Positions 1 through 28,645 of a DNA stretch of 28,645 nucleotides are shown one piece after another. The notes beneath the pieces were generated by a model. The model was given only the letters and a program-made list of their open reading frames with translations, had not been told where the DNA came from and searched no databases. The DNA is taken from positions 1 to 28,645 of IMG/VR virus record IMGVR_UViG_3300042888_001982. One strand, written 5' to 3'. The stretch comes from a virus. The position numbers and the translations under genes are program-made. Positions within the stretch are counted from its first letter, which is position 1; the number at the start of each line of letters is the position of its first letter.

Positions 1-840
1 TACAGCATTCAGGGAGAAGGTCGGTACATGGGTGTGCCGTCCGTTTTCCTTAGAACATATGGATGCAATTTCAAATGCGCCGGATTCGGCATGCCAAAAG
101 GTGAATTATCAAGTGAAAGAGAAGCAGTCAATCCAGAAGACTATAAAGAATATGGTACCCTCCCGCTCGTCTCTACGGGATGCGATTCCTACGCATCCTG
201 GGATCCTCGCTTCAAGCATCTTTCTCCCAGCAGGGATGTTGATACTATTGTCAGCGACATTATGGAACTACTACCGTTTAAAGAATGGAAAGACGAACAC
301 CTCGTCATCACAGGAGGAGAACCACTCCTCGGATGGCAACGAGCCTTCCCAGAACTCCTAAGTCATCCTAAGATGCAGTCTCTACAAGAGATTACCTTTG
401 AGACTAATGGTACGCAGCCATTGCATCCTGAACTTTTTGACTATCTTGAACAATGGTGGTGGGATGGTGGAAAGCCTGGGTATGGGTCAGCTAATCGTGA
501 TCGTGAAATCACATTTAGTGTCAGTGCTAAGTTGAGTTGTTCGGGAGAGAAAGCAGAAGATGCTATCAAGCCTGAGGTAGTAGTCGGCTATCAGGCTGTA
601 GGACATGTCTATCTTAAGTTTGTTATCGCAACAGAAGATGATGCTAAAGAAGCATTAGCAGCAGTTGAGCAGTATCGTGATGCGGGCTTTACCGGTTCAG
701 TTTACTTCATGCCAGTAGGAGGCGTTGAAAGTGTGTATCACTTAAACAACCGCACTGTCGCTGACCTTGCAATGAAGAATGGTGTTCGGTATAGTGATCG
801 TTTACAAGTTCCGCTTTTCAAGAATGCATGGGCGACTTAA
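1..840 (+). CDS. queE: 7-carboxy-7-deazaguanine synthase-like radical SAM protein, 5' partial
   Basis: The frame is open from base 1 and reads YSIQGEGRYMGVPSVFLR, the standard QueE opening, so the true start lies upstream and the ATG at 28 is internal. QueE converts carboxy-tetrahydropterin to 7-carboxy-7-deazaguanine using SAM and a 4Fe-4S cluster. Visible features are the cluster region GCNFKC (C22 and C26, counted from the first codon), the SAM-binding GGEP motif and TFETNGTQ. The usual third cysteine (CxxxCxxC) is replaced by Phe29. A cysteine in TGCDSYASWD (C61) may supply the third ligand. In phages this enzyme normally feeds 7-deazaguanine DNA modification. No other pathway gene is seen here. 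Confidence 0.88.
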   Translation, partial: YSIQGEGRYMGVPSVFLRTYGCNFKCAGFGMPKGELSSEREAVNPEDYKEYGTLPLVSTGCDSYASWDPRFKHLSPSRDVDTIVSDIMELLPFKEWKDEHLVITGGEPLLGWQRAFPELLSHPKMQSLQEITFETNGTQPLHPELFDYLEQWWWDGGKPGYGSANRDREITFSVSAKLSCSGEKAEDAIKPEVVVGYQAVGHVYLKFVIATEDDAKEALAAVEQYRDAGFTGSVYFMPVGGVESVYHLNNRTVADLAMKNGVRYSDRLQVPLFKNAWAT

Positions 841-2171
841 TGAAACGAATCGGATTTCTAGTTAGTTCACAAACATTGATTCCTCATGGTGGTATTGGAC
901 AGTTCACAAAAAGCTTCTGTGAGTTGATGGATAGTCACGGAATATATGTAGATATCATTACTGACAAGAGTCCTCAGGGGGTTGCTGATGAGTTTATCAA
1001 AGAACTCAAAGCAAATATCATCTATCCAAACAATCCACAACGCTATACTGATCATAGTGCTATCTTTATGTATGAGGATAGCTACTGCTATGAGCGTATG
1101 GCTAACTTCCGTGATGCCACTATCAAAGCATTATCTACGAATCTATATGATGCTTTTGTCTGCAACACTTATGAAACTGTTCAAGTAGTTTCTACATTGG
1201 GTCTGTCTGATTATATTCAGACTATCGCATATACGCATTTAGAAAGTCAAATCTTTAAGGATACTAAAAATCCCTTCCTTGATGATGTAAATGATATGAT
1301 GAGATTGCAATTGCAAATGCCTAATCTTACTATCGGTACACAAAGTTTATTCAATCGTCTACATTTTGAAAACGCAGTTCATCTTCCTATTCCGCTGCCC
1401 GAACAAGGATTGTTACAAGAATATGACGATAACCGAGAAGGTGTATTGTTCATCGGTCGTTGGGAAGAGGGCAAGAATCCTGAACTTTATCTTGACTTGA
1501 TTGAGCAGACTAAGTTGCCTGCTCGTGTCATGACAAGTGCAAGTGGTGCTAAGAAGTTTGAAGAACGATTAAAGAAGATGGGCGTTGACTATCAAATCAA
1601 AGTAGGTATCATTGGACAAGAGAAGGTAGACTTTATCAAGAGTTGCCGTGTAGCATTCAATCCAAGCACGGTAGAAAGTTACGGTATTGCTTTCCTTGAG
1701 CAGATTATTCAGCTTCCTACATTTGCGTTGATTAATCAGCGTTGGACGCAAAACTTCCCAAGTACACAATTCTTTACTACCAGCAAGCGTAATATGGCTG
1801 AGGACGTTAAAGCAGTGTATGACCAATATCCTACAAGCAAATCATGGTATGCAGCTTATGATTCGGTGAATCACTTTAAGCTTCACGAGGATGCAGTATT
1901 CCATAAGTGGAATCATTGCTTCAACGAGTTTGAATCTCGCAAGAGCAACAGCAGTACCGCAAAGATATGCGATGAAACAACTGTCAAATACAGCGACTTT
2001 ATTCAAGCATTAGGTCGCCGTATTGTTTGCATTGACGATATTCGTTCGGTACTAGCAAACAGACATAAGTTTAGAATTATCTATACTGCCAATGAGACCT
2101 ATCTAACTAAGGATCCTTCTTTTGAACCAAAAGAAGAAATGACCGGTGCAGGTCTGTTTGAGGGATTTTGA
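840..2171 (+). CDS. GT-B fold glycosyltransferase (GT4-like)
   Basis: A protein of about 443 aa. The N-terminus MKRIGFLVSSQ followed by HGGIGQFTKSF is the glycine-rich acceptor-domain loop of GT-B enzymes. The middle reads FIGRWEEGKNPELYLDLIE, the start of the nucleotide-sugar domain. VESYGIAFLE carries the E-x7-E donor-binding motif (E279 and E287). ATG 840 overlaps the queE stop (TAATG); an in-frame ATG at 828 is also possible. The last 80 residues have no feature I recognise. It could glycosylate modified DNA bases, as T4 glucosyltransferases do, or a surface glycan. The sequence does not decide the acceptor. Confidence 0.75.
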   Translation: MKRIGFLVSSQTLIPHGGIGQFTKSFCELMDSHGIYVDIITDKSPQGVADEFIKELKANIIYPNNPQRYTDHSAIFMYEDSYCYERMANFRDATIKALSTNLYDAFVCNTYETVQVVSTLGLSDYIQTIAYTHLESQIFKDTKNPFLDDVNDMMRLQLQMPNLTIGTQSLFNRLHFENAVHLPIPLPEQGLLQEYDDNREGVLFIGRWEEGKNPELYLDLIEQTKLPARVMTSASGAKKFEERLKKMGVDYQIKVGIIGQEKVDFIKSCRVAFNPSTVESYGIAFLEQIIQLPTFALINQRWTQNFPSTQFFTTSKRNMAEDVKAVYDQYPTSKSWYAAYDSVNHFKLHEDAVFHKWNHCFNEFESRKSNSSTAKICDETTVKYSDFIQALGRRIVCIDDIRSVLANRHKFRIIYTANETYLTKDPSFEPKEEMTGAGLFEGF

Positions 2172-2172
2172 T

Positions 2173-2928
2173 ATGAAGATAGGTGTGTTTGGTGATAGTT
2201 TTGCAGATCCTAATCCATGGCGCGAAACCTCATGGATTCATTATCTAGCAAACGAAGAAAACATAGAAGTAGAAACTTTTTCAGCATCAGGGACCTCGCA
2301 CTGGTGGAGTTATAAAGAGTTTTTAAATAATTACACAAAATTTGATGTAGTTATTTTTTGTCATACCTCACATATGCGATGGCCATATCTACCAAAAGAA
2401 TATCATGGTCGTGAGTGGAATGTGGGGTATGAAGGTAAGAATATTACATCTGACGATTTTCAAAACAATATCAATCGGTTTTTTGGTGATGTATTTGAAA
2501 CACCGCTATTAGAGTTTATTAGTTCATCAATCCTCAAAGAGGTAAATCATCTATGCAAACAAGAAAATATATATCTGATCAATTTGGGTATGGATACGGA
2601 TGATCGGGGAATATATCAGTCATCGGAAATTGATTATCCAATACTAACTAATTTGAACAGCCTGTCAAGGTTAGAGCGCACTAGACTAAAAGGTAAAGAA
2701 TATAATACCTGTGAGCTATTGTCCAAATTAAAAACATTTGATGTTCGTGCAAATCACTTATCTCCTGCTAATAATAGGCTACTAGCTAACCTATTACATA
2801 AGCTAATTAATGAAAATGCGATGAATTTAAATATTGATTTAGTATCTAACCAAACCTGGTCTATGCCATGGGAAATATATGATACGGCTGTGGATGAAAA
2901 ACTAAAGGGGATTGAATGGTGGACATAA
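2173..2928 (+). CDS. SGNH/GDSL hydrolase-like protein
   Basis: About 251 aa from ATG 2173, which follows a GAGGGA ribosome site inside the end of the upstream gene. The N-terminus MKIGVFGDSFADP is a block I GDS motif with the candidate nucleophile serine. ASGTSHWW could supply the block II glycine. Near the C-terminus RANHLSPANNRLLANLL resembles block V with its catalytic histidine, although the preceding Asp is replaced by Asn. Such proteins are esterases or acyl/acetyl hydrolases, often in glycan pathways, which fits the glycosyltransferase before it and the epimerase after it. The substrate is unknown. Confidence 0.6.
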   Translation: MKIGVFGDSFADPNPWRETSWIHYLANEENIEVETFSASGTSHWWSYKEFLNNYTKFDVVIFCHTSHMRWPYLPKEYHGREWNVGYEGKNITSDDFQNNINRFFGDVFETPLLEFISSSILKEVNHLCKQENIYLINLGMDTDDRGIYQSSEIDYPILTNLNSLSRLERTRLKGKEYNTCELLSKLKTFDVRANHLSPANNRLLANLLHKLINENAMNLNIDLVSNQTWSMPWEIYDTAVDEKLKGIEWWT

Positions 2929-2941
2929 AGAAGGAAAAATT

Positions 2942-3790
2942 ATGAAAAAGATTTTAATTACCGGGTGTTCGGGCTATATTGGTTCACATCTATGTAAGAG
3001 ATTAGAAAGTGAATATGAGATTTATGGGCTGGATGTTAGACCTAATGAACACCCAGTGACGCAGTTCTTTCAGGCTGACATCAATCGACCATTAGAGGTT
3101 GGGTTTGAATTTGATGCTGTTGTTCATTTGGCAGCATTGGTTAATGTTGGTCAAAGTGAACAGATGCCTATTCAATATTATATTACTAACTTGAACGGCA
3201 CGATGAATGTATTGAACAAGATTAATACTAAGAATTTTATCTTCGCAAGTACCGGCGCAGCAGAATCATGCACTAGTACATATGGAGTCAGTAAGAGAGC
3301 AGCAGAGGATGTAGTTCGTGAATACTGCACGGTGCATAACCCGACACCATATACAATTTTTAGATTCTATAATGTAATTGGCACTAGTGGATATTCCCCA
3401 ACTAACCCAGACGGATTGATGTACAATCTCATGAGGTCTGAATATACTAGAGAGTTTACTATCTTCGGTAATGATTATGAAACTCCAGACGGAACCTGCA
3501 TCCGTGACTATGTGCATGTCGATGAAGTCTGTGAAGCTATCCGCATTGCAATTGAGAAGCCTGCAAACAATATTGAATGCTTAGGGCATGGTGTAGGATA
3601 CAGTGTGAAAGAAATTATTGATATTTTTGAAAAGGTCAATGATACTAGACTCGGAGAAGGGACTGATGAAGCAATTACAGTCAGATATGGTCCCAGACGA
3701 ACCGGTGATGTTCCGGTTAGTGTACTAGAAGAGGTTTCTACTTATATGAAAAACCTTTATTCGATTGACGAGTTACTCCGTCTTCCGTGA
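2942..3790 (+). CDS. NAD-dependent epimerase, UDP-glucose 4-epimerase type (extended SDR)
   Basis: About 282 aa from ATG 2942, chosen because AGGA lies at usual spacing upstream. The N-terminus ILITGCSGYIGSHL is the Rossmann TGxxGYIGSH nucleotide-binding motif. VVHLAALVNVG is the conserved HLAA strand, and TYGVSKRAAE provides the catalytic YxxxK (Y114 and K118). GTCIRDYVHVDEV is the signature typical of GalE. It is shorter than the roughly 338 aa of E. coli GalE, with a compact C-terminal sugar domain. It probably interconverts a nucleotide sugar used by the glycosyltransferase two genes upstream. It could also be a related dehydratase or decarboxylase. Confidence 0.82.
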   Translation: MKKILITGCSGYIGSHLCKRLESEYEIYGLDVRPNEHPVTQFFQADINRPLEVGFEFDAVVHLAALVNVGQSEQMPIQYYITNLNGTMNVLNKINTKNFIFASTGAAESCTSTYGVSKRAAEDVVREYCTVHNPTPYTIFRFYNVIGTSGYSPTNPDGLMYNLMRSEYTREFTIFGNDYETPDGTCIRDYVHVDEVCEAIRIAIEKPANNIECLGHGVGYSVKEIIDIFEKVNDTRLGEGTDEAITVRYGPRRTGDVPVSVLEEVSTYMKNLYSIDELLRLP

Positions 3791-3798
3791 TAAACTAC

Positions 3799-3827
3799 TT
3801 GACAATAACATTAAACTGTGATAAAGC
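3799..3827 (+). promoter_or_regulatory. sigma70-type promoter for the first DNA methyltransferase
   Basis: TTGACA at 3799-3804, a 17 bp spacer, then TAAAGC at 3822-3827 preceded by TGA (extended -10). The element is nearly the same as the one at 4897: both end AAACTGTGATAAAG. Only 8 bases separate the -10 from ATG 3836, so the transcript should have almost no leader. Confidence 0.7.
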
Positions 3828-3835
3828 GTTATAGT

Positions 3836-4879
3836 ATGAAAAAGAATAAAAAATATGAAATCACCCACCTTGGCAAGACACTTCATACCGACCACTGGGT
3901 GGACTTGCCAGTGGATAAGTGCTTAGAATTGAAGGCCGCGTATTACGAAAAGCCTGATTTTGAACTGGTTAACAAAAACCTAAAAGCAGTATACGATGGT
4001 AGCACTATCATAAGCACAATTACTAGTTACTATGTAAAAGACCTTATGGCTAAGGTAAAGCTGGAGTCTCCACGCTGGTCAATCGAAGAAGTATTCGAAT
4101 CTGTGGATTTGATTCGATACTTCTGGAGCAGGGTTCTTTCCAGTGACAAAGTATACCCTAAGACAGATTCAGATATCAAGAACTTTGAGGCTGCATTGCG
4201 TCTTAGTGGGGGAGGTGTTGCAATGAAGCCCTCTAACTATCCAATTAAGTCTGTTGACGCTATTTTAGCTAGGTATAATATTAACGGTAAATACTATGAC
4301 TTTTCATGTGGCTGGGGCGTTAGAATGCTTTCATCGTTGAGAAACAATGTTGAGTATTACGGCACTGACCCAAATACCCTGTTAGTAGAACGCCTCAATC
4401 AAATGGCTACTGATTACAACACTGTAAATGGTACATCTGCAAAGTATGACATTCGGTGTCATGGTTCTCAAACATTTGTTCCGGAGTGGGAAAACACTAT
4501 CGGCGTAGCGTTCAGCAGTCCTCCGTATTTCAATCTTGAAGATTATAAAATTGGTGACCAATCATTTAAGCCTGGCACTACATATCAAGAATGGCTAGAT
4601 ACCTATCTACGACCCACGATAGAAAACATCAAGAAATATTTAGTTGATGATGGCAAGATGCTAGTCAACATTAAAGATTTCCTAGACTATAAGTTATGCG
4701 CTGATACTAGGGCCATTGCAGAAAGCTTAGGCTTTCATTATGTAGAAACGCTCACATTGAAAAACATAACTAGACCAAGTGCTAAAGTGGACTTAAATAC
4801 AGACGAAGGCATCATGGTATTCTCAAAGAAGCCTGAACAGCCTATCCCCTCACCCTTGAGTTTATTTTCGTTTGGGTAA
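3836..4879 (+). CDS. SPPY-type DNA amino-methyltransferase (N4-cytosine or N6-adenine)
   Basis: About 347 aa. Around residues 155-162 YDFSCGWGVRML is a SAM-binding motif I, followed by YYGTDPN, the acidic end of the next strand. SSPPYF at about 227-232 is the catalytic motif IV of exocyclic amino DNA methyltransferases. The N-terminal 150 residues may hold target recognition. An in-frame ATG at 3818 lies inside the promoter spacer, so ATG 3836 is preferred. The downstream block SPPYFNLEDY then DQSF then YQEWLDTY matches the second methyltransferase at 6688, showing the two are paralogues. The target sequence cannot be read from the protein. Confidence 0.8.
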   Translation: MKKNKKYEITHLGKTLHTDHWVDLPVDKCLELKAAYYEKPDFELVNKNLKAVYDGSTIISTITSYYVKDLMAKVKLESPRWSIEEVFESVDLIRYFWSRVLSSDKVYPKTDSDIKNFEAALRLSGGGVAMKPSNYPIKSVDAILARYNINGKYYDFSCGWGVRMLSSLRNNVEYYGTDPNTLLVERLNQMATDYNTVNGTSAKYDIRCHGSQTFVPEWENTIGVAFSSPPYFNLEDYKIGDQSFKPGTTYQEWLDTYLRPTIENIKKYLVDDGKMLVNIKDFLDYKLCADTRAIAESLGFHYVETLTLKNITRPSAKVDLNTDEGIMVFSKKPEQPIPSPLSLFSFG

Positions 4880-4896
4880 TTGCGAGTTACTAAAGA

Positions 4897-4925
4897 TTGA
4901 CAACCATATCAAACTGTGATAAAGT
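4897..4925 (+). promoter_or_regulatory. sigma70-type extended -10 promoter
   Basis: TTGACA at 4897-4902, a 17 bp spacer, TAAAGT at 4920-4925 with TGA before it. It is a near copy of the 3799 promoter. ATG 4935 starts 9 bases after the -10, which predicts a leader of 0 to 3 bases. Confidence 0.72.
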
Positions 4926-4934
4926 GAGAACACT

Positions 4935-5525
4935 ATGAACATATTCTATGTAGATTCGAATGCTGAGGTCGCTGCTCGTAGCATGGTTGACCGCCATGTA
5001 GTTAAAATGATTCTAGAGACTGCACAGTTGCTTTCTACTGCCCATCGTGTCATTGACGGTGAGGAGTATGTAGGACAGTCACAGTCTGGACGCAAAGCAA
5101 AACGATGGAGGCTATCAGGCAATGCTGACGCTATTATGTATGCTGCTACTCACATTAATCATCCTTCAGCAGTTTGGGTTCGTGAAAACTCTGCTAACTA
5201 TGATTGGTTGTATGATCATCTTTTGGCTCTTGGTCGTGAGTATACCTATCGTTATGGTCGTACTCATCTTACTATTGATAAGCTAAAAGACATTCTTGAG
5301 GACGCTCCTGAGAAAATCACACAAAGCAAAGTAATGACTAAGATGCCATCTTGTATGGATAAGCAGTACATCGTTAGCTTAGACCCAATTACGAACTATC
5401 GTAACTATTACAATTACGGCAAGACTGACTTGCTTCGTTGGTCTAATCGTCCTCCCCCGCAGTGGATTGATGGTACGATTATCATGACCGATGGTAAAAA
5501 GCAGATATATACTATACAGAGGTAA
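4935..5525 (+). CDS. conserved phage protein, unknown function
   Basis: 196 aa. The opening MNIFYVDSNAEVAARSMVDRH followed by VVKMILETAQLLSTAHR matches a pattern I recall from many tailed phages, where it is usually left unnamed. Later conserved-looking parts are HINHPSAVWVRENSANYDWLYDHLLALGREY and the NYRNYYNYGKTDLLRW region near the C-terminus. It is rich in Tyr, His and Trp and appears soluble, with no signal peptide or membrane segment. It has its own promoter, a near twin of that for the preceding methyltransferase, so the two are probably expressed together. I do not assign an activity. Confidence 0.85.
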   Translation: MNIFYVDSNAEVAARSMVDRHVVKMILETAQLLSTAHRVIDGEEYVGQSQSGRKAKRWRLSGNADAIMYAATHINHPSAVWVRENSANYDWLYDHLLALGREYTYRYGRTHLTIDKLKDILEDAPEKITQSKVMTKMPSCMDKQYIVSLDPITNYRNYYNYGKTDLLRWSNRPPPQWIDGTIIMTDGKKQIYTIQR

Positions 5526-5529
5526 AAAC

Positions 5530-5943
5530 ATGTTTGATAAAATTAAGAAGTGGTTTGCACCAGAAGAGGTTAAGCCAGAACCAGTACCAGAGGTAAAGAA
5601 AGCTTCTAAGAAGAAAGAACTAAGTCCTAAAGAGAAGGCAACCTCTATAGGAGAACCTTATATCGCCATTTTAAATGTTGATCTTGATCCTGGTGATATT
5701 AACAACGGTTCGTTTGAGCTTGATTGGAATGATAAGTTTGTAGCTAACTTGATTAAGCAAGGCTATAAAATTCGTCCTGATGATACTGATGCACAAATCG
5801 TTGATCGGTGGTTCCAGACTGTTTGCCGTAACATTGCTCTTGAAGTTTATGAACAAGAGATTGCTGACCCGGATAAGCGTGAATCAGAAATGCGTATTAT
5901 ACAACAGCGTGATTTGGGTAACGGATTTACCGAAGTAAGCTGA
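5530..5943 (+). CDS. conserved phage protein with Lys/Pro-rich N-terminus
   Basis: 137 aa from ATG 5530. An earlier in-frame start at 5491 lies inside the previous gene. The first residues MFDKIKKWFAPEE form a short amphipathic helix, followed by a Pro/Lys/Glu linker (residues about 14-40) and a folded part containing GEPYIAILNVDLDP and GSFELDWNDKFVANL. I recall similar proteins in T4-like marine phages without a known role. The stop overlaps the next start (TGATG), so it is probably translated together with the nuclease-like gene downstream. Confidence 0.8.
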   Translation: MFDKIKKWFAPEEVKPEPVPEVKKASKKKELSPKEKATSIGEPYIAILNVDLDPGDINNGSFELDWNDKFVANLIKQGYKIRPDDTDAQIVDRWFQTVCRNIALEVYEQEIADPDKRESEMRIIQQRDLGNGFTEVS

Positions 5944-6644
5944 TGTCAATCAGAGAAGATGCCGGGCGCCTTGCTAAAGCTAAAGGTCATGAATTTGAAC
6001 AAGAGGTAGTAGATTTTCTATCTAGCAATCTTAAGAAAACTTTCATTCTTGAAGGTTCTAATACAACTAAGGTTGATGCACGAAGTTCTGACAATTTACT
6101 AAGATACAGTATTAAGAAAACTCCCAGCGGATTACAGGTGGGATTGATTACACAGCAAAATTTTATCAATGCATTGAATATTACTGATACGGATATTATT
6201 CAGTTTATAAATGAATTTTTTGGCGGCAATGATTACGCAGAGTATAATCGACACCGAAAGAAGGTTCATGAAATTGACCCTGTCTTATCTAGCAAATTCT
6301 TACAGTTCTTGCATAATTCAGCAGAAGACATTTGTAAGGTTGCCATCACGCACGGCAGTCTGAATCAAAGTGATAGTGTTAACTATATTATCTTCCCTAA
6401 AGTAAAGCATGATGTAAGAACATTAAAAGCTGTTGAGGTGTCCTCTTTTATACAAGATGTGAAAGAAAACGGAGTATGGCAATTTAAACCTACTACAATT
6501 GACTTAATAGTTAGTGGAGTAAAGGTAATGAACATTCAAATGTTTGGCTCAGGTACCAAATACAGCAATGGTTACCATGCTTTACAATTTAGAATCACAT
6601 GCGGAAAAATCAACGAGAAACATGTAACCTGTATAAATACGTGA
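5943..6644 (+). CDS. candidate PD-(D/E)XK restriction-endonuclease-like nuclease
   Basis: 233 aa. The N-terminal third has the layout of a restriction-type nuclease core: AKGHEFEQEVVDFLSSNL (helix with Glu), then KVDARSSDN (candidate metal-binding Asp), then YSIKKTPSGLQVGLIT (strand with xIKK, Ser in place of the usual Glu/Asp). The pattern of Asp, SIK, then QVGLIT followed by a helix is familiar from type II endonuclease-like proteins. The remaining residues are not recognised. It sits between two DNA methyltransferase genes (3836 and 6688), which supports a restriction-modification-like or host-DNA-cutting role. The call rests on motif reading only. Confidence 0.5.
   Translation: MSIREDAGRLAKAKGHEFEQEVVDFLSSNLKKTFILEGSNTTKVDARSSDNLLRYSIKKTPSGLQVGLITQQNFINALNITDTDIIQFINEFFGGNDYAEYNRHRKKVHEIDPVLSSKFLQFLHNSAEDICKVAITHGSLNQSDSVNYIIFPKVKHDVRTLKAVEVSSFIQDVKENGVWQFKPTTIDLIVSGVKVMNIQMFGSGTKYSNGYHALQFRITCGKINEKHVTCINT
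6632..6639 (+). promoter_or_regulatory. possible T4-type late promoter TATAAATA
   Basis: An exact TATAAATA lies in the last codons of the nuclease-like gene, about 50 bases before ATG 6688. A late start near 6645 would add a late transcript for the second methyltransferase. The motif is short and AT-rich, so chance occurrence is possible. Confidence 0.35.
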
Positions 6645-6653
6645 CCACAAACA

Positions 6654-6681
6654 TTGACAAAAGGTCTATTACATGTTACAA
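6654..6681 (+). promoter_or_regulatory. sigma70-type promoter for the second DNA methyltransferase
   Basis: TTGACA at 6654-6659, a 16 bp spacer, TACAAT at 6676-6681 with TGT before it (extended -10). The ATG at 6673 overlaps the -10, so it cannot be the start on this transcript. ATG 6688 lies 6 bases after the -10, at the predicted +1. Confidence 0.75.
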
Positions 6682-6687
6682 TCTAGA

Positions 6688-7959
6688 ATGATGACAAAAC
6701 AACTAATCTTTACGGAACAAGACTTCATTGATCAATTCAATTTACCTAAGGTAACCTTTGAAGAATTCTGTGATAGAATCAGTGTTTTAAACATCACTGA
6801 CAAGTCCGGTACTTTTGCAATTAGGGCTAATCTAAATGATTTTGTAGATAAGGTGTGCAAGAAAGATACTGATACTCGCAAAGAGAGATTAGACCTATAT
6901 AAAAATAATCTGTATAAGATACTAGTTACTGATGCAGACAAAACATTACAAAGCTGGTTCAAGCGTTACGGCGAGTTAAAGGAACCGATTGACTTTTACT
7001 TGAATATTCCTCGTGCTGACATACTTAATGAGGATGATAAAGTCTTTACTGGCCGGACTCTTTCTAAATATGGAAAACTCTGTAAGAATATTAACTTTGT
7101 AAATTTCTACAACACAAAGAAATTATACGATAATGATAGTGAGTACACCTTCGGACTGATGAAAGTTATGTTCGAAGAATTCAAGATTCGCAACAGTTTG
7201 GTTGGTCCTGCTTTCTTTGACCATATCTGTAAATACGAAGGTGACAGTGGTCAGTTTTGGCTAGACTTCATGATTGGAGCAAATCGTGCTAGCATCTTTA
7301 ATCCAGCAACTTACCGCGGAATTCTTGATAATATATTCACAGGAGAAACTCTCTTTGCCCCGGTTATGGGTTGGAATGCGTATCAGTTAGGATTTTATAA
7401 TAGTAAATTTACTAACTTTATTGCTACTGATGTTATTCCTGATGTAGTTCAGAACGGTTCCTTGTTACACGAGGAATACAAGAAGTATCAGAATGATAGT
7501 ATTTTTGTATTACCGGAGAAGAATGTTGACCTATATCTATGTCCAAGTGAGCAGTTAGATGCTAAACATAATTTTAGCGAAAAATATGCTGACAGCGTAG
7601 ATGCTGTATTATTGAGTCCGCCGTACTTTGACTTAGAAATTTATCCTAGTGAAGACCAAAGCTTTACTAGTTTCCCTGATTATCAATCTTGGTTGATAGG
7701 TTATTGGGAAGAAACTATTAAGTTATGCGTTAAGGTAATGAAGCCCGGGGCAAAGTTAGGATTTGTAATCAGTAATTATCGTAATGTAGATAAACAAGAG
7801 GTATCTATTAGTCAGGATATGCGAGATATTGCAGCTAAACACTTGACATTAATTGACCAGTATAGAGTGCAATGGAGTGCGATTTCTGGAACTAGGCAAG
7901 CAAAGAAAACTAGAGACGGAAATTTTGAAGATTTATGGGTTTTTGAAAAAAAGGATTGA
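6688..7959 (+). CDS. second SPPY-type DNA methyltransferase, diverged paralogue
   Basis: About 423 aa from ATG 6688 (ATG 6691 is equally possible). LLSPPYFDLEIY at about residues 308-319 is motif IV, and the following DQSF, YQSWLIGY and TI positions match the enzyme at 3836. The SAM-binding region LFAPVMGWNAYQLGF keeps the GW pair but has Asn where the first enzyme has the second Gly of GWG, so the SAM pocket may be altered. The N-terminal 220 residues are larger than in the first enzyme and may give a different target. Predicted to be made from a leaderless mRNA. Confidence 0.75.
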   Translation: MMTKQLIFTEQDFIDQFNLPKVTFEEFCDRISVLNITDKSGTFAIRANLNDFVDKVCKKDTDTRKERLDLYKNNLYKILVTDADKTLQSWFKRYGELKEPIDFYLNIPRADILNEDDKVFTGRTLSKYGKLCKNINFVNFYNTKKLYDNDSEYTFGLMKVMFEEFKIRNSLVGPAFFDHICKYEGDSGQFWLDFMIGANRASIFNPATYRGILDNIFTGETLFAPVMGWNAYQLGFYNSKFTNFIATDVIPDVVQNGSLLHEEYKKYQNDSIFVLPEKNVDLYLCPSEQLDAKHNFSEKYADSVDAVLLSPPYFDLEIYPSEDQSFTSFPDYQSWLIGYWEETIKLCVKVMKPGAKLGFVISNYRNVDKQEVSISQDMRDIAAKHLTLIDQYRVQWSAISGTRQAKKTRDGNFEDLWVFEKKD

Positions 7960-7984
7960 CAATTGCACAAAATAGTAGTATATT
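7956..7984 (+). promoter_or_regulatory. sigma70-type promoter
   Basis: TTGACA at 7956-7961, exactly 17 bp, TATATT at 7979-7984. Unlike the three preceding promoters, it leaves a leader of about 25 bases with a TTGAGG ribosome site before ATG 8018. Confidence 0.75.
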
Positions 7985-8017
7985 AATAATATCAGTAAGC
8001 TATTGTTGAGGTTTAAT

Positions 8018-9214
8018 ATGTCTAAGTTTCCTATTAAGTTTACCCCGTCTACTACAATTCCGCTGGCTAGAACGATCCATCATGATCTAAAGCGTAAGAA
8101 GGGTGAGTATCGTACATATAAAGTATCTGACTTAGTTTTGGGAACTTTATCAGATAATGCTGAATGGCAAAAACATATTAGAAAATTGCTAGCAGATGGC
8201 GTTACCTATTCACGGGACAAGCGAATCAAATTCAAAGCAGTAAAAGTGCGTGACATTTGTGTAGATGATGATGTTCAGCGTTCACTTTCACCCAAACATT
8301 GTACTAATATCGGAAACCCTGAATCGTTTAACGAAAGCTATCTATCAGCAATTCAGTGCATTAAGATTCCTGGTAAAGAGGAATATCACTCGTTCAATGC
8401 ACAACATACTGTCGTGTTAGAGGCTGCATATGCGTATAATGGCATTTGGAAAGACTGGACCGGTGATTGGCTTGACTTAGAGGTTCCAGTAACTTATATT
8501 GAAACAGACAATCGGGCGGTGGCTCGCCAAGCATTCCGCGTGTTCAATGGACATGGCTCACTAAAGATTAGTCCTTATCATGACCACAAGACTGATGTTC
8601 TCATTTATCGTGTAGATGGCAATCTTGACCTTGAATTCAAGCAAGCACATACCCTACAAGAAATCACAGAATCTTTGGGTTTTGAGTTCCAATCAGACAA
8701 TCCTGATGACACTAATATAGGGCTGCCGGGTTGCATTACTCATATGTCTGCTGCCCGTAAGTATTATGATAAGCCCGAACATTGGCGTTTCATTCTAACT
8801 ACTCACAAAAAGTATTGGCCTAACCTTCAGCTAGCCGGTATGGAAATTGACTTGTATGGTTTTATGTATGAATACATGAGCAAAATCGCAGATGTAAAGT
8901 CTGCTGAATTTGAGCGTGACTTTTTAGAACCAATTCATGCAATTATTCAAAATCTGTTTCAAACACCAGCAGTGTTTGGTGTGGATAGTAGTAATACATT
9001 TAAGCGTTGGTATGCAAAAACATGGGACGTTAATGAGAAGAATGCTAAGGTTGATGCACAAGGTTCGTTTGTTCTGTTGTTAAAGATGTATCGTAAACTT
9101 AAAGGTACACATAAGCTTCCGGATATCGTTGATCTATATGATAACCAAAAAACAGGAGATGCAACTGAATATCTACCTGATGCTGCAAAGAAGGTTTTGA
9201 AAAAACATGGTTGA
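8018..9214 (+). CDS. ParB/DGQHR-like domain protein
   Basis: About 398 aa. ATG 8018 is preferred over the TTG at 8003 because TTGAGG lies just upstream. Residues about 70-150 follow the ParB/DGQHR plan: VRDICVDDDVQRSL, then FNESYLSAIQCIKIPG, then EEYHSFNAQHTVVLEAAY. The FNAQHT box takes the place of the usual DGQHR. VPVTYIETDNRAVARQAFRVFNGHG resembles the part of such proteins that reads the bound ligand or DNA. The remaining 230 residues are helical and unassigned. Related folds include partition proteins, phosphorothioation-linked DndB and ATPase/nuclease variants. Its place after the methyltransferases suggests a DNA-related role. Confidence 0.5.
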   Translation: MSKFPIKFTPSTTIPLARTIHHDLKRKKGEYRTYKVSDLVLGTLSDNAEWQKHIRKLLADGVTYSRDKRIKFKAVKVRDICVDDDVQRSLSPKHCTNIGNPESFNESYLSAIQCIKIPGKEEYHSFNAQHTVVLEAAYAYNGIWKDWTGDWLDLEVPVTYIETDNRAVARQAFRVFNGHGSLKISPYHDHKTDVLIYRVDGNLDLEFKQAHTLQEITESLGFEFQSDNPDDTNIGLPGCITHMSAARKYYDKPEHWRFILTTHKKYWPNLQLAGMEIDLYGFMYEYMSKIADVKSAEFERDFLEPIHAIIQNLFQTPAVFGVDSSNTFKRWYAKTWDVNEKNAKVDAQGSFVLLLKMYRKLKGTHKLPDIVDLYDNQKTGDATEYLPDAAKKVLKKHG

Positions 9215-9659
9215 GTCATATGGATTTTTTTATGGAATAGAAACTTCTCATTTCATTAAGATTGAAAATGAGTTTTATCAAATCCAAGGGTTTGGCATTA
9301 CTACTGCTCCTAAAAAGCGAGTATCGCAGTACAGTGACCATTCTGGCACCGATCAAGAATTTCATGTTCTGTATTTTGGTCTTAATACTGCGATAAAGTC
9401 ATTAGAAAACATCGTAAAACAAATGCTAGCTAGTGAGGCTCACACTATACATGGGCAAAGAGTAGAATGGATGGCTCCTAAATCAAAGTTTAAAAAGGCT
9501 GACCTAATTGAACTCGTAGAAAATATTATACGAAGTCAGAATTTACAGGTTCAGAAAATTAAAAGCTCCTATCTTCCTTTTGATAATTCTGCTATACACA
9601 AAAAGCTTACTATCAAACAGATTGCTAATAATCCGGATAAGTACCTTGAGGACATTTAA
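9207..9659 (+). CDS. possible GIY-YIG/T5orf172-like protein
   Basis: 150 aa. The start overlaps the previous gene by 8 bases. The N-terminal half reads YGFFYGIETSHFIKIENEFY, then FGITTAPKKRVSQYSDHSG, then LENIVKQML. The order GIT-xxP-xxR and a later Glu resembles T5orf172 or MUG113-type GIY-YIG nuclease domains, but the leading GIY and YIG motifs are not clean. If real, it could be a small endonuclease. The C-terminal half is Lys-rich. Low certainty on function, good certainty that it is a gene. Confidence 0.45.
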   Translation: MVESYGFFYGIETSHFIKIENEFYQIQGFGITTAPKKRVSQYSDHSGTDQEFHVLYFGLNTAIKSLENIVKQMLASEAHTIHGQRVEWMAPKSKFKKADLIELVENIIRSQNLQVQKIKSSYLPFDNSAIHKKLTIKQIANNPDKYLEDI

Positions 9660-9662
9660 GGC

Positions 9663-9691
9663 TTGACAAGTACGCATAAATCGTGTAATAT
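9663..9691 (+). promoter_or_regulatory. sigma70-type promoter for the 5'-3' exonuclease
   Basis: TTGACA at 9663-9668, 17 bp, TAATAT at 9686-9691, 28 bases before ATG 9720. The AT-rich stretch after the -10 (ATATAAGTATAT) is partly palindromic. Confidence 0.72.
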
Positions 9692-9719
9692 ATAAGTATA
9701 TTAACAGAGAAAGTACCAC

Positions 9720-10724
9720 ATGAAATACGCATTGATTGACACAGCTAATACTTTCTTCCGCGCTAGGCATGTGGCTAGTCGAAGTGCTGACACATGGGAA
9801 AAGATTGGCATGGCTATGCATCTTACTATGGCTAGCGTAAATCAAGTTCAACGCATGTTTGGTATTGACCATGTAGTGTTCTGTCTTGAAGGTCGTAGCT
9901 GGCGCAAGGATTTCTATACGCCATATAAGGCTCATCGCAAGCTTGATGAGTCTGCTATGACCGAGCGTGAAGTTGAAGAAAACAAGATGTTTTGGGAAAC
10001 ATACGAATCATTTACTACCTATCTTCGTGAAAAGACTAATACTAGCGTCTTGCGTGTTCCCAACGCAGAAGCAGATGATATCATCGCTAGGTTCATCGCA
10101 CTTCATCCTGATGATGAACACTTCATCATTTCTAGTGACACTGATTTTGTGCAATTGATTGCAGAGAATGTGCATCAGTACAACGGTGTTGCTGGTCAGT
10201 TGATTAAGATTGATGGTTACTTCAATGACCGCGGTAAGCCTGTCAAGGACAAGAAGACAGGTGAACACAAGCTGCTTGAGGACCCGGAGTATCTACTGTT
10301 CAAGAAGATTATTCGTGGTGATGCAACTGACAATGTGTTCAGTGCATACCCTGGTGTCCGTGAGAAGGGTTCTAAGAATAGCATAGGCATCCGTGATGCA
10401 TTTGAGGATCGTGAGAAGCAGGGTTTCAAATGGAATAATATGATGCTTCAACGCTGGGTCGATCATAATGGTGATGAACATCGTGTCAAGGATGATTACG
10501 AACGCAATAAGACACTAATTGATCTTAGTGCGCAACCTACTGATATTAGGGAAGCAGTGGATAATGTAATCAAGAATGATGTTCGCACTACCTCTACCCC
10601 TAATGTTGGTATCCATCTTATGAAGTTCTGCGGTAAGTATGAGTTGACTAAGATTAGTGAACAGGGTGATACTTACTCAAAATGGCTTAACTCTACCTAT
10701 AAAGGAATACTCAATGCCAATTGA
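9720..10724 (+). CDS. 5'-3' exonuclease, FEN-1/T4 RNase H type
   Basis: 334 aa. Metal-binding acidic motifs occur in the family order: YALIDTANTFFRARH (Asp7), AEADDIIARF near residue 116, ISSDTDFVQLI near 138, and GDATDNV near 200, the last starting the helix-hairpin-helix region. FYTPYKAHR is the conserved arch segment. T4 RNase H (305 aa) removes RNA primers and trims 5' flaps, working next to the polymerase. This phage also codes a DNA ligase at 14596, giving both enzymes needed to finish lagging-strand fragments. Length and motifs are intact. Confidence 0.88.
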   Translation: MKYALIDTANTFFRARHVASRSADTWEKIGMAMHLTMASVNQVQRMFGIDHVVFCLEGRSWRKDFYTPYKAHRKLDESAMTEREVEENKMFWETYESFTTYLREKTNTSVLRVPNAEADDIIARFIALHPDDEHFIISSDTDFVQLIAENVHQYNGVAGQLIKIDGYFNDRGKPVKDKKTGEHKLLEDPEYLLFKKIIRGDATDNVFSAYPGVREKGSKNSIGIRDAFEDREKQGFKWNNMMLQRWVDHNGDEHRVKDDYERNKTLIDLSAQPTDIREAVDNVIKNDVRTTSTPNVGIHLMKFCGKYELTKISEQGDTYSKWLNSTYKGILNAN

Positions 10725-11016
10725 TCCTGTATATCTCTGTAAGGATTGCAAGTTTAGCAAAATGAGCATAGCTAACAATGTTTTTACGCTCGGTGGCCTA
10801 GTGGGTACTAAAGGATTCATGTACAAATGTACTAGGACTTTTAAGCCAGCCCGTGATGTAATTGATCCGATTATCGGTATGGACCGCATTAAGGCTGAAA
10901 TTAGCTACTGCGAACTTGAGCGCAAGCACGGTGATTGCGGGCCTACTGCAAAAAACTGGACAGCAAAACATAAGAAAGATTTATTTAAAATGTTAACAAA
11001 GGAAACATATGACTGA
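10714..11016 (+). CDS. small Cys-rich phage protein
   Basis: 100 aa from ATG 10714, preceded by AAAGGA and overlapping the exonuclease end by 11 bases. YLCKDCKF at residues 8-15 is a CxxC knuckle, with further cysteines in YKCTRTF, YCELE and HGDCGP. A zinc site is likely. No family recognised. A later in-frame start is unlikely because the first CxxC lies right at the N-terminus. Confidence 0.75.
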   Translation: MPIDPVYLCKDCKFSKMSIANNVFTLGGLVGTKGFMYKCTRTFKPARDVIDPIIGMDRIKAEISYCELERKHGDCGPTAKNWTAKHKKDLFKMLTKETYD

Positions 11017-11461
11017 ACTAGTCGCAAAACCAATCGTCAAGAACCAATTTTGGATCGTCACTGATGGTGAGAAAAAGGTTGGTAATATTGAAGCTAACAA
11101 CGCTGGATACGGGGTGCGATTAAATGGCACCTTCCTTCAGTTCAACAACGCAGAAGACCTGAAAAAGCAAACCCAAATTAAGTTTGCAAATCTAAAGCAA
11201 TCGTCTAAGGTACAGGTTCCATATCCAGAGTATCCTACTACTGCACGAGTTTATAACTCCGTGTGTGATGTTACTCGCGGCCTGCATTTATTTACTAAGA
11301 CTAAAAAGAGTAAGTGCCTACATGCTGCTGGGTATTTTGTAGTTGATCAGAATGGTATCAAATCCGTACAGTTCTGCCCGAAGTATATCTTCATTCAGCG
11401 TTACCCCTATAAGGGCCCCTACAAAACCTCAGATGAGGCAAATAGACAGATAAATAGTTAA
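11009..11461 (+). CDS. conserved T4-like phage protein, unknown function
   Basis: 150 aa. ATG 11009 overlaps the previous gene by 8 bases. The N-terminal part FWIVTDGEKKVGNIEA then YGVRLNGTFLQFNNAEDLKK looks like a small beta-rich domain. The C-terminal part contains KCLHAAGYFVVDQNG and CPKYIFIQRYPYKGPYKT. I recall relatives in marine T4-like phages without a known role. No membrane segment or signal peptide. Confidence 0.78.
   Translation: MTELVAKPIVKNQFWIVTDGEKKVGNIEANNAGYGVRLNGTFLQFNNAEDLKKQTQIKFANLKQSSKVQVPYPEYPTTARVYNSVCDVTRGLHLFTKTKKSKCLHAAGYFVVDQNGIKSVQFCPKYIFIQRYPYKGPYKTSDEANRQINS
11449..11456 (+). promoter_or_regulatory. possible T4-type late promoter GATAAATA
   Basis: NATAAATA motif in the last codons of the upstream gene. 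In T4 the start lies 6 positions after the motif, which here gives 11462, only 2 bases before ATG 11464. Confidence 0.4.
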
Positions 11462-11463
11462 AG

Positions 11464-11670
11464 ATGTTAAATATTAAGCGATTCATAGATAAGGTTGCGG
11501 TAGCAGAATCCAAGCAAACTAAAGATTTAGTATTGCCGATGTCCGACGCTCGTGGATTGCGGGATGAAATATCAAAACTATTATCTGACCTTTATGATCT
11601 GTCACAAGATCAAAACGCCGCAAAGGAAAATGAAATAGTTCAAGTAGAAATTAAGGGTGGCTCATTCTGA
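11464..11670 (+). CDS. small helical phage protein, late-promoter linked
   Basis: 68 aa: a basic N-terminus MLNIKRFIDKVAVAE, then KDLVLPMSDARGLRDEISKLLSDLYDL, a short coiled coil, and an acidic tail. The N-terminal helix ending AVAE followed by Ser resembles the capsid-targeting leaders that T4 prohead protease removes, but the Leu/Ile-x-Glu rule is not met exactly. The possible late promoter just upstream supports a structural role. Its stop overlaps the next start (TGATG). Confidence 0.7.
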   Translation: MLNIKRFIDKVAVAESKQTKDLVLPMSDARGLRDEISKLLSDLYDLSQDQNAAKENEIVQVEIKGGSF

Positions 11671-11981
11671 TGAGTAGAACCCAACCTAATATCCTGCTGG
11701 AGTATGTAGATAAGAAAACATACAAAACAGACCAGATTGTAGAAGCCGCAGGTATTTGGGCGGTGTTTTATGATGACCAACCAATCAATTTAAAGTCAAG
11801 TCATTATCTCGCAAATGATGTAGCACCTAAATATAAGAAAACAAGCTTTTCAAATCCAGGTCATGCTAGGAATCTGTGTCGAAAACTAAATGCACAATTC
11901 AAAACTGATAAGTTTACTGTAGTGTTTATGAATAGCGGCAGGGTAGTATACCCAGATGATCTATCCCAAGACCAAATCTGA
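11670..11981 (+). CDS. small conserved phage protein, unknown function
   Basis: 103 aa. It contains GIWAVFYDDQPINLKSSHYL and FSNPGHARNLCRKLNAQF, followed by FTVVFMNSGRVVYPDD. It looks like a compact alpha/beta protein with no recognised family. ATG 11670 overlaps the preceding stop, and the gene overlaps the next one by 26 bases, so the 11464-12372 genes are probably one transcription unit. Confidence 0.72.
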   Translation: MSRTQPNILLEYVDKKTYKTDQIVEAAGIWAVFYDDQPINLKSSHYLANDVAPKYKKTSFSNPGHARNLCRKLNAQFKTDKFTVVFMNSGRVVYPDDLSQDQI

Positions 11982-12372
11982 TATTGTCAAACTTGTATTA
12001 AATGAAGTAAAGGATGACCCTGATTTTCCTTGGAAAGATAAGTCGGTCGATCAGTTAGTATTTCAATGGTTCATGACAGGTAGAAGTGGTTCCGGGCTAA
12101 GACTTACTGATGCCGGCGCTCAAGCACTTATTTCTGCAAAAATCTCTCATTATAATTTTGACTTCAATCCTCCAAAAAATGTTAGGGGAGAAGTAAATTG
12201 GGGGAAATATACTGTCATCTTAGATAAAAAAGTAAACTGTCCCTACTATGTGGGAATCAATGTAGTTGACAATGGTAAGAAACAACCGTATATTAGAATA
12301 TACGATCACAAGATAGCAATGATGATGACCTTATACGGTGACTTTCAAAGCTATCTAGATTCGGTTAAATAG
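11956..12372 (+). CDS. conserved phage protein with FMTGRSGSGLRLTDAG motif
   Basis: 138 aa. WFMTGRSGSGLRLTDAGAQAL is a motif I have seen in unnamed T4-like phage proteins. The C-terminal half (WGKYTVILDKKVNCPYYVG, then KKQPYIRIYDHKIAMMMTLYG) is probably a small beta sheet and helix. ATG 11956 gives a long overlap with the upstream gene. No closer in-frame ATG lies near the upstream stop at 11981, so this start is the best available. Confidence 0.7.
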   Translation: MIYPKTKSDIVKLVLNEVKDDPDFPWKDKSVDQLVFQWFMTGRSGSGLRLTDAGAQALISAKISHYNFDFNPPKNVRGEVNWGKYTVILDKKVNCPYYVGINVVDNGKKQPYIRIYDHKIAMMMTLYGDFQSYLDSVK

Positions 12373-12397
12373 TTATTGTTTTTGTTCGCACTTGCAG

Positions 12398-12405
12398 CAT
12401 AAATA
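12398..12405 (+). promoter_or_regulatory. possible T4-type late promoter CATAAATA
   Basis: NATAAATA match in the short gap before the EF-hand gene. The predicted start is near 12411, giving a leader of about 34 bases with an AGAGGA ribosome site before ATG 12445. Confidence 0.5.
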
Positions 12406-12444
12406 AATCGTAGCAAAGCTACATCACACACAGAGGAAAAAATT

Positions 12445-12693
12445 ATGAAGAATATCACTATTGGCCTGCTTATGGCCCTCACACTATCAACCCCAGCACT
12501 TGCTTCTTGGAAGACTGAATTGTTCACCAAGCTTGATGCAGACACTAGCGGGGAAATCACCCTTACTGAATTGACTGGCGCAGGTTGCCGCACTCAGCCT
12601 AAGTTCTTTAGCTATGCTGATAAGGATCGCAGCAATGGTCTTAGCAGAGTTGAGTTCTTCAACAACCGAGACCTTCTCGGTCGTTGCAACTAA
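12445..12693 (+). CDS. secreted two-EF-hand calcium-binding protein
   Basis: 82 aa. Residues 1-20 form a clear signal peptide: MKN, a hydrophobic core, and a TPALA cleavage site before Ser21. Two EF-hand loops follow. D31-E42 has the full canonical ligand set (DADTSGEITLTE). D59-E70 (DKDRSNGLSRVE) has ligands at positions 1, 3, 5 and 12. Two mature cysteines (C48 and C81) could form a disulfide in the periplasm. It has a good ribosome site and a possible late promoter upstream. A secreted calcium-binding protein is unusual in a phage. A role at the host envelope, perhaps in lysis, is an inference. Confidence 0.8.
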   Translation: MKNITIGLLMALTLSTPALASWKTELFTKLDADTSGEITLTELTGAGCRTQPKFFSYADKDRSNGLSRVEFFNNRDLLGRCN

Positions 12694-12704
12694 GGAGACC
12701 ATCA

Positions 12705-12986
12705 ATGATTAAAGTTTTAATTGAAAATACTGCTGAGGCTATTCAAGCTTCAAAGAAGATTTTTGTAGATACTTTTGTAAAGCATGAAGGTCTAGCAAAA
12801 AATATGCATGATTTTGTAGATGCTCAAACCGAGTACACTAAGAAAGCAATTGAGGTTGGTTTTACTACTGCCAGCAATATGCATAAAACTGTTACTGATA
12901 AATCATTTTATACAGAAACCGCAAAGTCAATGCAGGAATCTGCAAAGGCTATGTTTAACACACAGAAGAAGAAAGAAGAAAAGTAA
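12705..12986 (+). CDS. amphipathic helical protein, weakly phasin-like
   Basis: 93 aa from ATG 12705, preceded by AAGGAGA. The TTG at 12684 would lie in the previous gene. The sequence is almost entirely helical with Lys, Glu and Ala and has a loose repeat: HDFVDAQTEYTKKAIEVG, then SFYTETAKSMQESAKAMF. The composition recalls phasin-family proteins that coat granules or bind surfaces, but I would not assert homology. Located between the EF-hand gene and a 32 aa membrane peptide. Confidence 0.7.
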   Translation: MIKVLIENTAEAIQASKKIFVDTFVKHEGLAKNMHDFVDAQTEYTKKAIEVGFTTASNMHKTVTDKSFYTETAKSMQESAKAMFNTQKKKEEK

Positions 12987-12988
12987 TA

Positions 12989-13087
12989 ATGACAAATAAA
13001 GCACTATATGCGTCACGAGCCGGATTCATCACTACAATTTCAGGGATGATGGTTCTAACCTTCGCATTCATTGCAACCATTTTATAA
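12989..13087 (+). CDS. 32 aa single-pass membrane peptide
   Basis: Starts 2 bases after the upstream stop and reads MTNKALYASRAGF followed by a hydrophobic segment rich in Ile, Met, Thr and Phe that runs to the stop. A purine-rich stretch (GAAGAAAG) upstream could act as a ribosome site. Its tight fit between two genes and clean membrane profile support a real gene, although it is very short. Confidence 0.5.
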   Translation: MTNKALYASRAGFITTISGMMVLTFAFIATIL

Positions 13088-13098
13088 GGAAATATATC

Positions 13099-13365
13099 AT
13101 GAGTGATAACAAGATTCCAGGACTTCCTGAGATTAAGTTCAATAAGAATGGATATGAAATCCGTTCTGATATTTTGGGCCTAGCTGAAAAGCTAGTCATT
13201 GAAGAATATAAAGCTAAACTGTTTGGCTGGGAAGTATCGCAAGCGAAGGATGACGATGGTAAGATTGTTACCAAAGTCTCTGCGCCGGAGTTTCCTGGAC
13301 TTGAAAAGGTCCTTGAGACCGCTCAAAAGATGTATGATTTTGTAAATCAGAATCCAAAAAAGTAA
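13099..13365 (+). CDS. conserved marine T4-like phage protein, unknown function
   Basis: 88 aa. A TAAGGAAA ribosome site precedes ATG 13099. The core NGYEIRSDILGLAEKLV, then FGWEVSQAKDDDGKIVTKV, then PGLEKVLETAQKMYDFVNQ matches a pattern I recall from cyanophage and other marine T4-like phage genomes. No enzymatic motif, membrane span or signal peptide. Confidence 0.8.
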   Translation: MSDNKIPGLPEIKFNKNGYEIRSDILGLAEKLVIEEYKAKLFGWEVSQAKDDDGKIVTKVSAPEFPGLEKVLETAQKMYDFVNQNPKK

Positions 13366-13374
13366 AAAAAACGG

Positions 13375-13403
13375 TTGACAAAAGGTCTCCTTGGAGCTAT
13401 AGT
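13375..13403 (+). promoter_or_regulatory. sigma70-type promoter inside an inverted repeat
   Basis: TTGACA at 13375-13380, 17 bp, TATAGT at 13398-13403. The start should be near 13410. The -10 lies in the left arm of the inverted repeat described at 13381-13430. Confidence 0.78.
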
Positions 13404-13430
13404 CATAATATAGCTTCTAAGGAGATTTTT
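13381..13430 (+). promoter_or_regulatory. long inverted repeat that can sequester the ribosome site
   Basis: Left arm TCTCCTTGG plus AGCTATA (13386-13401), a 7 base loop, right arm TATAGCT then TCT then AAGGAGA (13409-13425). That gives about 16 base pairs with one bulged T, extended outward by weak A/G to T pairs. The right arm contains the Shine-Dalgarno AAGGAGA of the gene at 13432. RNA reading through from upstream can fold and hide it. RNA started at the local promoter lacks the left arm. Confidence 0.7.
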
Positions 13431-13431
13431 T

Positions 13432-13638
13432 ATGGGTAACGAAGATTTTGTCAGCTATGTGCTTAGCTTCTATAACGGCATTGATGGTATCTATAAAGAT
13501 GTAGATGCTACTCAAGCCGAAGTCATTGATGCTACCCGTAAGCTTGAAAAGATGTATCGCAGTCACGGCGAAGAACCTGTGTATGACAGCATCGACCGTG
13601 AGCGTGTCCGAGATTTTATCCTAGAATCTCGCAAATAA
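13432..13638 (+). CDS. small acidic phage protein, unknown function
   Basis: 68 aa. Acidic and mainly helical: MGNEDFVSYVLSFYNGIDGI, then ATQAEVIDATRKLEKMYR, then IDRERVRDFILESRK. AAGGAGA lies 6 bases before the ATG. It has its own promoter, and the next gene also has one. Function not recognised. Confidence 0.78.
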   Translation: MGNEDFVSYVLSFYNGIDGIYKDVDATQAEVIDATRKLEKMYRSHGEEPVYDSIDRERVRDFILESRK

Positions 13639-13649
13639 TCATTTTTCGG

Positions 13650-13678
13650 TTGACATTGCTTACCCATTTTGCTATAGT
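13650..13678 (+). promoter_or_regulatory. sigma70-type promoter with an 8 bp dyad over the -10
   Basis: TTGACA at 13650-13655, 17 bp, TATAGT at 13673-13678. TTGCTATA (13669-13676) and TATAGCAA (13684-13691) form a perfect inverted repeat with a 7 base loop. The right arm runs into AAGGAGA, the ribosome site of ATG 13703. The spacer contains TACCCATTTTG, shared with the promoter at 24153. Confidence 0.78.
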
Positions 13679-13702
13679 GAATATATAGCAAGGAGATACT
13701 AA

Positions 13703-14341
13703 ATGGCTCGTTATCAACGCCCTTCGTACAACACTGTTGATGTTTTTGCTGCTGCGTGTGCAGCTACCCGTGTCAACGGTGGCTACCTCAAGTACACCGA
13801 AACTAACGATGAATCTGGTACTAGCAAGCTTGCTAACAAGGTTCTCATCCGTCAGTTTCTTGACGGTACCTTTGATGTGCGTGACAGTGACCGTGAACAG
13901 GGTGAAAAGGTCATGCAGCATTGCCGCAGCCTTACTTTCAAGCTGCTGACTGACAAGCGCCTCTCTGATTTTGAGCAGAATATGCTCTCCATCGTAGAGA
14001 AGGAAACGCTTGATAGCAACTATGATATTGCTATCGTCTCCTCGCTCCCTAACACATACAACCGCAGTGAATATCATCGTGCTGTTGATACTCGTATCCG
14101 CGAGACCGAAGGTGTGTTTGGTACCGTCGGTGAGCGTGTTCAAGTCACTGCCGAAGTAGTGAAAAGCTATTTCTCCGATCAGTGGGGTACGCATTTCATC
14201 ACTGCTATCACCGATGATAACAAGCAGGTGTTCTTTGCTTATAAGCAGAGTCTCACTGTAGGCGATAATATCAACATTGACGGTAAGGTTAAGGCTCACC
14301 GCGACAACTCTACCCAGCTTAACTATGTGAAGATGGTATGA
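13703..14341 (+). CDS. phage protein with C-terminal OB-fold-like domain
   Basis: 212 aa. The N-terminal 130 residues are helical (VDVFAAACAATRVNGGYLKY, then EKVMQHCRSLTFKLLTDKRLSDFE). The C-terminal 80 residues read GTVGERVQVTAEVVKSYF, then THFITAITDDNKQVFFAY, then GDNINIDGKVKAHRDN, a five-strand pattern typical of OB folds. A nucleic-acid-binding role is plausible and fits the ligase gene just downstream, but no specific family is claimed. Strong promoter and ribosome site. Confidence 0.72.
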   Translation: MARYQRPSYNTVDVFAAACAATRVNGGYLKYTETNDESGTSKLANKVLIRQFLDGTFDVRDSDREQGEKVMQHCRSLTFKLLTDKRLSDFEQNMLSIVEKETLDSNYDIAIVSSLPNTYNRSEYHRAVDTRIRETEGVFGTVGERVQVTAEVVKSYFSDQWGTHFITAITDDNKQVFFAYKQSLTVGDNINIDGKVKAHRDNSTQLNYVKMV

Positions 14342-14535
14342 GTGCAGAGAAAGAAAATGTATTCCGTACATTGCGTGAAAAGGAACTACTTGTGACCTTT
14401 TGGGGCTGTAGAATTGGCTGGCATAAGTGGCAGAAGTGGGGCAAAGCATATAAAGAATCATATTATCACGCACAGGACCGACATTGTGATTCCTGTAATA
14501 AGTTTTCCCGTAAACAAATAAAGCTTCCCCTATGA
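14338..14535 (+). CDS. small putative zinc-binding protein
   Basis: 65 aa, basic and Trp-rich. ATG 14338 overlaps the previous stop by 4 bases (ATGA). It contains TFWGCRIGWHKWQKWGKAY and a C-terminal HCDSCNKF knuckle, so a zinc site with His/Cys ligands is likely. Function unknown. Probably translationally coupled to the OB-fold-like protein. Confidence 0.7.
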   Translation: MSAEKENVFRTLREKELLVTFWGCRIGWHKWQKWGKAYKESYYHAQDRHCDSCNKFSRKQIKLPL

Positions 14536-14560
14536 CCGATTGGATGAAGTACCTTTTTGA

Positions 14561-14589
14561 TTGACATTCACCCCATTATGTAGTATAAG
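14561..14589 (+). promoter_or_regulatory. sigma70-type promoter for DNA ligase, leaderless
   Basis: TTGACA at 14561-14566, exactly 17 bp, TATAAG at 14584-14589. ATG 14596 follows after 6 bases, which is the expected position of +1, so the ligase mRNA should begin with its start codon. Confidence 0.75.
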
Positions 14590-14595
14590 AAGACT

Positions 14596-15960
14596 ATGAG
14601 CGCAAGTTTTATAACACAACTAAACGAAGACAACGGACGCCTGCATAAGGAAGATGTTCTCAAGCAAGCCCTTACCGCAGCTAATTTAGGAAGCGATATC
14701 GCCATTCGTTTTCTAGGTGGTTTAAAAGCTTGTTATAATCCATATGAAACATTTGGTATCAAGCAAATCCCTGAATCAATCGGAATCTCAGATGCCGAAA
14801 ACCCCTGGGAAGATTTTTGGTCATTGTTGCAGGACTTGAGTGATCGGCGATTGACAGGCAATGCTGCTCGTGATGCAGTTGCAGAAATGTCAGAGCGATT
14901 TGACAGTGATGAATGGAATCTTTTCCTTGCTCCTATCCTTCGTCGTGATATGCGTAGCGGCATTAGCGCAACCACAATCAATAAGATTGTAAAGGGAACT
15001 CATTACGAGATTCCTATCTTCACTTGCCAGCTTGCTACCAATAGTGAGGGGCGCCCTGAAATGCGTGGCACTAAGCGTCTTGAACCGAAGCTTGATGGTG
15101 TTCGTGTACTGATGGTCGTTCTTCCTGGAACAATGAACCCTAGTGTGGTTGCCGTTACTTGTTATAGCCGTAATGGCAAGTTGTTTGAAAACTTTGAACA
15201 CATTGAAGAACAAGTCCGTAAGAATATTGGCGAACTTGTCGCCGCGGCTGGCAGAACTAAACACATGTCAAGTGGCATTCTCAAGCAAGGGTTTGTACTT
15301 GACGGGGAAGTAGTTGGCAACAGCTTCCAAGAACTAATGCGTCAGGCTCGTCGTAAAGAAAATGTTGCGGCCGAAGATAGTGTCTTCCATGTGTTTGACA
15401 TTATCCCGCTTGCCGACTTTAGGCGCGGTCATTGGAATGCACAATTGAGCAAGCGTATTGCATTGCTTGAATCTATGCAGCCTGCATTTGATAAGATGCC
15501 TAATATGGAGCTGCTCCCTCACTTGCAAGTAGACCTTGATACTCACGAAGGTAACAACCAGCTTGAGCGTTATGCTAAGGACATGGTTGCTGCTGGATTT
15601 GAAGGCATTATGATTAAGGACCTTGATAGTCCTTATATCTGCAAGCGTTCTACTTCGTGGATGAAGTGGAAGCCTACTATCACTGTTGACCTTGAAGTGA
15701 TCGGGCTTGAAGAAGGCACCGGTCGTAACAAGAACCGTTTGGGTGCGTTGGTCTGCAATGGGATTGATGATGGTAAGGAAATTACTGTCAATGCTGGTTC
15801 TGGATTCAGTGACGCAGAGCGTGATAGTCTTTGGGCAGACCGTAACTTAATCTTTGGTCGCACTGTTGAGATTATGGCTGATGCTATTACACAGAACCAA
15901 GATGGTACATATTCGTTGCGCTTCCCGCGCTTCGTTAGATTTAGGGATGATAAAGCATGA
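14596..15960 (+). CDS. ATP-dependent DNA ligase, T4 gp30-like
   Basis: 454 aa. The adenylation motif I is LEPKLDGVRVLM with nucleophile Lys165. Other nucleotidyltransferase motifs follow in order: CYSRNGKLFENF, GFVLDGEVVG (motif III), FEGIMIKDLDSPY (motif IV) and SWMKWKP (motif V). The C-terminal OB domain includes GALVCNGIDDG and ends RFPRFVRFRDDK. The N-terminal 150 residues form the helical DNA-binding domain. Length is close to T4 gp30 (487 aa). It seals nicks during replication and repair. ATG 14596 has no ribosome site upstream, consistent with a leaderless mRNA. It overlaps the next gene by 4 bases. Confidence 0.93.
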   Translation: MSASFITQLNEDNGRLHKEDVLKQALTAANLGSDIAIRFLGGLKACYNPYETFGIKQIPESIGISDAENPWEDFWSLLQDLSDRRLTGNAARDAVAEMSERFDSDEWNLFLAPILRRDMRSGISATTINKIVKGTHYEIPIFTCQLATNSEGRPEMRGTKRLEPKLDGVRVLMVVLPGTMNPSVVAVTCYSRNGKLFENFEHIEEQVRKNIGELVAAAGRTKHMSSGILKQGFVLDGEVVGNSFQELMRQARRKENVAAEDSVFHVFDIIPLADFRRGHWNAQLSKRIALLESMQPAFDKMPNMELLPHLQVDLDTHEGNNQLERYAKDMVAAGFEGIMIKDLDSPYICKRSTSWMKWKPTITVDLEVIGLEEGTGRNKNRLGALVCNGIDDGKEITVNAGSGFSDAERDSLWADRNLIFGRTVEIMADAITQNQDGTYSLRFPRFVRFRDDKA

Positions 15961-16142
15961 ACATTAAATATAAAGCAACACTAATTACCTTAGCTATGCT
16001 ACTTATTGCAGTTGCATTGATATATACTATCGCAAAGTTTCCAGCAGTATTAGTTTTTGCTGCGTTAGGTGGGATGTTGTACTTTTTGTATCGCGGAGTA
16101 TTGAGCCATCTTGAATATAAAGAAAAGAGGGGCAAGCGATGA
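15957..16142 (+). CDS. small two-span membrane protein
   Basis: 61 aa. Two hydrophobic segments, LITLAMLLIAVALIYTIA and AVLVFAALGGMLYFLY, are joined by a short KFP loop and followed by a basic tail HLEYKEKRGKR. Overlaps the ligase stop by 4 bases (ATGA). Function unknown. Not called a holin because it sits in a replication gene block. Confidence 0.75.
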   Translation: MNIKYKATLITLAMLLIAVALIYTIAKFPAVLVFAALGGMLYFLYRGVLSHLEYKEKRGKR

Positions 16143-16318
16143 GTGATTTAGGTATTATTTTTGAAGAACCGCCCCAGCGTTGCGAAGGCTGCGGTATCAT
16201 CGCAGAGACTCGTCCATATGGACTCAACCACGAAGAAGTATGTTTTGAATGTGCAATGAAGGATGAAGCACTGACTGAAATTCGTTCAAAGCAACTATTA
16301 TTTGGAGAAAACGAATAA
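16139..16318 (+). CDS. 59 aa putative zinc-ribbon protein
   Basis: Starts in an ATGA overlap with the membrane gene and ends in a TAATG overlap with the next gene. The sequence has two knuckles, RCEGCG (C15 and C18) and VCFEC (C35 and C38), spaced as in a four-cysteine zinc ribbon, then an acidic helical tail. Function unknown. Confidence 0.78.
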   Translation: MSDLGIIFEEPPQRCEGCGIIAETRPYGLNHEEVCFECAMKDEALTEIRSKQLLFGENE

Positions 16319-16572
16319 TGGACCCATATGATGAGGATTATGATGCAGTAAAAGACACTGCTGAGTGGACTGAAAAGCTGCTTGGAAAAGCATATACCTT
16401 TGAAGACGGTGACCGTATTGAGGTTGTGCAAGTAAAGCGCAGAGATACTGGTCCGTGGATTACATATCATATCACGCAGGGCCCCGGAATCCCCCGTAAG
16501 ATGGTCATGATGGCAGAAGAATTTTATGTAACATACGGTCACTTATTTGGATTGAGAGAGATAGAAGACTAA
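16318..16572 (+). CDS. small acidic phage protein, unknown function
   Basis: 84 aa. An acidic N-terminus (MDPYDEDYDAVKDTAEW) leads into a beta-rich part, GDRIEVVQVKRRDTGPW then ITYHITQGPGIPRKMVMM. The start overlaps the previous stop. No recognised family. It looks like a small folded domain that may bind a partner protein. Confidence 0.75.
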   Translation: MDPYDEDYDAVKDTAEWTEKLLGKAYTFEDGDRIEVVQVKRRDTGPWITYHITQGPGIPRKMVMMAEEFYVTYGHLFGLREIED

Positions 16573-16579
16573 ATAATAG

Positions 16580-18169
16580 ATGCTTTTAAGAAAAATATTT
16601 AGTTTTCCAACTCTAACTCTCATTGTAGCACTTACGCTTAGTGCTATTGCTGCCTGGTATTCTATCCTCGGCCTAACTGCTATCTTTGCGGCTGCTGTTA
16701 TTCCAATCATTATCATGGGCGGCTCACTAGAGATTGCTAAGGTAGTCACTACGCTTTGGCTACATAAGTATTGGAATAGAGCCAAATGGAACCTTAAACT
16801 CTATCTCATTCCTGCGGTCATTGCTCTAGCATTCTTGACTAGTATGGGTATTTTTGGATTCTTATCTAAGGCGCACAGTGACCAAACGCTAGTGAGCGGC
16901 GATACTAGTGCTAAGGTTGAGTTAGTTGACGAAAAGATTAAGATTGCCCGTGAAAACATTGCCATGAGTCAAAAGGCGCTTGAGCAAATGAATAGTCAGG
17001 TTGACCAGTTACTTGGTCGTACTGATGATGATAAGGGCGCTAATCGTGCTGTTCAAGTTCGTAGACAGCAAAGAGCAGAACGCAATAGACTTCAAAACGA
17101 AATTGCGGCAGAACAAGAGGCAATCGCTAAGCTTAATGAAGAAGTTGCTCCTATTCGTGCAGAGATACGCAAGATTGAAGCAGAAGTAGGTCCAATTAAG
17201 TATATTGCTGCACTAATCTACGGTGATAATCCTGATACTAATCTGTTAGAACGGGCGGTTCGTTGGGTAATCATTCTCATCGTGTTTGTATTTGACCCTC
17301 TTGCACTTATGCTTGTATTAGCAGCACAGTCTAGCTATAAATGGCTAGATGATGATTTACGAAATCGACGCAAAGAAGAAGACGCTAAGGAGAATGAAGA
17401 TGTACCAGCTACCAAACTATCACAAGATGATGTTGATAAATTCAATTATGGAGTGGGAGAAGTACCACAATCGGAACCTATTCCCGATGCGGTTGAACTT
17501 GAACCTGTATTGGAAGAAGTTAAAGAAGAAGATGAGTTTCTTGACGAAGCACTAGATGATATACTGCGTGAAACTGCATATGATGTTCCGAAGGAGGACG
17601 AAAATGTTTCTGAACCTATTCAACCAAATGATATTCCAACAGATGATGTGGTACGAGAAGATGTACCTGAAACACCTACTCCCGATGCAATTTCGGCAGG
17701 GAGCAACATGGCACAAAGCGAAGCAAGAGAAAGCAGCAGCAGAGAAGAACCTGCAGCCGTAATAAAAACTGAAGGTGTAACTCTGCAAGAGTCTGACGGT
17801 GGTTATATAAGCTTCGAAGGGAAGAGTGTCAGTAAGAGCGCATTGCAAGGGATGCGCCCTGACTTATTCTTACAAGTAGATTCAGGTAACCAACCTTCTA
17901 CAAACTTTGGAATTAGCTTCCCGCAATTTGCAAAAAAAGGTGATACCTTTGTTAGAGTAGATTCGCTTCCCAATAGAGTGTTTAAGTTTAGTGGGACTAA
18001 GTGGATTGAAATCAATAAAGAACAAACCTCTACATATTTGTATGATGAAGAATATGTAAGATACCTAGTTAACAAAATTGAAGTTGGAGAATATGATGTA
18101 GAATTGCTCACCGAAAGCGAAAAGTTACAAATAGAAGATTTTCTATTACAAAATAAGAATCCAAAATAA
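16580..18169 (+). CDS. membrane protein with coiled coil and long acidic cytoplasmic tail
   Basis: 529 aa. Three hydrophobic spans lie near residues 10-28, 33-50 and 72-95. A coiled coil follows at about 105-210 (ARENIAMSQKALEQMNSQVD, then RNRLQNEIAAEQEAIAKLNE). A fourth span at about 228-250 (VIILIVFVFDPLALMLVLAA) is followed by a very acidic, Pro-rich linker (about 260-380) and a small C-terminal domain. ATG 16580 has little ribosome-site signal. ACTAAATA, one mismatch from a late promoter, ends 5 bases before it. The gene ends 18 bases before clpX, so it may anchor or deliver substrates to that unfoldase. That link is inference. Confidence 0.75.
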   Translation: MLLRKIFSFPTLTLIVALTLSAIAAWYSILGLTAIFAAAVIPIIIMGGSLEIAKVVTTLWLHKYWNRAKWNLKLYLIPAVIALAFLTSMGIFGFLSKAHSDQTLVSGDTSAKVELVDEKIKIARENIAMSQKALEQMNSQVDQLLGRTDDDKGANRAVQVRRQQRAERNRLQNEIAAEQEAIAKLNEEVAPIRAEIRKIEAEVGPIKYIAALIYGDNPDTNLLERAVRWVIILIVFVFDPLALMLVLAAQSSYKWLDDDLRNRRKEEDAKENEDVPATKLSQDDVDKFNYGVGEVPQSEPIPDAVELEPVLEEVKEEDEFLDEALDDILRETAYDVPKEDENVSEPIQPNDIPTDDVVREDVPETPTPDAISAGSNMAQSEARESSSREEPAAVIKTEGVTLQESDGGYISFEGKSVSKSALQGMRPDLFLQVDSGNQPSTNFGISFPQFAKKGDTFVRVDSLPNRVFKFSGTKWIEINKEQTSTYLYDEEYVRYLVNKIEVGEYDVELLTESEKLQIEDFLLQNKNPK

Positions 18170-18187
18170 GTTTTGATAAGTAAAAGT

Positions 18188-19387
18188 ATGTCTGACAAAA
18201 AACTGAATGAGTGTTCTTTCTGCGGAAACTCAAAAGAGCAAGTAAAAAAATTAATCGTAGGAGAAGGTGTAGCAATATGCAGTGATTGCATTGATTTATG
18301 CACCCAATTAATTGTAAATGATGTACCAAGCGATAAACATCGTGAGCGTGATGCCAAAGACTTTGATGCATACAGTATCAAGGAACATCTTGACCAGTTA
18401 GTTATTGGACAAGATCAAGCTAAGATTGTGTTGAGCGTTGCTATCAGCAATCACTATAAGCGTATTAACAATCCACCTCAAGATTTGGAAATCCAAAAAG
18501 GAAATGTGTTATTGATAGGTCCAACCGGGTCAGGCAAAACCTTACTAGCAAAATCAGTAGCAAAATATCTGAATGTCCCATTTGTAGTTGCAGATGCTAC
18601 TAACCTAACAGAAGCAGGATATGTAGGTGAGGATGTGGAATCTATGGTTTCCATGCTACTTGCATTAGCAGACAATGATGTTAAAAAAGCAGAACGCGGT
18701 ATCGTATTCATCGATGAAATTGACAAGATTGCTCGTAAAAGCGAATCAACTAGTATTACTCGTGATGTAAGCGGAGAGGGCGTCCAACAAGCACTTCTTA
18801 AGTTAGTAGAAGGTACCAAATGCAGAGTGAGTGTAGCCGGTAAACGCAAGCATCCGCAAGGTGAGACTGTTGAGATTGACACTAAAAATATTCTGTTTAT
18901 TGCAGGTGGTGCGTTTGTTGGATTAGAAAATGTCATTAAGACCAGAACACAAGGTAGTACAATTGGATTCGGAGCAGAGGTCAAGAGCAAAGATGAAGCT
19001 CAGGATTTGAGCAAAGTTACGCCGGATGACCTTACTCGTTTCGGTATGATTCCTGAGTTCATCGGTCGCTTTACAACTACTTGTGCGCTAGAACAGCTTA
19101 CATTAGACCAACTAGTCAATGTATTAACTAACATCAAGAATAGTTTCATAGAGCAATACCAGTATTTGTTGAGTTTAGACAACATTGAACTATCTTTTAC
19201 CGACGGTGCTATTCGAAAAATTGCACAGAATTGCATTGACCTTAAGACTGGAGCACGAGGACTTCATACTGAATTAGAAAGAATACTGTTGCCTCACATG
19301 TTCCATACTAAAAAGTATAAAGATAATAATATTACCATCTTAGTAATTGATGAAGAATTAGTTATCAATCCCAAAGAAGTAATTTAA
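18188..19387 (+). CDS. clpX: ClpX, AAA+ unfoldase subunit of ClpXP
   Basis: 399 aa from ATG 18188; a TTG at 18173 is less likely. All functional parts are present: zinc-binding domain with C9, C12, C31 and C34 (CSFC, then CSDC), Walker A GPTGSGKT (111-118), pore-1 loop GYVG, Walker B VFIDEID (about 173-179), KRKHP pore-entry loop, IGF loop for ClpP docking (259-261) and the sensor 2 segment TGARGL. It is about 25 residues shorter than E. coli ClpX, at the C-terminus. It unfolds tagged proteins and feeds them to ClpP. With ClpS, Hsp20 and ClpP nearby it looks like a working machine, not a relic. Confidence 0.96.
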   Translation: MSDKKLNECSFCGNSKEQVKKLIVGEGVAICSDCIDLCTQLIVNDVPSDKHRERDAKDFDAYSIKEHLDQLVIGQDQAKIVLSVAISNHYKRINNPPQDLEIQKGNVLLIGPTGSGKTLLAKSVAKYLNVPFVVADATNLTEAGYVGEDVESMVSMLLALADNDVKKAERGIVFIDEIDKIARKSESTSITRDVSGEGVQQALLKLVEGTKCRVSVAGKRKHPQGETVEIDTKNILFIAGGAFVGLENVIKTRTQGSTIGFGAEVKSKDEAQDLSKVTPDDLTRFGMIPEFIGRFTTTCALEQLTLDQLVNVLTNIKNSFIEQYQYLLSLDNIELSFTDGAIRKIAQNCIDLKTGARGLHTELERILLPHMFHTKKYKDNNITILVIDEELVINPKEVI

Positions 19388-19423
19388 CCCAAAATACTAG
19401 AATTTTTTGCGAAAGTGTAGTAG

Positions 19424-19431
19424 TATAAATA
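19424..19431 (+). promoter_or_regulatory. hsp20: T4-type late promoter TATAAATA before hsp20
   Basis: Exact TATAAATA with predicted start near 19437, giving a leader of about 54 bases before ATG 19491. No -35 is found at the right distance, which suits a late promoter. A 7 bp inverted repeat (ATGTAGA at 19435-19441 and TCTACAT at 19454-19460) overlaps the start and could end or stabilise clpX read-through RNA. Confidence 0.6.
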
Positions 19432-19490
19432 ATGATGTAGATGCTCAAAGAGGTCTACATTATAGTCTTGCTTATAAAGGAGATAAAAAC

Positions 19491-19946
19491 ATGACTAGAG
19501 AATTAACCCTTCGTTCCCTTGACATTCCGTCAATTCACAAGTTCGGTATCGGATTTGATAGCATTCTAGATGAGCTTATGCGAGTCAATGCACAACAAAC
19601 AAATACCAACTATCCCCCATACAACATTGTTAAGCACAGTGAAGATGCATTTGCAATTGAACTTGCTGTGGCGGGATTCCGAGAAGGTGATATCAACATT
19701 ACACTAGAAAAGAATGTTCTTACCATCAAAGGCGAACAAACAGTAAGCCTTGATGAGTTGGAAAAGGATGTAGAGTACGTACATCGCGGCATCAGTGCCC
19801 GTGCGTTTACTCGCACATTCACTCTAGCAGATTATGTTGAAGTAGTAGGTGCAAGCGCCGAGAACGGCATCCTCAATATTGAACTTGAGCGTCAAGTTCC
19901 TGAGGAACAAAAGCCCAAAACGGTTGCAATTAAGTACAATAAATAA
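19491..19946 (+). CDS. hsp20: small heat-shock protein Hsp20, IbpA-like
   Basis: 151 aa from ATG 19491, preceded by AAAGGAGA; an upstream in-frame start at 19407 lies before the late promoter. The N-terminus GIGFDSILDEL and YPPYNI match bacterial IbpA/IbpB. The alpha-crystallin domain contains AIELAVAGFREGDINITLE, VLTIKGEQ, YVHRGISARAFTRTF and ENGILNIELER. The C-terminal VAIKY could serve as the I-x-I oligomerisation motif. It holds unfolding proteins without ATP. Hsp20 genes are common in marine T4-like phages. Here one sits between clpX and clpS under a late promoter. Confidence 0.95.
   Translation: MTRELTLRSLDIPSIHKFGIGFDSILDELMRVNAQQTNTNYPPYNIVKHSEDAFAIELAVAGFREGDINITLEKNVLTIKGEQTVSLDELEKDVEYVHRGISARAFTRTFTLADYVEVVGASAENGILNIELERQVPEEQKPKTVAIKYNK
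19939..19946 (+). promoter_or_regulatory. possible late promoter AATAAATA before clpS
   Basis: The last codons of hsp20 (Asn, Lys, stop) also read AATAAATA. The predicted start near 19952 would make an mRNA that begins just before the 11 bp hairpin in front of clpS. The overlap with coding sequence makes this uncertain. Confidence 0.35.
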
Positions 19947-19959
19947 TATAGTGATACAT

Positions 19960-19989
19960 GTGCTTGCGGGTAATAGTGCCCGCAAGCAC
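19960..19989 (+). other. strong 11 bp hairpin between hsp20 and clpS
   Basis: Perfect inverted repeat: GTGCTTGCGGG (19960-19970), an 8 base loop, CCCGCAAGCAC (19979-19989). No U-run follows, so it does not look like a classic terminator. It ends 18 bases before clpS, next to the AAAGGA ribosome site. It may stabilise or separate the hsp20 and clpS messages, or be a protein-binding site. Confidence 0.75.
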
Positions 19990-20007
19990 AACATAAAGGA
20001 TTTTAAA

Positions 20008-20316
20008 ATGGCAAACACAGAAGTCAACAGTAAGATTAAGCCAAATGTTAGTCTACGAGAGCCGCCCTTGTTTAAGATTGTATATCTTAATGATGATGTA
20101 ACCTCAATGGATTTTGTAGTAACTTCACTAATCGAATATTTTAATTATAATCCGGACACTGCATCAGCTATCACGGTTGACATTCATGAAAAGGGTAGTG
20201 CAGTAGTTGCAGTTTTACCTTTTGAAATTGCAGAGCAGTTGGGAATTGAAGTTACTCTTGAAGCTCGTGCGCTGGGGTTTCCATTGCAAGTTAAGGTAGA
20301 ATCTGAATCAAATTGA
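20008..20316 (+). CDS. clpS: ClpS, N-degron adaptor for Clp protease
   Basis: 102 aa from ATG 20008, preceded by AAAGGA. The core aligns without gaps to E. coli ClpS: PPLFKIVYLNDDVTSMDFV holds N28, D29, D30, T32 and M34, equal to N34, D35, D36, T38 and M40 of the N-degron pocket; H60 equals H66 and the FPL near the end matches L99. The position of E. coli M62 is T56 here, which could change which N-terminal residues fit. A flexible N-terminal extension of about 18 residues, needed to act on the unfoldase, is present. In Proteobacteria ClpS works with ClpA, not ClpX. No ClpA is seen in this window, so the partner may be host ClpA. Confidence 0.93.
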   Translation: MANTEVNSKIKPNVSLREPPLFKIVYLNDDVTSMDFVVTSLIEYFNYNPDTASAITVDIHEKGSAVVAVLPFEIAEQLGIEVTLEARALGFPLQVKVESESN

Positions 20317-21006
20317 TACCGTTAGTCGATTTGGCCAATACGGGTTTTTGCCTAAGTAAGGATTGTTCAAGTACCGTATATCATTTAATACAGTATCAAC
20401 CGATTTAGTATATGTACCGAATACCCAATGCTTAACTTTATGCTCTGTGTCAACATGAAGTGTATTAGTTAGTGGTATTTGGTCATACACTATAGTTGGT
20501 TCTTCTCCGAAATACAGGTCTTCTTTAGGAACTGCATTTGTAATAACTATTATTTTCTTAACATCTAAATGTCTTTGTAATTTTCCTAAGATAGTAGTTA
20601 GGTACTTTGTATCTTCATATCTTGCAGCAGTTCTTATCATTTCAGAAATAGTATCAACAGAACCTGCATTTCCCCACCCATTAACTCCGATAATACCTAT
20701 TCCATCTACAATAATTACAGTTTGATGTAGTAAAATTACATTCGGTATGTTAGCGCAAATTTGTGTTATTTCAGCAGTGCGGGTTGAAACATCATCGGTA
20801 TTAGTATATTCTAAGGTGCCAGGTACATAAAAAACACCCTGATAGTATTTTGATAGGTGAGAAAGAACTTGCATTAGTGTTCTTAAATCGGAACTGACAT
20901 TGCCGGTTACTATACAATAGAGACTTGTGGCTTTGTTTTCCCAATTGAAACTATCATTGGGTTCGATGAATAACTCACCCACAATGTCAAATCCAATGTC
21001 TTGCAT
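20308..21006 (-). CDS. metallophosphoesterase-like protein with lost active site
   Basis: 232 aa on the minus strand. It keeps the layout of phage calcineurin-like phosphoesterases (YYQGVFYVPG, VIIVDGIGIIGVNGWGNAG, KKIIVITNAVP, then WVFGTYTKSVD, then LNDIRYLNNPYLGKNPYWP), but the metal ligands are replaced. GNH(E) is GTLEY, the GD motif is GN, DxH near the start is ELF, the lone His is Asn, and GHTH is GTYT. It is probably a non-catalytic relative. Its start overlaps the stop of the 95 aa gene (TAATG), so both come from one message. It meets clpS tail to tail with a 9 base overlap. Confidence 0.6.
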   Translation of the reverse strand: MQDIGFDIVGELFIEPNDSFNWENKATSLYCIVTGNVSSDLRTLMQVLSHLSKYYQGVFYVPGTLEYTNTDDVSTRTAEITQICANIPNVILLHQTVIIVDGIGIIGVNGWGNAGSVDTISEMIRTAARYEDTKYLTTILGKLQRHLDVKKIIVITNAVPKEDLYFGEEPTIVYDQIPLTNTLHVDTEHKVKHWVFGTYTKSVDTVLNDIRYLNNPYLGKNPYWPNRLTVSI

Positions 21007-21293
21007 TACTTTACAATTTTAATGTTTGGCTTCTTTGATTTTTTTGCGGGTGCTTTGTCGGCTGTTTTTGCCTTTGCAGTCTTAGGTGCTTTAACCTTAG
21101 GTGCTGCCGTCTTAGCTACAACTTCAACCTTAGCTACAGTAGCTTCGGCGGCTACTGCGATAGCTTTTTCTCTAGCGGCATCCTCATCCTTAATTTTCTT
21201 CACAGCTTCTTGAAGAAGCATTTCTTCAAATTGCAAACTTACTGGTTTAGCACTGAAAAAAGTTTTAAGTGCGTTGACAAATTTATTAAACAT
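21006..21293 (-). CDS. Lys/Ala-rich phage protein
   Basis: 95 aa on the minus strand. An amphipathic N-terminus MFNKFVNALKTFFSAKP, then a short helix FEEMLLQEAVKKIKDEDA, then a long low-complexity tail of Ala, Lys, Val, Thr and Pro with repeated KAPK and KTA units, similar to histone H1-like tails. The tail probably binds DNA or RNA by charge. AGGAGA precedes the ATG and a minus-strand CATAAATA lies upstream. A virion-associated or DNA-condensing role is possible but unproven. Confidence 0.75.
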   Translation of the reverse strand: MFNKFVNALKTFFSAKPVSLQFEEMLLQEAVKKIKDEDAAREKAIAVAAEATVAKVEVVAKTAAPKVKAPKTAKAKTADKAPAKKSKKPNIKIVK

Positions 21294-21323
21294 TATTTTT
21301 CTCCTATATATGTTTTATGCTAG

Positions 21324-21331
21324 TATTTATG
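21324..21331 (-). promoter_or_regulatory. late promoter CATAAATA, minus strand
   Basis: Reads CATAAATA on the minus strand, 31 bases before the ATG at 21293, with AGGAGA in between. It drives the 95 aa gene and the phosphoesterase-like gene. It is back to back with the plus-strand motif at 21352. Confidence 0.6.
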
Positions 21332-21351
21332 ACTTAACCCAAACACAATAG

Positions 21352-21359
21352 AATAAATA
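21352..21359 (+). promoter_or_regulatory. late promoter AATAAATA, leaderless
   Basis: NATAAATA with 5 bases between it and ATG 21365. By T4 geometry +1 is the A of the ATG. No ribosome site is present. Divergent partner of the minus-strand motif at 21324-21331. Confidence 0.58.
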
Positions 21360-21364
21360 CTAGT

Positions 21365-22903
21365 ATGCGTGATATACTCAACAGACTTGAAACACTAAAT
21401 GAAAGTACAGGACTCGCCGGACGAAAATCCGGCGATGTATTTAAAACACCTGACGGTGATGAAATTGTATTTAATAACATAAAATTTTATCCGGAGTTAG
21501 GTGGAAAATTAGAACCAGACGAACTTGATAGGGCGATAACTCAAGTTGATAGCGTTGGCGCTATCAAGTGGCTAAATAATCGTTCTTCTAGAACCGGTGG
21601 TATAGCAGTTGCATCATTTGATACTCCTGAAGGTGAGCTATATTTCGGTAGATATCTAGAATCAGTCAAACCTAACTTTACAGATAACTATGTTCCTAAT
21701 CAGATTGGTGATTACAAATTTGCAGGTAAAGCAGCAGCTAAGGCTCAATCAGGATTGAGCCCACAGGACCTACTCACTGATAAAATTGACCTAACAGCAA
21801 ATGATATTCTGTCACAGTTAGCAAACACTTTAGGTACCGATAATCCTTTATATAAGATGGCATATAGTTTAGCTGATGGTACTCCACTACCAATGACTAT
21901 TGACGCTCCCGAAGGCGTAAGTTTCAGTGCGTTCAGAGATTATTTCTGTGAGATATTACAGCCCATCGCATTACAGAAGGGTCAGTATACAGGCAATGCA
22001 GGTGAGGCTGCTGAAATCTTCTTGGGTGGAAGCTTTGAAGACACGGTGATTAGCTTTGACGATACAAAGACTGCTGGATTGAGCGATAGTATCATGACCA
22101 ACAGCGAAGGTAAGAGTATCAAAGTAAGCACCAAGGGCGGTAAAGGTGCAACTGCAAGTACTAGTAATCTAATCAATAGTGTAGATGAATTGAGTCAAAC
22201 ACCAAATGGTCAGAAACTCTTAGAAAAATATAGCGATACTATTGAAATCTTGCGTGAAATTAAAAAGCAAGGACAAGCGGGTTCTCCTCTATATCTAGGC
22301 GTAAAGTATGATATCATTGACCAAGAAGACGCACAGACTGTAAAGGACTTGAAAAAGTTAGGTCCTGCTAATATGGATAACATTGATAATTTGGGATTAT
22401 CCGATAATCTAGTCAGTCTTGCTAAATCTAGAAATGCAGACAACCCTAGCAGTATCAATTTATACTACCACCTGATGGCTGCTATTGCACACAAAGCCGC
22501 AGAAGAAGTCAATGATAAGACTGACTTTAGTAACGCTGCTGCCGATATTCTTAACAACGGTGCGTTAGTGCAGGTGTACACCAAAGCTAAAGAAAGCAAG
22601 GGACAATGGACCCTTGACGAATTCAATACAGTATATCCTGGTGAAAGTATCAAGGGTGTTTACCTAAGTGCAGGTAAAACTTATTACAGCACAGGTATCA
22701 AAGGTAACTATACATTCAATATTGATAAAGGTCAGGGAAAACAAAAAGACGATGAGGCTACTTCTGCATCGCCGGGCCGTGCAAAGAGGGCACAGTCTGA
22801 AAAAGAATTCACTGATAAAGCGGCAGATATTGCCTTAGGTAGAAACAAGCCTAAGCTTGATAAAGCAGTACCAACCGGTAATGTTGGTAGAGCAAAACGG
22901 TAA
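21365..22903 (+). CDS. large late protein, possible packaged nuclease-like protein
   Basis: 512 aa. The N-terminus MRDILNRLETLNESTG looks like a T4 capsid-targeting leader: a short amphipathic helix and TLNE before Ser, which fits the prohead protease rule of Leu/Ile-x-Glu. Around residues 210-265 the order GEAAEIFLGG, then DSIMTNSEGKSIKVSTKGGKG resembles a PD-(D/E)XK core (Glu, Asp, then VSTK). The C-terminus repeats SPGRAKR and NVGRAKR about 35 residues apart, in basic, low-complexity sequence. With its late promoter, it could be an internal head protein ejected with the DNA. Function is inferred, not shown. Confidence 0.6.
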   Translation: MRDILNRLETLNESTGLAGRKSGDVFKTPDGDEIVFNNIKFYPELGGKLEPDELDRAITQVDSVGAIKWLNNRSSRTGGIAVASFDTPEGELYFGRYLESVKPNFTDNYVPNQIGDYKFAGKAAAKAQSGLSPQDLLTDKIDLTANDILSQLANTLGTDNPLYKMAYSLADGTPLPMTIDAPEGVSFSAFRDYFCEILQPIALQKGQYTGNAGEAAEIFLGGSFEDTVISFDDTKTAGLSDSIMTNSEGKSIKVSTKGGKGATASTSNLINSVDELSQTPNGQKLLEKYSDTIEILREIKKQGQAGSPLYLGVKYDIIDQEDAQTVKDLKKLGPANMDNIDNLGLSDNLVSLAKSRNADNPSSINLYYHLMAAIAHKAAEEVNDKTDFSNAAADILNNGALVQVYTKAKESKGQWTLDEFNTVYPGESIKGVYLSAGKTYYSTGIKGNYTFNIDKGQGKQKDDEATSASPGRAKRAQSEKEFTDKAADIALGRNKPKLDKAVPTGNVGRAKR

Positions 22904-22912
22904 CCAAATCAC

Positions 22913-22941
22913 TTGCTAAAGTAACAAAACTAGTGTACTAT
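22913..22941 (+). promoter_or_regulatory. clpP: sigma70-type promoter for clpP
   Basis: TTGCTA at 22913-22918, 17 bp, TACTAT at 22936-22941, with a leader of about 23 bases and an AGAAGGA ribosome site before ATG 22971. The boxes are weaker than those of the other promoters. clpP therefore has its own start, separate from the late hsp20 signal. Confidence 0.6.
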
Positions 22942-22970
22942 GAACTTCTAATCAAATAGAAGGATAATTA

Positions 22971-23561
22971 ATGACACTAGTTCCAATGGTACTTGAACAG
23001 ACCTCTCGCGGTGAGCGTTCATACGACATCTATTCCCGACTGCTTAAGGACCGTGTAATTTTGCTTGAAGGCGAAGTCCATGATCAAATGGCAAATCTTA
23101 TTGTAGCACAGTTGCTTTATCTTGAATCTGAGGATCCTGATAGCGACATTTCAATGTACATTAACAGCCCGGGCGGTAGTGTCACTGCTGGTATGGCAAT
23201 CTACGACACTATGCAGTTTATCAAGCCAGACATTACTACTATCGTAATGGGTCAAGCTTGTTCAATGGGTTCGTTGCTTGCTCAAGCAGGTGCAGCAGGT
23301 AAGCGTCTTATGCTTCCTCATGCACGACACATGATTCACCAGCCCTCAGGCGGCGCCCGTGGTCAAGCGACTGACATGGAAATTCAGGTTCGTGAAATCC
23401 TTGCAATGAAGAAGTCATTGACTGAAATCTATGTCAAGCATAACAGTGCCGGTAAGACTTATGAGCAGCTTGTAGCCGATATGGAACGAGACTATTTTAT
23501 GAGTGCAGAAGAAGCACTTGCATATGGTCTTATCGATAAGGTTATCAACAAGCGTGACTAA
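22971..23561 (+). CDS. clpP: ClpP, serine protease subunit of Clp protease
   Basis: 196 aa. Catalytic triad Ser98 ([10 protein letters not shown]), His123 (MIHQPSGG) and Asp172 (MERDYFM) are all present, as are the substrate-binding [11 protein letters not shown] strand, the handle helix region and the ATPase-docking N-terminal loop. The start [17 protein letters not shown] aligns with residue 1 of mature E. coli ClpP (ALVPMVIEQ), so there is no propeptide to remove. It should form the double-ring proteolytic chamber and can pair with the phage or host ClpX. ATG 22971 follows AGAAGGA. Confidence 0.96.
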
Positions 23562-23631
23562 AGAAGAGGTGTACCTTGCTGTTGGGGTTATGGTAATTGC
23601 AATCATATGGGTATTGATGTTTTTAACATAA
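23554..23631 (+). CDS. possible 25 aa membrane peptide after clpP
   Basis: A GTG at 23554, inside the end of clpP, opens a short frame: [12 protein letters not shown] followed by a continuous hydrophobic run to the stop. No clear ribosome site is seen, so it would depend on coupling to clpP. Its only support is the clean single-span profile and tight fit before the late motif at 23635. Confidence 0.3.
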
Positions 23632-23634
23632 CGC

Positions 23635-23642
23635 AATAAATA
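23635..23642 (+). promoter_or_regulatory. possible late promoter AATAAATA
   Basis: NATAAATA match with predicted start near 23648, then TAGGGAGA as ribosome site before ATG 23667. Confidence 0.5.
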
Positions 23643-23666
23643 CTACTATATTAGGGAGATAATGCC

Positions 23667-23861
23667 ATGAATTCATATCGTACAGTAACGAAGCAGGCGT
23701 CTCCCGGATCTAGTAAAGATGTAGTAAACATTTATCACAACGGTAAATTCAAAATTGCGTATCGTTATAGAGACTGGTCCGAAGAAGCTGTAATCAAAGA
23801 ACTTGATCTTCTTAAGATAAGGTTTTCGGATACTAACGGATATCTGATAAAAATAGGTTGA
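23667..23861 (+). CDS. small phage protein, unknown function
   Basis: 64 aa, basic. It reads MNSYRTVTKQASPGSSKDVV, then IYHNGKFKIAYRYRDWSEE, then AVIKELDLLKIRFSDT. A small beta-hairpin plus helix is likely. GGGAGA precedes the ATG. Its stop codon (TGA) forms part of the TTGACT -35 box of the next gene. Confidence 0.72.
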   Translation: MNSYRTVTKQASPGSSKDVVNIYHNGKFKIAYRYRDWSEEAVIKELDLLKIRFSDTNGYLIKIG

Positions 23862-23886
23862 CTCTACACTCATTTGGGTGTAGAGT
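23858..23886 (+). promoter_or_regulatory. sigma70-type promoter forming a 9 bp dyad, leaderless
   Basis: TTGACT at 23858-23863, 17 bp, TAGAGT at 23881-23886, then 6 bases to ATG 23893. The -35 and -10 ends are themselves inverted repeats: ACTCTACAC (23861-23869) and GTGTAGAGT (23878-23886) with an 8 base loop. This could be an operator, or in read-through RNA a hairpin. Confidence 0.7.
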
Positions 23887-23892
23887 TAATCT

Positions 23893-24156
23893 ATGGATAA
23901 CGAAGACTTTTATCATAAGTGTGCCGAACTGTTGGGAGTTGAATATGACTGCCAGCCGTTTCCGTGGACCCATTCTAACCGCACACGCTGGAACAATCGT
24001 GCGCCTGGTTCTGGTCGTTATCCTGGCTTCGGCATCATTCGCAAGTTTAGTAATCAGATACATGTAGCATTGTCTAACCCTATCAGCCATCACGGTATCT
24101 ATGATAGCGAGGAAGAAGTTTTCACTTTTTTGCAGAATTTGGATAAAAGTGGTTGA
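23893..24156 (+). CDS. small phage protein, predicted leaderless mRNA
   Basis: 87 aa. Residues 1-20 are acidic (MDNEDFYHKCAELLGVEYDC). The middle is rich in Arg, Pro and Gly (WTHSNRTRWNNRAPGSGRYP) and the end is helical. No ribosome site precedes the ATG. No family recognised. The last codons overlap the next promoter (stop TGA inside TTGACA at 24153). Confidence 0.75.
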   Translation: MDNEDFYHKCAELLGVEYDCQPFPWTHSNRTRWNNRAPGSGRYPGFGIIRKFSNQIHVALSNPISHHGIYDSEEEVFTFLQNLDKSG

Positions 24157-24181
24157 CATTAGTTACCCATTTTGCTATAGT
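24153..24181 (+). promoter_or_regulatory. sigma70-type promoter, copy of the 13650 element
   Basis: TTGACA at 24153-24158, 17 bp, TATAGT at 24176-24181. From TACCC to the end of TATAGTGAAT it is identical to the promoter at 13650. The leader then joins the shared 24 base element. Confidence 0.78.
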
Positions 24182-24182
24182 G

Positions 24183-24206
24183 AATTATAAGCTGAGAAAA
24201 CGGAGA
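24183..24206 (+). repeat. shared 24 base leader element, copy 1
   Basis: Starts AATTATAAGCTG and ends AAAACGGAGA. Identical in three leaders (also 24558-24581 and 25751-25774), each time just after the -10 and exactly 6 bases before the ATG. It carries the CGGAGA ribosome site. Confidence 0.85.
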
Positions 24207-24212
24207 TACAAA

Positions 24213-24500
24213 ATGGCGAACGAATTGAAGCAGTATATTGATCGTGCTAACACTTTCGGTAAGCTTTTCGGCGAAAAAGAGTATGACCTCAACAATGTGT
24301 TTGACCGTCGTCGCCTCGCTGACAAGCTGGACTGTGATCTTAGCCCTGAGAACTTGACCTGTGATGGTGAAGTGCGCGGTACAGCACTTAAGAATAAGTA
24401 CACATTCTTGACTCGTGCCCAGAAGCAGCTTGAATTGGTAGAGCAGCATGAAACAAAACATGCTATGCTGATGGGTGGTCCCTTCCCTATCGCAGGATAA
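24213..24500 (+). CDS. small phage protein, unknown function
   Basis: 95 aa. Helical and charged: MANELKQYIDRANTFGKLFG, then NVFDRRRLADKLDCDLSPEN, then RAQKQLELVEQHETKHAML. ATG 24213 is fixed by the ribosome site 6 bases upstream. No recognised family. First of three genes with the shared leader, so probably expressed early with them. Confidence 0.78.
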   Translation: MANELKQYIDRANTFGKLFGEKEYDLNNVFDRRRLADKLDCDLSPENLTCDGEVRGTALKNKYTFLTRAQKQLELVEQHETKHAMLMGGPFPIAG

Positions 24501-24527
24501 TTTTTTGCGGTAACGGCAACTTTTTGG

Positions 24528-24556
24528 TTGACTCTTACCCAAAACTCGTGTAGAGT
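24528..24556 (+). promoter_or_regulatory. sigma70-type promoter, shared-leader family
   Basis: TTGACT at 24528-24533, 17 bp with TTACCC at its start, TAGAGT at 24551-24556. Confidence 0.75.
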
Positions 24557-24557
24557 A

Positions 24558-24581
24558 AATTATAAGCTGAGAAAACGGAGA
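24558..24581 (+). repeat. shared 24 base leader element, copy 2
   Basis: Identical to the element at 24183-24206 and again 6 bases before the ATG (24588). Confidence 0.85.
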
Positions 24582-24587
24582 TTGAAT

Positions 24588-24866
24588 ATGAACAAGTTTG
24601 AAACCCTCTCGCACTTCGTACTGACCCAAGCGGACAACGAAGAACTCAACACTCTCGTTGAATATATCAAGATGCGCCGTCAGCAGATTACTAAGTCTAA
24701 TGTGCGCTCTATTTCTAAGGGTGCTAAGGTCACTTTCACTGGTCGTAACGGCACTGTGTTTAACGGCACTGTGATGGATGTGAAGATTAAGAACCTCGTC
24801 GTTGAAACGCAGCTTGGTCGCTATCGTGTCCCTGCTTCAATGGTCAAGATTGTTCAGGAGGCTTAA
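24588..24866 (+). CDS. small protein with KOW-like C-terminal beta domain
   Basis: 92 aa. The N-terminal half is helical (LSHFVLTQADNEELNTLVEY, then KMRRQQITK). The C-terminal half reads ISKGAKVTFTGRNGTVFNGT, then VMDVKIKNLVVETQLGRYRV, a pattern of short strands with Gly turns like KOW or SH3-type barrels found in nucleic-acid and ribosome-binding proteins. The resemblance is weak. Second gene with the shared leader. Confidence 0.68.
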   Translation: MNKFETLSHFVLTQADNEELNTLVEYIKMRRQQITKSNVRSISKGAKVTFTGRNGTVFNGTVMDVKIKNLVVETQLGRYRVPASMVKIVQEA

Positions 24867-24867
24867 G

Positions 24868-25011
24868 ATGAAGTACTTCTTGATAATCGCCGGCATTCTT
24901 ACTATGTGTATTCCCGATAATGCAAGCTGGTTGCAGTTTGTGTTGCAGGGTGCAGTTGGTCTTGCGATGTTTATTACTGGTGTTGTTTTAGTTTTGGATA
25001 AGGATATTTAA
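24868..25011 (+). CDS. 47 aa membrane protein
   Basis: Two hydrophobic segments (YFLIIAGILTMCIP and LQFVLQGAVGLAMFITGVVL) separated by DNASW. CAGGAGG precedes the ATG. Lies 1 base after the previous stop and leads directly into another membrane gene, so the pair may act together. Function unknown. Confidence 0.72.
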   Translation: MKYFLIIAGILTMCIPDNASWLQFVLQGAVGLAMFITGVVLVLDKDI

Positions 25012-25012
25012 T

Positions 25013-25246
25013 ATGGATAAGTTTCTTGAATTTGTTGTAGATAAGGTTTTCAGTTTTGGTATGTTCATGTTCTTGTTTGGCACAGCAGTTCTTATTTTGC
25101 TAGGTAGCATTGCTGTAGCATCAGATAAGGCTCGGGAACAAACACAGTTGCGTGTCGAAGCCTGCTATGCTCAGGGAATGGTTCTCGTTCGCACTGATGC
25201 TGGTCAGCGTTGTGTTCTTCCCCAGTCTCTCGTAAAGGTGAAGTAA
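25013..25246 (+). CDS. single-span membrane protein with soluble C-terminus
   Basis: 77 aa. One strong span at residues about 14-36 (FGMFMFLFGTAVLILLGSIA) follows a short N-terminal helix. The C-terminal 40 residues contain two cysteines (VEACYAQG and QRCVLPQS) that could pair if exported. Starts 1 base after the previous stop. Reminiscent in size of phage membrane or lysis accessory proteins, but no family recognised. Confidence 0.72.
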   Translation: MDKFLEFVVDKVFSFGMFMFLFGTAVLILLGSIAVASDKAREQTQLRVEACYAQGMVLVRTDAGQRCVLPQSLVKVK

Positions 25247-25247
25247 T

Positions 25248-25691
25248 ATGGGTCTTGATATGTATCTCAACGCCGAGCGTTATTTGTGGAGTCACGAGGA
25301 AGGCGATAAGCAGATTAGTGAAAACATCGGGCAGCTTATCGGTCTACCAACTGATGGTAAGGTAAAGACCATTACTGTTGAAGCTGGTTACTGGCGTAAG
25401 TCTAATCAAATTCATAACTGGTTTGTTGCTAATGTGCAGGAAGGCAAGGACGAATGCCAGGAAGCATATGTCAGTCGTGAACAACTAACAGAGTTGCGTG
25501 AGGTTTGCCAAAAGATTCTTGACAATAACGAACTAGCTGAAAAGCTGCTTCCAACTGCATCAGGATTCTTCTTCGGCGGAACCGAATATGACCAGTGGTA
25601 CTTCAATGATATTGAAGAAACTATCAAGATTATTGATAACGCACTGTTGATGCCTAAACAATGGGATTTCAACTACCGTTCAAGCTGGTAA
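25248..25691 (+). CDS. conserved phage protein MGLDMYL family, unknown function
   Basis: 147 aa. MGLDMYLNAERYLW opens a protein type widespread in phages. Other shared parts are EAGYWRKSNQIHNWFVANVQ, ECQEAYVSREQLTELREVC and SGFFFGGTEYDQWYFNDIEE. Soluble, acidic and aromatic-rich. The activity is not known to me and names given to such proteins in databases are often unreliable. Confidence 0.85.
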   Translation: MGLDMYLNAERYLWSHEEGDKQISENIGQLIGLPTDGKVKTITVEAGYWRKSNQIHNWFVANVQEGKDECQEAYVSREQLTELREVCQKILDNNELAEKLLPTASGFFFGGTEYDQWYFNDIEETIKIIDNALLMPKQWDFNYRSSW

Positions 25692-25720
25692 AAAAAATCG
25701 TACCTGAGGTCACTTTTCGG

Positions 25721-25749
25721 TTGACTTCGGGTACCTTTTTGTCTATAGT
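25721..25749 (+). promoter_or_regulatory. sigma70-type promoter, shared-leader family
   Basis: TTGACT at 25721-25726, 17 bp containing TACCTTTTTG, TATAGT at 25744-25749. Followed by the shared 24 base leader. Confidence 0.76.
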
Positions 25750-25750
25750 A

Positions 25751-25774
25751 AATTATAAGCTGAGAAAACGGAGA
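25751..25774 (+). repeat. shared 24 base leader element, copy 3
   Basis: Identical to the copies at 24183 and 24558, 6 bases before ATG 25781. Confidence 0.85.
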
Positions 25775-25780
25775 CACACA

Positions 25781-26056
25781 ATGATCTACACTGTCAAGAT
25801 TTATCGCTATGATCGTCGCTGCAAGAGCGGTGAACGCTTTGTCAACTCGTATGACTTTGACCGTAAGGACAACGCTGCGATGGATCGTGAAGTCAACGCT
25901 CTCCGTGGTGCTGGCTACTTTGACGATATGTTTCGCATTGAGTATGCTCCCAAATTCATCACTGTCAAGAACATGATGAGCGGCAAGGATGTGCAGATTG
26001 CTGCCGATACTCCTTGGAGCTGCCGCCCTGATTCCGAATCATATTGGAGCATGTAA
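25781..26056 (+). CDS. small phage protein, unknown function
   Basis: 91 aa, rich in Tyr, Arg and Asp: MIYTVKIYRYDRRCKSGERF, then SYDFDRKDNAAMDREVNALR, then APKFITVKNMMSGKDVQIAA. Looks like a small alpha/beta fold. Third gene with the shared leader. Function unknown. Confidence 0.76.
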   Translation: MIYTVKIYRYDRRCKSGERFVNSYDFDRKDNAAMDREVNALRGAGYFDDMFRIEYAPKFITVKNMMSGKDVQIAADTPWSCRPDSESYWSM

Positions 26057-26057
26057 G

Positions 26058-26240
26058 ATGGTTAAAGATATCAATGAAGCTAATCGTATCGTAGGCAACA
26101 TGGCTAAGGAACGCAATCGTTCTAGTGATGAAGTGCTTAACGAATTCTTGCGTTATCAGAAAGATGGCGAGTGTCAGCATTTTTGGCCTGATGAAAATAC
26201 TGCCTGCAGGATGCTGTTGCGTATTGGGGTCCCGGTATAA
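26058..26240 (+). CDS. small phage protein, unknown function
   Basis: 60 aa from ATG 26058, 1 base after the previous stop. Helical: INEANRIVGNMAKERNRSSD then EVLNEFLRYQKDGE, with CQHFW and TACRMLL near the end. A small DNA-binding or partner-binding helix bundle is possible. Nothing specific recognised. Confidence 0.65.
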   Translation: MVKDINEANRIVGNMAKERNRSSDEVLNEFLRYQKDGECQHFWPDENTACRMLLRIGVPV

Positions 26241-26247
26241 GGTTTGA

Positions 26248-26255
26248 TATAAATA
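26248..26255 (+). promoter_or_regulatory. T4-type late promoter TATAAATA before holin-like gene
   Basis: Exact TATAAATA with predicted start near 26261 and an AAAAAGGA ribosome site before ATG 26290. A late signal fits a lysis or structural gene. Confidence 0.6.
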
Positions 26256-26289
26256 TGTCTGTACCCGTATAACAAAAAGGATAAAAGGT

Positions 26290-26532
26290 ATGGACATATT
26301 AGGAAAACTCAATGGTATGCTTGCCGAGGGCGACGGCAAACTCAGCAACAAGCGTGTTATCACTCTACTAAGCACTTTAATGCTTGTAGTAGCATTCGTA
26401 GCCAATCTATTTTTCAATTATAAAATTGACGATAACATTCTAAATGCTATCATGTTTGTAATCATCGGTGGTATGGGCATCACTGGCATGGAAAAGTTTG
26501 CTCCAAAAATAACTGCACCAATCAAAAAATAA
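26290..26532 (+). CDS. holin-like small membrane protein
   Basis: 80 aa. MDILGKLNGMLAEGDGKLSN then KRVITLLSTLMLVVAFVANL form a polar N-terminus and first span; LNAIMFVIIGGMGITGMEKF is the second span, followed by a Lys-rich tail. Size, two spans and charged tail fit class II holins, and I recall similar proteins in T4-like marine phages. Late promoter upstream. No endolysin is visible in this window. Confidence 0.6.
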   Translation: MDILGKLNGMLAEGDGKLSNKRVITLLSTLMLVVAFVANLFFNYKIDDNILNAIMFVIIGGMGITGMEKFAPKITAPIKK

Positions 26533-26535
26533 CGC

Positions 26536-26564
26536 TTGACATTACCTCGTTTTGGGCATATAGT
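26536..26564 (+). promoter_or_regulatory. sigma70-type promoter nested in two dyads
   Basis: TTGACA at 26536-26541, 17 bp, TATAGT at 26559-26564. It lies within the dyad pair described at 26544-26587. Confidence 0.78.
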
Positions 26565-26587
26565 GAATCTATAGTTTGAAACGAGGT
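26544..26587 (+). promoter_or_regulatory. nested inverted repeats covering promoter and ribosome site
   Basis: Outer arms ACCTCGTTT (26544-26552) and AAACGAGGT (26579-26587), inner arms TATAG (26559-26563) and CTATA (26569-26573). They share nearly the same centre, just after the -10. The outer right arm contains GAGG, the ribosome site of ATG 26593, so it would be paired in read-through RNA only. Confidence 0.72.
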
Positions 26588-26592
26588 TTGTC

Positions 26593-26988
26593 ATGGATAT
26601 GCTTACAGTAGGTAACGAAGTTACTATCAAAGTCAAAAATGTAATGTGGCCCGTTCGTCATCGTTATGCGAATGGTGTTGCTGGTCCTGAGTTCAATGTG
26701 TACACTGGTACCGTTGTTCGTGAAAAGTGGTTTGGTGCAGAAGAAATTGGCATCACTACTGGCAATCCCCAATTCCCCTTTCGTCGCATTCATCGTGAGC
26801 GTATCGTAGAAGTCGGTGGCGCTACGATTGATTATACTCCTGTCAAAAGTGACCGTATCACTAAGACCGTGCAGGGCAGCAAGGGTAACACCTATATCGT
26901 CACTGCTGAAAATGGTAAGGCTACTTGCACTTGTCAGGGCTACTCGTTTAGAAAGACTTGTAAGCACACTCTAGAGGTGCTTGCATAA
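26593..26988 (+). CDS. SWIM zinc-finger protein
   Basis: 131 aa. The C-terminus KATCTCQGYSFRKTCKHTLE is a SWIM finger (CxC, then CxH), a zinc motif that binds DNA or protein partners. The N-terminal 80 residues are beta-rich (VGNEVTIKVKNVMWPVRHRY, then VYTGTVVREKWFG), perhaps a KOW/SH3-like domain. KGNTYIVTAENGKATCTC links the two. A DNA- or RNA-binding regulator is plausible. Confidence 0.78.
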   Translation: MDMLTVGNEVTIKVKNVMWPVRHRYANGVAGPEFNVYTGTVVREKWFGAEEIGITTGNPQFPFRRIHRERIVEVGGATIDYTPVKSDRITKTVQGSKGNTYIVTAENGKATCTCQGYSFRKTCKHTLEVLA

Positions 26989-27185
26989 TGCGTATTCGTG
27001 CTGTTATTGAGTTTGACCTCACATTTAGCGATGATATTCCGAGCATTGAGGAATTAACTGCATACCATAACGCTAACCTAAACGAGAGTATTGCTCTAGA
27101 AATCAAAAATCTTCTAGAGGATGAGCATCGTGGTCTAGCAGAATATGATAGTGCTGTTGTGTCTGTGCGAGAGGTTCTTGTATAA
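26988..27185 (+). CDS. small acidic phage protein
   Basis: 65 aa. MRIRAVIEFDLTFSDDIPSI, then a helix (NESIALEIKNLLEDE), then a final strand (SAVVSVREVLV). Start overlaps the SWIM gene stop by 1 base (TAATG). Likely ferredoxin-like or similar small alpha/beta protein. Function unknown. Confidence 0.72.
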   Translation: MRIRAVIEFDLTFSDDIPSIEELTAYHNANLNESIALEIKNLLEDEHRGLAEYDSAVVSVREVLV

Positions 27186-27394
27186 TGCAGTGGGTTCGTG
27201 AAAATAGCAAGCCTTATAAGCTGGAGCTGAAATACAAGCCCGGCTATGATGTTTGGAAAGAAGTGCAAGATACCCTGTGGGAAGCCAAAGACTGGTGCAA
27301 GCAGAACAAGATGATGATTTGGGATGATGGATTGTTTTATATTCGTTTTAACAATGAGCGGGACCTATCATGGTTCCTATTGAGGTGGTCATGA
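27185..27394 (+). CDS. small protein, tandem paralogue 1
   Basis: 69 aa. Shares its length and C-terminus (RFNNERDLSWFLLRWS) with the next gene, whose end reads VFNSPADLSFFILRWS. Both are Trp-rich with a central helix. The start overlaps the previous stop (TAATG). Function unknown; see the finding on the tandem pair. Confidence 0.75.
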   Translation: MQWVRENSKPYKLELKYKPGYDVWKEVQDTLWEAKDWCKQNKMMIWDDGLFYIRFNNERDLSWFLLRWS

Positions 27395-27600
27395 AAACTG
27401 CATTCACATTTAAGAATTGGTATTGGGGCGACGAAAATCCTCCCCATTGGTGGTCTAATTTTATCAAAGATAGACCTCTCAATGACGCAGTAAAAGAACT
27501 ATACTCCGTTGCTAAAGTTAGGCAAAAGATGAACGGCAACATTCGTGTCGTGTTCAACAGCCCGGCCGATCTATCGTTCTTTATATTGAGGTGGTCGTAA
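27391..27600 (+). CDS. small protein, tandem paralogue 2
   Basis: 69 aa from ATG 27391, in a 4 base overlap with the first copy. The TTGAGGTGG that codes its neighbour's LRW also serves as its ribosome site. MKTAFTFKNWYWGDENPPHW opens the protein; the C-terminus matches the upstream paralogue. An in-frame ATG at 27370 lies within the previous gene and is less likely. Confidence 0.75.
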   Translation: MKTAFTFKNWYWGDENPPHWWSNFIKDRPLNDAVKELYSVAKVRQKMNGNIRVVFNSPADLSFFILRWS

Positions 27601-27608
27601 TTTTATAC

Positions 27609-27637
27609 TTGACATTACCTCTATAATTTGCTATAAC
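27609..27637 (+). promoter_or_regulatory. sigma70-type promoter with imperfect dyad
   Basis: TTGACA at 27609-27614, 17 bp, TATAAC at 27632-27637. TTGCTATA (27628-27635) pairs with TATAGTAA (27640-27647) across a 4 base loop, with one G-T pair, and runs into AAGGAG. Confidence 0.75.
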
Positions 27638-27658
27638 AGTATAGTAAGGAGATATTAG

Positions 27659-28060
27659 GTGACAATGCATTTGATGAGCCATGCTTATACTACGATTTCT
27701 CACAAGAAGCGTAAGAACAAGCCTGTAACTATCAACGCCAAGTATGCAGCAGAGTTCCGTGAACATAACAAGTTCATGCGCCGTATTGGATGCAAAGAAA
27801 AGTCTCTTGATGAATATATTCAGTATCGTCAGGGTAACTACAAGCCTGCCTTGAAGGGTACTCCCATGCCTAAGTATGAGATTTCTAATCATCGTGAGAA
27901 GTATCCGTCGGGTGATGGCATCGGCACTACTTACGCTCGTAAGGAAAATGTCTATACAGGTACATTGATTAAGGGTATCAGCACACTTCACAAGAGTAAT
28001 GCGGTACCGGTTATCAACGATGAACAGATTTTAGAAATTGCAAAGATGCGGCGCGGGTAA
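27659..28060 (+). CDS. conserved phage protein, unknown function
   Basis: 133 aa. GTG 27659 sits 7 bases after GGAG, a better spacing than the in-frame ATG at 27665. It contains SHAYTTISHKKRKNKPVT, AEFREHNKFMRRIGC and a C-terminal YTGTLIKGISTLHKSNAVPV then INDEQILEIAKMRR, a block I recall from many phages. The role is unknown to me. Basic and soluble. Confidence 0.8.
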   Translation: MTMHLMSHAYTTISHKKRKNKPVTINAKYAAEFREHNKFMRRIGCKEKSLDEYIQYRQGNYKPALKGTPMPKYEISNHREKYPSGDGIGTTYARKENVYTGTLIKGISTLHKSNAVPVINDEQILEIAKMRRG

Positions 28061-28167
28061 TGGGCTGTCTGTTTCTGATTATTGCATTGTTACTGTTCCC
28101 ATCATATCCGTGGTTGGTAGCACTGTGTTTGATTTTGGCGTTTTTGTCTGTGAGGAATGATTTATGA
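28060..28167 (+). CDS. 35 aa hydrophobic membrane peptide
   Basis: Starts in a TAATG overlap and ends in an ATGA overlap. MGCLFLIIALLLFPSYPWLV then ALCLILAFLSV is almost wholly hydrophobic, two short spans joined at PSYPW. The overlaps on both sides are the main support. Confidence 0.6.
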   Translation: MGCLFLIIALLLFPSYPWLVALCLILAFLSVRNDL

Positions 28168-28645
28168 CGCCAGAACTAGAACAACATATTAGAGAGCAGT
28201 ATCCACTGATTTTTAGTGGGCGGTGCGAGATCAGTATCAACGATGGCTGGTTTGATATCATTGATATGCTTTGCAACAACATCCAGCATCGTATTGACAA
28301 TATTGTTATGCAGCGAAAGTATGCGATTGAATGGAACAAAGATGTAAACGATCCTGATTATGATTGGGCGGACCGTAGCTTTGTTAAGCGTAAAGAACGA
28401 CAAGTTCCGGAGTTGGTTGAGCAAGTTGTAGCAACACAGATTAAGGAAAAGTTTGGTACCTTACGCTTCTATTATAATGGTGGCGACGAGTTTATTCGTG
28501 GACTTGACTCTATGGCAGCATCTATGACTTCTCGTACTTGCGAAGAATGCGGGAGTCCCGGAACAAGTCGTAGCACCAAGAAACAACGGTGGGTACGAGT
28601 ATTATGTGAGAAACATGCAGAAGAACAGGGATATATAGAAGATGA
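28164..28645 (+). CDS. conserved zinc-binding phage protein, 3' partial
   Basis: About 160 codons, still open at the window edge. MTPELEQHIREQYPLIFSG opens it. IKEKFGTLRFYYNGGDEFI followed by a CEECGSPG knuckle and WVRVLCEKHAEE is a pattern shared by unnamed phage proteins: a helix, a GGD box and a Cys/His zinc site. Start is in an ATGA overlap with the membrane peptide. Function unknown. Confidence 0.75.
   Translation, partial: MTPELEQHIREQYPLIFSGRCEISINDGWFDIIDMLCNNIQHRIDNIVMQRKYAIEWNKDVNDPDYDWADRSFVKRKERQVPELVEQVVATQIKEKFGTLRFYYNGGDEFIRGLDSMAASMTSRTCEECGSPGTSRSTKKQRWVRVLCEKHAEEQGYIED

Follow-up and report, generated by a model that had tools for sequence, protein, structure and literature searches.

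A sigma70-type phage promoter with a candidate translation-gating hairpin in its spacer, and similar elements before other phage genes

The genes for an 88-aa and a 68-aa protein of a phage are separated by just 66 bases, into which TTGACA, a 17-nt spacer, TATAGT, AAGGAGA and a T6 run are packed. The two genes (Table 1) lie in a 28.6-kb virus record of tailed-phage type, whose whole length is the window analysed here and which also holds genes for DNA ligase, 5'-3' exonuclease, ClpX, ClpS, ClpP and Hsp20. Relatives of ClpX, Hsp20, ClpS and ClpP are clustered in 5.4 kb of the record (18173-23561). When compared with named phages by DNA similarity, the region 12400-16200 gave no match; the 88-aa gene had no match among them either, and the 68-aa gene had distant matches in Methylophilales phages alone (38%). 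The leader of Melnitz-2, the single Methylophilales phage leader examined, had no comparable hairpin.

Table 1. Positions in the window of the two elements, their genes and a neighbouring promoter
Feature	Position	Strand	Details and basis
Upstream gene, 88 aa	13099..13365	+	Stop codon 9 nt 5' of the -35; read-through RNA would carry the hairpin
Sigma70-type promoter (TTGACA, 17-nt spacer, TATAGT)	13375..13403	+	Sequence; conserved in relatives
Hairpin left arm with anti-SD TCTCCTT, within promoter spacer and -10	13380..13401	+	Predicted fold
Hairpin loop, 7 nt	13402..13408	+	Predicted fold
Hairpin right arm with SD AAGGAGA (13418-13424) and T6 run	13409..13431	+	Predicted fold
68-aa gene of unknown function (PHROG 7799), putatively gated	13432..13638	+	ATG at 13432
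Promoter of the next gene, weak version	13650..13705	+	Shorter TTGCTATA/TATAGCAA dyad reaching just the first SD bases; excluded from full cases
Second element, same design, unrelated sequence	26536..26595	+	TTGACA, left arm ACCTCGTTTTGGGC, -10 TATAGT, SD ACGAGG in the right arm, ATG 26593
131-aa SWIM zinc finger gene, putatively gated by the second element	26593..26988	+	Sequence

The -35 (13375-13380) and -10 (13398-13403) hexamers match the consensus at 11 of 12 positions with a 17-nt spacer, in agreement with the sigma70-type promoter claimed by an earlier note on this DNA. That note had also described a hairpin hiding the Shine-Dalgarno sequence (SD), and computed folding confirmed it: AAGGAGA pairs with TCTCCTT in a structure spanning the spacer, the -10 and the leader. 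The stem, put at about 16 bp, was there but somewhat longer than stated, with 22 pairs predicted between 13380-13401 and 13409-13414 plus 13416-13431, including G-U and outer A-U pairs; the T6 run occupies 13426-13431, with the ATG immediately 3' of it. The minimum free energy was -26.9 kcal/mol, versus -9.4 ± 2.5 kcal/mol for 200 dinucleotide shuffles, none of which was as good (z = -7.0). No Rfam RNA family matched the window at gathering score.

From the -10 spacing we infer a transcript start at about 13409-13411, as the earlier note had supposed in placing it near 13410. Because the usual start, 6-8 nt past the -10, falls at about 13410, on the boundary between loop and right arm, RNA made locally would lack the left arm. 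To open the stretch from SD to AUG, read-through RNA needed 13.0 kcal/mol and RNA from 13410 needed 4.3 kcal/mol, and the predicted long and short RNAs thereby behaved as had been stated; when 29 starts of the window were scored, the median long-versus-short difference was 0.7 kcal/mol. In promoter-to-leader pairing, the elements at 13375 and 26536 (elements 1 and 2) were extreme outliers among the 48 promoter clusters of the phage group.

Together with the conservation and the pairing in similar elements described below, the sequence and the modelled folds make it probable (roughly 0.78) that element 1 is a promoter-embedded, translation-gating hairpin, and support the mechanism of the earlier note as the best reading. 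RNA from the upstream operon, carrying both arms, would fold and hide the SD and the start, leading to poor translation of the 68-aa gene, while RNA started by the local sigma70-type promoter at the loop/right-arm boundary would leave the ribosome site open. With the long RNA closed and the local RNA open, translation would thus be tied to transcription from the local promoter, and read-through RNA would be silent; in this copy, the stem and T6 may also terminate part of the upstream transcripts. Predicted folds may differ from folding in a translated, co-transcriptional setting, and how far translation would fall, and whether this would be timed during infection, we can only infer.

Relatives of the 68-aa gene were found at 43 loci in IMG/VR. 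All close relatives that had the promoter also kept the stem, with aa identities as low as 74%; nearly all distant homologs were without the element, and one of them (L040) had a different promoter-like sequence and no comparable stem. Across the nine distinct rows of the element 1 alignment, 97% of cells pair, and the two most diverged copies (L033 and L219) retained the core stem with loss of some outer A-U pairs. The compensating changes anticipated for relatives were found in part: L012/L018 have a double change of an outer A-U to U-A, with the adjoining G-U changed to A-U, but L003 changed on one side only, breaking one inner pair. Covariation in element 1 alone was not significant (158 of 500 shuffles as good), because the core arms hardly vary and there is one double change. 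In L028, the promoter-hairpin precedes a different 30-codon ORF and the counterpart of the 68-aa gene lies ~650 bp downstream, so the element can persist while its gene is swapped.

In element 2, ACCTCGTTTTGGGC in the spacer is set against GTTTGAAACGAGGT at the SD (z = -7.85), with an opening cost of 19.4 kcal/mol in the long RNA versus 4.0 kcal/mol in the short one. Seven variants maintained 10-13 pairs through switches among G-U, G-C and A-U, and most relatives preserved pairing by compensatory and G-U-preserving changes. At L302 (59% aa homolog), for example, neighbouring T-A pairs became G-C and A-T, and an A-T at the outer end became C-G. The window copy has four adjacent G-U pairs, mismatched as DNA symmetry and paired as RNA. 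The diverged homologs of the downstream gene in L296 and L304 had a weaker or different hairpin.

Homologs of a dsbA-like gene, fetched by protein alone, provided a test set unselected for hairpins. The promoter was in the same place and the arms varied, namely CTCCTTG/CAAGGAG, TCTCCTGTG/CACAGGAGA (L470) and ATCTCCTATA/TATAGGAGAT (L499), with the arm shifted onto the -10 in L496. The leaders' own arms out-paired exchanged arms (38 clusters, P = 0.0012). Many of these relatives had the promoter and no hairpin, and the device is therefore optional for the dsbA-like gene. Among the four named phages examined at this site, the hairpin was clear in PA5oct (arms AACTCCGTT/AACGGAGTT), probable in Phosso and absent from Atu_ph07 and SCTP-2.

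Judged by sequence pattern, the same design, in sequences unrelated to that of this freshwater phage, turns up ahead of what appear to be dozens of different phage genes. In 2.57 Mb of loci fetched irrespective of hairpins (137 promoter clusters), there were seven promoter-leader duplexes of -20 kcal/mol or below, versus 0.28 expected with leaders exchanged; of the seven, L177 had no evident SD, and the duplex in L191 looks like a chance product of coding sequence. L034, L241 and L302 contributed new sequence versions of the element. Viral contigs were also scanned for TTGACA, CTCCTT, AAGGAG and ATG at leader spacing, which gave at least 119 stretches versus 19 in total for the one control, a reversed hexamer. 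The matches listed fall into ~40 downstream-protein groups, and the genes behind them include a MazG-domain protein, an AAA clamp-loader-like ATPase, and HNH and endonuclease VII relatives. Pairing went at least three Watson-Crick pairs past the imposed six-pair seed in 21 of 38 gene groups (chance 7%) and in none of 12 control groups, gene-group counts that are inflated by the pattern-based selection of loci. The mismatch types are unaffected by that selection: across 68 phage gene groups with strong stems, with G-U and A-C scored alike, there were 37 G-U and 5 A-C, versus about 1:1 for permuted arms. Pairing is therefore maintained in the sense-strand RNA and not as DNA symmetry. On this evidence, we are inclined to think that many phages, and not just the T4 relatives with their late promoters, have repeatedly evolved sigma70-type promoters with an anti-Shine-Dalgarno arm in the spacer, which would insulate genes from read-through translation.

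The promoter at 13650 has counterparts in L178, L197 and L213, where a short TTGCTATA/TATAGCAA dyad also ends at the SD, before different genes; this family is possibly a weak form of the hairpin device. The pattern occurs in bacterial genomes as well (loci from L547 on), where about one-third of 97 gene groups extend by at least three pairs. We make no claim for them, because a -10 was present in only 42% and the G-U versus A-C count (8:5) was not significant; some of these matches may be operators. At one bacterial locus, L621, an 18-bp stem lies ahead of a PadR-like gene.

A different function was considered for the same hairpin, namely that it serves chiefly to end transcription of the upstream operon, as an intrinsic terminator merged with the promoter that follows, SD hiding being a by-product of compact packing. 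We regard this as possible but unlikely, although the window copy fits it well: T6 directly follows the stem, a d'Aubenton-Carafa-like score reaches +16.4, and of 52 distinct loci in relatives that lack the element, 38 have a canonical terminator at this site after the upstream gene, often followed by a new promoter. Element 1 thus resembles the intrinsic terminators between phage operons in having a stable stem then a U run where relatives have a terminator; it differs from them in that its right arm is the SD of the next gene and its left arm that gene's promoter. The likeness does not extend to the class, most members of which are without a long U run: T was present in at least five of the seven bases past the SD core in just 14 of 38 gene groups, element 2, L302, L241, L439 and PA5oct scored well below zero, and in L012 the U run is broken (score -9.7) and the pairing retained. 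The earlier remark that the hairpin and T run might help end upstream transcripts is consequently plausible for the window copy, and not for L012, element 2 or most others. Because the terminator score of the window copy is not shared by L012, element 2 or the bulk of the others, termination may be an added function in element 1, and the predicted translation silencing is the common denominator of the class.

An inverted repeat covering the -10 and +1 could also be a DNA operator, on which a dimeric phage or host regulator would sit over the -10 and start site. Several other promoters in the window bear a short GCTATA/TATAGC dyad, and some bacterial matches precede regulator genes, such as the PadR-like protein identified by eye in L621. 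The arms of elements 1 and 2, however, differ within one phage, each matching its own SD, and two-fold DNA symmetry was not conserved across relatives: stems tolerate G-U, which breaks that symmetry, and rarely A-C (the 37:5 above), and element 2 has its four consecutive G-U pairs. We rejected the operator on this strand asymmetry and hold it to be improbable. It is more improbable still, to the point of being hardly credible, that the hairpin is a functionless chance structure in AT-rich intergenic DNA; AT-rich leaders are numerous in such phages, but the folding z-score, the recurrence and enrichment over controls and the conservation in relatives all stand against chance.

A translation-gating hairpin of this kind has well-described precedents, and the comparison with T4 drawn in the earlier note was apt (PMC3014915, PMC2988022). 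Ribosome sites are hidden in this way in T4 e, soc, 49 and I-TevI and in Aeh1 mobE, and T4 segB is implicated: read-through RNA hides the SD or AUG, and a promoter in the left arm yields RNA without that arm, with a ~100-fold drop in translation for gene e (PMC3014915, PMC2988022). In the cases described in detail, the local RNA comes from T4 late promoters (PMC3014915, PMC2988022). T4 gene 49 belongs to the endonuclease VII family (PMC2988022), as does the match in L161. Element 1 is similar in that its SD and AUG are predicted to pair in a stable stem of upstream-started RNA and that the predicted RNA of its local promoter excludes the left arm. It differs in having TTGACA-17-TATAGT in place of the T4 late promoter TATAAATA. 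The T4 cases use late (or middle) promoters, whereas here the promoter is of the sigma70 -35/-10 type and its spacer is taken up by the left arm; the genes served are of many kinds rather than mostly lysis or endonuclease genes. IS10 and IS50 are protected from read-through activation in a comparable way: transcripts entering from outside fold so that the transposase start is hidden, which does not happen in transcripts of the inner promoter. Their arms are supplied by the transposon end, whereas here no mobile-element end is involved and the promoter spacer itself forms the arm. What is apparently new is the use of sigma70-type promoters, the placing of the left arm between the -35 and the -10 and the frequency of apparent independent origin; a literature search of incomplete coverage did not find the sigma70-spacer version described, which is weak evidence of novelty.

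If many phages do have such promoters, these would add a widespread and mostly undescribed level to phage gene control, one recognisable from its sequence pattern. Termination is leaky in the one-directional operons into which phage genes are packed; should a read-through antidote be a routine part of promoter spacers, operon membership would fail to predict protein output, and reading phage expression data would require mapping of start sites. The rule is simple enough for computer annotation and might be usable as an insulator in synthetic circuits.

Further promoters and starts of the window showed arrangements of their own. Three promoters at 24153, 24528 and 25721 (+) share a near-identical 5' leader, AATTATAAGCTGAGAAAACGGAG, before different genes, and the leader recurs in relatives. 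At 23858-23893 (+), an inverted repeat, CTCTACACTC..GGGTGTAGAG, links the -35 and -10 of a promoter, and the ATG of ORF 23893 is near the expected start of its RNA, making this a near-leaderless gene. The start of ORF 26290-26532 (26290) had an opening energy of 11.0 kcal/mol in the long RNA versus 1.6 kcal/mol in the short one. Finally, a promoter-like site at 12266-12300 (+), within ORF 11956-12372, is followed by a dyad, CGTATATT-AG-AATATACG, and a promoter-like sequence resembling it was found again in several relatives.
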